From Streptomyces sp. R41 (GTDB taxonomy: Bacteria; Actinomycetota; Actinomycetes; Streptomycetales; Streptomycetaceae), in the NCBI RefSeq assembly GCF_041053055.1, contig NZ_CP163443.1, positions 6,369,001 through 6,433,000 of the forward strand: a stretch of 64,000 nt of DNA, read 5' to 3'. The first letter of the stretch is position 1, and every line of letters begins with the position of its first letter. The notes under the pieces are model-generated. The model was not told the DNA's origin. It searched no databases and worked only from the letters and a program-made list of their open reading frames with translations. A program made the position numbers and the translations under genes. This document shows, piece by piece, positions 1-64,000 of the stretch.

Positions 1-1
1 C

Positions 2-766
2 ATGGTCACCCCGCTGCTCTACGCCCTGATCTCCGGCTTCAAGTCCACCGACCAGCTTTCCTCCAACCCGTTCGGGCTGCCCTCGCCGTGGGTGACCTCG
101 AACTACACCTCGCTGCTCGGCTCGGGCTCGTTCTGGCGGTCCATCGGCAGCAGCACGGTCATCGCGGTGGGCGCCACCGCGCTGACGGTGACGACGGCCG
201 CCCTGGCGGCGTTCGCGCTCGCCCGGTTCGCCTTCCGTGGGCGGGAGTTGATGTTCACCCTGTTCACGATGGGGCTGATGTTCCCGTTCGCGGTGGCGAT
301 CCTGCCGCTGTTCATCCTGCTGCGCACCTTCGGGCTGCTGGACAACCCGTGGGGTGTGATCCTGCCCGAGGCGGCCTTCGGACTGCCGGTGACGATCATC
401 ATCCTGCGCGGCTTCTTCCGGGAGATCCCGGGGGAGTTGGAGGAGGCGGCGACCCTCGACGGCTGCACCCGCTTCGGGTTCTTCTGGCGCATCCTGCTGC
501 CGCTGGCCCGGCCCGCGCTGGGCACGGTCTCCGTCCTCGCGATCGTGAGCAGCTGGAACCAGTTCCTGCTGCCGCTGCTCGTCTTCAGCGAACCCACCTG
601 GTGGACGATCCCGGTCGGCATCCAGCAGTTCCAGGGCCAGTACGCCTCCGACGTGGCCCGCATCTTCGCCTACCTGGTGCTCGCCATGGTGCCCGCCCTC
701 GCCTTCTACGCGGTCGCGGAGCGGCAGCTGATCGGCGGCATCACGCTCGGCGCGACCAAGGGCTGA
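2..766 (+). CDS. Carbohydrate ABC transporter permease (MalG/BxlG type), 5' truncated by window edge
   Basis: Inner-membrane permease of a binding-protein-dependent sugar importer. The visible 254 residues begin inside the first membrane segment, so the true start lies left of the window. Several hydrophobic segments follow, and the EAA loop that docks the ATPase is clear around residues 145-170 (EEAATLDGCTRFGFF, then LLP). The C-terminus ends GGITLGATKG, typical of MalG-like carbohydrate permeases. It is 44 bp upstream of the GH3 gene on the same strand, so it is probably the last transporter gene of a xylo-oligosaccharide uptake operon, as in the bxlEFGA clusters known from Streptomyces. 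Substrate is inferred from context only. Confidence 0.9.
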   Translation: MVTPLLYALISGFKSTDQLSSNPFGLPSPWVTSNYTSLLGSGSFWRSIGSSTVIAVGATALTVTTAALAAFALARFAFRGRELMFTLFTMGLMFPFAVAILPLFILLRTFGLLDNPWGVILPEAAFGLPVTIIILRGFFREIPGELEEAATLDGCTRFGFFWRILLPLARPALGTVSVLAIVSSWNQFLLPLLVFSEPTWWTIPVGIQQFQGQYASDVARIFAYLVLAMVPALAFYAVAERQLIGGITLGATKG

Positions 767-809
767 CCGATCTCCGGGGACCGATCCCCCTCTCCACGTG
801 AGGAGTTAC

Positions 810-3353
810 ATGACCCACCCCTGGCAGGACCCCGCTCTGCCCGCAGGCGTCCGCGCCGCCGATCTGCTCGCCCGCATGACCCCCCAGGAGAAGATCGCCC
901 AGCTCTACAGCGTCTGGCCCGGCTCGAACGAGACCCCGGGCGGTGACATGGCGCCGCTGCAGCACGCCCTGTCCGAGGAGATCGACCTGACGGAGCTGCT
1001 CCCGCACGGCCTCGGCCAGTTGACCCGCCCCTTCGGCACCGCGCCGGTCGATCCGTCGGAGGGCGCGGCCCGGCTCGCCTCCCTCCAGGAACGCGTACGC
1101 TCCGCGAACCGCTTCGGGCTGCCCGCCCTCGCGCACGAGGAGTGCCTCACCGGCTTCACCGCCTGGCAGGCGACGATCTTCCCGACCCCGCTCGCCTGGG
1201 GCGCGAGCTTCGACCCCGCCCTGGTGAAGGAGATGGCGTCCGCGATCGGCGCCTCGATGCGGTCGGTCGGCGTGCACCAGGGGCTCGCCCCCGTCCTCGA
1301 CGTCGTACGCGATCCCCGCTGGGGCCGCACGGAGGAGTCGATCGGCGAGGACCCCTACCTCGTGGCGACCGTCGGCACCGCCTATGTGCAGGGCCTGGAG
1401 TCGGCGGGCATCGTCGCCACGCTCAAGCACTTCGCCGGGTACTCGGCCTCGCGCGGTGCCCGCAACCACGCGCCCGCGTCGATCGGCCCGCGCGAACTGG
1501 CGGACGTCATCCTGCCGCCGTTCGAGATGGCCGTACGGGAGGGCGGCGCGCGCTCGGTGATGGCCGCGTACAACGACCTCGACGGCCTGCCCGCCCACGC
1601 CCACCACCCCCTCCTCACCCAACTCCTGAGGGAGGAATGGGAGTTCACCGGCACGGTCGTCGCCGACTACTTCGGCGTGTCCTTCCTGGAGTCGGCGCAC
1701 GGACTCACCGACTCCCCGGCGGGAGCGGCCGCACTCGCCCTCGCGGCGGGCGTGGACGTGGAGCTCCCGGCGGTGCGCTGCTACGGCGCCGGGCCTCTCG
1801 ATGAGGAGTTCGTGGACCGGGCCGCCCTGCGGGTGCTGACGCAGAAGTGCGAGCTGGGGTTGCTGGACCCGGACTGGGCCTCGCCCGCGACTGCCTCCGG
1901 GATCGCAGCGGCCTCCGCTGCGGCCTCCGGTTTGGCTCTCGGCTCCGCCGATGGCTCCGGCTCCGCTGCAACGACTGCGTCCGGCTCTGGCGTCGTGACT
2001 GCAGCCGACCCCAGCTCCGCCCCTGGCCTCGGGTCGGACGCAGACTCCGCAGGCCGGGGTCCAGGGGGCGCAGCCCCCGGCGGGGTCCAGGGGCGGAGCC
2101 CCGGGCAGGGGACCCGGGAGCAGCGCCCCTTGGCGGGGTCTGGGGCGGAGCCCCAGGTGTCGGGAATGGGCAGGGGCGGCGGGGGCGAAGAAGACCCGCC
2201 CCGCCCCACCCCCTCGATAGACCTCGATCCGCCCCATATGCGGGCACTGGCACGGCAGTTGGCGGAAGAGTCGGTCGTGCTGCTGGCCAACCCCAGGGGT
2301 GCGCTGCCCCTCGCGTCCGGTGTGCGCCGGATCGCCGTTCTCGGCCCCCTCGCCGACGACCAGGCGGCCATGCTCGGCTGCTACACCTTCCCCCGCCATG
2401 TCCTGCTGGACTACCCCGAGGTCCCGACGGGGGTCGCCGTACCGACGCTGCTCGAAGCGCTGCGCACGGAGCTCCCGGACGTGGAGTTCACGGACGACCC
2501 GGCGGCGGGCGACATGTGCGTGGTCGCGGTCGGCGATCGCTCGGGCCTGTTCGGACGCGGTACGTCGGGCGAGGGCTGCGACGCGGCGGACCTCGAACTG
2601 CCCGATGGACAGGGCGAGTTGGTGGACAAGGCGCTGGCTTCCGGGACGCCGGTGGTGCTGGTCCTGCTCTCCGGTCGCCCGTACGCGCTCGGACGCTGGG
2701 CGGACCGTTGCGCGGCGGTGCTGCAGGCCTTCTTCCCGGGCCAGGAGGGCGGCCACGCGGTCGCCGGGGTCCTGTCGGGCCGGGTCAACCCGTCGGGTCG
2801 GCTCCCGGTGAGCGTGCCGCGCGACCCCGCCGGGCAGCCGTGGACGTACCTCGCCCCGCCCCTCGGGCAGCGCGGAGAGGCGAGCACCCTCGACCCCACA
2901 CCACTGTTCCCGTTCGGGCACGGACTGTCCTACACGTCGTACGCCTGGCAGCCGCCGTCGGTCGACGACGGCGCGTTCCCGACGGACGGCGAGACGACAC
3001 TGCGGCTGACCGTCCGCAACACGGGAGAGCGGGCCGGCACCGAGGTCGTGCAGCTCTATCTCCACGACCCGGTGGGCAAGGTGGCGCGCCCGGTGGCCCG
3101 ACTGGTCGGCTACGCACGGGTGCCGCTGGAGCCGGGGGCGTCGACGGAGGTCCACTTCACGTTCCCGGCGGACCTGGCCGCGTACACCGGCCCGGACGGC
3201 GACCGGATCGTCGAACCGGGTGAGCTGGAGCTGCGGTTGGCGGTGTCCAGCGCCGCGGGCGACGTCCGGTACGCGGTGCCGGTGACGCTGACCGGAGCGG
3301 AGCGGGTGGTGGGGCGGGAGCGGCGGATGCGGTGCGAGGTGCGGTTGAAGTGA
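810..3353 (+). CDS. Glycoside hydrolase family 3 protein (probable beta-xylosidase, BxlA-like) with low-complexity insert
   Basis: An 847-residue intracellular GH3 enzyme that would hydrolyse imported xylo-oligosaccharides; no signal peptide is visible. The TIM barrel contains KHF (206-208) and the nucleophile motif VVADYFGV with Asp286; the C-terminus carries the fibronectin III-like domain (PFGHGLSYTSY onward). The ATG at 810 is preferred over GTG 798 because AGGAG lies at 801-805. The oddity is a roughly 110-residue Ala/Ser/Gly/Pro-rich insert (about 358-470) between the barrel and the second domain, where relatives have a short linker. Its distal part is encoded by a GC-rich dispersed repeat also present at 53.9 and 60.8 kb. 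The frame stays open, so the protein may still be functional. Confidence 0.88.
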   Translation: MTHPWQDPALPAGVRAADLLARMTPQEKIAQLYSVWPGSNETPGGDMAPLQHALSEEIDLTELLPHGLGQLTRPFGTAPVDPSEGAARLASLQERVRSANRFGLPALAHEECLTGFTAWQATIFPTPLAWGASFDPALVKEMASAIGASMRSVGVHQGLAPVLDVVRDPRWGRTEESIGEDPYLVATVGTAYVQGLESAGIVATLKHFAGYSASRGARNHAPASIGPRELADVILPPFEMAVREGGARSVMAAYNDLDGLPAHAHHPLLTQLLREEWEFTGTVVADYFGVSFLESAHGLTDSPAGAAALALAAGVDVELPAVRCYGAGPLDEEFVDRAALRVLTQKCELGLLDPDWASPATASGIAAASAAASGLALGSADGSGSAATTASGSGVVTAADPSSAPGLGSDADSAGRGPGGAAPGGVQGRSPGQGTREQRPLAGSGAEPQVSGMGRGGGGEEDPPRPTPSIDLDPPHMRALARQLAEESVVLLANPRGALPLASGVRRIAVLGPLADDQAAMLGCYTFPRHVLLDYPEVPTGVAVPTLLEALRTELPDVEFTDDPAAGDMCVVAVGDRSGLFGRGTSGEGCDAADLELPDGQGELVDKALASGTPVVLVLLSGRPYALGRWADRCAAVLQAFFPGQEGGHAVAGVLSGRVNPSGRLPVSVPRDPAGQPWTYLAPPLGQRGEASTLDPTPLFPFGHGLSYTSYAWQPPSVDDGAFPTDGETTLRLTVRNTGERAGTEVVQLYLHDPVGKVARPVARLVGYARVPLEPGASTEVHFTFPADLAAYTGPDGDRIVEPGELELRLAVSSAAGDVRYAVPVTLTGAERVVGRERRMRCEVRLK
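2053..2215 (+). repeat. Dispersed GC-rich Streptomyces repeat, copy A (inside GH3 coding sequence)
   Basis: The core at 2135-2193 (GGGGTCTGGGGCGGAGCCCC, then a GGGCAGGGGCGG block and GGGGGCGAA) matches the cores near 53905-53963 and 60783-60843. Upstream of the core there are two further versions of the GGGGTCCAGGGGCGGAGCCCC hairpin (2058-2110). In the other two places the element is intergenic; here it is translated in frame. Confidence 0.75.
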
Positions 3354-3359
3354 GACGGA

Positions 3360-3400
3360 CCCTGCCCCCGGCGAGAGCGAGGCCGCTCCGGGGGGCAGGG
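3360..3400 (+). terminator. Hairpin terminator after the GH3 gene
   Basis: CCCTGCCCCC (3360-3369) pairs exactly with GGGGGCAGGG (3391-3400), seven bases past the GH3 stop codon. There is no U-tract, as is usual for Streptomyces terminators. Confidence 0.7.
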
Positions 3401-3432
3401 AAGTCCCCACCCGGGGGCCGGGAGGAGTGGCC

Positions 3433-3443
3433 CGAATGTTTCG
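3433..3443. promoter_or_regulatory. CGAA-type operator upstream of the lacI gene (probable autoregulation)
   Basis: CGAATGTTTCG is a near-palindrome with CGAA/TTCG arms. The same pattern, CGAAACTTTCG, lies just before the xylanase at 4725-4735. BxlR of Streptomyces thermoviolaceus is reported to bind a CGAA-N-TTCG inverted repeat, so autoregulation by the adjacent LacI protein is likely. Binding is inferred. Confidence 0.55.
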
Positions 3444-3524
3444 AGTCGCACGACGAATCTTCTGAAAGGAATGTGGCGTCAAAGGGGGTTCGACGCGCGC
3501 AGACGCAGGGCTACGATCACGCCC

Positions 3525-4604
3525 ATGAATCCCGCGAAGCCGTCAAAACCCATGGGAACACAGGGAACACGCACGGCGTCGCGCTCGACCGCGCGGTCGA
3601 CGCAGACCGCGACGCTCGCCGAGATCGCCCGCGAGGCAGGCGTGTCGGCTCCGACTGTTTCGAAGGTGCTCAACGGCCGCGCCGATGTGGCCCCGGCGAC
3701 CCGCACCCGTGTCGAGGAGCTGCTGCGCGAGTACGGCTACCGGCGCCGCCGGGCCGAGGCGACCCGCTCGCCCCTCATCGACCTGGTCTTCCACGAGCTG
3801 GAGAGCGCCTGGGCGATGGAGGTCATCCGGGGCGTCGAGAACGTCGCCCGGGACGAGGGGCTGAGCGTGGTCCTCTCCGAGAGCGCGGGCCGGCTGACCC
3901 CCGGCCGCACCTGGGCCGACCAGGTCGCCGCGCGCCGCCCGTACGGCGTGATCCTGGTGCTGTCCGGGCTCGACGAGTCCGGGCGGGCGCTGCTGACCAG
4001 CAGATCCATCCCGTTCGTCGTGATGGACCCGGCCGGCGACCCGGGCGACGACGTGCCGTCCATCGGTGCCACGAACTGGCACGGCGGGCTGGCCGCGACG
4101 CGCCATCTCGTCGAGCTGGGCCACACCCGGATCGGCGCGATCAGCGGACCGTCGCGGATGATGTGCAGCCGCGCCCGGGTCGACGGCTATCGCGCCGCAC
4201 TGGAGACGGCGGGGCTGCCGGTCGACCCGGCGCTGATCCGGCCGGGGAACTTCCACCACGACAGTGGGTATCGAGCAGGACTCGAGCTGCTCCGCCTGCC
4301 CGACCGGCCCACCGCCGTCTTCGCGGGCAACGACCTGCAGGCGCTCGGCCTGTACGAGGCCGCGCGCGAGCTGGGACTGCGCGTCCCGCAGGACCTGAGC
4401 GTCGTCGGGTTCGACGATCTGCCGGTGGCGCGCTGGGTCGGGCCGCCGCTGACGACCGTACGGCAGCCGCTGACGGAGATGGCGGAGGCGGCGGCGAAGC
4501 TGGTGCTCGAACTGGGGCGTGCGGAGGGGGCGTCGGCGGCAACCCGAGTGGAGTTGGCGACGACTCTGGTGGTGCGCAGCAGTACGGGGGCGCCTGCGGC
4601 GTAG
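3525..4604 (+). CDS. LacI family transcriptional regulator of xylan/xylobiose utilisation (BxlR-like)
   Basis: A 359-residue repressor. After a basic, Ser/Thr-rich N-terminus the LacI helix-turn-helix reads TLAEIAREAGVSAPTVSKVLNG, followed by the hinge helix and a periplasmic-binding-protein-like sugar-sensing core ending in GFDDLPVARWVGPPLTTVRQP, the usual LacI/GalR C-terminal motif. Start: ATG 3525; ATG 3552 is also possible and no strong ribosome site decides. It lies between the GH3 gene and the xylanase, with matching operator palindromes before itself and before the xylanase. It probably represses the cluster until a xylo-oligosaccharide binds; the ligand is inferred. Confidence 0.85.
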   Translation: MNPAKPSKPMGTQGTRTASRSTARSTQTATLAEIAREAGVSAPTVSKVLNGRADVAPATRTRVEELLREYGYRRRRAEATRSPLIDLVFHELESAWAMEVIRGVENVARDEGLSVVLSESAGRLTPGRTWADQVAARRPYGVILVLSGLDESGRALLTSRSIPFVVMDPAGDPGDDVPSIGATNWHGGLAATRHLVELGHTRIGAISGPSRMMCSRARVDGYRAALETAGLPVDPALIRPGNFHHDSGYRAGLELLRLPDRPTAVFAGNDLQALGLYEAARELGLRVPQDLSVVGFDDLPVARWVGPPLTTVRQPLTEMAEAAAKLVLELGRAEGASAATRVELATTLVVRSSTGAPAA

Positions 4605-4606
4605 GG

Positions 4607-4683
4607 CGCGGAATGGTGTTCCTGCATTGACGAGTTGCTGTTCCCGCGCAGACGGGTTGGTGTTCCCGTATTGACGAGTGGTG
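4607..4683. repeat. 22-bp tandem repeat array in the xylanase promoter region
   Basis: About three and a half imperfect copies of a 22-bp unit (consensus GACGAGTTGGTGTTCCCG plus four bases), with the TGTTCC core at 4617, 4639 and 4661 and a last partial unit starting at 4673. The exact 22-bp period is about two helical turns. It fills most of the gap between the lacI and xylanase genes. Confidence 0.7.
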
Positions 4684-4699
4684 CGGGCAGCTCCACACT
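4671..4699 (+). promoter_or_regulatory. Candidate xylanase promoter
   Basis: TTGACG (4671-4676), a 17-bp spacer and CACACT (4694-4699) resemble a vegetative promoter. An operator palindrome lies 26 bp downstream, between this promoter and the start codon, which suits repression. The -10 hexamer is weak. Confidence 0.4.
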
Positions 4700-4724
4700 C
4701 TCCGAAGCCAATCGGTTGCACGAC

Positions 4725-4735
4725 CGAAACTTTCG
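4725..4735. promoter_or_regulatory. Operator palindrome CGAAACTTTCG upstream of the xylanase
   Basis: A perfect 5-1-5 palindrome overlapping the ribosome-binding site (CGGAGG, 4734-4739) of the xylanase. It matches the CGAA-N-TTCG type bound by BxlR-like LacI regulators, and a variant precedes the lacI gene at 3433. Position suggests control by steric block. Confidence 0.65.
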
Positions 4736-4747
4736 GAGGCACCCGCA

Positions 4748-6103
4748 ATGAGATCCCTGAGATCAGGCTTATCCCTGGCGTCGCTGTTCACCGGTATCGC
4801 CGCCCTCGGCGCCCTGCTGGTCGCGGCCCCCGCCGCCCACGCCGCCGACACCCCCCTCCGCGACCTCGCCGCCGCCAAGGGCAAGGTCATCGGCACCGCC
4901 GTCACCGGCTCCAAGCTCACGGGTACGTACGGCGACATCGCCGGGACCCAGTTCAACTCGCTGACCCCGGGCAACGCCATGAAGTGGGGCTCCGTCGAGC
5001 CCACCCGGGGCAGCTTCAACTGGGCGGAGGCCGACCAGATCGTCGCCTTCGCCCAGGCCCACAACCAGCAGGTGCGCGGCCACACCCTGGTCTGGCACAG
5101 CCAGAACCCGAGCTGGCTGACCAACGGCACCTGGACGTCCGCCGAGCTGAGCGGCCTGCTCCAGGAGCACATCACCACCGAAGTGACCCGCTACAAAGGC
5201 AAGGTGGCCGCCTGGGACGTGGTGAACGAGCCCTTCAACGAGGACGGCACCTACCGCTCGACCCTCTGGTACAACGGCCTCGGCGCCGACTACATAGCCC
5301 AGGCCCTGACCTGGGCCCACGCGGCCGACCCGAGCGCCAAGCTCTACATCAACGACTACAACGTCGAGGGCGTGGGCGCGAAGAGCACCGCCCTGTACAA
5401 CCTGGTCAAGTCGCTGAAGGACCGCGGCATCCCCATCGACGGCGTCGGCCTCCAGGCCCATCTGATCCTCGGCCAGGTCCCCGCGACCCTCCAGCAGAAC
5501 ATCCAGCGCTTCGCCGACCTCGGCGTCGACGTCGCGATCACCGAGCTGGACATTCGTATGCAACTTCCCTCGGACAGTGCGAAGTTGACGCAGCAGGCGG
5601 CCGACTACAAGGCCGTGTTCGACGCGTGCGTGGCCGTGTCCAGGTGCTACGGCGTCACCGTCTGGGGCTTCACCGACTCCGACTCCTGGATCCCGGACGT
5701 CTTCTCGGGGTATGGCGCGGCGACACCGTACGACGAGAACTACGCGCCGAAACCGGCGTACTACGCGATCGCGACCTCACTGGGCGGTACGTCGACGCCT
5801 CCTCCCACGGGCGCGTGCGCGGCGACGTACAGCGTCACGAGCCAATGGAACACGGGCTTCACGGGTCAGGTGAAGATCGCCTGTTCCGGGGCCGCGCTGG
5901 CGTCCTGGAAAGTGAGCTGGACGTACGGCGCGGGTCAGCGGATCACCCAGGCCTGGAACGCCACCTGCACCCAGTCCGCAGCCGCGGTGACGTGCGTGAA
6001 CGCCTCCTACAACGCGGCGGTGCCGGACGGCGGATCGGTGACGTTCGGGTTCAACGCGTCATGGAGCGGGAGCAATCCGGTGCCCACGGTCACACTGGGC
6101 TGA
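4748..6103 (+). CDS. Secreted endo-1,4-beta-xylanase, GH10 catalytic domain plus CBM2
   Basis: A 451-residue extracellular enzyme cleaving internal beta-1,4-xylose links. A Sec signal peptide (MRSLRSGLSLASLF... APAAHA) ends near residue 32. The GH10 barrel spans about 40-345 with acid/base Glu161 in WDVVNEPFNEDG and nucleophile Glu266 in ITELDIRM. A short PPPTG linker leads to a family 2 carbohydrate-binding module (about 354-451) with CAATYSV at its start and paired Cys residues. This architecture is typical of Streptomyces XlnA-type enzymes. A ribosome site GGAGG ends 8 bp before ATG 4748. The upstream operator links it to the neighbouring LacI regulator; products would feed the ABC importer and GH3 enzyme. 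Confidence 0.95.
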   Translation: MRSLRSGLSLASLFTGIAALGALLVAAPAAHAADTPLRDLAAAKGKVIGTAVTGSKLTGTYGDIAGTQFNSLTPGNAMKWGSVEPTRGSFNWAEADQIVAFAQAHNQQVRGHTLVWHSQNPSWLTNGTWTSAELSGLLQEHITTEVTRYKGKVAAWDVVNEPFNEDGTYRSTLWYNGLGADYIAQALTWAHAADPSAKLYINDYNVEGVGAKSTALYNLVKSLKDRGIPIDGVGLQAHLILGQVPATLQQNIQRFADLGVDVAITELDIRMQLPSDSAKLTQQAADYKAVFDACVAVSRCYGVTVWGFTDSDSWIPDVFSGYGAATPYDENYAPKPAYYAIATSLGGTSTPPPTGACAATYSVTSQWNTGFTGQVKIACSGAALASWKVSWTYGAGQRITQAWNATCTQSAAAVTCVNASYNAAVPDGGSVTFGFNASWSGSNPVPTVTLG

Positions 6104-6188
6104 GGTCTCCCTGAGAAGTCTGAGAATTTCCGAAGGAAACGCGAGAAGAGGTTCCTGCTCGTAATAATTCGGACTTACGTTCCTCCGC

Positions 6189-7265
6189 GTGACTGCTGAA
6201 GACGAGCACGGGGACGGCAACGAGGACGCCGCGATACGCGGTGGCCGGCGGCGGCGAGGCCTGCTGAAGGCCGCCGGCATCGCGTTCGCCGGCGTCCTCG
6301 TACTCTCCGCCGCGGGGGCGGGCTGGGCCTATTGGCACCTGAACCACAACATCAAGAGCGTCGACATCAACAGCGCGCTGGGCGACGACCGCCCGGCGAG
6401 GGCCGTGTCGACCCCGTCGGTGTCCGCGTCGGCCTCGGCCTCCGCCTCTCCGCTGCCGAGTGGCGCGCTGAACATCCTCGTCCTCGGCTCCGACTCCCGC
6501 AGCGGCAAGGCGAACGCGAAGCTCGGCGGCGGCAGCAGCTCCGGCGCCCGCTCGGACACGGCGATGGTCGTCCACATCGACGAAGGCCGTACGAAGGCGA
6601 CCGTGGTGAGCATTCCCCGGGACACCCTGGTGACCCGCCCGTCGTGCCCCACGTCGTCTGGCGGGGCGACCTCGGTGGCGTACAACGCGATGTTCAACAG
6701 CGCGTACTCGGTGGGCGGCCCGGTCTGTGCGGTGAAGACGGTCGAGTCCCTGACCAATGTCCGCATGGACCACTACATCGAGATCGACTTCTCCGGTTTC
6801 GCGGACCTCGTCGACGCGCTCGGCGGCGTCACCGTCACGACGGACGAGGACATCGACGACGACAAGAGCCATCTGCACCTCACGGCCGGCGAACACCACC
6901 TCGACGGCACGAAGGCGCTGGCCCTGGCCCGCACCCGTCATGGCATAGGCGACGGCAGCGACCTGGGGCGCATAGGCCTGCAACAGAAACTGGTGAAGGC
7001 CCTGTTGAAGCAGATCGCGTCTACCGATCTGCTCACCGATCCCACCAAGCTCTACAAGGTCGCGAACGCGGTAACGGGCAGCCTGACGACGGACACGGGT
7101 CTCGACTCGCTGGGTGAGCTGATGAAGCTGGGCCAGAGCCTGAAGGGCCTGTCGTCCGAGGACGTCAAGACGGTGATGATGCCGGTGGTGACGGCTCCGT
7201 CGGACCGCAACCGGGTGGTGGCGAACGAGCCGGAGGCGAGCGAGCTGTGGGCGTCGCTGAAGTGA
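6189..7265 (+). CDS. LytR-CpsA-Psr (LCP) family cell-wall glycopolymer transferase
   Basis: A 358-residue membrane-anchored protein. A short basic cytoplasmic tail (RRRR) precedes one membrane helix (about 25-45), then a Ser/Ala linker (SVSASASASASPLPSG). The LCP domain shows LVLGSDSR, RSDTAMVVHI and SIPRDTLV, the arginine and aspartate residues that bind the polyprenyl-pyrophosphate donor, and ends with the ARTRHGIGDGSDLGRIGLQQ block. Family members attach teichoic or other anionic polymers to peptidoglycan outside the membrane. GTG 6189 is the only reasonable start, but no clear ribosome-binding site precedes it. No operon partner is evident. Confidence 0.88.
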   Translation: MTAEDEHGDGNEDAAIRGGRRRRGLLKAAGIAFAGVLVLSAAGAGWAYWHLNHNIKSVDINSALGDDRPARAVSTPSVSASASASASPLPSGALNILVLGSDSRSGKANAKLGGGSSSGARSDTAMVVHIDEGRTKATVVSIPRDTLVTRPSCPTSSGGATSVAYNAMFNSAYSVGGPVCAVKTVESLTNVRMDHYIEIDFSGFADLVDALGGVTVTTDEDIDDDKSHLHLTAGEHHLDGTKALALARTRHGIGDGSDLGRIGLQQKLVKALLKQIASTDLLTDPTKLYKVANAVTGSLTTDTGLDSLGELMKLGQSLKGLSSEDVKTVMMPVVTAPSDRNRVVANEPEASELWASLK

Positions 7266-7335
7266 GCGGCGGCTTTGCCACCTCCGCACTGCCGTCGGGG
7301 TCTCGAAGCTCAACCCCACCGGCGACGTAACCGAG

Positions 7336-7740
7336 TTGACCGTCCCGCCTGCTGGGTGTGGCACACCTTCCGACGTGTCGGCCCGGCTCGGCCGTATCGA
7401 TCCCCGGCTCACGCTGTCGGCGGGGGAGTGCGGGGCGCTGGAGGAGCAGGCCGCCGAATGGCCGGCCCCGGGGCGCGGGCGAGGCGCAGCTCGTGCAGGC
7501 GGTGACGGCGGGGCTCCCGGAGCGAGCGGCGCACGCGTATGGCTTCGTACGGGCCCGGCTGCTCGCCAAGCTCCCGCCCGAGCCGTCACAGCAGCCTCGC
7601 TACGGTGGGCTGTCGGGTGGGCTGTGCGGGGGCTGCTTGGGGCGGGCGGCCGGCGCCGGCGGCCGACCGGGTGCACGCCCATGCGGGGCGGGTGCGCGCC
7701 GCCCTGCGCACAGGGACACGTACCGAGAAAGACGCAGGCG
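7336..7740 (+). pseudogene. Frameshifted remnant of a helix-turn-helix domain protein (C-terminal part)
   Basis: One frame reads RIDPRLTLSAGECGALEEQAAEW and then, after a shift near 7465, a second frame continues GAGEAQLVQAVTAGLPERAAHAYGFV and RARLLAKLPPEP. Together they resemble the C-terminal region of a common Streptomyces HTH protein family. No intact start or DNA-binding domain is present, so this looks like a degraded 3' fragment. The family assignment is from memory. Confidence 0.45.
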
Positions 7741-7776
7741 CATGACGACCCTGCAGCCCGGGCCGCCCGTAACCGG

Positions 7777-8175
7777 GGCAGGCTCTCGGTGCTCGGGCCG
7801 AACGCCGTGGCGAGCGTCGGCACCGGGCTGTGCTTCGTGCCCCTGGGTACGGCGGCCACGACCGGGGTCGCCGCTCAGGAGACGGGGATGGCGCCCGGGC
7901 TCCTCAACAGCTCGCGGCAGGTGGGCGGGCCCGTGGGGCTCGGGGTGCTCGTCACGGTCGCGGCGGGGGTCGGCGGGAGCGGGGCCCAAGGGCTCGTCGA
8001 CGGGTTCTCGGCGGCCTACTGGGTGGCGGCCGGACTCCTGACCGTGGGCACCGCGGCCGTCGGCGTTCTGTTCCGGACACCCGCGCTGCCTGCGGAAACG
8101 TACTCCTCGGAAAAATCTTCGAAGAAATCCGGTGAGCCTGTCGATCCGACCGGGTCTCATTCGACGCACAGGTGA
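7777..8175 (+). pseudogene. C-terminal fragment of an MFS (DHA2-type) drug transporter
   Basis: About 130 codons encode the last membrane helices of a 14-helix MFS exporter: GLCFVPLGTAATTGVAAQE, then GLLNSSRQVGGPVGLGVLVT and a final hydrophobic helix (AAYWVAAGLLTVGTAAVGVL). A normal transporter of this type is around 450-500 residues; nothing corresponding to the first 350 is present upstream, where the HTH remnant abuts. It has a normal stop codon but no plausible start of its own, so it is a deletion remnant. Confidence 0.65.
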
Positions 8176-8217
8176 AAGGCCGGAAAGCCCCGGCCCTCAA
8201 CCCACCGAGGAGTCACC

Positions 8218-8574
8218 ATGCCCCGCTATCTCTCCCTCGTCCAGATCGACCAGTCCACCATGCCCGCCGAGGGCCCCAGCCCCGAGCTGATGCAGCGCAT
8301 GGGCGAACTGATCGAGGAGGTCACCAAAGCCGGGGTCATGCTCGACACGGCCGGGCTGACCCCGTCAGAGCAGGGCACCCGCGTGCACTGGAAGGGCGGC
8401 GACATCTCCGTCACCGACGGGCCCTTCACCGAGTCGAAGGAGGTCGTCGGCGGCTACGCGATCATGCAGTGCAAGGACAAGGCCGAGGCGCTGGAGTGGA
8501 CCAAGAAGTTCCTCAAGGTGCACGAGGACTACTGGACGGTCACGTGCGAGGTGCGGGAGATCGCGGAGGGCTGA
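8218..8574 (+). CDS. YCII-related DGPF-domain protein
   Basis: A 118-residue small alpha-beta barrel protein. It begins MPRYLSLVQID, has a TEMS-like core (VHWKGGDISVTDGPFTESKE) with the DGPF motif, and GGYAIMQCKDKAEALEW. In Streptomyces such proteins are typically encoded next to ECF42-group sigma factors, and that is exactly the arrangement here: the sigma gene starts 47 bp downstream on the same strand. A good ribosome site (CGAGGAG) precedes ATG 8218. The biochemical role of DGPF proteins is not settled; a regulatory or stress-linked partner role is inferred from the pairing. Confidence 0.9.
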   Translation: MPRYLSLVQIDQSTMPAEGPSPELMQRMGELIEEVTKAGVMLDTAGLTPSEQGTRVHWKGGDISVTDGPFTESKEVVGGYAIMQCKDKAEALEWTKKFLKVHEDYWTVTCEVREIAEG

Positions 8575-8621
8575 GCGCTCTTCCTTGGCCGCGCGCCGGT
8601 ACGGGTGTCGAATGGGGGGCT

Positions 8622-9911
8622 GTGAGCAGCCCACAGCCCTCCGCCGACGCGCACGACGCCGCGACCGACCCCCGCCGCGCCATCGAAACCGTCTTCCGCA
8701 TCGAGTCCCCCCGCATCATCGCCGGCGTCGCCCGCATCGTCCGCGACATCGGCATCGCCGAGGAGCTCGCCCAGGACGCGCTGGTCGCGGCACTCGAGCA
8801 GTGGCCGCGCGACGGGGTGCCGGACAACCCGGGCGCCTGGCTCATGGCCACCGCCCGGCATCGCGCCGTCGACCTGATCCGGCGCCGGGAGAACTACGCC
8901 CGCAAGCTGGCGGAGATCGGCCGCACCCTGGAGACGACGGCCCCGCCCGAGGAGCCCGCCGACCCGGACGACATCGACGACGACCTGCTGCGGCTGGTCT
9001 TCACCGCCTGTCACCCGGTCCTCTCCGCCGAGGCCCGCATCGCCCTCACTCTGCGCCTGCTCGGCGGACTGACGACGGCCGAGATCGCCCGCGCGTTCCT
9101 GGTCCCCGAGCCGACCGTCGCCCAGCGCATCGTCCGCGCCAAGCGCACCCTCGCCGCCAGGAACGTCGCCTTCGAGGTGCCCTACGGCCCCGAGCGCGAG
9201 GCCCGGCTCGGCTCCGTACTGGACGTCATCTACCTGATCTTCAACGAGGGGTACGCCGCCACGGCCGGCGACGACTGGCTGCGCCCCGCGCTGTGCGAGG
9301 ACGCGCTGCGGCTGGCCCGCGTGCTCTCCGGGCTGATGCCCAAGGAGCCCGAAGTGCACGCCCTGGCCTCCCTCCTGGAGTTCCAGGCCTCCCGCGCCGC
9401 CGCCCGCACCGGCCCGAACGGCGAGCCCGTCCTCCTCAAGGACCAGAACCGCCGCCGCTGGAACCGCATGCTCATCGCCCGCGGGATCACGGCCCTGGAC
9501 CGCGCCGACGCCACTGCCACCGGCGCCCCGGGCGCGTACGCCCTCCAGGCCGCCATCGCCGCCTGCCACGCGCACGCTTACACGTACGAGGAGACCGACT
9601 GGAAGAGCATCGCCACCCTCTACGGCCTGCTCGCCGCCCGCGCCCCGTCCCCGGTCGTCGAGCTCAACCGCGCGGTCGCGGTGTCGATGGCGCAGGGGCC
9701 GGCCGAGGCGCTGGAGATCGTCGACGCCCTCGCCGCGGAACCCGCCCTGCGCGACTACCACCTGCTGCCCAGCGTGCGCGGGGACCTGCTGGCGCGCCTC
9801 GGGCGTACGACGGAGGCGCGCCAAGAGCTCGCACGGGCCGCCGATCTGGCACGCAACGAACGGGAGCGGCAGCTGTTGCTGGCGAGACTCCATTCCCTTC
9901 CTGTTCAGTAA
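8622..9911 (+). CDS. ECF42-type RNA polymerase sigma factor with C-terminal extension
   Basis: A 429-residue sigma factor. Region 2 lies at about 15-85 (AQDALVAALEQW, ARHRAVDLIRRREN) and region 4 at about 125-175 (LGGLTTAEIARAFLVPEPTVAQRIVRAKRTL). The remaining 250 residues form the long helical, TPR-like extension that defines the ECF42 group; the FTACHPVLS segment before region 4 is characteristic. No anti-sigma factor is adjacent; in this group the extension is thought to replace it. GTG 8622 is chosen because residues before it (a run encoding RAPVRVSNGG in other frames) lack family similarity. It is paired with the DGPF gene just upstream. Confidence 0.88.
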   Translation: MSSPQPSADAHDAATDPRRAIETVFRIESPRIIAGVARIVRDIGIAEELAQDALVAALEQWPRDGVPDNPGAWLMATARHRAVDLIRRRENYARKLAEIGRTLETTAPPEEPADPDDIDDDLLRLVFTACHPVLSAEARIALTLRLLGGLTTAEIARAFLVPEPTVAQRIVRAKRTLAARNVAFEVPYGPEREARLGSVLDVIYLIFNEGYAATAGDDWLRPALCEDALRLARVLSGLMPKEPEVHALASLLEFQASRAAARTGPNGEPVLLKDQNRRRWNRMLIARGITALDRADATATGAPGAYALQAAIAACHAHAYTYEETDWKSIATLYGLLAARAPSPVVELNRAVAVSMAQGPAEALEIVDALAAEPALRDYHLLPSVRGDLLARLGRTTEARQELARAADLARNERERQLLLARLHSLPVQ

Positions 9912-9998
9912 GGGTTTACAGTTGCGCGGCTGCCTCGCAACCGGCGTGACACCTTCCGCGGTGTGGGCAGCACTCCGATACCTGTGGGGGGTACATCC

Positions 9999-12047
9999 TT
10001 GCGATCTTCCAGATCCGTCAGATCCGTCAGATCGGCCAGATCGGCCCGATCTTCCGCGCGCCGCAGACTCGTCGCGCTCACCGCCGCCACGGCCCTGGCC
10101 GCCGGCACCGTGGCCCTGCTCGCGCCGGGCGCGTCGGCCGACACCCCCGGCTGGGCCGCGGCCAACGGCATCCTCACCGGCGACGTGGACGGCTCCGTCT
10201 CGCAGATGTACGAGAACGGCACCGCGCCCGTCCAGCGCCTCAAGAACGCGATGAAGCCCGACTGGTCGCCCGACGGCAGCCGCATGGCCTACGTCAACCA
10301 GACCACGGGCCGCGTCAACGTGGTCCGCCACGACTTCACGGGCGCCGTGGAGCTCCCGGTCAAGACGACCAACACGATCCTCGCCGACGACCCGACCTTC
10401 TGGGGGCGGGGCAGCCGGGTCGTGTTCACGCTGAGCGGGCGCCTGCGCGTGGCGCCGCCGGACGGCACGCGTGAGCAGCAGCACCTGTTCGCCACCGCGC
10501 AGGAGGGCTGCGACACCCAGCCCAGCGGCGCGATCGACGGCAAGCTGGTGTTCATCCGCTCGGGCAGCACTTGCAGCGGCGACTACCGCTTCGGCGCCGT
10601 ATGGCTCTACGACGGAGCGACCGGTGCCTTCACCAAGCTGGTGGACGGCAAGGCCAACGGCCCGGCCATCTCCCCGGACGGCACCAAGGTCGCCTACACG
10701 GTCGGCGGCAAGCTGTACACCGTCGGCGTGGACGGCGCCGGCGCGACCCAGCTGGCGACGGACGAGACCGGCTACATCTGGAAGCCCGCCTGGTCGCCCG
10801 ACGGCACCTGGCTGGCGTACCACCTGCAGACGCCCTCGCCCGACTTCGCGACGGAGGACCACGTCCTCGACGTCGACACCGGCACCGTCAAGGTCCTCTA
10901 CGACACGCCCACCACGGCCAAGTGGGACCTCGCCTGGCAGCCGCTGCGCAAGAACGGCGTCGGCCGGGTCTGGGGCGCCGACGTCTACGGCAGCAACATC
11001 GCCGCGTCCCGCTGGACCTGGAACACCGTCGGCCAGAGCGAGTCGGGCCTGATGAACGCCTCGTCCGCCGTGCTGGTCTCCAAGGACAGCTCGTCGTACG
11101 CGCTGACGGCCCCCGCGCTCGCGGGCAAGAAGCACGGGCCGGTCCTGCTGACCTCGGGCAGCTCGCTGTCCTCGTCCGTGCAGAGCGAGCTCAAGCGGGT
11201 CCTCAAGCCCGGCGCGAGCGTCTACCTCGTCGGCGGTACGTCGATCCTGAGCAGCAGCGTCTCCTCGAAGGTCTCCTCGCTCGGCTTCACCCCGAAGCGA
11301 CTGGCCGGCACGTCCCGCTACTCGACCTCGGTCGCCGTCGCCAAGTCCATCACCAGCGCGCCGGACTACGTCTTCATCGCCACCGGCACGGACTACCACT
11401 CGGCGCTCGCCGCCGCGGCGGCCGCCGGCGCGGACGGCACGAGCAGCAAGGCGGTCGTCGTGCTCAACGACGGCAACTCGCTGACCTCGTCCGTGAAGTC
11501 GTACCTCAACGGCCTGGACCCGCGCGACACGTACATGATCCCGGTCGGCGGCTCGGCGAAGTACGCCCTGACGCACACGTCGTTCTCCAACTGGCCGTCG
11601 ACGTACACCTATTACCCGGTCACGGCGTCCACCCACGAGGGCACCGCCGCCGCGCTCGCCCGCTTCTGGTGGGGCGGCCCGGCCAACGCCGCGCTCGCCT
11701 CCGTCGACAGCTGGCGGGGCGGCACCTCGGCCGCCTCGGCGATAAACGTCTTCGGCCCCCTGCTGTGGACGAGCGTCGACGCCCTGCCCGCCGACACCAA
11801 GAACTATCTGGTCAGAGGCGCCGCGAACCTCAACTACCTGGCGGTCTTCGGCGGCACCGGCTCGGTGTCGACCGCGGCGCTGAACTCCGCGGGCGCGGCG
11901 ATCAGCGCGAGCAGCAGCCAGTGGGACTACACGCCGTACTACAACGGCCTCGAGCCGACGGCGAGTTCGGCGTACTCGACGGCACCGTCCCCGGAGACCG
12001 GAGCTCGCCCGGACCTCGGGTCGCTGCGGACGACGGTCACCCGGTAG
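9999..12047 (+). CDS. Secreted protein with PD40/TolB-like beta-propeller and cell wall-binding repeat 2 domain
   Basis: A 682-residue exported protein. An Arg/Ser-rich n-region (from a 9-bp tandem repeat at about 10011-10050) precedes the hydrophobic core LVALTAATALAAGTVALLAP and cleavage near GASA. The first half carries propeller blades with WSPDGSRMAYV, SPDGTKVAYTVG and WSPDGTWLAY. The second half (about 330-600) has repeats such as RLAGTSRYSTSVAVAKSI and NDGNSLTSSVKSYL, typical of the cell wall binding repeat 2 family (CWB2). TTG 9999 has a G-rich ribosome site (9985-9990); GTG 9963 in frame is the alternative. Likely a wall-associated protein; ligand unknown. Its end overlaps the convergent methyltransferase gene by 11 bp. 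Confidence 0.8.
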   Translation: MRSSRSVRSVRSARSARSSARRRLVALTAATALAAGTVALLAPGASADTPGWAAANGILTGDVDGSVSQMYENGTAPVQRLKNAMKPDWSPDGSRMAYVNQTTGRVNVVRHDFTGAVELPVKTTNTILADDPTFWGRGSRVVFTLSGRLRVAPPDGTREQQHLFATAQEGCDTQPSGAIDGKLVFIRSGSTCSGDYRFGAVWLYDGATGAFTKLVDGKANGPAISPDGTKVAYTVGGKLYTVGVDGAGATQLATDETGYIWKPAWSPDGTWLAYHLQTPSPDFATEDHVLDVDTGTVKVLYDTPTTAKWDLAWQPLRKNGVGRVWGADVYGSNIAASRWTWNTVGQSESGLMNASSAVLVSKDSSSYALTAPALAGKKHGPVLLTSGSSLSSSVQSELKRVLKPGASVYLVGGTSILSSSVSSKVSSLGFTPKRLAGTSRYSTSVAVAKSITSAPDYVFIATGTDYHSALAAAAAAGADGTSSKAVVVLNDGNSLTSSVKSYLNGLDPRDTYMIPVGGSAKYALTHTSFSNWPSTYTYYPVTASTHEGTAAALARFWWGGPANAALASVDSWRGGTSAASAINVFGPLLWTSVDALPADTKNYLVRGAANLNYLAVFGGTGSVSTAALNSAGAAISASSSQWDYTPYYNGLEPTASSAYSTAPSPETGARPDLGSLRTTVTR

Positions 12048-13218
12048 CCGACCGGGCGGGGGCGCCGACGAGCATGGTCGGCGCCCCCGCCACCCGCGTG
12101 AGGAAGACCGTGGCCGAGTTGGGCCCCTGCGGCTTGACCTTCCTGCGCAATTCCTCCGGCTCCACCGCCGACCCCCGCTTCTTCACGGTCAGCGTCCCGA
12201 CCTCACGCTCCCGCAGCAGCGCCTTCAACTTCTTCACGTTGAAGGGGAGTTGGTCGGTGATCTCGTACGCGGTCGCGTACGGCGTCGGGCGCAGCTCGTC
12301 CGCCGTGACGTACGCGATCGTCTCGTCGATGAGCCCGCCGTCGAGGTCATCGGCCACCTCCGCGACCAGATGGGCGCGGATGACGGCGCCGTCGGGCTCG
12401 TACAAGTAGCGGCCCAGTGGCCGGACTCGAGGGTTCGGGAGCCCGCGGCCGCGCAGCTCGCGTGGTCCCGGCAGCAGCGTGGCCCGCACCAGACCGGGTT
12501 CGGTGCCGAACCACAGCACGGCCTCCTTCACATCCCCGCCGTCCGAGATCCACTCGGCCTCCGCCTCGGCGGGGACCGCCTCGTGGGGGATGCCGGGGGC
12601 GATCTTCAGCGCGGCGAGCGGCGCCTTCAGGGCCGCTGCGACCGCCCAGGACAGCGGGGGCGAATACGCCTCCGGGTCGAAGATCCGGCCACGGCCGCCC
12701 CGCCGGGCCGGGTCCACGAAGACCGCGTCGTACGGCGCGGTGTCCACCTCCGTGACATCCGCCTCGCGCACCTCGATGAGGTCGGCGAGACCGAGCGCGT
12801 CGGCGTTCGCGCGGGCGACCGCCACCGTCGTCGGATCGCGGTCGACGGCGAGGACCCGGATCCCGGCGCGGGCCAGCGCGATGGCGTCGCCGCCGATGCC
12901 GCAGCAGAGGTCGGCGACGGAGCGCATGCCCAGCGCCCGGAACCGCTGCGCGCGGTAGGTCGCCACGCTCGTCCGCGTCGACTGCTCGACCCCGTGCGGG
13001 GTGAAGAACATCCGCTCCGCGTCCTTCGCCCCGAACTTCGCCGCCGCCCGCTGGCGCAGCCGTGCCTGCCCGAGGGCCGCCGAGACCAGCTCGGCCGGAT
13101 ACTCGCGGCGCAGCCGGGTGGCGACGGCCAGTTCCTGTGCCGGTTCGGTGCCCCGCACCTCGTCGAGCAGGGCGCGGCCCTCGGGGGTGAGCAGGGAGGC
13201 GAAGGAGACGTCGTTCAC
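12037..13218 (-). CDS. Class I SAM-dependent methyltransferase with THUMP-like C-terminal domain
   Basis: A 393-residue cytoplasmic protein. The SAM-binding loop is VADLCCGIGGDAIALA, followed by VLAVDRDPTTVAVARANAD (acidic ribose-binding residue) and DAVFVDPARRGGRGRIF, resembling RNA-guanine methyltransferases. The C-terminal part (LPFNVKKLKALLREREVGTL, KKRGSAVEPEELRRKVK) matches the THUMP-like domain family. GTG 13218 is chosen over upstream in-frame starts because the extra residues are low in similarity and would run into the divergent deacetylase promoter. Substrate is unknown; an RNA substrate is inferred from domain type. Confidence 0.85.
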   Translation of the reverse strand: MNDVSFASLLTPEGRALLDEVRGTEPAQELAVATRLRREYPAELVSAALGQARLRQRAAAKFGAKDAERMFFTPHGVEQSTRTSVATYRAQRFRALGMRSVADLCCGIGGDAIALARAGIRVLAVDRDPTTVAVARANADALGLADLIEVREADVTEVDTAPYDAVFVDPARRGGRGRIFDPEAYSPPLSWAVAAALKAPLAALKIAPGIPHEAVPAEAEAEWISDGGDVKEAVLWFGTEPGLVRATLLPGPRELRGRGLPNPRVRPLGRYLYEPDGAVIRAHLVAEVADDLDGGLIDETIAYVTADELRPTPYATAYEITDQLPFNVKKLKALLREREVGTLTVKKRGSAVEPEELRRKVKPQGPNSATVFLTRVAGAPTMLVGAPARSATG

Positions 13219-13309
13219 CGGGCCATTGTGGGCCAGTCGGTGGATGGTGCGCGCTCCGGCGGCGGTGTCGGGGCCTGGTGCGACGCATGACCTGGGAGGA
13301 TCCGGCGCC

Positions 13310-14317
13310 ATGCGACCTGTACGACAAAATGATAAAAACAGGGCGAAGGGGACGCGGCTTCGCGGTGGATTCGGCGCCCGCGGGGGTGCCGGTTCCCGCG
13401 CGGGCGCCGGCTTTTGCGGGTGCGCCCGTTCCCGCGGCGCCGGTTTCCGCGGTGCGGTCGCCGTGCTCGCTCTCGCCGCACTCGTCTCCGGCTGCGCCGA
13501 CGGTGACGGCGTGCGGCCGGCCCCCGGTCAGCAGGCGATGAAGGCGCCCCCCGCCCGCGCCCTCTACTCGTACGCCGCCAAGCTCCGCCTCGCGCAGGCC
13601 CAGCGGGCCGCCGCGGCCAAGCGCTGGGGACTGGCCAGGACGCCGCTGACGGCCCCGCCCGCGCCCGCCAAGAAGCCGGTGATCAGGGCCCGCGAGGGAT
13701 TCGAGGTCGACGACCAGGAGGAGCTGGACCTGCCCCCGGTCTTCACCACCATCCCCACCAAGGACAAGGTCGTCTTCCTCACCATCGACGACGGCGAGGA
13801 GAAGGACCCGAAGTTCCTGCGGATGATGAGCGATCTGAAGATCCCGTACACCGCCTTCCTCAGCAACTACCTGATCAAGGACGACTACGGGTACTTCCGG
13901 AAGATGCGCGACCGGGGCATGACGCTGAACAACCACACGCTCCACCACCCCTACCTGCCCGGACTCTCGTACGCGGAGCAGAAGTACGAGATCTGTGGCA
14001 TGCAGTCCGTGATGAAGAAGCAGTTCGGCAAGCGCCCGACGGTCTTCCGGCCCCCGTACGGCAACTACAACCGGGACACCCTGCGCGCCGCCAAGTCCTG
14101 CGGCATCAAGTACGCGCCCATCTGGGACGAGGAAGTCTTCGTCGACCACTGGGAGTACCGCGAGTGGGACCAGGACCTGCACCCCGGCGACATCGTCCTC
14201 ACCCACTTCCGCGGCCGGAACGACTGGCAGGGCACCATGCCCGACATGGTCCGCCGCTTCATGAAGAAAGTGACGGACGAGGGATACGCGGTGGCCCGCC
14301 TGGAGGACTACCTGTGA
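13310..14317 (+). CDS. Polysaccharide deacetylase family lipoprotein (NodB domain), intact motifs
   Basis: A 335-residue lipoprotein. A basic, Gly/Arg-rich N-terminus is followed by AVAVLALAALVSGC, a lipobox placing it on the outer face of the membrane. The NodB fold begins at KVVFLTIDDGEEK (catalytic Asp-Asp), has the metal motif NHTLHHP, RPPYGNY, and motif 5 with GDIVLTHF. These residues support metal-dependent removal of acetyl groups from a cell-wall or capsular polysaccharide. GGGAGGA at 13294-13300 fixes the ATG start. Its stop overlaps the start of a second paralogue by four bases (GTGA), so the two are translationally coupled. Confidence 0.88.
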   Translation: MRPVRQNDKNRAKGTRLRGGFGARGGAGSRAGAGFCGCARSRGAGFRGAVAVLALAALVSGCADGDGVRPAPGQQAMKAPPARALYSYAAKLRLAQAQRAAAAKRWGLARTPLTAPPAPAKKPVIRAREGFEVDDQEELDLPPVFTTIPTKDKVVFLTIDDGEEKDPKFLRMMSDLKIPYTAFLSNYLIKDDYGYFRKMRDRGMTLNNHTLHHPYLPGLSYAEQKYEICGMQSVMKKQFGKRPTVFRPPYGNYNRDTLRAAKSCGIKYAPIWDEEVFVDHWEYREWDQDLHPGDIVLTHFRGRNDWQGTMPDMVRRFMKKVTDEGYAVARLEDYL

Positions 14318-15105
14318 GGGTGCGGCGACTGGTCGCGGGGCTGCTCGCGGCCGCTCTGCTGAGCGGCTGCGCGCAGTCCGTCGACCCGATCGAGCGGCTG
14401 GGCAAGAAGGCGGCGCAGAAAGTACGGCCGCGCGAGTCGGCGTACCGCCGCTGGGGGCTCGCCGCCCCGCTCGCCCGGGCGCCGAAACCACCCGCCCGGA
14501 CCACCGCCCGCACCGCGGGTCCGGGACTGCCGCCCGTCGTGGACCATGTCCCCACCCGCGACAAGGTGGTCTTCCTGACGTACGACGACGGCGCCGAGCG
14601 CGATCCGCGGTTCGTCGACATGGTCCGTGAACTGCGGCTGCCGGTCAGCGTGTTCCTCACGGACAGTGTCGTCGGACCGGGGTACGGACACTTCGCGCAG
14701 CTGCGCGCGGTCGGCGCCGACATGCAGAACCACACCCTCGACCACGCCACCCTGCGCGGCCTGCCGTACCTCGGCCAGCGCGCCGAGATCTGCGGCCAGC
14801 AGGACAAGCTCAAACAGCGCTTCGGCATCCGGCCCCGGCTGCTGCGGCCCCCGTACGGCCGGTACGACAGCACGACGTTGCGCGCGGCGGGGGACTGCGG
14901 GGTCGCGGCGGTCGTACTGTGGCGCGCGTCGATGAGGGCGGAAGGGCTGCGGTACGCCGAGGGTGACCGGCTGCGGCCCGGCGACATCGTTCTCGCCCGT
15001 CCGGAGGACACCGACGATGTCACGCTCATCGATTCGACGACCCGGCTGCTGCGCCGCGTCCAGGCGCAGGGATTCACGGTGGCCCGCCTCGAGGACTACC
15101 TCTGA
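14314..15105 (+). CDS. Second polysaccharide deacetylase-like lipoprotein, probably altered active site
   Basis: A 263-residue paralogue of the preceding gene, starting at a GTG that overlaps its stop. The signal LVAGLLAAALLSGC is a lipobox. It keeps VVFLTYDDGAE, NHTLDHATL and RPPYGRY, but the motif-5 segment reads GDIVLARPED where the upstream copy has GDIVLTHF, so the conserved His is missing. The WDEE segment of the upstream copy is also not conserved. It may be a binding or structural partner, or have shifted specificity. Both proteins end with an almost identical VARLEDYL, which supports a tandem duplication. Confidence 0.82.
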   Translation: MRVRRLVAGLLAAALLSGCAQSVDPIERLGKKAAQKVRPRESAYRRWGLAAPLARAPKPPARTTARTAGPGLPPVVDHVPTRDKVVFLTYDDGAERDPRFVDMVRELRLPVSVFLTDSVVGPGYGHFAQLRAVGADMQNHTLDHATLRGLPYLGQRAEICGQQDKLKQRFGIRPRLLRPPYGRYDSTTLRAAGDCGVAAVVLWRASMRAEGLRYAEGDRLRPGDIVLARPEDTDDVTLIDSTTRLLRRVQAQGFTVARLEDYL

Positions 15106-15159
15106 CGGCGCACACATCCACCCGCGGCGAGCAGAATCCTCGCGGCGCGCCGGAGGCTT

Positions 15160-15186
15160 CTGGCACTCCGCTTGACCGAGTGCTAA
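15160..15186. promoter_or_regulatory. CIRCE operator 1 (HrcA-binding)
   Basis: CTGGCACTC, nine bases, GAGTGCTAA: a good match to the CIRCE inverted repeat TTAGCACTC-N9-GAGTGCTAA. It overlaps the predicted -35 box of the groES promoter. Confidence 0.92.
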
Positions 15187-15199
15187 TCGCAGTCATAGT
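15172..15199 (+). promoter_or_regulatory. groES-groEL1 promoter
   Basis: TTGACC (15172-15177), 16 bp, CATAGT (15194-15199). The -35 box lies within CIRCE 1 and the expected transcript start falls just before CIRCE 2, so HrcA bound at either site would block transcription. Confidence 0.7.
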
Positions 15200-15206
15200 C
15201 TCAGGT

Positions 15207-15233
15207 CTGGCACTCCCCCCTGGAGAGTGCCAA
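15207..15233. promoter_or_regulatory. CIRCE operator 2 (HrcA-binding)
   Basis: CTGGCACTC, nine bases, GAGTGCCAA. This second copy of the CIRCE palindrome lies 20 bp after the first, in the transcribed leader of groES. Paired CIRCE elements are known upstream of Streptomyces groES-groEL1. Confidence 0.9.
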
Positions 15234-15329
15234 TAGCGACGGGCAGGTCCGGCACCCGCGACGACGGATCCACCGGTCGCCACCTCAGACAGTTAACCCC
15301 GTGAGATCTCCGAAGGGGGAGGTCGGATC

Positions 15330-15638
15330 GTGACGACCGCCAGCTCCAAGGTTGCCATCAAGCCGCTCGAGGACCGCATTGTGGTCCAGCCGCTCGACGC
15401 CGAGCAGACCACGGCCTCTGGCCTGGTCATCCCGGACACCGCGAAGGAGAAGCCCCAGGAGGGCGTCGTCCTTGCCGTGGGCCCGGGCCGCTTCGAGGAC
15501 GGTAACCGTCTTCCGCTCGACGTCACTGTCGGCGACGTCGTGCTGTACAGCAAGTACGGCGGCACCGAGGTGAAGTACAACGGCGAGGAGTACCTCGTCC
15601 TCTCGGCTCGCGACGTGCTCGCGATCATCGAGAAGTAA
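15330..15638 (+). CDS. groES: 10-kDa co-chaperonin GroES
   Basis: A 102-residue co-chaperonin that caps GroEL as a heptameric lid during ATP-driven folding. It shows the family signature [20 protein letters not shown] and the mobile loop (about 20-35), followed by [21 protein letters not shown] and the conserved C-terminus DVLAIIEK. Start is GTG 15330 with GGAGG at 15318-15322. First gene of a CIRCE-controlled heat-shock operon with groEL1, 111 bp downstream. Confidence 0.97.
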
Positions 15639-15656
15639 TTCACCCAGTTTTGCAGT

Positions 15657-15712
15657 GAACTGCGCCCCTGGCCCCCGCGACCTTATGAAGCCGGGCGCCG
15701 GGGGCGCAGTTC
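15657..15712 (+). ncRNA. Intercistronic hairpin between groES and groEL1
   Basis: GAACTGCGCCCC (15657-15668) pairs perfectly over 12 bp with GGGGCGCAGTTC (15701-15712), with further G/C complementarity inside. It could stop part of the transcription after groES or act as a processing/stability element that sets the groES:groEL ratio. Function is inferred. Confidence 0.6.
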
Positions 15713-15740
15713 GTTCTCCCAAGATTTCCGAGAGGGCTGA

Positions 15741-17378
<1,638 letters not shown>

Positions 17379-17389
17379 GGCACCGCTTC

Positions 17390-17431
17390 ATGAAGAAGCC
17401 CCCGTTCCGCAGGGAACGGGGGCTTCTTCAT
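17390..17431 (+). terminator. Strong hairpin terminator after groEL1
   Basis: A perfect 19-bp stem: ATGAAGAAGCCCCCGTTCC (17390-17408), loop GCAG, and its complement at 17413-17431, followed by a GC-rich run with no U-tract. It may also terminate the convergent ester-cyclase gene. Confidence 0.92.
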
Positions 17432-17478
17432 GCGTCGGGCCAGGCCTGTCGGGCTACGTCTCCCGGGCGTCGATCGAG

Positions 17479-18186
17479 TCACGTCTCCAGCGCGTCGAGC
17501 GCACCGAGTTGGGCCATCAGCCCCAGCCGGTCGTACTGCCACCAGCCCTCGGCGATCTTCCCGTCCTCCGCGCAGCGGAAGATGGTCGCGCCGGTCATGC
17601 CGACCTGCCTCCCGGTCGCGGGGATCCCCATGAAGTCGCCCTTGTGGGTGCCGCTCCAAGTCCACCGCGTGCAGACGCGATCACCCTCGGTGATCTGGTC
17701 GTCGAGCGTGAAGGTGAAGTCGAACCCGCCGCGCCACATCCCGATCTCGCGCTGCATCGCGTCGAGTCCGATGGTGTCCTGCTCGTTGGCGGGGTCGTGG
17801 TCGTGGTAGCTCTCCGCCATCAGGTCGTTGAGCGGCGGCAGCTCACCCTTGGTGGCCACCGTCTCGAAGAACCTGCGGATGTTGGCCGCGTAGAGCTGCT
17901 CGTCCCGGACCACGTCCAGGTCCGTGAACGTCGGCATCTCGTCGCAGAGCGCCACCATCTCCCGGAAGATCCTGTCGGTCTCGGGAAGATTCGAGTTCCG
18001 CATCGCCTCTTCGTACGAGGGGAACTCCACGATCTCCACGAAGTGGGTGGCGTCGGACCGGTCCTTGCCGATCAAGTTGTGCGTCGCGGTCCGCTTGCCC
18101 TTGGTCTGTTCGACCCATGTGTCCATCAGCCGGTTCATCTCATCGAACCGACTGGTCTTGCAGTCGATGAGCTGTACGAATGTCAT
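17479..18186 (-). CDS. SnoaL-like ester cyclase family protein with N-terminal ABM-like domain
   Basis: A 235-residue two-domain protein. Residues 1-95 (MTFVQLIDCKTSRFDEMNRL... FVEIVEFPSYEEAM) look like a dimeric alpha-beta barrel of the antibiotic-biosynthesis-monooxygenase type. Residues about 105-235 (FFETVATKGELPPLNDLMAE, YHDHDP, GDRVCTRWTWSGTHKGDFMG) match the SnoaL-like polyketide-cyclase/ester-cyclase fold. The ATG at 18186 is preferred over the in-frame GTG at 18228. No biosynthetic cluster surrounds it; its function is unknown. It lies convergent to groEL1. Confidence 0.78.
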   Translation of the reverse strand: MTFVQLIDCKTSRFDEMNRLMDTWVEQTKGKRTATHNLIGKDRSDATHFVEIVEFPSYEEAMRNSNLPETDRIFREMVALCDEMPTFTDLDVVRDEQLYAANIRRFFETVATKGELPPLNDLMAESYHDHDPANEQDTIGLDAMQREIGMWRGGFDFTFTLDDQITEGDRVCTRWTWSGTHKGDFMGIPATGRQVGMTGATIFRCAEDGKIAEGWWQYDRLGLMAQLGALDALET

Positions 18187-18316
18187 GGCGCCGCCTCCGG
18201 CCCCCTGGGTCCGGTTGAACACCCTCATCTTCCCACCGGAGGGGCGACACCACCTACCTCATGTGTACTTCACACCGGCTCCCGCCGGACCGTACTTCCG
18301 CCTTCAACTTCCGCTG

Positions 18317-19090
18317 TCACTGCGGTCCGTACTTCCGTCCCGTCTTCGACGTGATTCCGCCCAGCAGCGCCCGCGGCGTCACCTTCACCAAGCCCATCAG
18401 CGCCTTGTAGCGCGGGTCCGGGATGGACAGCGACTTGCCGCGGGCCAGGTCCGCGAGGGCGGCCGCGACCAGCTTGTCGGCGTCGAGCCACATCCAGTTG
18501 GGGATGTTGTCCGTGCCCATGCCGGCGCGCTCGTGGAACTCGGTGCGCACGAAGCCGGGCGCCAGCGCCATCAGCCGTACGCCACTGCCCGCCAGGTCCT
18601 TCGCCGCGCCCTGCGTGAACTGCACGACCCACGCCTTGGACGCCCCGTACGTACCCCGCGGCACGAACGCGGCCACCGACGCGACATTGACGACCCCGCC
18701 CCGGCCGCGCTCCCGCATCGCCTCGGTCGCCGCCGAGGTCAGCCGCAGCACCGCCTCGCAGTGCACCTTGAGCATCTTCAGCTCGTCGGCCATCGGTACG
18801 TCGAGATAGCGGCCCTTGTTGCCGAAGCCCGCGTTGTTGACCAGCAGGTCGACCGGGTTCTTGCGGTCGCCGAGGCGGGTGGCCACCGCCTCGATGCCGT
18901 CGTCGGTCGCCAGGTCCGCCGTCAGCACCTCCGCCTCGATGCCGTGCCGGTCGTGCAGTTCGGTGGCCTGCTCGGCCAGCCGCTTCGTATCGCGTGCCAC
19001 CAGCACGAGGTTGTGCCCGTCAGCCGCCAGACGCCGCGCGAAGGCGGCGCCGATGCCCGCGGTCGATCCCGTAATCAGAGCCGTTGTCAT
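18317..19090 (-). CDS. SDR family NAD(P)-dependent oxidoreductase
   Basis: A 257-residue classical short-chain dehydrogenase. The Rossmann motif is TGSTAGIGAAFARRLA (Gly-rich, residues 7-22), with VDLLVNNAGFGNKG and the active-site YGASKAW (Tyr-x-x-x-Lys) near 150. It resembles the DltE/short-chain group acting on lipids or ketones, but the substrate cannot be read from the sequence. It is transcribed away from the MOSC gene region on the same strand as the ester cyclase, with about 130 bp between them, so an operon is possible but not compelling. Confidence 0.88.
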   Translation of the reverse strand: MTTALITGSTAGIGAAFARRLAADGHNLVLVARDTKRLAEQATELHDRHGIEAEVLTADLATDDGIEAVATRLGDRKNPVDLLVNNAGFGNKGRYLDVPMADELKMLKVHCEAVLRLTSAATEAMRERGRGGVVNVASVAAFVPRGTYGASKAWVVQFTQGAAKDLAGSGVRLMALAPGFVRTEFHERAGMGTDNIPNWMWLDADKLVAAALADLARGKSLSIPDPRYKALMGLVKVTPRALLGGITSKTGRKYGPQ

Positions 19091-19187
19091 GGCGCAAGAT
19101 TAGTGACCTGACCAGGCACCCGGCGCCCTGTGCCACCCAACGCCCGGCCTTGCTCCACGAGTTCTGCGCACGGCGATCGACCAGGTC

Positions 19188-19856
19188 CTACGCGCCGTAC
19201 TTCGCCACGTACTTCTCCGCCTTCGCCAGCGACTCCGGATGCAGCGCCTCGCCCGCCGCCAACAGCCGTGGCAGCAGGGCCTGTTCGGTCGTGACGGCGC
19301 GGAACTGGACGGCGACCGTGACGTCGTGGTCCGGCCGGTGCACGACTTCGATCGGGTCGCCGGAGCGGATCTCGCCGGGCTCGATCACCCGCAGATACGC
19401 GCCGGGCGCGCCCTGCTCCGTGAAGCGCTTCACCCAGCCCTTCTCGCCGACGTGCCCCTGGAAGGTGCGGCAGGGGATGCGCCCGCAGGTGACCTCCAGG
19501 ACGACCTCGGAGCCGATCCGCCAGCGCTCGCCGATCCGGGCGCCGGACACGTCGAGCCCCTGAGTCGTGAGGTTCTCGCCGAACACGCCGTTCGGCAGGG
19601 TCCGGCCGAGCTCACGCTCCCAGTCGTCGAGATCCTCGCGCGCGACCGCGTACACGGCCTGGTCATCGCCGCCGTGATGACGCGTGTCGCACACCGCGTC
19701 CCCGGCGAGACCGCTCGCGCCGACCCCCTTCGGCCCGGGCGCGGTCACCCGAACGGGCCCCTCGACCGGCTGTTTGTCGATGCCGGTGACGCCCTCCGGC
19801 TGGTCCGTGTACTCGACGGCCCGCGCACGACCCAGGTTCAGGGAAAGAAGCTTCAT
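19188..19856 (-). CDS. MOSC domain-containing protein (YiiM-like)
   Basis: A 222-residue protein with the molybdenum-cofactor-sulfurase C-terminal (MOSC) fold. Visible features: MKLLSLNLGRARAVEY at the start, GLAGDAVCDTRHHGGDDQAVYA, NGVFGENLTTQGLDVS and VTCGRIPCRTFQG with the conserved Cys. The last part is the helical 3-alpha extension of YiiM proteins. Likely involved in Mo-cofactor-linked detoxification of N-hydroxylated compounds; that is family knowledge only. ATG 19856 is used; the upstream in-frame codons belong to the divergent LysR promoter. Confidence 0.88.
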   Translation of the reverse strand: MKLLSLNLGRARAVEYTDQPEGVTGIDKQPVEGPVRVTAPGPKGVGASGLAGDAVCDTRHHGGDDQAVYAVAREDLDDWERELGRTLPNGVFGENLTTQGLDVSGARIGERWRIGSEVVLEVTCGRIPCRTFQGHVGEKGWVKRFTEQGAPGAYLRVIEPGEIRSGDPIEVVHRPDHDVTVAVQFRAVTTEQALLPRLLAAGEALHPESLAKAEKYVAKYGA

Positions 19857-19936
19857 GCCCACCACGCTAGGCGACAGCCGCCAAAGGGACGACGCAATAT
19901 TCGGTGCCGTCCCCAAGACTCGCTTATGCTCGCAAG

Positions 19937-20833
19937 GTGATCGAGGCCCGTCATCTCCGTGTTCTGCGTGCCGTCGCCGCCACCGGCTCCTTCTCGGCGG
20001 CGGGGCGCGAACTGGGCTGCACCCAGCCCGCCGTGAGCCAGCAGATGAAGGCCTTGGAGTCGTCCGTCGGCACGCCCCTGCTGATCCGCACAGGCCGCGA
20101 GATGCGCCTGACCCAGGCGGGCGAGGCCCTGGTCCGGCACGCGGCGGGCATCCTCTCCGGACTCACGGCAGCCGAGGAGGAGGTCGCCGCGATCGCGGGC
20201 CTGCGCGCCGGCCGGGTCCGGCTCGTCTCCTTCCCCAGCGGCAGCTCCACGCTCGTCCCGACGGCCCTCGCCGCGCTGCGCGCCGCCCACCCCGGCACCC
20301 GCGTCTCCCTGGAGGAGGCCGAGCCGCCGGAATCCGTCGAGAAGCTCCGCGGCGGCGACTGCGACATCACCCTCGCCTTCCGGTACGAGGGCGCGGCCGG
20401 CGTCGAAGAGTGGGACGACCTGGTCGTACGGCCGCTGCTGACGGACCGGCTCGTCGGGCTGGTGCCCGAGCGGCACCGCCTCGCGCGGGCGGAGTCGGTC
20501 GCGATCGGCGAGTTCGCCGGGGAGTCGTGGATCGCGGGCTGCCCGCGCTGCCGCGGACAACTGGTCGAGGTCTGCCGCAGTGCCGGCTTCGAGCCCCGCA
20601 TCGACTTCGCCACCGACGACTACCCGGCCGTGGTCGGCCTCGTCGGCGCGGGTCTCGGGGTGGCCGTCCTTCCGGAGCTCGCCATCGAGTCCGTACGACC
20701 CAAGGGAGTGCGCACGGTGACGGTGGAGCCCGCGGTGCGACGGCAGATCGTCGCGCTCACGCTGCCGGATCTGGCCCAGGTGCCGGCGGTCGCGGCGACG
20801 CTGGACCGGCTGGCCCGGGCGGCGGCGCGGTAG
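19937..20833 (+). CDS. LysR family transcriptional regulator
   Basis: A 298-residue regulator: winged helix-turn-helix at 1-60 (VIEARHLRVLRAVAATGSFS, GCTQPAVSQQMKALE) and a LysR co-inducer domain (about 85-295). GTG 19937 begins the canonical LysR N-terminus. It is divergent from the MOSC gene, whose start is 80 bp away, so it may control that gene. A cluster CPRCRG in the effector domain (about 198-203) is unusual for LysR and could allow metal or redox sensing, though this is speculative. Confidence 0.88.
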   Translation: MIEARHLRVLRAVAATGSFSAAGRELGCTQPAVSQQMKALESSVGTPLLIRTGREMRLTQAGEALVRHAAGILSGLTAAEEEVAAIAGLRAGRVRLVSFPSGSSTLVPTALAALRAAHPGTRVSLEEAEPPESVEKLRGGDCDITLAFRYEGAAGVEEWDDLVVRPLLTDRLVGLVPERHRLARAESVAIGEFAGESWIAGCPRCRGQLVEVCRSAGFEPRIDFATDDYPAVVGLVGAGLGVAVLPELAIESVRPKGVRTVTVEPAVRRQIVALTLPDLAQVPAVAATLDRLARAAAR

Positions 20834-20941
20834 CGAGGTACCCCTCGCCGTCCCTGTGGCCCGGGAAGCGTCCCTGCAGCGGGGAAAAATAGGGGCACGC
20901 GTGTGCGTGCCCGTGTGCGCCCACAGCGCAGAAACGTTCCT

Positions 20942-21271
20942 TCAGTTGTTCGAAGCGTGACCGCTTCCGGTGGTCGACGCCGAGACCAGCCGGTTGCGCG
21001 CCCGCCCCATGAGCTCTTCGCGCTCGTCCTCGGTCAGCCCGCCCCACACGCCGTACGGCTCTCTCACCGCCAGCGCGTGCGCCGCGCACTCCGCGCGTAC
21101 CGGGCACCTCATGCAGACCTCCTTGGCCGAGTTCTCACGAGCGCTCCGTGCCGCACCGCGCTCGCCCTCCGGGTGGAAGAAGAGCGAGCTGTCGACCCCG
21201 CGGCAGGCCGCGAGGAGCTGCCAGTCCCAGAGGTCCGCGTTCGGGCCGGGAAGGCGGGAGAAATCTGCCAT
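20942..21271 (-). CDS. whiD: WhiB-family Fe-S developmental regulator WhiD
   Basis: A 109-residue WhiB-like protein binding a [4Fe-4S] cluster through Cys23, Cys53, Cys56 and Cys62, followed by the GVWGG turn (74-78) that contacts sigma factor region 4. It begins MADFSRLPGPNADLWDWQLL; ATG 21271 has an AAGGGGA ribosome site, and an upstream in-frame ATG at 21313 is less likely. Adjacent and divergent to bldM, as whiD (SCO4767) is in S. coelicolor, where it is needed for late sporulation. It is also the positional counterpart of mycobacterial whiB3. Confidence 0.92.
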   Translation of the reverse strand: MADFSRLPGPNADLWDWQLLAACRGVDSSLFFHPEGERGAARSARENSAKEVCMRCPVRAECAAHALAVREPYGVWGGLTEDEREELMGRARNRLVSASTTGSGHASNN

Positions 21272-21500
21272 TGCGTGTCCCCTTGTTGCCGTTCTGGGCT
21301 GCTCTGTGCCCACCGACCGTACATCTACGATCTAAGGAGATGAAAATATGACTCATTGCGAATCTAGCCGCAGACACCAGCAAAGGGGAAGAAAACAGGC
21401 TAAATGGGGCATAGGTTGTGATGAAACGTTGAGGGTCCGTCGCGCATGTCTGCACCGTGTCCGTGCCCTCACGTACAGTGCCGATGACGACTGACTGCCC

Positions 21501-21528
21501 CGTAACTCTTTCGAGTGACCATCGTTGA
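21501..21528 (+). promoter_or_regulatory. Sigma-BldN-type promoter of bldM (bldMp1-like)
   Basis: CGTAAC (21501-21506), exactly 16 bp, CGTTGA (21523-21528). These are the reported -35 and -10 consensus hexamers for the developmental ECF sigma factor BldN, whose known targets include bldM. It lies about 135 bp before the bldM start. The remaining whiD-bldM intergenic stretch (21272-21500) is relatively AT-rich and presumably holds the whiD promoters, which I could not assign. Confidence 0.85.
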
Positions 21529-21661
21529 GAGTGCGGAGGCGGTTGAAGGAACAAGCGCTCGGGCAGGCGGCAGTATCCGTCGGCGAGTGTCGACCGCACA
21601 GGTGACGATTCGTACCAGCCTGGAGGCTCAAGGTGACGCGCATCAGCTGCGGAGGGCGGCC

Positions 21662-22273
21662 ATGACATCCGTCCTCGTCTGCGACGACTCCCCGCTTGCC
21701 CGAGAGGCGCTCCGCCGCGCGGTCGCGACCGTGCCCGGCGTCGAGCGTGTGACGACGGCGGCCAACGGCGAGGAAGTCCTCCGCCGCTGGGGTGCCGACC
21801 GTTCGGACCTGATTCTGATGGACGTACGCATGCCCGGACTGGGCGGCGTGGAGACAGTCAGGCGGCTGCTGTCCGCCGACCCCGGTGCGCGCATCATCAT
21901 GCTCACCGTCGCCGAGGACCTGGACGGGGTGGCGCTCGCCGTCGCCGCCGGTGCCCGCGGCTATCTGCACAAGGACGCCTCCCGCGCGGAGCTGCGGGCG
22001 ACCGTGACGCAGGCGCTCGCCGACCCCACCTGGCGGCTCGCCCCGCGCAGACTGCGCTCGGCCGAGATGGGCGCCGCGCCCACGCTCACCGCGCGTGAGA
22101 TCCAGGTCCTGGAGGGCATGAGCCACGGCCGCTCGAACGCGGAGATCGGCCGTGAGCTGTTCCTCTCCGAGGACACCGTCAAGACCCACGCCCGGCGGCT
22201 GTTCAAGAAGCTCGGCGCCTCGGACCGAGCGCATGCTGTCGCGCTCGGATTCCGGTGGGGCCTGGTCCGCTAG
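21662..22273 (+). CDS. bldM: Atypical response regulator BldM
   Basis: A 203-residue regulator of aerial growth and sporulation. The receiver domain (1-120) has the acidic pair CDD (7-9) and the phosphoacceptor-position Asp54 in LILMDVRMPG; the LuxR-type HTH (about 140-200) reads LTAREIQVLEGMSHGRSNAE. BldM is known to act without phosphorylation, as a homodimer or as a heterodimer with WhiI. ATG 21662 begins MTSVLVCDDSPLA, the established start. It is divergent from whiD and preceded by a sigma-BldN promoter. Confidence 0.95.
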   Translation: MTSVLVCDDSPLAREALRRAVATVPGVERVTTAANGEEVLRRWGADRSDLILMDVRMPGLGGVETVRRLLSADPGARIIMLTVAEDLDGVALAVAAGARGYLHKDASRAELRATVTQALADPTWRLAPRRLRSAEMGAAPTLTAREIQVLEGMSHGRSNAEIGRELFLSEDTVKTHARRLFKKLGASDRAHAVALGFRWGLVR

Positions 22274-22541
22274 GTGAGCCGCGTTGAGGGTATGACGGAA
22301 GTAGCCCCTGCCCGCCGTCCGGCGGGTGGGGCCGGGCCCTCAGAGAGAGCCTCTTCGGTGCCCGATCCCCGTTTCCCGGCGGATGACGCATCCTTGAGGT
22401 GTGGAGTTCCTCGGGGACAAGTCGGGCGAGCGGAAGGGGAGGGCGCAGGAGATGAGTTCCGGCGCACCTGCTCATAACGCTTCGGTGCACAACTACGGAC
22501 GCGGTGCCACGGATCGGACGACGCCAAGGCACCATGGACCG

Positions 22542-23117
22542 ATGCGCGACGACGAGACGACGGTGATCGGTGCGCTCGTCCATCGCGCGGTCGACGGCGA
22601 CGAGCAGGCCACACATGACCTGCTCGCCCATGTACACCCACTCGCGTTGCGCTACTGCCGCACCCGTCTGTCCCGACTTCCGGGTGACGCGCGGCACTTC
22701 GTGGAGGACCTGGCGCAGGAGGTCTGCGTCGCGGTGCTCCTCGCGCTGCCGCGCTACAAGGACACCGGGCGCCCCTTCGAAGCGTTCGTCTTCGCCATCG
22801 CCGCGCACAAGGTCGCCGACCTGCAGCGCGCCGCGATGCGCCACCCCGGCTCGACGGCCGTCCCCTCGGACGAGATGCCCGAGCGCCCGGACGACTCGTT
22901 GGGCCCCGAGGAGCGCGCCCTGCTCAGCAGCGACGCCGAGTGGGCCAAGAAACTCCTGGCCAACCTCCCCGAAAACCAGCGCGAGCTGCTCCTGCTGCGC
23001 ATCGCGGTGGGCCTCACGGCCGAGGAGACGGGCCAGATGTTGGGAATGTCACCCGGGGCTGTCCGGGTGGCTCAGCACCGGGCGCTGAGCCGGTTGCGGG
23101 CGCTGGCGGAGCAGTAG
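22542..23117 (+). CDS. shbA: SigD/ShbA-like ECF RNA polymerase sigma factor
   Basis: A 191-residue ECF sigma factor. Region 2: [21 protein letters not shown] and [18 protein letters not shown]; region 4: [20 protein letters not shown] then [20 protein letters not shown]. It is the positional and sequence counterpart of M. tuberculosis SigD (between the whiB gene and guaB). In S. griseus a sigma factor named ShbA is reported to drive hrdB; I believe this is its orthologue but could not check. ATG 22542 is chosen since codons between 22452 and 22542 look non-coding, though ATG 22452 has the better ribosome site. No anti-sigma gene is visible. Confidence 0.82.
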
Positions 23118-23159
23118 CGGGCCGCGCCGGGCGGCGACGTTTTCAGGGCCGGACGGTAG

Positions 23160-23340
23160 GTCTTTTTCCGCCGGGACGGCGGGTCTTTCCCGCCGCGACG
23201 GCGAGAAGCGAGACGGGCCGGTCCGGTGGTGCCGAGTCCGGCTCAGCCGGAACGGCAAGCTCTTTCCCGCCGCAACGGTGGGAACCGAGACGACGGAGCT
23301 CGGCGATGCCGAGCCGAGCTCAGCCAGGACGGCTGGTTTC
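23160..23340. repeat. Imperfect ~77-bp tandem repeat with hairpins between the sigma gene and guaB
   Basis: Two long units begin at about 23183 and 23260, each running TCTTTCCCGCCGC(G/A)ACGG, a GAGAAGCGAGAC-like segment, then a CCGAG/CTCAGCC hairpin. A shorter partial unit precedes them (from 23160) and a decayed one follows. The hairpins could serve as terminators of the sigma gene. The rest of the gap (23341-23554) contains only the presumed guaB promoter; a small hairpin CCATGC/GCATGG lies at 23497-23517. Confidence 0.6.
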
Positions 23341-23512
23341 CCTCCACCACGACGGCGGGGTGCCGGCCGACGAAGACCCACGCTCAGCGGCCCACGAGGG
23401 CCCTGGCGCCCCCGGGCACAGGGATGAACGGGGATGACACCAACCCCGTACGAACATACGAAGCCGAAGCCCACCCTCAACCGTGGAATGAGAGAGCCAT
23501 GCTTCCCGTTAG

Positions 23513-25063
<1,551 letters not shown>

Positions 25064-25117
25064 TCGTACGGTGCCGTAAACGGCATCCACGCGCGCGTGG
25101 GGCACGTGAATGTGTGA

Positions 25118-25154
25118 CTGAGGGCGGTCCCGGAAGTTCCGGGACCGCCCTCAG
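25118..25154 (+). terminator. Hairpin terminator after guaB
   Basis: CTGAGGGCGGTCCCGG (25118-25133) pairs perfectly with CCGGGACCGCCCTCAG (25139-25154) around the short loop AAGTT. It marks the native end of the guaB transcript and the likely left limit of sequence added by the TnpB element. Confidence 0.9.
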
Positions 25155-25193
25155 CGTGTCTGATGGGGCTGCAAAAGCCCGAGCCAGTGGATC

Positions 25194-25385
25194 TCAGGTG
25201 GATCCGCGGTGGCGTGCGGGGTGTGCGGCACGCCAGGCGTCGAGTTCTCCCTCTGGCCATAGGAGGGTGCGGCCGATTCGGATGGGCTCTGGGAAGCCGT
25301 CGAGGCGGCGGGCGAACGTGTATACCGATTCGACCTTGATACCGAGACGCTTGGCTGCCTGCTCGGTGGTGAGCAATCCGTCCAT
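25194..25385 (-). CDS. Small MerR/excisionase-like helix-turn-helix protein of the TnpB element
   Basis: A 63-residue DNA-binding protein: LLTTEQAAKRLGIKVESVYTFARRL is a MerR/AlpA-type HTH, followed by a short beta wing (IRIGRTLLWPEGELDAWRAA). ATG 25385 is used; a GTG at 25400 is in frame. No integrase or recombinase catalytic domain is attached. It is divergent from the tnpB gene, with only about 70 bp between starts, and two TATTCACAGT direct repeats lie in that gap. It probably regulates, or substitutes for a transposition partner of, the element; neither role is shown. Confidence 0.7.
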   Translation of the reverse strand: MDGLLTTEQAAKRLGIKVESVYTFARRLDGFPEPIRIGRTLLWPEGELDAWRAAHPARHRGST

Positions 25386-25426
25386 ATTCACAGTCACCAC
25401 GATAAAGCTGGTAGCCTATTCACAGT
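25385..25426. promoter_or_regulatory. Direct repeats TATTCACAGT in the HTH-tnpB divergent promoter
   Basis: Identical 10-mers at 25385-25394 and 25417-25426, spaced exactly 32 bp start to start (about three helical turns), between two divergent genes, one encoding an HTH protein. This is the layout expected for an operator pair. Protein binding is inferred. Confidence 0.5.
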
Positions 25427-25452
25427 GACTACGAACAAGGGGGTTCGGCAAG

Positions 25453-26907
25453 GTGAAGAAGTTCAAGCCGCGCCCCGGCTTCGTTGTCCAGGCGTACCGG
25501 TTTGCCCTCGCCCCGAGCGCAGGTCAGGAGAGGGCTCTCGGGTCCCACTGCGGAGCTGCACGAGCGGCGTACAACTGGGCTGTGGCTCATGTGACCGCTT
25601 CTTGGTGCCAACGCAGGGCCGAGGAGACCTACGGCGTCCCCGAGGAGCAACTGACTCAGTGGCGCTCGTGGTCGTTGCCCGCTCTACGACGCGCGTTCAA
25701 CGCGGCCAAGCAAACCGACCCACGGTTCGCATCCTGGTGGGAGGAGAATTCCAAGGAGGCGTACAACACGGGTCTGGCCAACGCGGCTGCCGCGTTCGAC
25801 AACTATGCGAGGTCGAAGAACGGCAAGAGCAAGGGGCAGAAGGTGGGGGTGCCACAGCGGAAGTCGAAACGGGCGGCGCGCCTGTCCTGCCGGTTCACCA
25901 CCGGGACCATCCGAGTCGAGGCCGACGGCCGGCACGTGACCCTCCCTCGGCTCGGCACGATCCGGATCCATGAACGCGCCGATGGTTTCCTGAAGCACCT
26001 GGTGTCTGGCGCAGCGCGGGTCTTGTTCGCGACCGTGCGATACGAGCGAGGCCGCTGGTTCGTGGCGTTTCAGGTGGAGCGGAAGCGTGACATTGATCGA
26101 GTCTCCCGGCCCGATGTCGCGGTGGGTATGGATCTCGGGGTGAAGAACCTCGCGGTCCTCGCGGACAGCATGGGCCAGGTCCGGCATGTCGACAACCCGA
26201 AGTACCTTGACGAGGCGCAAGGACTCCTACGCCACCACAACCGCCGTGTCTCCCGTCGGCAGGGCCCTGACCACCGGACAGGGCAGAAACCGTCGAAGCG
26301 GTGGGAGAAGGCCAACGCCGAGCGGAACAAGATCCTCCACCGGGTCGCGAACCTCCGGGATGACGCGGTACGCAAACTTACGGCCAGCGTGGCGGCCGAG
26401 TACGGCACCGTGGTCGTCGAGGACCTGAACGTTGCCGGGATGCTCAAGAACCGGCGCTTGGCACGTAGCGTCGCTGACGCCGGATTCGGTGAGATCCGCC
26501 GCCACCTCACCTACAAGATCCAGAGGAACGGCTGTCGCCTAGTGGTCGCCGACCGCTGGTACCCGTCGTCGAAAACATGCTCCCGGTGTGGCGCGGTGAA
26601 AGCCAAACTGCCGCTCAACGTGAGGGTCTTCGACTGCGACGCGTGCGGCCTTGTCCTGGATCGGGATGCCAATGCAGCGCAGAACCTCGCCGCCCTCGCG
26701 GCGGTCGCACTGACAGGTACCGGAGTGGCCGGAGACCTGGACGCGACCACGGTTGCGTCGAAGCCCCGTGGAGCCGACCGTAAGACCCGCATCGCCCACC
26801 CCGGTCGCAAGGCCGGGGTGGGGCGGGCAGGCGGCGAAAAACCCGCCCAGCGCGGGGAGGAATCGGGAGACCGTCGTCAGGGTGCAGCACGGCTTACGCT
26901 GTGGTGA
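25453..26907 (+). CDS. tnpB: TnpB family RNA-guided nuclease (IS605/IS607-type OrfB)
   Basis: A 484-residue transposon-encoded nuclease of the Cas12-ancestor type. All catalytic parts look intact: RuvC-I GMDLGVKNLAVL (Asp227), RuvC-II VVVEDLNVAGML (Glu323), zinc ribbon CSRCG (Cys376/379) with CDACG (Cys395/398), and RuvC-III DRDANAAQN (403-411). A roughly 60-residue basic tail follows and overlaps a strong hairpin, a likely omega-RNA region. Start is GTG 25453 (VKKFKPRPGF). No tyrosine or serine TnpA lies beside it; instead a small HTH gene is divergent. The element sits between guaB and guaB3 and does not disrupt either. Confidence 0.93.
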   Translation: MKKFKPRPGFVVQAYRFALAPSAGQERALGSHCGAARAAYNWAVAHVTASWCQRRAEETYGVPEEQLTQWRSWSLPALRRAFNAAKQTDPRFASWWEENSKEAYNTGLANAAAAFDNYARSKNGKSKGQKVGVPQRKSKRAARLSCRFTTGTIRVEADGRHVTLPRLGTIRIHERADGFLKHLVSGAARVLFATVRYERGRWFVAFQVERKRDIDRVSRPDVAVGMDLGVKNLAVLADSMGQVRHVDNPKYLDEAQGLLRHHNRRVSRRQGPDHRTGQKPSKRWEKANAERNKILHRVANLRDDAVRKLTASVAAEYGTVVVEDLNVAGMLKNRRLARSVADAGFGEIRRHLTYKIQRNGCRLVVADRWYPSSKTCSRCGAVKAKLPLNVRVFDCDACGLVLDRDANAAQNLAALAAVALTGTGVAGDLDATTVASKPRGADRKTRIAHPGRKAGVGRAGGEKPAQRGEESGDRRQGAARLTLW

Positions 26908-26940
26908 CAGCCGTCACGGACCATCCCGCCAGAAAAGCCG
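26740..26940 (+). ncRNA. Candidate omega-RNA region at the 3' end of the tnpB element
   Basis: TnpB proteins use a guide RNA transcribed from the 3' end of their gene through the element's right end. Here a perfect 10-bp hairpin, CCCACCCCGG (26795-26804) with CCGGGGTGGG (26813-26822), lies within the last tnpB codons, followed by GC-rich sequence. CTGAGATCC (26947-26955) is the inverse of GGATCTCAG at 25189-25197 and may mark element ends. Exact limits are not determinable by eye. Confidence 0.4.
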
Positions 26941-26988
26941 GGATTGCTGAGATCCTTTAAGGGTCTGAACAACGGAAAGGCCACACAC

Positions 26989-28113
26989 GTGACTGAGATC
27001 GAGATCGGGCGCGGCAAGCGCGGCCGCCGGGCGTACGCCTTCGACGACATCGCCGTCGTCCCGAGCCGCCGTACGCGAGACCCGAAGGAGGTCTCGATCG
27101 CCTGGCAGATCGACGCCTACCGCTTCGAGCTGCCCTTCCTGGCCGCCCCTATGGACTCGGTCGTCTCCCCGGCCACCGCGATCCGCATCGGCGAGCTGGG
27201 CGGCCTGGGCGTCCTGAATCTCGAAGGCCTGTGGACGAGGTACGAGGACCCGCAGCCGCTGCTCGACGAGATCGCCGAGCTGGACGCGGACACCGCGACC
27301 CGCCGCCTCCAGGAGATCTACGCGGCTCCCATCAAGGAGGAGCTGATCGGGCAGCGCATCAAGGAAGTGCGCGACTCCGGCGTCGTCACCGCCGCGGCCC
27401 TGTCCCCGCAGCGCACGGCGCAGTTCTCCAAGGCCGTCGTGGACGCGGGCGTGGACATCTTCGTCATCCGCGGTACGACGGTGTCGGCGGAGCACGTCTC
27501 GGGCGCCTCCGAGCCGCTGAACCTGAAGCAGTTCATCTACGAGCTGGACGTCCCGGTGATCGTCGGCGGCTGCGCCACGTACACCGCGGCCCTGCACCTG
27601 ATGCGCACCGGCGCGGCCGGTGTCCTCGTCGGCTTCGGCGGCGGCGCCGCGCACACCACGCGCAACGTACTGGGCATCCAGGTCCCGATGGCCACGGCCG
27701 TCGCGGACGTCGCCGCCGCCCGCCGCGACTACATGGACGAGTCCGGCGGCCGGTATGTGCACGTCATCGCCGACGGCGGTGTCGGCTGGTCCGGCGACCT
27801 CCCCAAGGCGATCGCCTGCGGCGCCGACTCCGTGATGATGGGCTCCCCGCTGGCCCGCGCCACCGACGCGCCCGGCAAGGGCCACCACTGGGGCATGGAG
27901 GCGGTCAACGAAGAGCTGCCGCGCGGCAAGAAGGTCGACCTCGGCACCGTCGGCACCATCGAGGAGGTCCTCACCGGCCCCTCGCACACCCCCGACGGCT
28001 CCATGAACTTCTTCGGCGCTCTCCGCCGCGCCATGGCCACCACCGGCTACAGCGAGCTCAAGGAGTTCCAGCGCGTCGAGGTGACGGTCGCGGACTCGCA
28101 GCACAAGCGCTAG
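26989..28113 (+). CDS. guaB3: GuaB3 family IMP dehydrogenase-related protein
   Basis: A 374-residue (beta/alpha)8-barrel paralogue of GuaB without CBS domains. It begins VTEIEIGRGKRGRRAYAFDDIAVV; the phosphate-binding region is IADGGVGWSGDLPKAIACGAD. In the loop where GuaB carries the catalytic Cys (GSICTTR), this protein reads GGAAHTTRNVLG with His222. GuaB3 proteins are reported in cyanobacteria to have IMPDH activity; the actinobacterial group, including the M. tuberculosis homologue, also appears to lack that Cys, so activity here is uncertain. GTG 26989 has GGAAAGG at 26974-26980. It is co-directional with guaB but separated by the TnpB element. Confidence 0.9.
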   Translation: MTEIEIGRGKRGRRAYAFDDIAVVPSRRTRDPKEVSIAWQIDAYRFELPFLAAPMDSVVSPATAIRIGELGGLGVLNLEGLWTRYEDPQPLLDEIAELDADTATRRLQEIYAAPIKEELIGQRIKEVRDSGVVTAAALSPQRTAQFSKAVVDAGVDIFVIRGTTVSAEHVSGASEPLNLKQFIYELDVPVIVGGCATYTAALHLMRTGAAGVLVGFGGGAAHTTRNVLGIQVPMATAVADVAAARRDYMDESGGRYVHVIADGGVGWSGDLPKAIACGADSVMMGSPLARATDAPGKGHHWGMEAVNEELPRGKKVDLGTVGTIEEVLTGPSHTPDGSMNFFGALRRAMATTGYSELKEFQRVEVTVADSQHKR

Positions 28114-28130
28114 CAGCGTCGGCTGAGCCG

Positions 28131-28167
28131 AGGGGCTCGGTCCGGTTCCCGATCGGTCCGAGCCCCT
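28131..28167 (+). terminator. Hairpin terminator after guaB3
   Basis: AGGGGCTCGG (28131-28140) pairs with CCGAGCCCCT (28158-28167), 17 bp after the guaB3 stop. Confidence 0.8.
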
Positions 28168-28254
28168 TGGAATCGAGTCTCTCGCGGCGCCAAGGCTCAA
28201 ATGTTGATCAGATAATTCGATTAAGTTTTCTGGTGTGTCCCTGACATCGATAGT

Positions 28255-28287
28255 CTCGTTCTGCTGCTCGACCGGCAGCAGAACGAG
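28255..28287 (+). promoter_or_regulatory. 13-bp leader hairpin overlapping the ribosome-binding site of the next gene
   Basis: CTCGTTCTGCTGC (28255-28267), a 7-base loop, and GCAGCAGAACGAG (28275-28287). The 3' arm ends in the first bases of the GAGGGG ribosome site (28285-28290) in front of the TTG start at 28298, so folding should reduce translation. Upstream sequence (28200-28250) is AT-rich for this genome. Confidence 0.65.
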
Positions 28288-28297
28288 GGGAAATCCG

Positions 28298-28819
28298 TTG
28301 CGATCAACCAGCCTTTCCATATCCCGCGGCGGACGAGCCGTAGCCGCTACCCTTGCTGTACTCACGGGCACCTTGGGTATGACCAGCGAGGCCAGCGCTG
28401 CCTCGAGGACACCGTGCCGGAGCGCGAGGCTTGACTTCAACCCGGCCTTCTGCGGCATCAATCACATCAAGGATCACGGGCTGGTGCAGGGCAAGAAGTC
28501 TATCGCCGTAGTTCAGGGACGAGGTCCTATGACTCTCACCCTGACCGCCATGGAAACCGTGAGCAATACGAAGAGCGCGTCGATCACGGTGGCCGCTGAG
28601 CCCGTGTCGGCGGCCGTCGGCTTCGATGTCACGAAATCGCGCACGAAGAGCATGGCGGGCAGCTGGAACGTTCCCAGGGGCAAGTTCGGGACTTTGAATG
28701 CGTACCCGCTCTACCAGGAGTACTCCTTCAACGTGTACAGCAAGATTACTGGCGAGAGCGTGGGCAAGGGGACTGCTCGTAAGGCGATCGGTTACCGCTA
28801 CGAGCACTCGGCCAGGTAA
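28298..28819 (+). CDS. Hypothetical small secreted protein
   Basis: I do not recognise this 173-residue protein. A signal peptide is visible: basic start (RSTSLSISRGGR), hydrophobic AVAATLAVLTGTLGM and cleavage near SEASA. The mature part has two cysteines (CRSARLDFNPAFCG), suggesting one disulfide, then a beta-rich segment with many Ser/Thr/Lys (LTLTAMETVSNTKSASITVA). The TTG start at 28298 is chosen because GAGGGGA lies 8-13 bp upstream; earlier in-frame starts fall inside the leader hairpin. GC content is lower than in its neighbours, hinting at an accessory origin. No functional assignment. Confidence 0.6.
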   Translation: MRSTSLSISRGGRAVAATLAVLTGTLGMTSEASAASRTPCRSARLDFNPAFCGINHIKDHGLVQGKKSIAVVQGRGPMTLTLTAMETVSNTKSASITVAAEPVSAAVGFDVTKSRTKSMAGSWNVPRGKFGTLNAYPLYQEYSFNVYSKITGESVGKGTARKAIGYRYEHSAR

Positions 28820-28911
28820 TTCAGTTGCTCGGTCAAACGGCCTGCCGGTTCAGCCGGTGGGCCGTTTCCGGCTCAGCGGGGTTCCCCGTGTGGGGATCTC
28901 ACCGGTGACGC

Positions 28912-30120
28912 TTACAGCCGGTGCGCCGCCCCGGTCGGGGTCGCCCCCCGGGTGTCGAGCAGCAGCTGGGCCTTCACGGACAGTCCTTGCAGGTCGTACG
29001 TGCGGTGCTGCTGGAGCAGGATCGTGAGGTCGGCGTCGGCCGCGGCCTCGTAGAGGGAGTCCGCGCGCGGGACCGGATGCCCGAGGACGCGCCAGGCCGG
29101 GACGTGCGGGTCGTGGTAGCTGACGGACGCGCCCAGTTCCATCAGCCGCAGCGCGATCTCGTGGGCGGGGGAGCCCTGCTGGTCGGCGAGGTCGGGCTTG
29201 TAGGTGACGCCGAGGAGGAGCACGCGCGCGGCGCGGGCCGATTTCCCGTGCTCGTTGAGGAGCGTGGCGGCGCGCTGGATGACGTACTGGGGCATGTGGT
29301 TGTTGACCTGCTGGGCCAGTTCGACCATCCGCAGGGTGCGCCCCGAGTGGCCGGCCAGGTCCTGGGGGATGCCGTGGCCGCCGACGCCGGGCCCCGGACG
29401 GAACGCCTGGAAGCCGAACGGCTTGGTCTCGGCGCAACGGATGACGTCCCACAGGTCGACGCCCAGGTCGTGGCAGAGCACGGCCATCTCGTTGACGAGT
29501 GCGATATTGACGTGCCGGTAGTTGGTCTCCAGGAGTTGCACGGTTTCGGCTTCGCGTGGGCCACGCGCGCGTACCACCTTGTCGGTGAGCCGCCCGTAGA
29601 AGGCGGCGGCCGACTCGGTGCACGCGGGGGTCAGACCGCCGATGACCTTCGGTGTGTTGGCGGGAGCGAAGTCGCGGTTGCCGGGATCGACCCGGCTTGG
29701 GGAGTACGCGAGGTGGAAGTCGCGCCCGGCGCGCAGCCCCGAGCCCTCTTCGAGGAGCGGGCGGAGGAATTCCTCCGTGGTGCCGGGGTGCACGGGCGAT
29801 TCCAGGATCACCGTGGTGTGCGGGCGCAGCCGCGCGGCCAGGGTGCGGGCGGCCGCCTCCACCTGGCTCAGATCGAGGCCGCCGTCCGCACCGCGTGGGG
29901 TGGGCGCGCAGATGACCGCCGTGCGTACCCGGCCGAGCTCTGCCGGGTTGGTGGTCGGCCGGAAGCCCCCCGAGAGCATCCGGCGCAGTTCGGCGGGGGT
30001 GAGGGAGCCGCCTTCCGGCCCCGTTTTGTAGCCGAGTGTGGGGATGCCGGCGGCGACGGCGGCCTGGGCCAGGGGCAGGCCGAGATGACCGAGTCCGATG
30101 ACGGCGAGATCTGCGGGCAT
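28912..30120 (-). CDS. Nucleotide-sugar (UDP-glucose/GDP-mannose family) dehydrogenase lacking catalytic Cys
   Basis: A 402-residue protein with the three-domain fold of WecC/UDP-sugar dehydrogenases. The NAD motif is VIGLGHLGLPLA (8-19), then ICAPTPRG, ESPVHPGTTEEF, the central helix ALVNEMAVLCHDLGVD, and GVTYKPDLADQQGSPA. In the family the active-site loop reads GGHCIPVD, with Cys forming the thiohemiacetal during double oxidation. Here it is GGHGIPQD: Gly250 replaces Cys (codon GGC at 29371-29373), so uronic acid formation is unlikely by the usual route. It may be non-catalytic or a one-step oxidase. ATG 30120 has a GGAAGGA ribosome site. Confidence 0.85.
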   Translation of the reverse strand: MPADLAVIGLGHLGLPLAQAAVAAGIPTLGYKTGPEGGSLTPAELRRMLSGGFRPTTNPAELGRVRTAVICAPTPRGADGGLDLSQVEAAARTLAARLRPHTTVILESPVHPGTTEEFLRPLLEEGSGLRAGRDFHLAYSPSRVDPGNRDFAPANTPKVIGGLTPACTESAAAFYGRLTDKVVRARGPREAETVQLLETNYRHVNIALVNEMAVLCHDLGVDLWDVIRCAETKPFGFQAFRPGPGVGGHGIPQDLAGHSGRTLRMVELAQQVNNHMPQYVIQRAATLLNEHGKSARAARVLLLGVTYKPDLADQQGSPAHEIALRLMELGASVSYHDPHVPAWRVLGHPVPRADSLYEAAADADLTILLQQHRTYDLQGLSVKAQLLLDTRGATPTGAAHRL

Positions 30121-30170
30121 GGCGTGGGCCGTCCTTCCCAATAACCGAAGCGGGACAGGTGCGCAAGCCC

Positions 30171-30274
30171 TGTGGACAGGATGGACGAGCGCAATGTCAG
30201 ACTAGGAGTAAATATGACCGATTTGCTGGATTGTTCGACCTTGATTCCTTGCGAGTCGCCGAGAGTTGTCCACA
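30171..30274. promoter_or_regulatory. Two inverted DnaA-box-like motifs between the dehydrogenase and glpD
   Basis: TTGTCCACA at 30266-30274 is the preferred Streptomyces DnaA box; TGTGGACAG at 30171-30179 is an inverted copy with one mismatch. They lie 87 bp apart in the 270-bp divergent gap that must also hold both promoters. No other oriC features (DnaA-box array, dnaA, dnaN) are present, so this is not an origin; DnaA-dependent regulation is a speculative alternative. Confidence 0.4.
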
Positions 30275-30390
30275 GGCTGAGGGCGGACGGTGGCCGAAGT
30301 CGGGCATGACGGTCAGACTTTGAGGAGGGGGATGCGAGCCGGGCCCAGCCGGACAGGTGCGGCCGGCGCGACAGACAGCGGGAGGCAGCG

Positions 30391-32097
30391 GTGAGGACAG
30401 CGACACTGGGGCCGGCGGAGCGCGCCGAGTCACTGGCGGGAATGGCCGAGCGCGAGCTGGACGTGCTGGTCGTCGGCGCGGGCGTGGTCGGTGCGGGTAC
30501 GGCGCTCGACGCCGTGACACGCGGCCTGTCCACGGGCCTGGTCGAGGCGCGTGACTGGGCGTCCGGCACGTCGAGCAGGTCCAGCAAACTGATCCACGGT
30601 GGCCTGCGCTATCTGGAGATGCTCGACTTCGCGCTGGTGCGCGAGGCCCTGAAGGAGCGCGGGCTGCTTCTCGAACGGCTCGCACCGCACCTCGTCAAAC
30701 CCGTCCCGTTCCTCTACCCGCTCCAACACAAGGGCTGGGAGCGGTTGTACGCGGGCTCGGGCGTCGCCCTCTACGACGCCATGTCGCTTTCGAGCGGCCA
30801 CGGACGCGGACTGCCCACACACCGTCATCTGACCCGCAGCCACGCCCTGCGCGTCGCCCCCGCTTTGAAGAAGGACGCGCTGGTCGGCGCGTTGCAGTAC
30901 TACGACGCGCAGATGGACGACGCCCGCTATGTGGCCACTTTGGTGCGCACGGCGGCGGCCTACGGCGCGAAGGTCGCCAACCGCGCGCGGGTGACCGGCT
31001 TCCTGCGCGAGGGCGAACGCGTTGTCGGTGCCAGGGTGCAGGATGTCGAAGGCGGCGGGGAGTACGAGATCCGCGCCAAGCAGATCGTCAACGCCACGGG
31101 TGTGTGGACCGACGACACCCAGGCGATGGTGGGGGAGCGTGGCCAGTTCCACGTACGGGCGTCCAAGGGCATCCACCTGGTCGTCCCGAAGGACCGGATC
31201 AACTCCTCCACGGGCCTGATCCTGCGTACCGAGAAGTCCGTGCTGTTCGTGATCCCGTGGGGGCGCCACTGGATCATCGGCACCACCGACACCGACTGGG
31301 ACCTCGACAAGGCCCACCCGGCGGCGTCCAGCGCGGACATCGACTATCTGCTGGAGCATGTGAACTCGGTGCTCTCGGTTCCGCTGACCCGCGACGACGT
31401 ACAGGGCGTGTACGCGGGGCTGCGCCCGCTGCTGGCCGGCGAGTCCGAAGCCACCAGCAAGCTGTCGCGCGAGCACACCGTGGCCCATCCGGTGCCGGGA
31501 CTCGTCGTCGTGGCGGGCGGCAAGTACACGACGTACCGGGTGATGGCCAAGGACGCCGTGGACGAGGCGGTGCACGGCCTCGACCAGCGGGTCGCCGAAT
31601 GCGTCACCGAGGACATTCCGCTGCTCGGTGCCGAGGGGTACCGGGCGCTGTGGAACGCGCGAGCGCGGATCGCGCAGCGCACGGGGCTCCATGTAGTGCG
31701 CGTGGAGCACCTGTTGAACCGCTACGGGGCACTCGCCGAGGAGATCTTCGACCTCATCGCCGAGAACTCGTCCCTGGGCGAGCCCCTGCCGGCCGCCGAG
31801 GACTATCTCCGGGCCGAGATCGTCTACGCCGCCTCGCACGAGGGCGCCCGGCACCTGGACGACGTGCTGACCCGGCGCACCCGCATCTCGATCGAGACCT
31901 TCGACCGCGGCACGCGCAGCGCCCGCGAGGCCGCCGAGCTGATGGCGCCGGTCCTCGGCTGGGACAAGGACCAGATCGAGCGCGAGGTGGAGCACTACGA
32001 GAAGCGGGTCGAGGCCGAGCGGGAGTCCCAGCGTCAGCCGGACGACCTGACGGCGGACGCGGCGCGGCTGGGAGCGCCCGACATCGTGCCGCTGTAG
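30391..32097 (+). CDS. glpD: Aerobic glycerol-3-phosphate dehydrogenase GlpD
   Basis: A 568-residue membrane-associated flavoenzyme oxidising glycerol-3-phosphate to dihydroxyacetone phosphate and passing electrons to quinone. The FAD motif is VLVVGAGVVGAGTALDAV (26-43), followed by SSRSSKLIHGGLRYLE, family signatures in PWGRHWIIGTTDTDWD and VAGGKYTTYRVMA. The C-terminal helical domain (about 420-568) is typical of GlpD. Start GTG 30391 has GGAGGC upstream at 30380. It stands alone without glpF or glpK nearby. Confidence 0.94.
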   Translation: MRTATLGPAERAESLAGMAERELDVLVVGAGVVGAGTALDAVTRGLSTGLVEARDWASGTSSRSSKLIHGGLRYLEMLDFALVREALKERGLLLERLAPHLVKPVPFLYPLQHKGWERLYAGSGVALYDAMSLSSGHGRGLPTHRHLTRSHALRVAPALKKDALVGALQYYDAQMDDARYVATLVRTAAAYGAKVANRARVTGFLREGERVVGARVQDVEGGGEYEIRAKQIVNATGVWTDDTQAMVGERGQFHVRASKGIHLVVPKDRINSSTGLILRTEKSVLFVIPWGRHWIIGTTDTDWDLDKAHPAASSADIDYLLEHVNSVLSVPLTRDDVQGVYAGLRPLLAGESEATSKLSREHTVAHPVPGLVVVAGGKYTTYRVMAKDAVDEAVHGLDQRVAECVTEDIPLLGAEGYRALWNARARIAQRTGLHVVRVEHLLNRYGALAEEIFDLIAENSSLGEPLPAAEDYLRAEIVYAASHEGARHLDDVLTRRTRISIETFDRGTRSAREAAELMAPVLGWDKDQIEREVEHYEKRVEAERESQRQPDDLTADAARLGAPDIVPL

Positions 32098-32169
32098 CCG
32101 GCCCCGCCCAGCTGGATGTCACTCGAACGGGTGTCGTGAGCTGGGATCTTTGCTCGGAACCCGTCCGTT

Positions 32170-33246
32170 CTACGGGGTGCGGGGGCAGAACTCGGCAGCG
32201 AGCAGGGCGGGTTCGAGGTCCGGATCTGCCATCCCGTCCGTGTTCACCCGGAAGGTGAGGACACGACGACCGTCGACGGTGGCCGCGGTGCGCACGTAGC
32301 TGCCGGAGATGCGGCCGTTGTGCCCCCACACCGTGGTGCCGCACGGCAGCTTCACGGGAAACAGGCCCATGCCGTACGAGCCATGTGCGGTACGGGTGTT
32401 GAGCATCTCGCGCAGCCAGCGCAAGGGCAGCAGATCGCCGCCGAGCAGGGCCGCGTAGAAGCGGTCCAGGTCGGCGAGCGTGCTGATGAGCTCGCCCGCC
32501 GCGCCGGCCACGCGCGGGTCGAGTTCGGTGACGTCGGATCCGTCGGCGGCGTAGGCACGGCCGTGCGGCCAGGGAAGCGAGGTGCGGGCGCCGGGGAACG
32601 AGGTGCTGGTCAGACGGAGCGGAGTGATGATGCGGCGCTCGGCCTCGACGGCGTACGAGTGGCCGGTGACCTGCTCGACAACCATGCCGAGCAGTACGTA
32701 GTTGGTGTTCGAGTAGGCGAAGCGGCCGCGGTCGGCCGGGGGGTGGGTGAGCGCGATGCGTACGGCCTGAAGCGGGGTGACGGGGACGGTGCCCTTGGTG
32801 TCCGCGGTGAAGTCGTACAGGCCGCTGGTGTGCGTGAGCAGGGCGCGCAGGGTCAGACGGCGCCCGTCATTGCCCGCGCCGCGCACCAGGCCGGGGAGGT
32901 GGTCGTCCACGGAGTCGGACAGGGACAGCCGGTGCTCGGCGGCGAGCTGCAGGACGACCGTCGCGATGAACGTCTTGGTGATGCTGCCCGCGCGGAAGTG
33001 GTCGGAGCGGGCTATCCCGTCACCGGCCCCGGCGAAGCGTGAGCCGGTCTCCTCGCGGGCCAGCAGGGCGGCGGCCGGGGCCTTGCCACGGGTGACGAGA
33101 AGGTCGAGGGCGGCGTCCGAGGCTGGGATGGTGGGGCCTTGGGAGGCGGCAGGGGTCAGGCCCAGCAGACCGGTCTGAGCCAGGCCGAGCAGCGCCAGGG
33201 ACAGGGGTATGGACACAAGTGTCCGACGTGTCCGGGGTGCAGGCAT
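32170..33246 (-). CDS. Secreted serine hydrolase, beta-lactamase/D-Ala-D-Ala carboxypeptidase family
   Basis: A 358-residue exported class C-type serine hydrolase. The signal peptide (RRTLVSIPLSLALLGLAQTG) ends around AASQ. Catalytic motifs: FRAGSITKTF with Ser-x-x-Lys, YSNTNY (Tyr-x-Asn), and WGHNGRISG as the third box (His-x-Gly). Such enzymes act as DD-peptidases or esterases on wall peptides; no closer substrate can be given. ATG 33246 has GGAAGGA upstream. It ends near glpD, convergent, with no clear terminator in the 70-bp gap. Confidence 0.88.
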   Translation of the reverse strand: MPAPRTRRTLVSIPLSLALLGLAQTGLLGLTPAASQGPTIPASDAALDLLVTRGKAPAAALLAREETGSRFAGAGDGIARSDHFRAGSITKTFIATVVLQLAAEHRLSLSDSVDDHLPGLVRGAGNDGRRLTLRALLTHTSGLYDFTADTKGTVPVTPLQAVRIALTHPPADRGRFAYSNTNYVLLGMVVEQVTGHSYAVEAERRIITPLRLTSTSFPGARTSLPWPHGRAYAADGSDVTELDPRVAGAAGELISTLADLDRFYAALLGGDLLPLRWLREMLNTRTAHGSYGMGLFPVKLPCGTTVWGHNGRISGSYVRTAATVDGRRVLTFRVNTDGMADPDLEPALLAAEFCPRTP

Positions 33247-33430
33247 CGGCGGTCCTTCCTTGTCGCGGCCCATCATGCGGGACGGCGCTGTGCGAACGCC
33301 GGGCGGTCCCCCGCGTGACGGGCGGCTCGAGGGTGGCCGGTTGTACGCGTGAAGGGCCCCCTGGGCGCTGAGCGCTTGTCGGGTGAGGGACAATGGAGGC
33401 TCTGTCAGGGCGGGTTGCATGAGGGGACGC

Positions 33431-35653
33431 ATGTCGGAGGCGGAGCGGGCGGGAGCATCCCGTCAGGACAAGAGCGAACGTCTCCTCGCCGGGCGCTACC
33501 GGCTGGGGGATGTTCTCGGCCGCGGCGGCATGGGCACGGTCTGGCGGGCCCAGGACGAGACCCTGGGCCGTACGGTCGCGGTGAAGGAGCTGCGGTTCCC
33601 GTCGAGCATCGACGAGGACGAGAAGCGACGGCTGATCACGCGCACCCTGCGTGAGGCCAAGGCGATCGCGCGGATCCGCAACAACGGCGCGGTGACGGTC
33701 TTCGACGTGGTCGACGAGGACAACAGGCCGTGGATCGTGATGGAGCTCGTCGAGGGCAAGTCGCTCGCCGAGGTGATCCGCGAGGACGGCCTGCTCACGC
33801 CGAAGCGCGCGGCCGAGGTGGGCCTGGCGATTCTCGACGTGCTGCGTTCGGCGCACCGCGAGGGCATCCTGCACCGGGACGTGAAGCCGTCGAACGTGCT
33901 GATCTCCGACGACGGCCGGGTCGTGCTGACCGACTTCGGCATCGCGCAGGTCGAGGGCGACCCGTCCATCACCTCGACCGGCATGCTCGTCGGTGCGCCC
34001 TCGTACATCTCGCCGGAGCGGGCGCGCGGTCACAAGCCCGGCCCGGCGGCCGACCTGTGGTCGCTGGGCGGTCTGTTGTACGCGTCGGTGGAGGGCGTGC
34101 CTCCGTACGACAAGGGTTCCGCGATCGCGACGCTCACCGCGGTGATGACCGAGCCGGTGGAGCAGCCGAAGAACGCGGGGCCGCTGGAGAACGTGATTTA
34201 CGGGCTGCTCGCCAAGGACCCCCAGCAGCGGCTCGACGACGCGGGCGCACGGGCGATGCTCAACGACGTGCTGCACGCGCCCGAGCCCAGGGAGACGGTG
34301 CCGGAGCCGGCGGACGCGACGAAGGTCGTGGCCTTGCCGCCGGTGCCGGACGAGGTTCCGGGCAAGGGGACTTCGGGCGGTTCCGGGGCCAGGCGGGGCG
34401 AGGAGGCGGCGGATCGTTTGCGCGGGGCGCTGCGTTCCGTGCGGAAGGCTGCCTCCGCGGCGGGGGCTGCCACGGCGGCGGCCACCGCGGCGGCGACGGC
34501 GCGCGCGAAGGCTGTCGGGTCGGAGGCCTCCGGGTCGGCGGGCGGTGAGGGGACGGGTTCCACGGGTGCGGGCGCCGCCACGGCTGCCTCGCCTTCGGCG
34601 CCGTCTCCCTTGGCGCCTTCGACGCATTCGTCCTCGGCGCCCTCGTCGCCTTCGAAGCCGTCGTCCTCGGCTCCTTCGACGCATTCGTTGAGGAAGGCTT
34701 CCGGTGCTGGTGCGGCTTCCTCCGGAAAGGCGGGGGTTCGTGACAGTGCGTCGGTGAACTCCAGTTCGGCGGGCGCCGCGGGCTCTGCGGGTGCCGGAGG
34801 TGCTGCCGGGTCGGCGGGCCGGTCCTCGGGGTCGGGGTGGCCGGTGGCTCCGGAGCGGCCGCCGCGGCCGGTGCCTCGGGCGCCGCTCACGGATGTGGTG
34901 CCGCGGCGGACGTTGGTGATCATCGCGGTGGTCGTGGCGTTGGCCGTGCTCGGCACCGTGCTGGCGCTCACGCTCGGCGGCGGGGACGACGGCGGGTCGA
35001 AGGACAACAAGAACGGCGACACCAAGGCGGCCGCATCCAGCGGGGCGACCACCGGCAGCGGTGGCAAGGACAAGGGCGGCAGCGCCCACACGGACAGTGG
35101 TGACAAGACGGGCTCCACCTCGGGTTCCGGCCCGGAGGAGACCGCCGGCGCCACGTCGGGCGCGAGTGCCAGTGCGAGCGCGTCGAGCGGTGCGGACAGC
35201 GGCGGCAAGGAGTCGGACTCCACCGCCGTGAACACGTACAAGGGCGGTCAGGGGTTCTCGATCGGGCTGCCGAAGGGGTGGAAGTACCAGTCCACGGATG
35301 CCGGGGGAGCCCGCTTCACCGGTCCCGACGGGCAGAAGCTCCTGATCGGCTGGACGACCACGCCCAAGGACGACCCGGTCGCGGACTGGAAGAACCAGGA
35401 GCGGTACATGACGCGCTCGCAGTACACGCGGGTGCGCATAGAGAAGGTGGACTACCGCGACTGGAACACGGCCGACTGGGAGTTCACGTACACGGACGGT
35501 GGCACGAAGTACCGGTCGATCGACCGCGGATTCGTCGTCAACTCGCATCAGGGATACGCGCTGATGTATACGGCGAAAGCGTCCGACTGGGACAGCGAGC
35601 TGCGCAAGGACACGTGGAAGACGCTGACCAAGACGTTCCAGCCGAAGTCGTGA
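33431..35653 (+). CDS. Transmembrane Ser/Thr protein kinase 1 of the array
   Basis: A 740-residue PknB-type kinase. Residues 20-285 carry the full kinase set: Gly loop LGRGGMGTVW, Lys52 in VAVKEL, HRD 148-150 (ILHRDVKPSN), DFG 168-170 and SPE 194-196. A long Ser/Ala/Pro-rich juxtamembrane stretch follows (about 300-490), then one membrane helix near 494-516 (TLVIIAVVVALAVLG) and an extracellular domain of about 200 residues (GFSIGLPKGWKYQSTD...). In S. coelicolor a cluster of such kinases (SCO4775-4779) is linked to spore-wall synthesis; this is the first of the five here. ATG 33431 has a GAGGGGA site. Confidence 0.92.
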   Translation: MSEAERAGASRQDKSERLLAGRYRLGDVLGRGGMGTVWRAQDETLGRTVAVKELRFPSSIDEDEKRRLITRTLREAKAIARIRNNGAVTVFDVVDEDNRPWIVMELVEGKSLAEVIREDGLLTPKRAAEVGLAILDVLRSAHREGILHRDVKPSNVLISDDGRVVLTDFGIAQVEGDPSITSTGMLVGAPSYISPERARGHKPGPAADLWSLGGLLYASVEGVPPYDKGSAIATLTAVMTEPVEQPKNAGPLENVIYGLLAKDPQQRLDDAGARAMLNDVLHAPEPRETVPEPADATKVVALPPVPDEVPGKGTSGGSGARRGEEAADRLRGALRSVRKAASAAGAATAAATAAATARAKAVGSEASGSAGGEGTGSTGAGAATAASPSAPSPLAPSTHSSSAPSSPSKPSSSAPSTHSLRKASGAGAASSGKAGVRDSASVNSSSAGAAGSAGAGGAAGSAGRSSGSGWPVAPERPPRPVPRAPLTDVVPRRTLVIIAVVVALAVLGTVLALTLGGGDDGGSKDNKNGDTKAAASSGATTGSGGKDKGGSAHTDSGDKTGSTSGSGPEETAGATSGASASASASSGADSGGKESDSTAVNTYKGGQGFSIGLPKGWKYQSTDAGGARFTGPDGQKLLIGWTTTPKDDPVADWKNQERYMTRSQYTRVRIEKVDYRDWNTADWEFTYTDGGTKYRSIDRGFVVNSHQGYALMYTAKASDWDSELRKDTWKTLTKTFQPKS

Positions 35654-35823
35654 CGTACCGCTCGCCGATGTGACGTTCCGCCACGGATGGGGGCTCTGAG
35701 ATCTCGCATCACCGCTTTGCGGGTTGCCTCCGGCACGTATCGTGAGTGGTTGCGGACCGTACGAAGCCACAACGGGACGCAAGGCGAACGGAATTGACCA
35801 ACCGGTCGGCTGGGGGAGGCATC

Positions 35824-38691
35824 GTGGACGACTATGCGGGACGGGTACTGGCCGACCGCTACCGCCTGCCGCTGCCGCCGTCCGACGAGTACGAACTCGC
35901 CGAGAGCCGGGCCTTCGACACCTACAGCGGGCAGGAAGTCCTGGTACGGCAGGTGCCGTTGCCGGAGGTCGTCGAGGCCGAGGTGCTCGACGCGGACGGG
36001 CTGCCCGAGGGTTTCGTGGCACGCGACGGCGGGGTGCGGCGGCCGTCCGCGCGGACCACGCGCCGCCCCACCGAACCGGCTGTGCGGCGGGCGATCGAGG
36101 CCGCGCAGGCTGCCGCGCAGATACCCGACCATCCCCGGCTCGACCAGGTCTTCGACGTGTTCGCCGAGGGCGGGTCGCTGTGGATAGTGAGCGAGTTGGT
36201 GCCCGCGAGGCCGCTGGCCGCGCTGCTCGCCGAGAAGCCGCTGAGCCCCTATCGGGCCGCCGAGGTCGCCTCCGACGTGCTCACCGCGCTGCGGGTGCTG
36301 CACGCGCACGGGTGGGTGCACGGGAACATCACCGTGCGCACGGTGCTCGTCTGCGACGACGGCCGCGTGATGCTCACCGGCCTGGCGGCCGGGGCCGCGG
36401 AGGAGGCGCTGTGCGGGTACGACCCGGTACCGGCCCGGGAGGACTTCGGGACTGAGCCCGGGGGCGGGGCCGGGGCGGGCTCCGGTGGTGGCACGGGGCA
36501 GGCGGCGAACGGCGGTTCGCCCGGCGCGGGCGGAGGTGCTCAGCGGGGTGCTGGGGCCCGTGCGTCGGGCGGGCCGAGCGGTGCCGGAGTCCGTGGTCCG
36601 GGTGGGGCCGGGTTCGGCGGCGGAGGTTCGCATGGTGTGGCCGTGGCGGCCACGGCGCCCGGCGCCGATCCGGAAGCCGCGCGACGGGCCGCGATCGAGG
36701 CCCGGGCGGAGCGGGGGACGCCCGCGGGAGGCGCGGCGGGCGTAGGCCGACGTGCGCTCGAAGCGGGCGGAGCGGGCGGGGCAGGCGGCACGGAGGGAGT
36801 CGGCGGTGACATCCGCGCGGCGCGCGCCGGGGCCATCGCCGCGTACCGCGCCGGAGCGCGAGCCGCCGCCCGCGTACAGGAAGAGGAACGGAGCAACCAG
36901 GTCGCGCTGCCCGCACCCAGGCCCTCGGCACAGGGCGAACACGCCGCCGACGCCTCGGCACCCACGGCCCAGGTTCCCGGACACGGTGGCTCGCCCCTGC
37001 TGCCCGGGCAGGACGGTTCGCCCCATGTCACCGGGTACGGCGGCGCACCCCAAGTCACGGGTTACAGCGGCCCGCCCCAGCTCCCGGGCCACGGCACCGA
37101 GCAGCGCCCCCACACCGCACCTCCCGGCCAGATAGCCGACCCGTACGGGGTCGGGGGCGGCACCAGCTGGCATGGCGCCCAGCCGCGTACCGGAACCCCT
37201 GGTGGCGTCCATGGTCAAGGGCGTGCCGCGCTCCCCGGAGGCGTGAACGGCGCCTCGGCCGGAGGGAACGGCACCCCTGAGCTCGCGCCCGGGCAGCAGT
37301 CCGCGGGCGGGCATGGCGGTCCCGGTGCCTCAGCGGCCGTCGGTGGTCCGGACAACACCCAGGGCCAGGGCGGCCGTTGGGACGAGCTCGTCGCCGGGGC
37401 GCCGCCGCGCCGGGGACCGAGCACCGCGCTCGCGGCGGAGCGGGCCCGGCAGGCGCGGATGGCCGTGGTCGGGCCCGTGACCGAGCGGTGGGCGCCGGAG
37501 CAGGCCTATCCGGTGCAGGAGAACTGGCAGTTGGCGGCGCCGATCGGGTCCGCGACCGACCTGTGGGCGCTGGGCGCGCTGCTCTTCCGTGCCGTGCAGG
37601 GGCACGCGCCCTACCCGGAGGAGAACACCGCGGAGCTCGTGCAGTTGGTGTGCGCGGAACCGCCCGCGTTCGCCGAGGAGTGCGGGCCGCTCAGGCCGGT
37701 CGTGGAGTCGCTGCTGCGCCAGGACCCCACCGAACGACTCGACTTCGAGGAACTGCGCGGCTGGCTGCGCTCCCTCGTGCGGTCCGCGCCGGAGCCCGAG
37801 GCCGGGGCCCATGTCATCGCGGCGCCGCCCGTCGACCCGAGCCGGCTGCCGATCGTACGGCGTCGGGGTGAGCTCGTCCGCAGACGCCGCGCCGGGCTGC
37901 CCGCGACCAGCCCGCACGCCCGCCACAAGCGCGCCAAGCAGGAGAAGCCGGCGAGGCCCCGCCGCCTGGGCCGGAATCTGCTCCTGCTGGTCCTCCTTCT
38001 GCTGGCCGCGGCGATCACGTACGCCATGGTCTTCATGCCGAAGGCCGAGTCGAGCAGCGGCAGCGGTACGGACGGGGATCGGACCGGTGCCGCCGGAGAC
38101 GTCAGCCCGGCCCCCGACACCAGCGGCGACAGCAAGGCGAGCAGCGAGCCGCGGCCCGACCAGACCTCCCCCGGCGAGAACAAGAGCCCGTCGGGGGCGT
38201 CCAGTTCGACGAAGTCGCAGACCGGCGACCCCGATGTCGCCCAGGGATTCAAGCTCCGCAAGGATCCGGAAGGCTTCAGCGTCGCGGTCGCCGACGGCTG
38301 GGACCGTTCGCCGAAGAACGGAAGCGGCCAGGTCGTGTACTCCCACGGGGACTTCGAGCTCATCGTCGTACCCGGCCGGGACAGCACGGCGACGTACGGC
38401 AGCGACCCGATGACGTATCAGCGGGAGAGCGAGAAGGAACTGCAGCCGTTCCGGGACTCGACCTGGGCCACGTCCAGCGGGATGCGGCGGATCGACGTGG
38501 GTGGACGGACCATGGCCGAGGGGCAGTTCACCTGGCAGGACTCCGCGGGGCGCTCGCTGTACGTGCGCAACCTCGCGATCCTCATCGGCGGGCGCTACCA
38601 CGTGGTGCAACTGCGCGGTCCGGAGGCCGAACGGGACGAGGTGACGCGGCTGTACGAGCAGGCGTCGGCGACGTATCAGGTCACGGGCTGA
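35824..38691 (+). CDS. Transmembrane Ser/Thr kinase-like protein 2: predicted pseudokinase with large insert
   Basis: A 955-residue protein with the kinase fold recognisable (YRLPLP..., LWIVSELVPARPLAALL, ATDLWALGALLF) but without catalytic residues. The Lys strand reads VLVRQV (Arg42), the HRD loop reads VHGNI (166-168) and DFG reads TGLA (185-188). Between this and the C-lobe (APEQAYPVQENW, about 555) lie some 350 Gly/Ala/Pro-rich residues replacing the activation segment. A membrane helix near 718-738 (LLLLVLLLLAAAITYAMVF) precedes an extracellular domain with GFSVAVADGWDRSPKN, related to those of its neighbours. Probably a scaffold or regulator. GTG 35824 has GGGGGAGG upstream. Confidence 0.85.
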   Translation: MDDYAGRVLADRYRLPLPPSDEYELAESRAFDTYSGQEVLVRQVPLPEVVEAEVLDADGLPEGFVARDGGVRRPSARTTRRPTEPAVRRAIEAAQAAAQIPDHPRLDQVFDVFAEGGSLWIVSELVPARPLAALLAEKPLSPYRAAEVASDVLTALRVLHAHGWVHGNITVRTVLVCDDGRVMLTGLAAGAAEEALCGYDPVPAREDFGTEPGGGAGAGSGGGTGQAANGGSPGAGGGAQRGAGARASGGPSGAGVRGPGGAGFGGGGSHGVAVAATAPGADPEAARRAAIEARAERGTPAGGAAGVGRRALEAGGAGGAGGTEGVGGDIRAARAGAIAAYRAGARAAARVQEEERSNQVALPAPRPSAQGEHAADASAPTAQVPGHGGSPLLPGQDGSPHVTGYGGAPQVTGYSGPPQLPGHGTEQRPHTAPPGQIADPYGVGGGTSWHGAQPRTGTPGGVHGQGRAALPGGVNGASAGGNGTPELAPGQQSAGGHGGPGASAAVGGPDNTQGQGGRWDELVAGAPPRRGPSTALAAERARQARMAVVGPVTERWAPEQAYPVQENWQLAAPIGSATDLWALGALLFRAVQGHAPYPEENTAELVQLVCAEPPAFAEECGPLRPVVESLLRQDPTERLDFEELRGWLRSLVRSAPEPEAGAHVIAAPPVDPSRLPIVRRRGELVRRRRAGLPATSPHARHKRAKQEKPARPRRLGRNLLLLVLLLLAAAITYAMVFMPKAESSSGSGTDGDRTGAAGDVSPAPDTSGDSKASSEPRPDQTSPGENKSPSGASSSTKSQTGDPDVAQGFKLRKDPEGFSVAVADGWDRSPKNGSGQVVYSHGDFELIVVPGRDSTATYGSDPMTYQRESEKELQPFRDSTWATSSGMRRIDVGGRTMAEGQFTWQDSAGRSLYVRNLAILIGGRYHVVQLRGPEAERDEVTRLYEQASATYQVTG

Positions 38692-38847
38692 GCCGTTCAC
38701 CGTCCCATCCGGCCCTGAACACCGAATGGTTCCCTCCCGTACCCGGAAGGGAGAACCGTCACAGTGCGGTCTCCGTACGACCCCGCCGGTTCCCTGCGCG
38801 GGGGCCGCTCTTTAGTCTGACCCCTGTCAAGACCATTGCGGGGAAAC

Positions 38848-40479
38848 GTGAATCAGATGCAGGGCCTGCTCCTCGCGGGCCGCTACCGGCTTGTCGACAT
38901 CATCGGCAGCGGTGGCATGGGCCGAGTGTGGCGCGCTCACGACGAGGTGCTGCACCGCGCGGTCGCGGTCAAGGAGCTGACCGCCGCGCTCTATGTCGCC
39001 GAGGGCGACCTGGCCCGGCTGCTCGCCCGCACCCATGCCGAGGCGCGGGCCGCCGCCCGGATCAACCACGCGGCCGTCGTCACCGTGCATGACGTCCTGG
39101 AGCACGACAACCGGCCGTGGATCGTCATGGAGCTGGTCGAGGGCAACTCGCTGGCCGACGAGGTCAAGGAGCAGGGGCGCATCCAACCGGCCGAGGCGGC
39201 GCGCATCGGCCTGTGGGTGCTGCGGGCGCTGCGCGCCGCGCACGCCGCCGGCGTCCTGCACCGTGACGTCAAGCCCGGCAACGTCCTGCTCGGCGAGGAC
39301 GGCCGTGTCCTGCTCACCGACTTCGGCATCGCCCAGATAGAGGGCGACACCACGATCACCCGCACCGGAGAGGTCGTCGGCTCGGTCGACTACCTCGCCC
39401 CCGAGCGGGTACGCGGCCACGACCCGGGCCCGGCCTCCGACCTGTGGGCGCTCGGCGCGACGCTGTACACGGCGGTCGAGGGCAGGTCGCCGTTCCGCCG
39501 CACCTCGCCCATCGGCACCATGCAGGCCGTCGTCGAGGAGGAACCCGCCGAACCGGTCAACGCGGGTGCGCTGGGGCCCGTCCTCGCCGCGCTGCTGCGC
39601 AAGGATCCGGCCGAGCGGCCCGGCGCGGCGCAGGCCGAGCACATGCTTGCCGAGGCGGCGGCGGGACGACTGTCGAGTGCGGCGCAGTCGTATGCGCCGA
39701 CGGGGCAGGCGGGGTACGACACCACGGAGACGGGGACCGGCACCGGTACCCGCGCGCAGACGGTCGCCGCCACGCCGTATCCGCCGGTGACGATCGGGCC
39801 CGTGCCCGCGCCGCCGAAGCGGCACCGCCTGCGCACGTTCGCCCTGGTCGTCGCCCTCGCGGCGATCGTCGGCGGGGGTGTCGCGGTCGCGCTGCAGCAG
39901 TTCGGCACGGGCAGCCCCGGCGACTCCGCCTCTGCATCGTCGACTCCGAGTGTCAGTGCCAGTGCCAGTGCCACGCCGAGCGACGAGGGCGGTCAGGGGG
40001 CGGTTCCCGCCGGTTGGGAGCGGCGCAACGACCCGGTGGGCTTCAGCATCTCCCTGCCCAAGGGGTGGAAGCGGTCCGTCTCCATCGACCAGGACGGCCT
40101 CCGGCAGGTCGACTACTCGCCCGACAAGGGCAAGCACCTCGTGCGGGTCGCCGTCGACACCGCGCCGGACTTCCGCACCTCGTACGAGCACATGAGCTAC
40201 CTGGAGCAGCGGGTCTCACAGCGGCTGCAGGACTACAAGCAGCTGAGCCTCAAGGAGGAGCTATTCCGCGACCTGCCGGGCGTCCGCTGGGAGTACACGT
40301 GGAACGCGCTGGCCAAGGACCCGCCGCACTACTTCCCGGGGCCCTACCGTGCGATCGACGTCGGGTACATGAACAGTGACGGCACCGAGTACGCCATCTA
40401 CGCGGCCTCGCCGGCCGACGACTGGGCCACCACCAGAAAGCAGTTCGACTGGATCCTGCGGGGCTTCCAGGAGGGTTGA
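38848..40479 (+). CDS. Transmembrane Ser/Thr protein kinase 3 of the array
   Basis: A 543-residue active-type kinase: Gly loop IGSGGMGRVW, Lys42 in VAVKEL, HRD 138-140, DFG 158-160, APE 184-186. A membrane helix at about 331-350 (FALVVALAAIVGGGVAVAL) is followed by a Ser-rich linker and a roughly 150-residue extracellular domain that begins GFSISLPKGWKRSVS, homologous to that of kinase 1. Start GTG 38848 follows GGGGAAA; ATG 38857 is possible. A TAGTCT -10-like sequence at 38814-38819 suggests its own promoter. The downstream neighbour is a scar region rather than the next kinase. Confidence 0.92.
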   Translation: MNQMQGLLLAGRYRLVDIIGSGGMGRVWRAHDEVLHRAVAVKELTAALYVAEGDLARLLARTHAEARAAARINHAAVVTVHDVLEHDNRPWIVMELVEGNSLADEVKEQGRIQPAEAARIGLWVLRALRAAHAAGVLHRDVKPGNVLLGEDGRVLLTDFGIAQIEGDTTITRTGEVVGSVDYLAPERVRGHDPGPASDLWALGATLYTAVEGRSPFRRTSPIGTMQAVVEEEPAEPVNAGALGPVLAALLRKDPAERPGAAQAEHMLAEAAAGRLSSAAQSYAPTGQAGYDTTETGTGTGTRAQTVAATPYPPVTIGPVPAPPKRHRLRTFALVVALAAIVGGGVAVALQQFGTGSPGDSASASSTPSVSASASATPSDEGGQGAVPAGWERRNDPVGFSISLPKGWKRSVSIDQDGLRQVDYSPDKGKHLVRVAVDTAPDFRTSYEHMSYLEQRVSQRLQDYKQLSLKEELFRDLPGVRWEYTWNALAKDPPHYFPGPYRAIDVGYMNSDGTEYAIYAASPADDWATTRKQFDWILRGFQEG

Positions 40480-40511
40480 TCCGAGTGGAACAGAAGGTTC
40501 CGCTGTCACTG

Positions 40512-40665
40512 TGGTAGCTCTCATCGCCCCGGAGCGGGTGTTGGGGAAGCGGCCGGGTCCTGCCTCCGATCTCTGGTCGCCCGGCGTGGTGCTGTACGCG
40601 GCGACGGAGGCGTCTCGCCGTTCCGTCGCAGCAACACCCCGGTGACCCTGCAGTCCGTCCGACTC
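40512..40665 (+). pseudogene. Fragment of a Ser/Thr kinase gene (C-lobe piece, frameshifted)
   Basis: The sequence encodes IAPERVLGKRPGPASDLW, GVVLYAATE and, after a one-base frame change near 40610, SPFRRSNTPVTLQSV. It matches kinase 5 of this array (DNA 44355-44505) almost codon for codon, so it is the remains of a duplicate or recombined kinase copy. Nothing before or after it continues the kinase fold. Confidence 0.85.
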
Positions 40666-41014
40666 CCGGCTGGGGACACCCTGCATACCGTCGGCGTCCT
40701 GATAGGGGACGACGACTTCACGAAACGCGGTCGCGTATCGGCCCATCCGAAAATCGCGTGGGCCGATACGTCAACGATTCGAAGTCGACCCCGAGCGCTT
40801 CCCGTCCACTCTTAGGTGAGCGAAGCTCGCTGGCGAATGACAGTACAGAGGGCGCCGACAACCACTGTGCTTCAGCGAGGGGTAATCCGCAGTCGGTCGG
40901 CGTCACCTTCATCGTTCGCACCGAGGAAGTTCCCGCTTTGGTTCTAACTATTCGATTCCGTGCCCCAATGGCACCTATCTGAATCGTAGTTACGGCGGGT
41001 CGTTGTGCGGGGGC
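40666..41014. other. Non-coding stretch with an 11-bp hairpin
   Basis: No convincing gene. GTATCGGCCCA (40735-40745) and TGGGCCGATAC (40759-40769) form a perfect stem with a 13-base loop. Base composition is less GC-rich than in the neighbouring kinases. Part of the scar between kinases 3 and 4. Confidence 0.5.
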
Positions 41015-41428
41015 TCAGGCATAGTCCGAGCAAGAACGGACTATCGTACTCCCTTCAATGACCGCCACCTGCGCGCCGATGTAGTCGAGATCATCGCCGG
41101 AGGGCGACGCGTAAGTGGTGAAGGAGGTAGTCGATCCGTTTCCGTCGTATTCAGAATGCCAGGGCCAATCCGTTACCCATCCAGTGCCGCCGTCTACGGA
41201 AAAGAGTCGAATGGCCACATGGTGACCATCGGCAGCGGTGTCCTTGACCCAACCGCTGATGTCCACATGGTTGGCTGTCCAGTTGGTGAACGTGAGACTC
41301 CCCGAGGCGCCGGTCACCGAGCACGCGGCTCCGCCACTCGCCGCGCTGGCATTGGTCACTGTGGTCGTAGCGAATATCGCCACCGCCGCGACGCTCGTGA
41401 CGGAAAGGCGCTTCAATGTGTTTCCCAT
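41015..41428 (-). CDS. Hypothetical small secreted protein in the kinase-array scar
   Basis: I do not recognise this 137-residue protein. The signal peptide is clear (MGNTLKRLSVTSVAAVAIFA, cleavage near TNASA). The mature region of about 105 residues has two cysteines (near each end: AACSVTG and VRSCSDYA), is rich in Gly/Ser/Thr/Trp and appears beta-structured (HVDISGWVKDTAADGHHVAI, GTGWVTDWPWHSEYDG). Such short secreted proteins are common in Streptomyces and usually uncharacterised. ATG 41428 is used; ribosome site is weak. Flanking kinase and transposase debris suggest acquisition by transfer. Confidence 0.6.
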   Translation of the reverse strand: MGNTLKRLSVTSVAAVAIFATTTVTNASAASGGAACSVTGASGSLTFTNWTANHVDISGWVKDTAADGHHVAIRLFSVDGGTGWVTDWPWHSEYDGNGSTTSFTTYASPSGDDLDYIGAQVAVIEGSTIVRSCSDYA

Positions 41429-41536
41429 AAGGAAAATGTAAGGGTTCCATGATCCACGTGACAGCATGATTCAAGCCACTCGTTTTGCCCTGTGTGGCGT
41501 GTATACCTTGGTGATTTGCCATGCTTTGTGTCTTTT

Positions 41537-41764
41537 TCAAAACAGGTTGTGGCCGAAAATGATCGCCCCTGGTCGCCCGGCCGACCTGGTCACGCACGCC
41601 GACGAACTGGCCGAAACTTTGCCGGTGGCGAAGTCCGGATGGGCCTCGAGCAGGACCTTCAGCAGACCCGGCGCGCGTTCGGCGAGCAGGTGGATGACCG
41701 CGTGGGTGTAGGCGTGGGCGGTGGACTCGCTGATCCCGACCCCGGCAGCGAGCGTTGAGGCGCC
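41537..41764 (-). pseudogene. Remnant of an IS5-type transposase
   Basis: The stretch LAAGVGISESTAHAYTHAVI HLLAERAPGLLKVLLEAHPD corresponds to the N-terminal helix-turn-helix segment of Streptomyces IS5-family transposases, after which the frame departs (FATGKVSASSSACV) without the DDE catalytic core. No start codon or terminal repeats are evident. The 150 bp to the right (41765-41917) has no assignable gene before kinase 4. Confidence 0.6.
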
Positions 41765-41917
41765 GTTCCATCGCGGTGGCCTCGTCGATCCGGCCCAGCA
41801 TGGTCCGCGCCAAGGCCTGAGTTCCCTGGAGTGTGCCACCGGCAGTCTTGGGGCGGCGGCACACTTGGCCGGTCGGCGCCCCGGAGCCGATCCGTCCGGT
41901 GCGGCATGATGGGGCGC

Positions 41918-43549
41918 ATGGGGACCGAGGGGGAGAACGTCCGTGTGATCGCCGGCCGTTACCGGCTGGAGGCCAGGATCGGACGGGGCGGCATGGGCGT
42001 CGTATGGCGCGCCACCGACCAACTGCTCGGCCGCCGGGTCGCGGTGAAGGAACTCGCGGTCGACGACTCGCTCTCGGAGGACGAGGCCCGGCAGCAGCGC
42101 GAACGCACCCTGCGCGAGGCCCGCGCCGTCGCGCAGCTGCACCACCCGCACATCATCGTCGTGCACGACGTGGTCGTGGACGACGAACGCCCGTACATCG
42201 TCATGGAGTTGATCGACGGCGGCTCGCTCGCCGAGCGGATCTCCAGCAACGGCCCTGTCGACGCGCGCGAGGCCGCCCGCATCGGCATCGACCTGCTGGG
42301 CGCGCTGCGCCGCGCGCACGACGCGGGTGTTCTGCACCGGGACCTCAAGCCCGCCAACGTCCTGATGGAGGCGGGCACCGACCGTGTCGTCCTCACCGAC
42401 TTCGGTATCGCCCAGGTCGCGGGTGCGACGACGCTCACCGAGAGCGGGGCGTTCGTCGGCTCGCCCGAGTACACCGCGCCCGAGCGGATGTCCGGGGTCA
42501 GGACGGGCCCCGAGTCCGACCTGTGGTCGCTCGGCGCATTGCTGTGCACGGTCCTGAGCGGCGAATCGCCGTTCCGGCGCGACTCGTTGGGCGGCATCCT
42601 GCACGCGGTCGTCGTCGACGAGATCCGTCCGCCCGCGCAGGCCGCGCCGCTGCTGCCCGTCGTACGAGGGCTGCTGGAACGCGATCCCGAACGGCGGCTC
42701 GACGCGGCGGAGGCGGAGCGGATGCTGCGCGCCTTCCGCGACACGGGCCGTACACCACGGCTGCAAACCCCGTACACGCCCACGCAGCGTGACGTACCCA
42801 GGCCGAAGCCCGTGCTCTCGCCGCCACCGCCTCCTGTCGCCGCGCCTGAGCGCCCGACGAGGCCTTCCACGCGGGGCGTCCTCGTCGCCGCCGCGCTGGT
42901 GGCCGCGATGGCCGGGGCGGGGGTGTCGGCGGCGGCGCTTCTGATGAACCACGGCGGGGGCGGTACGCCGTCCCCGGCGAGCACGTCCGCGTCCAGGTCC
43001 ACGCCGGGTACGTCGCAGAGCGCGTCGGAGTCGACGCCGGCGTCCCCGAGCCCCGCGCCCACCGTCACCGTGACCCGGCAGCAGACGCCGACCACCACCG
43101 GTCGCAAGGCGCCTTCGGGTTACCGCCTCGCGCCGGATCCAGGCGGCTTCTCGCTCGCCGTGCCCGACGACTTCACGCGCGATCCGCAGGGCGAGCGCGT
43201 CTTCTACATGTCACCGGGGCAGACCTTCCGCCTCGGCATCAAGGTCGCCGATCCCGAGACGGGCGGCCCGCTCACGGTGATGCGGCGGGCGGACGCCAAG
43301 GGGCCCTCCACGAACCCGGGCTACCGCGACGGCGCCGTCACGAGCACCACGCACAACGGACAGCCCGCCGCGCTCTGGGAGTTCACCTGGAACGGCTTCA
43401 CCAAGGCGGAGGGCGCCCGGCACACGTACGACCTGTGCTGGGAGGAGGGCGGCCGGATGTACGACGTGTGGGTCTCGGCGCCGGTCGGGAAGGTGACGGA
43501 GGCGAAGGAGTACTTCGACGTTGCGGTGGACACGTTCGTGGCGTCGTAA
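41918..43549 (+). CDS. Transmembrane Ser/Thr protein kinase 4 of the array
   Basis: A 543-residue kinase with all catalytic motifs: IGRGGMGVVW, Lys44 in VAVKEL, HRD 140-142 (VLHRDLKPAN), DFG 161-163, APE in YTAPERM. A membrane helix lies at about 321-343 (VLVAAALVAAMAGAGVSAAAL), then a Ser/Thr/Pro linker and an extracellular domain (GFSLAVPDDFTRDPQGERVF) related to the others in the array. ATG 41918 is preferred; ATGs at 41906 and 41909 are in frame. Kinase 5 follows 91 bp downstream, so these two may be co-transcribed. Confidence 0.92.
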   Translation: MGTEGENVRVIAGRYRLEARIGRGGMGVVWRATDQLLGRRVAVKELAVDDSLSEDEARQQRERTLREARAVAQLHHPHIIVVHDVVVDDERPYIVMELIDGGSLAERISSNGPVDAREAARIGIDLLGALRRAHDAGVLHRDLKPANVLMEAGTDRVVLTDFGIAQVAGATTLTESGAFVGSPEYTAPERMSGVRTGPESDLWSLGALLCTVLSGESPFRRDSLGGILHAVVVDEIRPPAQAAPLLPVVRGLLERDPERRLDAAEAERMLRAFRDTGRTPRLQTPYTPTQRDVPRPKPVLSPPPPPVAAPERPTRPSTRGVLVAAALVAAMAGAGVSAAALLMNHGGGGTPSPASTSASRSTPGTSQSASESTPASPSPAPTVTVTRQQTPTTTGRKAPSGYRLAPDPGGFSLAVPDDFTRDPQGERVFYMSPGQTFRLGIKVADPETGGPLTVMRRADAKGPSTNPGYRDGAVTSTTHNGQPAALWEFTWNGFTKAEGARHTYDLCWEEGGRMYDVWVSAPVGKVTEAKEYFDVAVDTFVAS

Positions 43550-43640
43550 CAGGAGATATGGGATGGCGCGCGTCACGGGTCTGTGACCGGAAAGCGATCG
43601 GGCTGGAAGCCGAAGCACTTGCCGCGATAGAGATGGACCT

Positions 43641-45311
43641 ATGAGCAACAACGGGGGAGTCCCTTACGGAGCCGACCAGCCAACCAGTTTCGGTCTGCAA
43701 CCGCCGCGGCCGGGTGTGCCCGCACAGCAGTCGGGCGTGCCGGCGCAGCAGCCCGGCGTCCCGTACCCGGGCAATCCGTATGCCGCGCCCACCCAGGCCG
43801 TGCCTGAGCAGCAGGCGCAGGAACCGGGAGCCGGACGACTGATCGCCGGCCGTTACCGGCTCCTCTCCAAGCTCGGCCACGGCGGCATGGGCACCGTCTG
43901 GCGGGCCAAGGACGAGACGGTGGACCGTGAGGTCGCCGTCAAGGAGCCGCGCGTCCCGGACCATCTTCCCGAGCGCGAACGCGCCAACGCCTTCGAGCGG
44001 ATGCGTCGCGAGGCGCGCGCGGCGGCGCGGCTCGACCACCCGGCCGTCGTGAACGTCCACGACGTCGCGGTCGTGGACGGACAGCCGTGGATCGTCATGG
44101 AGTTGGTGCAGGGCCGCTCGCTGGGCGACGCCCTCCAGGAGGGCACGCTCGGCGTCCGCGAGGCCGCGCGCGTCGGCCTGGAGGTCCTGGGCGCCCTTGA
44201 GGCCGCGCACGCGGCGGGCATCCTGCACCGTGACGTCAAGCCCGACAACGTCCTGCTCGGCCGCCACGACCGCGTCGTCCTCACCGACTTCGGCATCGCC
44301 CAGATCGAGGGCGAGACGAACCTGACGGACACCGGCGGCTTCGTCGGCTCACCCGAATACATCGCCCCGGAGCGGGTGTTGGGCCAGCGCCCCGGCCCGG
44401 CCTCCGACCTCTGGTCGCTCGGTGTGGTGCTCTACGCGGCGACGGAGGGCGTCTCCCCGTTCCGCCGCAGCAACACGCCCGCCACGCTCCAGTCGGTCCT
44501 CAACTCCACGCCCGCACCGCCCGCTCCGGCGAACGGTTCGCTCGCGGAGGTGATCAACGGCCTCCTCGGCAAGGACCCGTCCCGGCGCCCCGACGCGGCC
44601 CGGGTCCGCCGGCTCCTGGAGGCGGCCGCGCAGCCGCCCGCAACGGCGCCGACGCAGGTCGTGCAGATCGCGGGGCCGGGCGGCAAGGGCCTGCGGGTCG
44701 GCCGTAAGACCCTGTTCGGCCTCGGCGCGGCGTTCGTCGCGGCGGCGGTGGCGGCATACCTGGTGATCGCGAACCCGTTCGCGGGACCGCTGCCGGAGGG
44801 CTGGAAGACGCGGCACGAGGCGGACGTCGCCGCGACGCTGGCGGTGCCCAAGGACTACCAGAGATCCACGCCGGACCGGAGTTCGGACAAGACGCACTGG
44901 GTCACCTACACCGACTGGAGCGGCAGCATCTGGATCGGCCTGACCCTCGCCAAGAAGTCCGAGGACGCGAGCAAGCAGATCAAGGACTCCGCGCGGGCCG
45001 AAATGTACGCCGACGACGGTGAGTTCAAAGACAGCGGTGCGTACCAGCTGAGCATGCCCGAGGGCCCGAGGACGACCCCCGAGGGGAACACGACGTACCA
45101 CGGCAAGGAGTCCGCCGAGAACACGGTCGTCTACACGACCACCGACAGCCAGAACCCCCGCCCCCGCGAGCTGAAGATCTTCTACTACAAGTCCTCGGCG
45201 GGGGACATGTACAAGCTCACGGTCAGCTACCCGGGCAAGGGCGACTTCACGGCCCGGGGCCGTGAAGTCGCCAAGGCGGCGATCGCGAACTTGGACATCG
45301 ACAAGCTGTAA
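43641..45311 (+). CDS. Transmembrane Ser/Thr protein kinase 5 of the array
   Basis: A 556-residue kinase with an N-terminal Pro/Gln-rich extension (1-65, containing repeated GVPAQQ) before the kinase domain. Motifs: LGHGGMGTVW, Lys101 in VAVKEP, HRD 196-198 (ILHRDVKPDN), DFG 216-218, APE in YIAPERV. One membrane helix near 356-378 (LFGLGAAFVAAAVAAYLVI) precedes an extracellular domain of about 175 residues (ATLAVPKDYQRSTPD...). It is the apparent parent of the kinase fragment at 40.5 kb. It ends convergent with a lipoprotein gene, sharing a hairpin terminator. Confidence 0.92.
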   Translation: MSNNGGVPYGADQPTSFGLQPPRPGVPAQQSGVPAQQPGVPYPGNPYAAPTQAVPEQQAQEPGAGRLIAGRYRLLSKLGHGGMGTVWRAKDETVDREVAVKEPRVPDHLPERERANAFERMRREARAAARLDHPAVVNVHDVAVVDGQPWIVMELVQGRSLGDALQEGTLGVREAARVGLEVLGALEAAHAAGILHRDVKPDNVLLGRHDRVVLTDFGIAQIEGETNLTDTGGFVGSPEYIAPERVLGQRPGPASDLWSLGVVLYAATEGVSPFRRSNTPATLQSVLNSTPAPPAPANGSLAEVINGLLGKDPSRRPDAARVRRLLEAAAQPPATAPTQVVQIAGPGGKGLRVGRKTLFGLGAAFVAAAVAAYLVIANPFAGPLPEGWKTRHEADVAATLAVPKDYQRSTPDRSSDKTHWVTYTDWSGSIWIGLTLAKKSEDASKQIKDSARAEMYADDGEFKDSGAYQLSMPEGPRTTPEGNTTYHGKESAENTVVYTTTDSQNPRPRELKIFYYKSSAGDMYKLTVSYPGKGDFTARGREVAKAAIANLDIDKL

Positions 45312-45327
45312 GAAGCTTCTTCGGATG

Positions 45328-45355
45328 GGCTCAGGCGAGCTTGGCCGCCTGAGCC
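45328..45355. terminator. Bidirectional hairpin between kinase 5 and the lipoprotein gene
   Basis: GGCTCAGGCG (45328-45337) pairs perfectly with CGCCTGAGCC (45346-45355). The left half includes the stop codon region of the lipoprotein gene on the minus strand, and the hairpin lies 17 bp beyond the kinase stop. Confidence 0.65.
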
Positions 45356-46161
45356 TTGATGATCTCGGCCGGGATGGTGTAGTCGCCGGCCGTGGCCTCG
45401 TCGGCGAAGGCCGCCAGGCTCAGCGTGTAGTACGTGGCGATGGTGCTGCCGTGGCGTACGACCTCGCCGTGCACCACGACCTTGTCGCCCTCCGCGTCTC
45501 CGGTCACGGCGAAGGCCAGCGAATCGTCACCGCTGCCCGAGGCCTTCTCCGCCTCGACCTTGGTGAACTTCTGCGTGTCGCCGTTCCCCGTGGCCTTGAA
45601 GCCGCTCGCGCAGCCCTTGATCGCGTCGGAGACGGAGGACATCGTCTCCTTGGCGCCGTCACCCTCGTACGAGGAGAGCGAGACGATCGTCACCGTCGCG
45701 CCGAGGGCGTCGGTGATCGACTTCATCGCGTCGTCGAGGTCCTCGTCCGTCATGTCCTCCAGGCTCTTGGTGGAGGACGCGCTGGGCGAGGCCGAAACCT
45801 CCTGGGTGGCCATGCGGTTGACGTACGCGGTCGAGTCGCCGGGCGCGAAACCGGTCACGACGTACGCGATCGGCGCGCACTTCTCGTCCACGACCTTCAC
45901 GTCGTCCTTGGAGGACGTGAACGCCTCGGACTGGTCCGCCGGCCCGACCTTGTACCCGTCGACGTCACCCGCCGCGATGATCCGCTTCGTCAACTCCGCG
46001 TCGCTCAGGACCTTCGCGGCGGCGGTCGGCTTGTCGGAGCCCGCGGCCTTGTCGTCGTCCTTCGAGCCGGATCCGCTGTCGGAGCATCCGGTGGCCAGGG
46101 TGAGCGAAAGGGCCGACGCGGCCACTGCGATGCCGGTGCGCGACAGCGCGAATCTCTTCAT
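45331..46161 (-). CDS. Hypothetical lipoprotein
   Basis: A 276-residue putative membrane-anchored lipoprotein. The signal peptide runs MKRFALSRTGIAVAASAL with the lipobox LATGC, then a charged linker (SGSKDDDKAAGSDK). The mature body contains two further cysteines (EKCAPIAYVV and IKGCASGFKATG) and mixed alpha/beta sequence without a recognised motif. It resembles uncharacterised Streptomyces lipoproteins. Being convergent to kinase 5, which carries an external sensor domain, it might be a partner, but nothing in the sequence shows this. Confidence 0.75.
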   Translation of the reverse strand: MKRFALSRTGIAVAASALSLTLATGCSDSGSGSKDDDKAAGSDKPTAAAKVLSDAELTKRIIAAGDVDGYKVGPADQSEAFTSSKDDVKVVDEKCAPIAYVVTGFAPGDSTAYVNRMATQEVSASPSASSTKSLEDMTDEDLDDAMKSITDALGATVTIVSLSSYEGDGAKETMSSVSDAIKGCASGFKATGNGDTQKFTKVEAEKASGSGDDSLAFAVTGDAEGDKVVVHGEVVRHGSTIATYYTLSLAAFADEATAGDYTIPAEIIKAQAAKLA

Positions 46162-46567
46162 GTTGAGGCTGTTCCTTCGGAGTTCGTGAGGTCAAGGGAC
46201 TATGAGGCCAAGGTCAAAGAAACGTCAAGTTCTTATATGGTCGGCGTCCGACCCAAGGTCCCGCTCACGACAACTCGGCGTACGGGCCCCTCTGGCGTTG
46301 CTTGCTCCGCTGACAGTCGGCGCCGGACCCGACTGGAACTCGGCCTCGTGCGGACGGGCATGGACGGTCGCGTGCAGCCCCGCTCACCGACCGGCCGGGA
46401 GATGCCGCGGCGAGATCCGCTCGAAGTGACCAAGCCGTGATCGCCACACGCACAACGCCCTGATCAGCGCATTCGTTGCCAGCGATCACTGGCGCTGTGT
46501 GTGTACTCCGTGAAAGGCGATTACCGACGGGTACCCAAAGGGGCCGGGCAGGCATACCCTGCGGCTC
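46162..46567. other. Divergent intergenic region, lipoprotein / aldehyde dehydrogenase
   Basis: 405 bp with no gene I can support. It must hold both promoters. A CATACCCT sequence ends about 8 bp before the dehydrogenase ATG and there is no ribosome-binding site, which would fit a leaderless transcript. AT-rich bases lie near 46215-46240, next to the lipoprotein start. Confidence 0.4.
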
Positions 46568-48367
46568 ATGACGGACTCGCAGGCCGCGGAGCAGGCCACG
46601 GAAACGACCAGCGCGGAAGAGGCCGGTACGGCCGGGACGGGTACGGCTGAGACGGGCACCCCCGAGGCGGGTACGGCTGAGACGGGCACCCCCGAGGCCG
46701 CTACGGTGGCCGAGACCGATGCGGCCACGGCCGGTACGGTGGCCGAGACCGATACGGCGGCGGCGACCGGTGCCGTCGCGACCGGTACCAACCCCCTCGC
46801 CCCCGCCCCCACCGGCGCCCGCACCGCCGTCGACGTCGTCACGCCCGAGCTGGTCGCGCAGCTCACGAAGGGTGTCGTCGGGTCCGGACGGACCGCCAAC
46901 CACACGCCGTTCACCGGCGAGAAGCTGGCGGACCTGCCCGAGTCCACGCCCGAGGACGTCCAGAAGGCATTCGAGCGGGCCCGCGCCGCCCAGGTCGCCT
47001 GGGGAGCCACCCCCGTACGGCAGCGCGCCGCCGTCCTCCTCCGCTTCCACGACCTGGTGCTCGCCCGCCAGGCCGAGGTGCTCGACCTCATCCAGCTGGA
47101 GACCGGAAAGGCCCGCCTCCACGCGCACGAAGAGGTGCAGGCCGTCGTCGTGGCCGCCCGGCACTACGGACGCAAGGCGCCCTCGTACCTGCGTCCCAAG
47201 CGGCACACCGGCGCCGTCCCCACCCTCACCAAGGTCACCGAGCTCCGCCACCCGCGCGGCGTCGTCGGCCAGATCGCGCCCTGGAACTACCCCCTGGAGC
47301 TGTCCGTCGGTGACGCGCTCCCCGCCTTCGTCGCGGGCAACGCCGTCGTGATGAAGCCCGACACCGAGACATGCCTGACCGCCCTGTGGGCGCGTGACCT
47401 GCTCGTCGAGGCCGGGCTGCCCGCCGAGGTCTTCCAGGTGGTGATCGGCGACGGTCCGGTCGTCGGACCCGAGGTCGTCAAGCACGCCGACTACGTCTCG
47501 TTCACCGGGTCCACGCGGACCGGGCGCGAAGTCGCCCAGGGTGCGGCCGCGCGCCTCGTCGGGGTCTCCCTCGAACTCGGCGGCAAGAACGCCATGGTGG
47601 TCCTGGAGGACGCCGACATCGACAAGGCCGCCGCGGGCGCCGTCCGCGCCTGCTTCTCCTCCGCCGGCCAACTCTGCATCTCCATCGAGCGGTTGTACGT
47701 CCACGAGTCCATCGCCGACGCGTTCACCGAGCGCTTCGCCGCGCGGACCAAGGCCATGCGGCTCGGCACGTCCCTCGCGTACGGCGCCGACATGGGTTCG
47801 CTGGTCGGGGAGCGGCAGCTGGAGACCGTGACGCGGCATGTGGAGGAGGCCGTCGCCAAGGGCGCCAAGGTCGTGGCGGGTGGCGTGGCCCGGCCCGACA
47901 TCGGCCCCTACTTCTTCGAGCCCACCATCCTCGACGGGGTGGAAGCCCCCATGGCCGTCTGCGCCGAGGAGACCTTCGGGCCCGTCGTCTCCCTCTACCG
48001 CTTCAAGACCGAGGACGAGGTCGTCGAGCTCGCCAACTCCACGCCGTACGGCCTCAATTCGTCCGTCTGGACGAAGGACGGCCGGCGTGGGCGCGCGGTC
48101 GCCGCCCGGCTGCGCACCGGCACCGTCAACGTCAACGAGGGCTACGCCCCCGCGTACGGCAGCGTCCAGTCGCCCATGGGCGGCATGAAGGACTCCGGTC
48201 TCGGCCGCCGCCATGGCTCCGAGGGCATCCTCAAGTACACCGAGGCGCAGACGGTCGCCCAGCAGCGACTGCTGCCGATGGCGCCGTCGCCGGGGATGGA
48301 CGACGAGAAGTACGCGGCGTTCATGAGCCGCAGCCTCAAGGTCATGAAGGCGTTCCGCCTCCGCTGA
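46568..48367 (+). CDS. Succinic-semialdehyde dehydrogenase (NADP+), aldehyde dehydrogenase superfamily
   Basis: A 599-residue enzyme converting succinic semialdehyde to succinate. Residues about 85-599 form a standard ALDH: APWNYPLELSVGDALPAFVA, GSTRTGREVAQGAA, catalytic Glu in LELGGKNAMVVLED, nucleophile Cys in SSAGQLCISIERL, and ETFGPVVSLYRF. The assignment follows the GabD2 type also found at this location in S. coelicolor. The unusual N-terminus (about 75 residues) is an acidic Thr/Ala/Glu repeat coded by tandem DNA repeats; relatives lack it, so the true start could be later, though no internal ATG is better placed. A GMC oxidoreductase follows at 42 bp. Confidence 0.88.
   Translation: MTDSQAAEQATETTSAEEAGTAGTGTAETGTPEAGTAETGTPEAATVAETDAATAGTVAETDTAAATGAVATGTNPLAPAPTGARTAVDVVTPELVAQLTKGVVGSGRTANHTPFTGEKLADLPESTPEDVQKAFERARAAQVAWGATPVRQRAAVLLRFHDLVLARQAEVLDLIQLETGKARLHAHEEVQAVVVAARHYGRKAPSYLRPKRHTGAVPTLTKVTELRHPRGVVGQIAPWNYPLELSVGDALPAFVAGNAVVMKPDTETCLTALWARDLLVEAGLPAEVFQVVIGDGPVVGPEVVKHADYVSFTGSTRTGREVAQGAAARLVGVSLELGGKNAMVVLEDADIDKAAAGAVRACFSSAGQLCISIERLYVHESIADAFTERFAARTKAMRLGTSLAYGADMGSLVGERQLETVTRHVEEAVAKGAKVVAGGVARPDIGPYFFEPTILDGVEAPMAVCAEETFGPVVSLYRFKTEDEVVELANSTPYGLNSSVWTKDGRRGRAVAARLRTGTVNVNEGYAPAYGSVQSPMGGMKDSGLGRRHGSEGILKYTEAQTVAQQRLLPMAPSPGMDDEKYAAFMSRSLKVMKAFRLR
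46640..46699 (+). repeat. Two 30-bp tandem repeats coding for the acidic N-terminal extension
   Basis: Copies at 46640-46669 and 46670-46699 differ only in the last base and encode GTAETGTPEA twice. A second repeated block follows (TACGGTGGCCGAGACCGAT, twice, 46702-46755). Likely generated by slippage. Confidence 0.85.
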
Positions 48368-48409
48368 GCCTCAACAGTCCTCGACAGTTCTCAATGAGGA
48401 GAGCAGCAC

Positions 48410-50215
48410 GTGTCACAGGAGAACTCTGCCCAGAACCAGGGTGACGGCGCTTACGACTACGACGTCATCGTCGTGGGCTCCGGCTTCGGCGGCTCCGTCA
48501 CCGCCCTGCGCCTGACGGAGAAGGGGTACCGCGTCGGCGTCCTCGAAGCGGGCCGCCGCTTCACCCGCGACGCGCTGCCGAAGAACTCCTGGGACATCAA
48601 GAACTACCTCTGGGCCCCGAAGCTCGGCATGTACGGCATCCAGCGCATCCATCTGCTGGGCAACGTGATGGTCCTCGCGGGCGCCGGTGTCGGCGGCGGG
48701 TCCCTGAACTATGCCAACACCCTCTATGTGCCGCCGAAGCCCTTCTTCGAGGACCCGCAGTGGAAGGACATCACCGACTGGGAAGGGGAGCTGAAGCCGT
48801 ACTACGACCAGGCCCGGCGCATGCTGGGCGTGCGGCTCAACCCGACCATGACGCCGTCGGACGTGCATCTCAAGGCGGCCGCCGAGCGGATGGGCGTCGG
48901 CGACACCTTCCACATGGCGCCGGTGGGCGTCTTCTTCGGGGACGGGGAGGACGCCGACGGGGCGGTGAAGGCCAAGGCCGGTGACGAGGTCGCCGACCCG
49001 TACTTCGGCGGCGCCGGCCCCTCTCGCAAGGCCTGCACCGAGTGCGGCGAGTGCATGACCGGCTGCCGCCACGGCGCGAAGAACACCCTCAACGAGAACT
49101 ACCTCTACCTCGCCGAGAAGGCGGGCGCCGTCGTCCATCCCATGACGACCGTCGTGTCGGTCACGGACGACTCGCAGGGCGGGTACGCGGTCCAGACCCT
49201 CCCCACGGACGAGAAGCGCAAGGGGCGGGGGCGGACCTTCAAGGCCCGGCGGGTCGTCCTCGCGGCCGGCACCTACGGCACGCAGACCCTGCTGCACCGT
49301 ATGAAGGCGGGTGGCCAGCTGCCGTACATCTCGGGGAAGTTGGGCGAGCTGACCCGCACCAACTCCGAGGCGCTGGTGGGCGCGCAGACCGACAACCGCC
49401 GCTACCGCAAGGTGACCGGCGATCCGAAGGTCGACTTCACGCGCGGAGTCGCCATCACGTCATCCATCCACCCCGACGAGAACACCCACATCGAGCCGGT
49501 CCGCTACGGCAAGGGATCCAACTCGATGGGCGGCCTCTCCATCCTCCAAGTCCCGTACACGGAGGGCTCGTCGAGGGTCCTGGGCTGGCTGGCCAACGCC
49601 GCCAGGCACCCGCTCCTGGTGCTCCGCTCGCTCTCCAACCGCCGTTGGTCCGAGCGGACGATCATCGGGTTGGTGATGCAGTCGCTCGACAACTCCCTGA
49701 CGACGTATCTGAAGCCCAAGGGCGCCGGAAAAGGCCTGTTGACGGCTCGTCAGGGGCATGGGGCGCCCAACCCCAAGCAGATCAAGGCGGCTTCGGAAGG
49801 CGCCTCCGCGATCGCCGCCGAGATCAACGGCTTCGCGGGCAGCAACGTGGGCGAGCTGATGGGTACGCCGCTCACCGCGCACTTCCTGGGTGGCTGCCCG
49901 ATCGGTGCCAGTGCCGAGGACGGCGTCATCGACCCGTACCACCGGCTGTACGGCCACCCGGGCATCTCCGTCGTCGACGGCGCCGCGGTCTCCGCGAACC
50001 TCGGCGTCAACCCGTCGCTCACCATCACCGCCCAGGCCGAGCGCGCGATGTCGTACTGGCCCAACAAGGACGAGGCCGACCCGCGCCCGGCGCCGTGCGC
50101 GGCGTACGAGCGTCTCAAGCCGGTGGAGCCGCAACACCCCGCCGTCCCCGCGGACGCGTTCGGCGCGCTGAAGCTGCCGTTCCTGGGGATGCCTACGGTG
50201 CCGCCGAAGTCGTAA
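48410..50215 (+). CDS. GMC-family FAD oxidoreductase with a CxxCxxCxxxC motif (ChoD-like)
   Basis: A 601-residue flavoenzyme. FAD motif VIVVGSGFGGSVTALRL (about 19-35), substrate-domain regions including GAGVGGGSLNYANTLY, and the C-terminal FAD-binding motif DGAAVSANLGVNPSLTITA. Members include the mycobacterial protein annotated ChoD, encoded at an equivalent site, although true cholesterol oxidase activity is doubtful. A cysteine cluster CTECGECMTGC (Cys209, 212, 215, 219) looks like a ferredoxin-type Fe-S ligand set and is not usual in GMC enzymes. GTG 48410 has GAGGAGAG upstream. Probably co-transcribed with the preceding dehydrogenase. Confidence 0.88.
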   Translation: MSQENSAQNQGDGAYDYDVIVVGSGFGGSVTALRLTEKGYRVGVLEAGRRFTRDALPKNSWDIKNYLWAPKLGMYGIQRIHLLGNVMVLAGAGVGGGSLNYANTLYVPPKPFFEDPQWKDITDWEGELKPYYDQARRMLGVRLNPTMTPSDVHLKAAAERMGVGDTFHMAPVGVFFGDGEDADGAVKAKAGDEVADPYFGGAGPSRKACTECGECMTGCRHGAKNTLNENYLYLAEKAGAVVHPMTTVVSVTDDSQGGYAVQTLPTDEKRKGRGRTFKARRVVLAAGTYGTQTLLHRMKAGGQLPYISGKLGELTRTNSEALVGAQTDNRRYRKVTGDPKVDFTRGVAITSSIHPDENTHIEPVRYGKGSNSMGGLSILQVPYTEGSSRVLGWLANAARHPLLVLRSLSNRRWSERTIIGLVMQSLDNSLTTYLKPKGAGKGLLTARQGHGAPNPKQIKAASEGASAIAAEINGFAGSNVGELMGTPLTAHFLGGCPIGASAEDGVIDPYHRLYGHPGISVVDGAAVSANLGVNPSLTITAQAERAMSYWPNKDEADPRPAPCAAYERLKPVEPQHPAVPADAFGALKLPFLGMPTVPPKS

Positions 50216-50216
50216 C

Positions 50217-50292
50217 GCCGTACAAGCAGAGCAGGGCCGTACAAGCAAAGAAGGGCCGTACAAGCAAAGAAAGGCCGTACAGGCAAAGAAAG
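50217..50292. repeat. Four 19-bp tandem repeats downstream of the GMC gene
   Basis: Units start at 50217, 50236, 50255 and 50274: GCCGTACAAGCAAAGAAGG and close variants. The array begins two bases past the stop codon and runs into the terminator hairpin. No spacers, so it is not a CRISPR array. Confidence 0.88.
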
Positions 50293-50328
50293 AAGGACCT
50301 GCGCCCCCCTCCGAGCGCAGGTCCTTCT
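50291..50328. terminator. Bidirectional terminator between GMC gene and LAETG protein gene
   Basis: AGAAGGACCTGCGC (50291-50304) pairs over 14 bp with GCGCAGGTCCTTCT (50315-50328). It serves both convergent genes. Confidence 0.9.
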
Positions 50329-50371
50329 CTTGTACGAGGCGTGATGCCTACGTGTGCTGTGTCCGGCCGCC

Positions 50372-51358
50372 TTACGCGGTCGCGTCAGCCGACTTGCGGC
50401 GACGGACCACGAACACCGCACCGGCACCGGCGACGACGGCGAGACCGCCGGCGAGGCCGATCATCGGCAGGGCGGAGCTGGAGCCGGTCTCGGCGAGGCT
50501 GCCGTCGACCTCCGGCGTGTTGCTCTTGTCGGCAGGCTTGTCCGAGACCGGAGCCTTGCCGCCTTCCGTCGGCTTGGTGCCGTCGGTGTCCGTGCCGGCG
50601 GCGACGATCTGGAACTTGTACGCCACCTCGCCGAAGCCCGTGCACTCGTCGTCGGCGTCGCCGTAGATGCTGGCACCGAGCGAGAAGCCGGCGCCGACCG
50701 GGGCGCTGGACTTGACGTTGATGCGGAGCGGGATGTTGACCTCGTAGTCGGGCTTGAGCTCGTCGGTGTAGCCGACGAAGCCGACCGCGTAACCCTCGGA
50801 GTCGACGTCCTCCCAGACCTTGTCGTCCGGGTTGTAGGCCTGGAGCTGGACCTTCTTGCTCTGGAAGAGGTCCTCACCCGCCTTGTCGGAGGACGCGCCG
50901 GCGAAGAAGCCGAGGTCACTCAGAGTGGACTCGGAGTTGTTGGCCACGTTCAGGGAGAACTTGTGCCAGCCGCTGCCCGCCGCGATCTTGCCGGGCAGGC
51001 CCGTGATGGACACGTCGACCTTGGAGTCCTCGCACTCGGACGGCTCCGGGTCCGGCGACTCCGACTCCTCGGGCGCGGAGGTGCTCGGCGCCGGGGTGGA
51101 CTCGGAGGCCGACGCGGAGGCGCTCGGAGCCGGAGCGGTCTCGGTCGCGGACTCGGAGACAGAGGCGGAGGCGGTCGGCTCGGGAGTCGTCTCGGTCGCG
51201 GACGGGGACGCCGACTCGCTCGGAGACTCGGACGCGGACGCGCTCGCGGTCGGGCTGGGGCTCTCGTCCGTCGCGAACGCGGCCGGCGCCGACAGCAGCG
51301 CGAGCGGGGCTATGACAGCCGTCGCGGCCGCAACGGCCATGGCACGGCGAAGCTTCAT
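50372..51358 (-). CDS. Sortase-anchored surface protein with LAETG sorting signal
   Basis: A 328-residue wall-anchored protein. Signal peptide (MKLRRAMAVAAATAVIAPLA, cleavage near AFAT), a Ser/Pro/Ala/Glu-rich low-complexity stalk (about 30-105), then a beta-rich domain with two Cys (PSECEDSKVD and DDECTGFGE). The C-terminus has LAETG, a hydrophobic helix (ALPMIGLAGGLAVVAGAGAV) and a basic tail RRRK: a class E sortase signal typical of Streptomyces. The substrate role, such as adhesion or aerial-hypha surface, is not evident. No sortase gene lies in this window. Confidence 0.88.
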   Translation of the reverse strand: MKLRRAMAVAAATAVIAPLALLSAPAAFATDESPSPTASASASESPSESASPSATETTPEPTASASVSESATETAPAPSASASASESTPAPSTSAPEESESPDPEPSECEDSKVDVSITGLPGKIAAGSGWHKFSLNVANNSESTLSDLGFFAGASSDKAGEDLFQSKKVQLQAYNPDDKVWEDVDSEGYAVGFVGYTDELKPDYEVNIPLRINVKSSAPVGAGFSLGASIYGDADDECTGFGEVAYKFQIVAAGTDTDGTKPTEGGKAPVSDKPADKSNTPEVDGSLAETGSSSALPMIGLAGGLAVVAGAGAVFVVRRRKSADATA

Positions 51359-51573
51359 GAAGACCTCGGAAAGTCCGGGTGCACCGCGGCTTCGCGGCGC
51401 TCGTATGGGTGAGGCCTCCGCGTGTGGGGCGCGGGTGTGGCCGTTGGTTCTGCAGGTGTGACCGGTGAAGCGCGTGAATGGTTGCGCCCCGCTTCACAGA
51501 ATTCTTATGTGGGCTGAGTCACATCCGAGTGCGGCTTGTGGACAGCCTTTCGAACCGCTTAGAACTGACCCTC

Positions 51574-52725
51574 GTGTCTGACAAGCAGCCTGAGGAGACC
51601 GGGGAATCCGGGGAGCCCACCGTCCCTGACGATGTGTGGGAACGGTTCGCCCGCGACAGCGAACGCGACATCCGGCAGTCGGCCCCGAAAGAGCCGTCCG
51701 CGCGGGCGCGCATGGTGACGGAGCGGCTGCGGCAGCAGGAGGCGCGGGGCGCTCGGCCGGAGGGCTGGCGGACGGACTCCACGTGGCAGGAAATGAACGG
51801 TCGCGCGGCCCGTCGCCGTCGCCTGTGGGCGATCATCGGCGTACCGATCGCGATCGCGGTGGCGGTGGTGGCGATGAAGCCGTCGCTGCTGCCCGGCGAT
51901 CCGTTCGGTACGTCGTCCGGCGGCCCCGCGGCGGCCGCCTCACTGCCTCCGGAAACGGCACCGCCGACCGCGCCGCCCTCCTCCGCGGCGCCCGACACAC
52001 CCACCCTGGACCGGCCGTTCGCCGGATCGCCCGCCGAGGGCTGGGCCGACGGCGCGGCCGGCATCGTCGTACCGGAGGCCACGCCGGTCGGCTCGCTCAC
52101 CCGGGCTCAGGTGGCGACCGCCCTGCGGCAGATGAAGGCCCTGCTCGTGGATGCGAACCTCAACCCGGCCACCCTGCGCGGCGATCGCCCCGAGGCCGCG
52201 CTCGCCACCCTCGACCCCGAGCAGCCCAAGATGCTCGCGGACGCGAAGAGCTGGCTGCGCGAACCGGGCAAGGAACACGATCCGCTGTCGCTCTTCAGCC
52301 GGTTCGATCCCGACGAGACACGACTGGTCGGGGACGTGGTCAAGACGCGCGGCCGTATGACGTTCAAGGCGGGCGAGCACGCGTCCGTCGCCGTCCACGT
52401 CGACTACACCTTCGTCTATCCGGTGGCCCCCGCCGACCGGGGCTCGACCGAGGTGACCCGCACGATCGTGCGCCGCGTCCTCGACGTGGAGGTCGCCGAC
52501 CCGAGGAAGTACCGGGCCACCCCGGGCAAGTTGTGGATCCTCCGGCACGACCAGGATCTGGCCAACTCCGCCTGTGCCGTCTACGACGGTTTCCTGCACC
52601 CGCAGTTCGCCTCGTCCGCTCCCACGGGCGCGTCCCCGACCGGGCCCACCACCGATCCGTACGACCGCAGCCGCGACATCGAGCGCTCCGCCACGGACAC
52701 CTGCGGGACGGTGTCCCGTACCTGA
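51574..52725 (+). CDS. Hypothetical single-pass membrane protein
   Basis: A 383-residue protein conserved in Streptomyces as far as I recall, with no named domain. About 75 hydrophilic cytoplasmic residues (DDVWERFARDSERDIRQSAP) end in RRRR, followed by one membrane helix (LWAIIGVPIAIAVAVVAMK), a Pro/Ala/Ser linker and an extracellular domain of about 230 residues (LTRAQVATALRQMKALLVDA, LDVEVADPRKYRATPGKLW) with two Cys near the end. GTG 51574 is chosen because upstream in-frame sequence looks non-coding. It is divergent from the LAETG protein gene. Confidence 0.75.
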   Translation: MSDKQPEETGESGEPTVPDDVWERFARDSERDIRQSAPKEPSARARMVTERLRQQEARGARPEGWRTDSTWQEMNGRAARRRRLWAIIGVPIAIAVAVVAMKPSLLPGDPFGTSSGGPAAAASLPPETAPPTAPPSSAAPDTPTLDRPFAGSPAEGWADGAAGIVVPEATPVGSLTRAQVATALRQMKALLVDANLNPATLRGDRPEAALATLDPEQPKMLADAKSWLREPGKEHDPLSLFSRFDPDETRLVGDVVKTRGRMTFKAGEHASVAVHVDYTFVYPVAPADRGSTEVTRTIVRRVLDVEVADPRKYRATPGKLWILRHDQDLANSACAVYDGFLHPQFASSAPTGASPTGPTTDPYDRSRDIERSATDTCGTVSRT

Positions 52726-52755
52726 GCGCCGAAGGCGGCGAGTGACGGGCACGGC

Positions 52756-52790
52756 GAAGGGCCCCGCGGGATGGAGCCGCGGGGCCCTTC
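52756..52790 (+). terminator. Hairpin terminator after the membrane-protein gene
   Basis: GAAGGGCCCCGCGG (52756-52769) pairs with CCGCGGGGCCCTTC (52777-52790) over 14 bp. Confidence 0.9.
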
Positions 52791-53305
52791 TTCGTCAGCA
52801 CCGACGTCAGGGCAGCGCCGGTGCCTGGGAGCGGCGCCGGGGGGTGCGCCGCTGGGTCCGGGGGTGACCACCGGGTCGTGCGCCCCGGCGCGCGAAGGGT
52901 GCGCACGTGGTGTCGACCATTGGCAGTCGGGACTTGGGGCTGTTCTCATGAGCTGTTCTCGCATCGTGCTGGATGGGCAACGGCCTCCGCAACCGCCTGG
53001 ACCACCTCTGAACAGATTCCGCCGGTCGGCCCCGGGCGTCCCCGGAGCCGACCGTTCTCTTGAGACCGGGCTGCTGTCCCCTGCCGTCCGGTCACAACCC
53101 TGGAGCGAGGTCCCACGACACACGGCACGATCCGTACGTCTCATCGCTCCAGCGGAGCCACGCGTGGTTCTTTCGGGCCCGCCCCTGGCTGACACGGACA
53201 CCGGGACCAACGAAGCCCGCGGCGAGGCGGTCACGCGCCGTACGGGTGAGTCGGAATGCGTACGTGCGTGCGCCGTGTACGGGGTTCATGTGCCGTGCCG
53301 GGGGT
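52791..53305. other. Intergenic region without a supported gene
   Basis: About 515 bp in which several open frames exist on both strands but none has a convincing start, codon pattern or recognisable protein. I see no repeat or hairpin of note here. Confidence 0.5.
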
Positions 53306-53590
53306 TCAGATGCGGCCCCGGCACAGCTCCAGAAGCGTCATGGCCAGCGTGGTGCCCGGCTTGCCCAGCGCGTCCCTGAAGTGGCCGAGGATCTCCATCT
53401 CGCGCGAGAGGTTCACCCGGCGGCCGCCTGAGGAGATCCGGGCCTCCTGGATCACCGCCGAGACCGCCATCCGTTCCTGGACGAGGCCGATGATCCGGTC
53501 GTCGAGGGCGTCGATGCGCTCACGGGCGCCGGTGATCACGTCGGCGGCCTCGTCGGTGCGGGCGCCGGTCTTGTCGAGTACGTCGGCCAT
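53306..53590 (-). CDS. Chorismate mutase (AroQ class)
   Basis: A 94-residue all-helical enzyme converting chorismate to prephenate on the way to Phe and Tyr. The AroQ features are visible: ARERIDALDDRIIGLVQERM in helix 1 (catalytic Arg), VIQEARISSGGRRVNLSREM (second Arg/Lys region) and the final helix TTLAMTLLELCRGRI. ATG 53590 is preceded by AAGGAG. It corresponds to SCO4784, next to guaA, in S. coelicolor. Upstream on the same strand lie a hairpin and a 23-codon Phe/Tyr-containing reading frame that together look like an attenuator. Confidence 0.92.
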   Translation of the reverse strand: MADVLDKTGARTDEAADVITGARERIDALDDRIIGLVQERMAVSAVIQEARISSGGRRVNLSREMEILGHFRDALGKPGTTLAMTLLELCRGRI

Positions 53591-53645
53591 CGTGGGGCTC
53601 CTTGGTGGAAGGGGTGCCCCGGAGCGGCAGGGCCCGGAAACGGCA

Positions 53646-53676
53646 GACGCCCCGGGCCTTGTCGGCCCGGGGCGCC
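53646..53676 (-). terminator. Candidate attenuator hairpin upstream of chorismate mutase
   Basis: On the minus strand GGCGCCCCGGGCC (53676-53664) pairs with GGCCCGGGGCGTC (53658-53646) over 13 positions, one of them a G-T pair, with a 5-base loop. It sits 23 bases after the leader reading frame and 55 bases before the chorismate mutase start. CGGGCCG in its 5' arm can instead pair with CGGCCCG in the leader frame (plus-strand 53725-53731), giving a possible antiterminator. Confidence 0.6.
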
Positions 53677-53698
53677 TGGGAAGTCGCTTGTCAGTTGC

Positions 53699-53770
53699 TC
53701 AAGCAGCACGACCATGGCAGCCGGCGGGCCGGTTGCCATAGGTAAACACGAAGGTCTGGTGCGTGAGCAT
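53699..53770 (-). CDS. Putative Phe/Tyr leader peptide (23 aa) of the chorismate mutase attenuator
   Basis: The frame encodes MLTHQTFVFTYG and 11 further residues, with Phe, Phe and Tyr codons (TTC, TTT, TAT) within five codons. TTT and TAT are rare codons in this genome. A self-complementary segment (GGCAACCGG/CCGGCTGCC) begins directly after the Tyr codon, where a stalled ribosome would disrupt it. There is no ribosome site, but a promoter ends 6 bases before the ATG, so the transcript could be leaderless, as is reported for some Streptomyces trp leader peptides. Too short for confident gene calling on its own. Confidence 0.5.
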   Translation of the reverse strand: MLTHQTFVFTYGNRPAGCHGRAA

Positions 53771-53776
53771 GGGAGC

Positions 53777-53806
53777 AGTATGCCCGTGGGGGCGGACGGG
53801 GTCCAA
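53777..53806 (-). promoter_or_regulatory. Candidate promoter of the leader peptide / chorismate mutase transcript
   Basis: Read on the minus strand: TTGGAC (53806-53801), 18-bp spacer, CATACT (53782-53777). The expected start point falls at or next to the A of the leader ATG (53770). Confidence 0.5.
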
Positions 53807-53823
53807 GCGGGTTCGGATGCTGA

Positions 53824-53992
53824 GATGCGGGGCTGCGCCCCGTAAGGGGCGCGGGGAACTGCGCGACTGGCCCCCACGCGATCGCACCCAAAAAGAGAAC
53901 CCGAGGGGGTCTGGGGCGCAGCCCCAGGTACGGGACGGGCAGGGGCGGAGGGGGCGAGAAAAACGGCCGTAGGCGGCCCCGCCCCAGCCCCC
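53824..53992 (+). repeat. Dispersed GC-rich Streptomyces repeat, copy B
   Basis: Starts with a hairpin GCGGGGCTGCGCCCCG, then an AAGGGGCGCGGGGAACTGCGCG block and the conserved core at 53905-53963 (GGGGTCTGGGGCGCAGCCCC followed by the GGGACGGGCAGGGGCGG segment). It fills the gap between the chorismate mutase leader promoter and guaA. Confidence 0.8.
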
Positions 53993-53994
53993 GG

Positions 53995-54000
53995 TAGAAT
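53995..54000 (+). promoter_or_regulatory. guaA promoter -10 element
   Basis: TAGAAT is a consensus -10 hexamer 43 bp before the guaA start. No clear -35 is visible upstream, where the dispersed repeat ends. Confidence 0.5.
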
Positions 54001-54042
54001 CGGCAGCACACACACCCCTTGCTCACCGCCGGAAGGCAAACC

Positions 54043-55623
54043 GTGCCAGAAGCGTCCCCCGCCGCCCCCGACACCGTCCTGGTCGTCGACTTCGGTGCGC
54101 AGTACGCCCAGCTCATCGCCCGTCGCGTCCGCGAGGCCCGGGTCTACAGCGAGATCGTGCCGAGCACCATGCCGGTCCAGGAGATGCTCGCCAAGAACCC
54201 GGCGGCGATCATCCTCTCCGGCGGCCCCTCGTCGGTGTACGCGGAGGCCGCCCCGCGCCTGGACCGCGAGATCTTCGAGTCCGGTGTCCCCGTCTTCGGC
54301 ATGTGCTACGGCTTCCAGCTGATGGCGACGACCCTCGGCGGCACGGTCGACAACACCGGCGCCCGCGAGTACGGCCGTACGCCGCTGCACGTCTCGAAGT
54401 CCGGCTCCACCCTCTTCGAGGGCACCCCGGACGAGCAGTCGGTGTGGATGTCGCACGGCGACGCCTGCTCCGCCGCTCCCGAGGGCTTCACCGTCACGGC
54501 CTCCACGGACGTCGTCCCGGTCGCGGCCTTCGAGAACGACGAGAAGAAGCTGTACGGCGTTCAGTACCACCCGGAGGTCATGCACTCCACACACGGTCAG
54601 CAGGTGCTGGAGCACTTCCTGTACCGCGGCGCGGGGCTCACCCCCTCCTGGACCACCGGCAACGTCATCGACGAGCAGGTCGCGCTCATCCGCGAGCAGG
54701 TCGGCAGCAAGCGCGCCATCTGCGGTCTGTCCGGCGGCGTGGACTCCGCCGTCGCCGCCGCCCTCGTACAGAAGGCCATCGGCTCCCAGCTGACCTGCGT
54801 GTACGTGGACCACGGTCTGATGCGCAAGGGCGAGACCGAGCAGGTCGAGAAGGACTTCGTGGCCGCGACCGGCGTACAGCTGAAGGTCGTGGACGCGGAG
54901 GAGCGCTTCCTCGCCGCGCTCGCCGGGGTCTCCGACCCCGAGGAGAAGCGGAAGATCATCGGCCGCGAGTTCATCCGGGTCTTCGAGCAGGCCCAGGCGG
55001 AGATCATCGCCGAGGCCGCCGAAGGCGAGGACGTCGCCTTCCTCGTCCAGGGCACGCTCTACCCGGACGTGGTCGAGTCCGGTGGCGGCACCGGCACGGC
55101 CAACATCAAGTCCCACCACAACGTGGGCGGCCTCCCCGAGGACCTCGAGTTCGAGCTCGTCGAGCCGCTGCGCAAGCTGTTCAAGGACGAGGTCCGGATG
55201 GTCGGCCAGGAGCTCGGCCTGCCGGACGAGATCGTCCAGCGTCAGCCGTTCCCCGGCCCCGGCCTCGGCATCCGTATCGTCGGCGAGGTCACCAAGGACC
55301 GGCTCGACCTGCTCCGCGAGGCCGACGCGATCGCCCGCGAGGAGCTGACCGGCGCCGGTCTCGACCGCGACATCTGGCAGTGCCCGGTGGTCCTGCTCGC
55401 GGACGTCCGCTCCGTCGGCGTCCAGGGCGACGGCCGGACGTACGGCCACCCGATCGTGCTCCGTCCGGTGTCGAGCGAGGACGCCATGACGGCCGACTGG
55501 TCGCGCCTGCCGTACGACGTCCTCGCCAAGATCTCGACGCGGATCACGAACGAGGTCGCGGACGTCAACCGCGTCGTCCTCGACGTGACCTCCAAGCCCC
55601 CGGGCACCATCGAGTGGGAGTGA
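54043..55623 (+). CDS. guaA: GMP synthase (glutamine-hydrolysing) GuaA
   Basis: A 526-residue cytoplasmic enzyme making GMP from XMP, ATP and glutamine. Class I glutaminase domain: [20 protein letters not shown], catalytic Cys in [15 protein letters not shown] and His in [15 protein letters not shown]-pyrophosphatase domain: P-loop [15 protein letters not shown] and [10 protein letters not shown]; the dimerisation domain ends KPPGTIEWE, the invariant C-terminus. GTG 54043 has GGAAGG upstream at 54031-54036. It completes the GMP branch started by guaB. Confidence 0.97.
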
Positions 55624-55632
55624 CGCTCCGGC

Positions 55633-56106
55633 TCACTTCCGCCTGAGAGCGCGCACCGGCTCTCCTGGCTTCCAGATCTCGACGACCAGATACGTGTCGT
55701 CCTCGACGTAGGTCCGTACGACCTCCGTCAGCTCGGTGCGGAAGAGGTGGAACGGCTGCGGCGGTTCCACCTCTTTCACGTACGCGGCCTTCGTCTTCGG
55801 ATCGTCGACCTCGATCGCCCGCCCGCTGATCCGGACATCGCCTCCCGCCATCTCCGTGCCCGGCCCCGGGTTCGCCTGGAGCGCGAAGCGCGGGTCGCGG
55901 CGCAGGTCGAGCGCCTTGAGGGAGTCCGGCATCATGCCGAGCCAGAGATCGCCGTGCAGGAAACGGACTTCGAGGCCGGTGGTCCGCGGCGAACCGTCCT
56001 TGCGGAGGGTCGCGAGGACGTGGTGGGTGAAGCTTCCGAAGCGGTCCTCGATCTTCTTGGCGAGGTCGGGTTCGGCGGTGGTGAAGGCTGCCCAGTTCGA
56101 CGTCAT
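55633..56106 (-). CDS. Pyridoxamine 5'-phosphate oxidase / F420-dependent family protein
   Basis: A 157-residue split-barrel flavin/F420-binding protein. Features: LAKKIEDRFGSFTHHVLATL, RKDGSPRTTGLEVRFLHGDL, and DLRRDPRFALQANP, typical of the PPOX class often using F420 in actinobacteria. The cofactor and substrate cannot be decided. ATG 56106 is used because upstream in-frame residues match nothing. Convergent with guaA, nine bases apart. Confidence 0.85.
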   Translation of the reverse strand: MTSNWAAFTTAEPDLAKKIEDRFGSFTHHVLATLRKDGSPRTTGLEVRFLHGDLWLGMMPDSLKALDLRRDPRFALQANPGPGTEMAGGDVRISGRAIEVDDPKTKAAYVKEVEPPQPFHLFRTELTEVVRTYVEDDTYLVVEIWKPGEPVRALRRK

Positions 56107-56171
56107 ACGGAGAGTCTGGCGTGGATACCCGACATCTTCTGTCTGGATTTCCGGGCTGCGGTCGCCAATGC

Positions 56172-56771
56172 TCAGACCGCCGCGTGGACACGGCGGGCGA
56201 GTTTCCGGCGGCGGACGACCTCCGCATACAGGAAGCTCATGAAAAGGGCCTCCGCGCAGGTGAAGCCGGTGAGCGCCGCCCGCCAGCCGGAGACGAGAAA
56301 GCACACGGCGATGAAGAGGGCGCAGCCAGTCATGATCACCACCCGGGACCGCACGCTCGGATCGTCGGCCATGGCGTCGAGTTCGATCCGGTCCTTCAGT
56401 CGCCGGACCGCCTGCGCCGCCTCCGGCAGCGGTCTCAGGGTGCCGGGACGCAGCCCGGGGATCGAGGCGGAGTCCGGCGGGCCCGCGTCGGCCCGCTCGA
56501 TGCGGATGAGCTGGACCTGCAGTGCCCGGCCCACCCGGTGCGCCTCCGCGTAGCGGAATCCGTGCTGCTCGGCGATGTACGTGAGCACGGCGAGCCGGCG
56601 CGGGGAGCCGCCGAGATCGCTGAGGACGGCGAAGTCCCGCTCCGCGAGCTGGCGGAGCAGGGCGAGGATCCGCCGCTCTGCGCGGTTCATGCGCGCCTCC
56701 TGGGATTCACCGGGTTCCAGGTATCGATTCATCCAGGCAGACAAGTGACCTCGGGCCACGGTTGTGCTCAT
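56172..56771 (-). CDS. Hypothetical membrane protein with two C-terminal helices
   Basis: A 199-residue protein I cannot assign to a family. The N-terminal half is soluble and helical (MNRAERRILALLRQLAERDF, AEQHGFRYAEAHRVGRALQV), followed by a basic stretch and two membrane helices (VVIMTGCALFIAVCFLVSGW and ALTGFTCAEALFMSFLY) with a basic tail. ATG 56771 and an in-frame ATG at 56690 (MNRAERR) are both possible. It sits between the PPOX and aldolase genes, transcribed with the former. Confidence 0.65.
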   Translation of the reverse strand: MSTTVARGHLSAWMNRYLEPGESQEARMNRAERRILALLRQLAERDFAVLSDLGGSPRRLAVLTYIAEQHGFRYAEAHRVGRALQVQLIRIERADAGPPDSASIPGLRPGTLRPLPEAAQAVRRLKDRIELDAMADDPSVRSRVVIMTGCALFIAVCFLVSGWRAALTGFTCAEALFMSFLYAEVVRRRKLARRVHAAV

Positions 56772-56854
56772 CTCTTCACCGAACTGCTCTGTTCTCCTGC
56801 GCTGACCGGGGGTAACTTCCGCTCCGTACCGAACACGCCAGTGCTGGAGGACAT

Positions 56855-57649
56855 ATGCACGGGCCCACCCCGCCGCTGCCCCTGCCCACCGACCGGCTGC
56901 GGTTCGCCATGCCGCCGATGCACGAGTCGCCGGAGGACGAACGGCGGCACCGCAAGGAAAGGCTGGCCGGGGCGCTGCGGATCTTCGGGCGGCTCGGATT
57001 CGAGGACGGGGTCTCCGGGCACATCACGGCGCGCGACCCGGAGTACAGCGACTGCTTCTGGGTGAACCCCTTCGGGATGCCGTTCAAGCACGTCACCGTG
57101 AGCGACCTGGTCATGGCCAACCAGGACGGGCAGGTGATCGAAGGCCGCTACCACGTGAACCAGGCGGCGTTCACCGTGCACGCCCAGGTGCACGCCGCCC
57201 GTCCCGACGTCGTCGCCGTCGCCCACTGCCACTCCGTGCACGGGCGCGCCCTGTCCGCGCTCGGCGACCTGCTCGACCCGATCACCCAGGAGAGCTGCGC
57301 CTTCTACGAGGACCACGCCCTGTACGCCGCGTACACGGGTGTCGCCGTGGATGCCGACGAAGGGCGCCGGATCGCCGCCGCGCTCGACACCCGCAAGGCG
57401 CTCGTGCTGCGCAACCACGGGCTGCTCACCGTCGGCGACTCGGTCGACGCCGCCGCCTGGTGGTTCCTGTCCATGGAGCGGTCGAGCCAGGTCCAGCTCA
57501 CCGCGAAGGCCGCCGGGCGGCCGATCCTCATCGACCACAAGCAGGCGGTCGCCACCCGCGAACAGCTCGGCGGCGACCTGGTGGCGTGGATCAACTACCA
57601 GCCCCTGTGGCAGGACATCAGCCGCAGCGAACCGGATCTGCTGTCCTGA
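56855..57649 (+). CDS. Class II aldolase/adducin family protein
   Basis: A 264-residue zinc-dependent aldolase-type protein. Motifs: FGRLGFEDGVSGHITARDPE, metal ligands in VAHCHSVHGRALSALG and LRNHGLLTVGDSVDAAAWW. Family members include L-fuculose-phosphate aldolase, decarboxylases and adducin head domains; sequence alone does not choose. Upstream, CTGGAGGA precedes ATG 56855. No sugar-metabolism partners lie next to it. Confidence 0.88.
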   Translation: MHGPTPPLPLPTDRLRFAMPPMHESPEDERRHRKERLAGALRIFGRLGFEDGVSGHITARDPEYSDCFWVNPFGMPFKHVTVSDLVMANQDGQVIEGRYHVNQAAFTVHAQVHAARPDVVAVAHCHSVHGRALSALGDLLDPITQESCAFYEDHALYAAYTGVAVDADEGRRIAAALDTRKALVLRNHGLLTVGDSVDAAAWWFLSMERSSQVQLTAKAAGRPILIDHKQAVATREQLGGDLVAWINYQPLWQDISRSEPDLLS

Positions 57650-57717
57650 GGGGCTATAGGGCCTTTCCGGCGGATCAGGTCGGAGGAGGCTGCGGTGCCT
57701 TATGAGCGCCGGTGAGC

Positions 57718-57753
57718 GGGGCCTGGTGCGTCCAGATGGGCGTGCCAGGCCCC
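57718..57753. terminator. Hairpin terminator between convergent aldolase and DUF4429 genes
   Basis: GGGGCCTGG (57718-57726) pairs with CCAGGCCCC (57745-57753). Confidence 0.75.
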
Positions 57754-57783
57754 GCGTCTGCGACGTGGTCCGTCGGACAGGCC

Positions 57784-58665
57784 CTAGAAGCCGCGCAGTA
57801 CCGCCGCCTTCGTCGTCGCGAACTCCTCGTCCGTCAGCACGCCGTCGCGGTGCAGCTCGCCCAGCTCCCGCAGGCGGCGCAGGAGCACGTCGTGATGGTC
57901 GGACTGCGGCGGTACGGCGGAGGCGAGTCGGGGGTGGTCCACGTACTCGCCGGTGCGGGTGGACGGGTGCGGCAGGCGTGCGGTGACCGCGGTGGCGACG
58001 AGAGCCGTGAGGAGGTCGCGGCGGGCGCTGCCCCACAGGTCGAGGGCGTACGGGTCCTTCTCGGGCGGCAGTTTGGAGAAGACCGTCTCGCGCGTCACGA
58101 AGCGCAGAAAGCCGTCCTCGTAACCGGAGTTGGGCAGCCACTCCACCTGGACCAGGTCGCCCACGGCGATGATCCGCGGGCCCGTCGCCCGTTTGACCCT
58201 CTCGGAGGTGTCCGCCCAGTCGATCCGCACCTGCGCGCCGTCGAAGGAGACCGTGCCGTCGCTGGAACGGACGGACACCGGGACGGGCGGGCCGGACAGG
58301 AGATAGGTCTTCGCCGGCTCCTTGGGGATCTGGTCCAGCAGCAGCGCGCGGCGGATCTCCTCGGCGACGTACTCGGCGACCCCGGAACGGTCGATGTCGA
58401 CCGTGAGTTTGTAGGGGTCCGCCGCCTCGGGCAGCCGGCCCCCGGTCGCCTGCAGGAGCGGGTCGGCGCCCTCGCGGAGCCTGAGGCGCAGGCGGCCGCG
58501 CTTGCGTTCGGGTTCGTAGACGATGCCTGATACCGCCTCCAGGGGAACGGCGATCTCTCCGTACGTCTGCCGGAACAGCGGCACGGAGCGGTGGAGTCCC
58601 GGCGTGATCCTGACCGTGTTGCCGTCGAAGGCCCAGGTCCCGTCGCGCTGGATGATCTCGGCCAT
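57784..58665 (-). CDS. DUF4429 and SHOCT domain protein
   Basis: A 293-residue cytoplasmic protein with two copies of the DUF4429 fold: the first about 1-110 (MAEIIQRDGTWAFDGNTVRI, PLFRQTYGEIAVPLEAVSGI), the second about 125-220 (DGTVSFDGAQVRIDWADTSE). The C-terminus (LRRLRELGELHRDGVLTDEE and FATTKAAVL) is a SHOCT motif, a short helical element found at protein ends. The role is unknown. ATG 58665 is clear. Common in Streptomyces. Confidence 0.85.
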   Translation of the reverse strand: MAEIIQRDGTWAFDGNTVRITPGLHRSVPLFRQTYGEIAVPLEAVSGIVYEPERKRGRLRLRLREGADPLLQATGGRLPEAADPYKLTVDIDRSGVAEYVAEEIRRALLLDQIPKEPAKTYLLSGPPVPVSVRSSDGTVSFDGAQVRIDWADTSERVKRATGPRIIAVGDLVQVEWLPNSGYEDGFLRFVTRETVFSKLPPEKDPYALDLWGSARRDLLTALVATAVTARLPHPSTRTGEYVDHPRLASAVPPQSDHHDVLLRRLRELGELHRDGVLTDEEFATTKAAVLRGF

Positions 58666-58774
58666 AGAGAAATTCTCGCAGCCGGGTCAACACGGGGTGC
58701 TGTGCTTCACCCGCGCTGACCAGACCTGCCCGAAGCGGGCGGTGTTTCGTACGGCACAATGCGCTGTCATCGCG

Positions 58775-58817
58775 AGGCAGTTGTAAGGCAGTTGTACGGC
58801 AAGGCAGTTGTACGGCA
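58775..58817. repeat. Short tandem repeats AGGCAGTTGTACGGCA before the membrane-protein gene
   Basis: Units at 58775 (truncated), 58786 and 58802, the last two identical over 16 bases. They occupy the presumed promoter region of the next gene. Confidence 0.6.
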
Positions 58818-58879
58818 GTCAGGCGTACGGAAGGTCTGGCCGCTCGGGAGTTCTCGGCGCGGGGAAGGCGGCAGCGGGC

Positions 58880-60205
58880 GTGGCGGTGCAGGAGGCGAGA
58901 CACGGTGCGGGGCGGGGAGCCGGGGGCGGTTCCGGACGTGGTTCCGGGCAGGGGGCGGACCAGGGTGCCCACGAGGGCGGCTGCACCTGTGGGGACTGCC
59001 CGCACGGGGCGCGAGCGGGACACCGGCGCGCTGTCGCCGAATTTCTCGCGAAGCGCGACGAGTTGGCGTCCGGGCACGGGCTGCCCGCCGCCGTCGCGCA
59101 CTCCGCGTCCGCGTCCCGGCAGTGGGTCTCCGACGAGCTGACCCAGTCCGCCGACCTCGTCGCCGAGCGCGGGCGGGTCGAGGGCGAGGCGTGGCTGGGG
59201 CGGTTGTGGCGGTACACCGCGTATGCGGTCTGGGGCGGTGCCGTGGCGTTGCTCCTGGTGCAGGCGCTGACCGCGATCGGTGCGGGGTGGACGGCCGCGC
59301 GGACGGCCGGGCTGCTCGCGGCGCTGATCATGGCCGGACTGCTGACGGGTGCGGCCTGGCTGCACCGGGCGCGCGGGGGCGCCCTCGCCCCCGTCATCGG
59401 CGAGGACAACCGTCTCTCCACCTCGCGTGCGGTGGCGGCCGGGTGGGTGCTCTTCGTGGTGTTCGCGGTGCTCGTGCTGGTGGGGCAGCTCGCGGCGGCC
59501 TCCGCGCACGGATCGCGGGACGAACTGATCGCCGGGCTCGATCTCGCCCGGGGCGCCGGTGTGGTCACCGTCGTCGCCGTGGTGTGTGGGATCGCGGTGC
59601 TGGTGCGGCGGGTGGTGGGGTTGCGGGTGCTGGGGCAGCGCCTGCAGAAGGTGCGTGCGGACCGGCCGCGCGCCGCCGATCTGCTGACCGACGACTCCGG
59701 GCGGGGCAGTTTCGCCGACATCCAGTACGTCGTGATCAGCTGGGTCGCTCTCGCCTTCGCGGCGGTGCGGCTGGCTCGGCGGCCCTCGCAGTTGCCGGAT
59801 CTGCCGTGGGGGCTGGCTCTGCTGGTGCTGGTGTCGGCCGCCACGTATCTCGCCGGGAAGTACGCCGAGGGCGGGCGTCCCGTGATCCTCTCCGTCGTCC
59901 GCTCCCGCGAGGCGGGGGACCTGGACGCGCCGATCCGTACCGGGGACGACATCGAGATCCGGGGGGCCGGTTTCGTTCCGCCCGGCGCGCAGACGGCCGA
60001 TCGGTTGTCGCGGATGGTGGTCCGGATTGGGGCGGTGCATGTGCATGTGCCGTTGGTGCCGGTGGCCGGGGGGTTCAGCAACCCCACGGATGCGGTGCTG
60101 ACTGTGCCTGTGCCGGTGGATGTGGAGCCGGGGCGGGTGGAGGTGCAGGTGGTCACGGCTGCGGGGGTCGAGACGAACCGGGCCGCGATCGATGTGACGG
60201 ACTGA
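58880..60205 (+). CDS. Hypothetical multi-pass membrane protein
   Basis: A 441-residue protein. A Gly/Ala-rich N-terminal part carries a Cys cluster (CTCGDC) that could bind metal. Membrane segments include WGGAVALLLVQALTAIGAGW, GLLAALIMAGLLTGAAW, AAGWVLFVVFAVLVLVGQLA, VVTVVAVVCGIAVLV and LPWGLALLVLVSAATYLAG. The last 100 residues form a soluble, IPT/TIG-like beta domain (DDIEIRGAGFVPPGAQT, VEVQVVTAAGVETNRAAI). GTG 58880 with GGGGAAGG upstream is chosen; a TTG at 58808 inside the repeats is the alternative. No known family. Confidence 0.65.
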   Translation: MAVQEARHGAGRGAGGGSGRGSGQGADQGAHEGGCTCGDCPHGARAGHRRAVAEFLAKRDELASGHGLPAAVAHSASASRQWVSDELTQSADLVAERGRVEGEAWLGRLWRYTAYAVWGGAVALLLVQALTAIGAGWTAARTAGLLAALIMAGLLTGAAWLHRARGGALAPVIGEDNRLSTSRAVAAGWVLFVVFAVLVLVGQLAAASAHGSRDELIAGLDLARGAGVVTVVAVVCGIAVLVRRVVGLRVLGQRLQKVRADRPRAADLLTDDSGRGSFADIQYVVISWVALAFAAVRLARRPSQLPDLPWGLALLVLVSAATYLAGKYAEGGRPVILSVVRSREAGDLDAPIRTGDDIEIRGAGFVPPGAQTADRLSRMVVRIGAVHVHVPLVPVAGGFSNPTDAVLTVPVPVDVEPGRVEVQVVTAAGVETNRAAIDVTD

Positions 60206-60238
60206 GGGGGCGGGCGCCGGTTTCCGCCCGCCGTCCGG

Positions 60239-60380
60239 TCGGTGGGTTGGGTTTGCGCGGGTGGCTCCGCCATTCCGCCTTTCCGCCGGTGGGTGGCTCC
60301 GCCATTCCGCCCTTCCCCCGGTGGGTGGGTCGGGTTTCCGCCGGTGGGTGGCTCCGCCTTCCGCTGGTGGGTGGGTCGGG
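60239..60380. repeat. Imperfect tandem repeats of GGTGGGTGG / CTCCGCCATTCCGCC type
   Basis: About five degenerate units alternating CGGTGGGTGGCTCCGCCATT and GGTGGGTGGGTCGGGTTTCC. They start just after the membrane-protein stop codon and lead directly into the large hairpin at 60378. Confidence 0.7.
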
Positions 60381-60491
60381 GCCGTGCCGGTACATCCGCC
60401 CCGTCGCCGGTGGCAGATCGCTTGGCTTGCATGGTCCTGCTTGTTGGCAACCACGTAAGCGACGGGGCATGTGATGTACCGGCACGGCCCC
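60378..60491. ncRNA. Large hairpin (28-bp stem, 51-base loop): candidate structured RNA or MITE
   Basis: GGGGCCGTGCCGGTACAT (60378-60395) pairs perfectly over 18 bp with 60474-60491; after an internal loop, GCCCCGTCGC (60398-60407) pairs over 10 bp with 60459-60468. The loop holds a further short GTGG/CCAC pair, so the whole can fold as a long stem with a structured head. It is too long for an ordinary terminator. Strand is undetermined. Confidence 0.6.
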
Positions 60492-60740
60492 TTCCGTGCG
60501 TCGGCGGGTGCGGGTGAGTGGGGGCGTGCGTCCGCGGCTGCGGGTGCTTCCCCACTCCGGCGGTCAGTTCCACTGCGGCGGGCACCGATCAGTTCGTCCG
60601 GAGCTTGGTGCTCAGACGGCGACTTGTCCCCCCGGCCTCTCCTCTCCCCGCTCACCCGCCTGTCCGGCTCACCCCTACCCCTTGCCCGCTCACCTCCCAC
60701 CCGCCCCGACAACCGCCTCCACTCCCGGGGGGTATCTCTC
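60492..60740. other. GC-rich intergenic stretch without a supported gene
   Basis: Open frames exist by base composition, but no start, codon pattern or known protein supports one. C-rich on the plus strand (60626-60725). Confidence 0.5.
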
Positions 60741-60860
60741 TAGCCCGTCCGGCGTTTGAGGGCGAGGCCGTTCAGGCCGAAGCGGGGGTCTGGGGGCGGC
60801 AGCCTCCAGGTACGGGACGGGTAGGGGCGGAGGGGGCGAAAAACGTCTTGGGGGGGCGGT
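60741..60860 (+). repeat. Dispersed GC-rich Streptomyces repeat, copy C
   Basis: Begins TAGCCCGTCCGGCGTTTGAG, a head sequence commonly seen with this repeat in Streptomyces genomes, then the core at 60783-60843 (GGGGTCTGGGGGCGGCAGCC, the GGGACGGGTAGGGGCGG segment and GGGGGCGAAAAA). Confidence 0.8.
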
Positions 60861-60990
60861 GGTTGTGAAGGTGCGGTGGGATGGGGGAAGGCAGGAAATC
60901 GGGCGCCCGGGGATTGAGCGGGGGGCCGCTGTCGTACGTATGGTCTGTTTGAGGGGTCAACGGCACGTGGGCGAGAGGCGGCGGAGAGCG

Positions 60991-61521
60991 ATGACTCACG
61001 GTATGCGGACGGATACCCACACCCCCTATCTCGACGAGAGGCGGGACTGGCGGGACTCCGCCACCCGTTACGCCCTGTTGCCACTGCGGGTCTTCCTCGG
61101 CGTCACCTTCATCTACGCCGGCCTCGACAAACTCACTGACAGCGCCTTCATGAAGGGCTCCGGCGCGGGCTCGATCGGGGACATGATGCGCACGGTGCGT
61201 GACTCCTCGGCCATCCCGGCCCTGGTCGACCTGTCCCTGAAGAACCCCGTCGGCTTCGGCTACGCCATCGCCTTCGGTGAACTGGCCGTCGGTATCGGCA
61301 CCTTGATCGGCCTGCTGGCCCGCCTCGCCGCGGTGGGCGGAGCACTCATCTCCCTCAGCTTGTGGCTGACGGTGAGCTGGGCCTCCGACCCGTACTACTA
61401 CGGCAACGACCTTGCTTACTTGATGGCCTGGCTCCCTCTCGTCCTCGCGGGTGCTTCGGTCTTCTCCGTCGATGCGGCCCTGCGAGCCCGGCGCAGGCAG
61501 CGCGCCGGGGGGTATCGCTAG
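60991..61521 (+). CDS. DoxX family membrane protein
   Basis: A 176-residue integral membrane protein with four helices: YALLPLRVFLGVTFIYAGLD with the DoxX signature (FIYAGLDKLTDSAF), AIAFGELAVGIGTLIGLL, AVGGALISLSLWLTVSW and AYLMAWLPLVLAGASVFS. DoxX proteins are linked to thiosulfate:quinone oxidoreductase or to redox stress systems in actinobacteria; the specific role is open. ATG 60991 with GGAGAG upstream. Convergent and overlapping by four bases with the next small gene. Confidence 0.9.
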   Translation: MTHGMRTDTHTPYLDERRDWRDSATRYALLPLRVFLGVTFIYAGLDKLTDSAFMKGSGAGSIGDMMRTVRDSSAIPALVDLSLKNPVGFGYAIAFGELAVGIGTLIGLLARLAAVGGALISLSLWLTVSWASDPYYYGNDLAYLMAWLPLVLAGASVFSVDAALRARRRQRAGGYR

Positions 61522-61742
61522 GCGTTCATGGCCGGCGGCTTGGGTTCGGCGCGGCGTCTGCGCAGGCCATGGGTCAGCAAGGCGACCGCGCCCGCAAGGC
61601 AGAGGCCGCCCGTGACAACGGGGATCACCACGAACCAGGGGGTCTCCCAGGCGCCCCCGGCGTCACCGGCGTAGATGACGCCCGCGAGGGTGAGGAAGAA
61701 GCCCGCTACCAGCTTTCCCGGCTGGAACTCATGACGTAGCAC
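61518..61742 (-). CDS. Small two-helix membrane protein
   Basis: A 74-residue protein with helices LVAGFFLTLAGVIYAGDAG and PWFVVIPVVTGGLCLAGAVA and a basic tail RRRRAEPKP. The GTG start (61742) overlaps the stop codon of the PspC-domain gene, indicating translational coupling and a shared role in the envelope. No named family known to me. Confidence 0.75.
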   Translation of the reverse strand: MLRHEFQPGKLVAGFFLTLAGVIYAGDAGGAWETPWFVVIPVVTGGLCLAGAVALLTHGLRRRRAEPKPPAMNA

Positions 61743-63186
61743 GGGTCACCTCCGCCTGTCCCACGCCCACGTGCAGGTCGAGGTCGAGTGTGCCGCCGTT
61801 CTTGCTGGCGGTCGTGGGTGACAGCGTCACCTGCTTGGACTTGCCCGGCTCCACGTCCACGTCCTTCTTGTCGTCGCCCGGCAGCTGGATGTCTCCGACG
61901 CCCACGTCCACGTTCAGCTTCACCGTCGCGTCCTTGGGGATGACGACCTTGAGCCGGCCCACGCCCACCTCGGCGCTCGTCGTCATCGTCTGGCCCTTGG
62001 CCACGTTCAGATGGGTGAGGTCCAGGGTGCCGACGCCCGTGCCGAGGTCGTAGTTCTTCTGGAGCTGGGCTGTGGCAGTGGGTGTCCAGTCCTTTCGTAT
62101 CCAGTGCGTGCTGATGTCCTTGGGGAGCGCCGCGGAGGCCGCCAGCAGGGCCGCCGTGAGAACCGCCAGGAAGATCGATCCCGCGCCCGTACGTCCGAGG
62201 AAGGCGCTGATGGCTATGCCGAGGCCGAACACGATCAGCGCGCAGGCCAGGCCGGTCTGCAGACTGGTGCCGAGCGCATGGTCGTGCCAGGTGAGGCCGG
62301 TGCCGAGGCCCCCCGCGAGGAGCGCGAGCAGGAAGACCCAGCCGCCGATCCAGCGGGGACCGCGCGGCTTCGGCCGGCGCGTCGCGCGGAGGTCGCGTAT
62401 GTCCTGTCGCGTCGTGCCGCGGGCGATGTTGACCGCCGCCGCGACGTCCCGGTCCCGTGCGTCCTGGGGTCCCCACAGGTAGCCGGTGCCGCCCACGTGC
62501 GATCCGTCCTTGACGATCGGGTCGCGCCACCAGGAGGGGTAGGAGGCGGGCACGGGCGGTGCCTGCGCCTCGGGCGGGGCGTCGGCGACGGCCTGGGCGG
62601 CGAGCGGGTCGGGGTCGGGGGCGCCGCGCTGCTGCGACCAGTACCCCGCGCCGGCCAGGAGGAGGGAGAGGACGACGGCGAAGGTCAGCACCCCGCCGTT
62701 GTTGAGCATGGAGAGGAACACTCCGCAGCCGACCAGCGCGAAGAGCACGGCCGCCAGTGCCTGGCCGTCGACGCGGCCGGTGAGCAGCTTGCGTACCTCG
62801 TTCTCCTCCTCGTCGTCGTACGGGACGAACAGCCACACGAAGCCGTAGAAGATGAGGCCGATGCCGCCGGTCGCGGAGAGCACCGCGAGCACGATGCGGA
62901 AGATCACCGGGTCCATTTCGCAGTGCCGGCCGAGACCGGCGCACACCCCGCCCAGCATCTTCTGCCGGTGGTCGCGCCGGAACTTGCGCGGGACCTCGGG
63001 CGCGGCCGGGTCCGCGGGCGGGACCGAGTCGGCGGGCTCGGCCGGGTCCTCGTGCGCGCGCGGCTCCTCACCTCTGGCGGGGCCCGGTGCGGGCGGCACG
63101 GCGTCCCGCGGCCCGCTGCCCGGTGGTGGGGCGCCCGGGCCGGGGCCGGGATCCGGCTCCGCTGCCGCGTGCTGCTGATCTGTCAT
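61729..63186 (-). CDS. PspC domain membrane protein with LiaF-like C-terminal domain
   Basis: A 485-residue protein. After a Pro-rich N-terminus (1-65), the PspC domain reads RDHRQKMLGGVCAGLGRHCE with a hydrophobic helix (IGLIFYGFVWLFVPYD). Four or more further helices follow (about 140-190 and 285-355). The C-terminal 120 residues are a LiaF-type beta-helix (GTGVGTLDLTHL, AEVGVGRLKVVIPK, VDVGVGDIQLPGDD). Both domains occur in cell-envelope stress sensing. ATG 63186. Divergent from a second PspC gene that is likely the sensor kinase of a LiaFSR-like system. Confidence 0.9.
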   Translation of the reverse strand: MTDQQHAAAEPDPGPGPGAPPPGSGPRDAVPPAPGPARGEEPRAHEDPAEPADSVPPADPAAPEVPRKFRRDHRQKMLGGVCAGLGRHCEMDPVIFRIVLAVLSATGGIGLIFYGFVWLFVPYDDEEENEVRKLLTGRVDGQALAAVLFALVGCGVFLSMLNNGGVLTFAVVLSLLLAGAGYWSQQRGAPDPDPLAAQAVADAPPEAQAPPVPASYPSWWRDPIVKDGSHVGGTGYLWGPQDARDRDVAAAVNIARGTTRQDIRDLRATRRPKPRGPRWIGGWVFLLALLAGGLGTGLTWHDHALGTSLQTGLACALIVFGLGIAISAFLGRTGAGSIFLAVLTAALLAASAALPKDISTHWIRKDWTPTATAQLQKNYDLGTGVGTLDLTHLNVAKGQTMTTSAEVGVGRLKVVIPKDATVKLNVDVGVGDIQLPGDDKKDVDVEPGKSKQVTLSPTTASKNGGTLDLDLHVGVGQAEVTRATS

Positions 63187-63280
63187 GCGTCCATGGTGAC
63201 GGGCGAGGAGGCGCGGCGGGAGTCGGGACGACCCTGGCCGAACCCTGATATCGGCCCTGACGGGGACGGGGGGCTTCGAC

Positions 63281-63410
63281 CACCGGCTTTCCGGGCATCG
63301 ATCACCCGCCGCTTTTCTCGAGCATCGATCACCGGCTTGCGAGGATCGATCAGCGGCCCGCGAGGAGCAATCGCCGGTTTCCCGAGGATCGCTCGATGGT
63401 TTTCCGAAGA
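63281..63410. repeat. Imperfect ~22-bp repeats between the divergent PspC genes
   Basis: About five decayed units built on CGAGGATCGATCACCGGC (for instance at 63296, 63323, 63343 and 63386). ATCGAT palindromes recur at 63297, 63325 and 63345. They fill the shared promoter region. Confidence 0.6.
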
Positions 63411-63473
63411 TCAGGGGCGTCTCGGGGGTCGACCCTGATGCCCGGGCCCGCCAAGCGTGTGAACATCGATGGC

Positions 63474-64000
63474 ATGCCGGAAGCCGCAGCCCTGCCCCTC
63501 GACGACCCGCGGCCCACGCGCAAGCTCTACCGCAGCAGCGACGGACGCTGGCTCGGGGGCGTGGCGCGAGGGCTCGCCGGGCACCTCGGGCTGCCCGTGA
63601 TCTGGGTGCGGCTCGTGTTCGTCGGACTGTTCATGGCGGACGGGCTGGGGGCGCTGCTGTATGCCGCGTTCTGGTTCTTCGTGCCGCTCGGCGTCGGCGG
63701 TGTCGGCTCCGGGCGTACGCCGGCCTTCAGCACGGAGACCGCCCCCGACGGCCGCCGCAGACTGGTGGCCCGCAAGCCGGACAGGGGCCAGATCGTGGCC
63801 CTGCTTCTCATGGTCGTCGTGGCCATGGTCTTCGTCGGCAATGTGAACCTCGGCGGTGGAGCCAAGGCATATCTGTGGCCGACGGTCCTCGTCGGCGCGG
63901 GCGTCGCCCTGGTCTGGCGCCAGGCGGACAATGCGCGGCGGGCCCGCTGGGTGGAGGTCGGCCGCCGCCGCCGTACGCTCACGCTGCTGCGTTCCGCGGC
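63474..64000 (+). CDS. PspC domain protein, probable sensor histidine kinase, 3' truncated by window edge
   Basis: The visible 175 residues start MPEAAALPLDDPRPTRKLYR and contain a PspC domain (SSDGRWLGGVARGLAGHLGL, with helix ALLYAAFWFFVPLG), then two further membrane helices (IVALLLMVVVAMVFVG and YLWPTVLVGAGVALVW) and a basic stretch (RRARWVEVGRRRRTLTLLRS). In Streptomyces a PspC-led histidine kinase normally stands divergent to the PspC-LiaF gene, so kinase domains are expected beyond the edge; they are not visible here. ATG 63438 in frame is an alternative start. Confidence 0.8.
   Translation, partial: MPEAAALPLDDPRPTRKLYRSSDGRWLGGVARGLAGHLGLPVIWVRLVFVGLFMADGLGALLYAAFWFFVPLGVGGVGSGRTPAFSTETAPDGRRRLVARKPDRGQIVALLLMVVVAMVFVGNVNLGGGAKAYLWPTVLVGAGVALVWRQADNARRARWVEVGRRRRTLTLLRSA

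Follow-up and report, generated by a model that had tools for sequence, protein, structure and literature searches.

The closest described counterparts of the locus analysed here are the attenuators of Streptomyces lividans TK24, reported as trpL1, trpL2, leuL1, leuL2, ilvL, thrL, metL and alaL (PMC8079986). They come from the same genus, encode short leader peptides in which the regulated amino acid is abundant and place hairpins before an amino-acid gene, and seven of the eight are described as transcribed leaderless. However, none of those given in the available text of that report responds to Phe or Tyr or precedes a chorismate mutase gene, and the words chorismate and phenylalanine are absent from its main text (PMC8079986). 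The aroR leader of the aroF operon in Corynebacterium glutamicum is likewise an actinobacterial attenuator of aromatic synthesis, with a Phe-Tyr-Phe leader, but it controls DAHP synthase and, according to the available text of a review, its signal is Phe but not Tyr (PMC11802643). In Escherichia coli, pheL-pheA follows the same principle with a Phe leader peptide before chorismate mutase activity; there, however, the enzyme is a bifunctional chorismate mutase-prephenate dehydratase (PMC11802643, available text). Rfam gives no match that would connect the two RNAs. A survey of actinobacterial RNAs from 2005 reported trp and leuS attenuators in Streptomyces, but states in its available text that upstream of phenylalanine/tyrosine operons no conserved RNA structures had been observed (PMC1262725). 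A paper of 2026 that treats attenuation in M. tuberculosis mentions neither chorismate nor Rv0948c in its main text (PMC13236596), and the available text of PMC1173090 tells of no actinobacterial attenuator.

In the open-licence literature and Rfam no description of a chorismate mutase attenuator was found, and a literature search with the tag SCO4784 gave no paper. The principle is known; the chorismate mutase member and its breadth appear to be new within the literature searched.

The window, i.e. the whole stretch of DNA that was analysed, consists of 64,000 nt of Streptomyces sp. R41 (NZ_CP163443.1, positions 6,369,001 to 6,433,000). Leader nucleotides are numbered from the A of the ATG, so that the window position equals 53771 minus n; the features are listed in Table 1. 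The minus strand carries, in this order, TTGGAC, an 18-nt spacer, CATACT, six nucleotides and the ATG at 53770. The promoter-like pair is therefore present as an earlier note on this DNA had claimed, although a generic scan gave no sigma-70-type promoter and did not list this pair. In 120 of the 121 distinct Streptomyces leaders a -10-like hexamer is found 6 or 7 nt 5' of the start codon; the remaining leader (L110) has TAATAAT at that place. Because the frame begins 6 nt past CATACT, the leader mRNA is probably leaderless. The pheL leader has an ordinary ribosome-binding site.

The 23-codon frame containing TFVFTY was confirmed at 53770-53699. When the same genome was searched with a pattern for its aromatic core, only the present site matched, so there is no second copy of exactly that core in the genome. 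The gene behind the leader does make the precursor of Phe and Tyr, as the note had stated: it is a chorismate mutase (NF005894, TIGR01808), which catalyses the first step of the branch towards phenylalanine and tyrosine, and the predicted control would thus fall on a gene of the leader's own pathway. The guaA gene is divergent from the leader and chorismate mutase. Between the terminator hairpin and the enzyme gene lies a block (53637-53594, minus strand; CCGGGCC..GCTCCGGGGC) that is well conserved in Streptomyces. Rfam gave no match in the window at the gathering score, and with E values up to 1 the region 53500-53850 yielded only mir-1268, mir-6132 and sot2652, all far under their cut-offs; the proteobacterial Phe leader is presumably one of the Rfam families.

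Table 1. Features of the predicted chorismate mutase leader (window positions; nt, leader numbering)
Feature	Position	Strand	Basis or remark
-35-like TTGGAC	53801..53806	-	read from sequence; 18 nt from -10
-10-like CATACT	53777..53782	-	predicted start at or next to A of leader ATG
Leader frame MLTHQTFVFTYGNRPAGCHGRAA, 23 codons + TGA	53699..53770	-	read from sequence
Control Phe codon UUU	53744..53746	-	kept in 120/121 distinct leaders
Tyr codon UAU, within 5' arm of pause hairpin	53738..53740	-	kept in 121/121 distinct leaders
Pause hairpin P (segments 1 + 2), nt 28-60	53711..53743	-	-18.6 kcal/mol
Antiterminator 5' partner (loop + 3' arm of P), nt 41-59	53712..53730	-	folding + alignment
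Hairpin H2, about nt 59-71 with 81-88, nested in antiterminator	53683..53712	-	alignment A1
Antiterminator 3' partner (5' arm of T), nt 92-107	53664..53679	-	folding + alignment
Terminator hairpin T, nt 93-107 with 113-127, 15 pairs	53644..53678	-	-36.2 kcal/mol
Short U tract after T	53638..53640	-	read from sequence
Shine-Dalgarno-like AAGGAG of enzyme gene	53598..53603	-	by eye
Chorismate mutase, 94 aa	53306..53590	-	NF005894 E 2e-35 + TIGR01808, both over cut-off

From these elements we consider it highly probable that a ribosome-mediated transcription attenuator, here predicted from the DNA, controls chorismate mutase. RNA polymerase would begin at the leader AUG, as the promoter spacing suggests, so that the ribosome would load onto the 5' end itself. 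With ample charged tRNA the ribosome would pass UUC, UUU and UAU and reach the stop codon, covering segment 2 of P; T would then form and transcription would stop about 130 nt in. When charged tRNA-Phe, and perhaps tRNA-Tyr too, is scarce, the ribosome is expected to stall and to cover the 5' arm of P. Segment 2 would then be free to pair with the 5' arm of T, capped by H2, and if this antiterminator forms before the 3' arm of T has been made, the polymerase would read into chorismate mutase. Without a ribosome, P would form and then T.

The hairpins that the earlier note had proposed are present, with altered boundaries. The small hairpin begins at the Thr codon before the Tyr codon and not after Tyr, and consequently the Tyr codon sits within the 5' arm of P. 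The terminator-like hairpin comprises 15 pairs, including a single G.U, and not 13; the antiterminator, given as 7 bases, extends to 15 pairs with small bulges, and together with H2 it amounts to -26.4 kcal/mol. On paper P, the antiterminator and T are mutually exclusive helices, predicted and conserved, with thin compensatory evidence. With 3 U within the 10 nt after the T stem, the U tract in the window is weak, and T was not listed by a generic terminator scan of the window. The best fold of the window also contained a helix of nt 2-7 with 70-75, which was set aside since its letters, by eye, vary in other leaders.

RNAfold was run on the states of the model. To represent a stall at UUU, the leader was masked by a ribosome as far as nt 37 and the RNA was cut short of the 3' arm of T; the best fold then consisted of the antiterminator and an H2-type hairpin. 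When the ribosome was placed at the stop codon and T was complete, T was part of the best fold; when there was no ribosome, both P and T were. At equilibrium with the 3' arm of T present, T is favoured even when the ribosome is stalled; antitermination would therefore have to be kinetic, as in classical attenuators.

The frame was followed through 132 Streptomyces loci, of which 130 showed the core and 121 were distinct; in the other two (L010, L088) the fetched stretch stops short of the core. Start, stop and control codons are retained across these leaders, the sole exception for UUU among the distinct ones being UUC in L041. At the first aromatic position 110 of the 121 have Phe, 5 have Tyr and 6 have neither. 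From start to UUU the distance is 24 nt in 115 leaders, 27 in 3, 33 in 1 and 18 in 1, a multiple of 3 in all 120 measured. Beyond the Tyr codon the frame is shifted in four loci (L033, L055, L084, L157), whereas the RNA is retained. Length changes thus keep the frame only up to Tyr, which indicates that coding matters as far as the stall codon and the RNA afterwards. Frame and codons of the 121 leaders have the form of the translated leader of an attenuator, translation being predicted. UUU lies outside the pause hairpin in the Streptomyces leaders and its retention there is not explained by pairing. In 118 guaA fragments from the same loci, UUU accounts for none of the 1582 Phe codons and UAU for 14 of the 1129 Tyr codons.

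The earlier note had expected the short frame, its Phe/Tyr codons and both alternative stems to be conserved among Streptomyces, with compensatory changes. The conservation was found; the compensatory changes are few, because the sequence hardly varies. In the 101 distinct sequences among 107 leaders, identity reaches 90% or more in most alignment columns between the Phe/Tyr codons and the terminator's end, against roughly 50% over much of the region lying further upstream. In an alignment of 101 sequences (A1), P and T were paired in 97.3% of the cells (slid controls at most 47.6%) and the antiterminator and H2 in 95.9% (slid controls at most 47.3%). The value for P alone, over 12 of its 13 pairs, was 98.0%, that for T alone 96.8% and that for the five-pair helix of H2 99.4%, the latter with two double changes. 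Double-change pairs numbered 4 for P and T and 2 for the antiterminator and H2; slid versions of P and T gave up to 5, as many as the real structure.

When a covariance model built from 30 leaders was run on 37 genomes of the genus, 36 of them, that of the window included, gave a single strong full-length match, scoring at least 93.7 bits. Comparison by eye showed 35 of the 36 matches to share a contig with the enzyme match and to lie immediately upstream of it. In G002 the leader match lies on a contig other than that of the enzyme, and the stretch around the enzyme (L088) ends before the leader. The model found no leader in G008, where the enzyme match is a fragment.

Dinucleotide shuffles of 34 of the 101 Streptomyces leaders reached the pairing of the antiterminator in 6.0% of cases for a stall at UUU and in 41.6% for a stall at UAU; for 29 leaders of family f39 these values were 9.1% and 6.7%. 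The antiterminator pairing is thus moderately above dinucleotide shuffles. Since the pairing for the UAU stall cannot be told from shuffles in Streptomyces, sensing of Tyr is doubtful in this genus, and the Tyr codon may owe its retention there to P and not to sensing. A broader pairing test on 44 representatives could not tell real leaders from shuffled ones; by eye, its automatic choice of the terminator was wrong for most f6 leaders.

Leaders were also found in other actinobacterial families. In a class survey 79 of 197 genomes matched the enzyme family, 56 of them over its cut-off; in a phylum survey 33 of 80 genomes matched, and the 5 over the family cut-off all belonged to the same class. 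Four families were sampled further (61, 35, 41 and 14 genomes, up to 30 loci each). Leaders are present in f3 (MLANRRFFYGYGPGSLAIVGC), in part of f6 (RRFFYGYRPAVPVV), in f20 (PPFYGDRARSPLHR) and in f39 (FYFYYGTGSPAAVGRA). Four f3 genomes (G044, G045, G047, G051) had full-length covariance-model matches beside the enzyme gene, with E values of 1.3e-5 to 3.6e-5. The remaining matches were weak; many covered T only, and a few were full-length away from the enzyme (e.g. G038, G009).

We then applied a fixed rule for an aromatic leader (a short frame, two aromatic residues within three, then Gly). Upstream of the enzyme it matched 29 of 30 loci in f39, 23 of 30 in f20, 13 of 13 in f3, 11 of 38 in f6 and 14 of 14 in Streptomyces. 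On the reverse strands it matched one locus in f20, one of the 14 in Streptomyces and none in the other groups, and in shuffles 5 of 600 (f39), 3 of 600 (f20), 1 of 260 (f3), 17 of 760 (f6) and 2 of 280 (Streptomyces), 28 of 2500 in all. The seven f20 loci missed are, we infer, L223, L225, L227, L234, L235, L237 and L241, which comprise five FYQG leaders and two RRFYGG leaders without a start inside the length limit. In f6, 27 of the 38 loci do not fit the rule, and one match (L194) may be due to chance. With a broader list of motifs, 87 of 120 non-Streptomyces loci yielded a leader, 86 of them with UUU. In these families the aromatic codons are kept and the letters of the stems are unrelated to those of Streptomyces.

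Several leaders deserve mention on their own account. Ten loci (L132-L136, L139, L140, L143, L192, L195) have leaders of the (R/Q/W)RFFYGY type before chorismate mutase, with RFPYGY in L134; judging by the enzyme, we take their genomes to be Mycobacterium-like. Two f6 loci without an FFYG leader show, by eye, other short Phe/Tyr frames near a -10-like box (L193, MIGVRVQLGARYQARYRVSAAFT; L196, RFPSGYRPMVPAA), possibly diverged leaders. In some f20 genomes chorismate mutase occurs a second time, as a lower-scoring member of the same family; the scan of two upstream regions (L187, L188) gave no aromatic leader.

In an alignment of 29 of the 30 f39 leaders, P and T were paired in 96.8% of the cells and the antiterminator and H2 in 93.8%. 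The third base of the Tyr codon covaries with its partner in P (C-G 22, U-G 4, U-A 3). The counts of double changes did not exceed those of shuffles, which were equally high in 180 and 232 of 500. Because these statistics are weak by themselves, the case rests on the recurrence of the architecture with other letters. Eighteen representatives were folded with terminator arms supplied by hand. In every one of the 18 a hairpin begins within the Tyr codon or next to it, and in the stalled state at least 8 arm nucleotides were paired upstream in 15 of them and 4 in three f20 leaders. A U tract was absent from three f20 leaders and one f16 leader among those folded. The conserved frame, codons and stems in Streptomyces, together with this recurrence, support the attenuation layout that the earlier note had read from the locus.

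Control at the level of translation, with the leader and hairpins gating the ribosome-binding site of the enzyme or the nascent peptide arresting the ribosome and no termination of transcription, seems improbable to us. It would agree with the weak U tract, and the conserved stretch that separates T from the enzyme gene could by eye pair with AGGAGCCCC at the enzyme start, a pairing that might add translational control. However, the ribosome-binding site is downstream of P, the antiterminator and T and is part of none of them, and T tracts follow the terminators of many f39 relatives. The residues after Tyr are out of frame in the four loci with a shifted frame, which counts against an arrest peptide.

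Still less probable is a leader RNA that binds a metabolite or a protein in the manner of a riboswitch, with an incidental short frame. The very high sequence conservation, which includes some loop letters, would be expected of such an RNA, but the length changes that keep the frame and the retained start, stop and control codons would not, nor would the aromatic leaders of other families with their unrelated stems; Rfam, moreover, contains no relevant match. That the short frame is meaningless and the complementarity around it a chance product of GC-rich DNA can practically be dismissed: GC-rich arms do pair with many sequences, and 6 to 42% of shuffles reached the observed antiterminator pairing, but 36 of the 37 Streptomyces genomes sampled have the conserved leader, codons and frame are kept in the Streptomyces leaders, and the leader rule gave at most one reverse-strand match per group and few matches in shuffles.

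Within the preferred reading, transcription attenuation, we tentatively raise a further idea that we hold to be rather unlikely. The leaders may form an old, class-wide aromatic switch that senses through the decoding of one deliberately poor codon, UUU. It would then read the decoding state of tRNA-Phe (its charging and the modification of its anticodon loop) and not the level of Phe alone, and would hence be hypersensitive. Behind this idea stand the presence of UUU in 120 of 121 Streptomyces and 86 of 87 other-family leaders and its avoidance in the adjoining guaA.

For Streptomyces, the predicted attenuator concerns control of the Phe/Tyr branch point, of which we found no description in the literature searched. 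Aromatic precursors feed many antibiotics. The locus offers a specific, testable switch with natural variants in which UUU is lost, the frame is shifted or Tyr replaces Phe. Attenuation of one gene, as predicted here, recurs across families with rebuilt stems and kept aromatic codons, where the 2005 survey, in its available text, had reported no structure before Phe/Tyr operons (PMC1262725). If the reading of UUU as a poor codon were true, the switch would be hypersensitive by way of the decoding state of tRNA-Phe.
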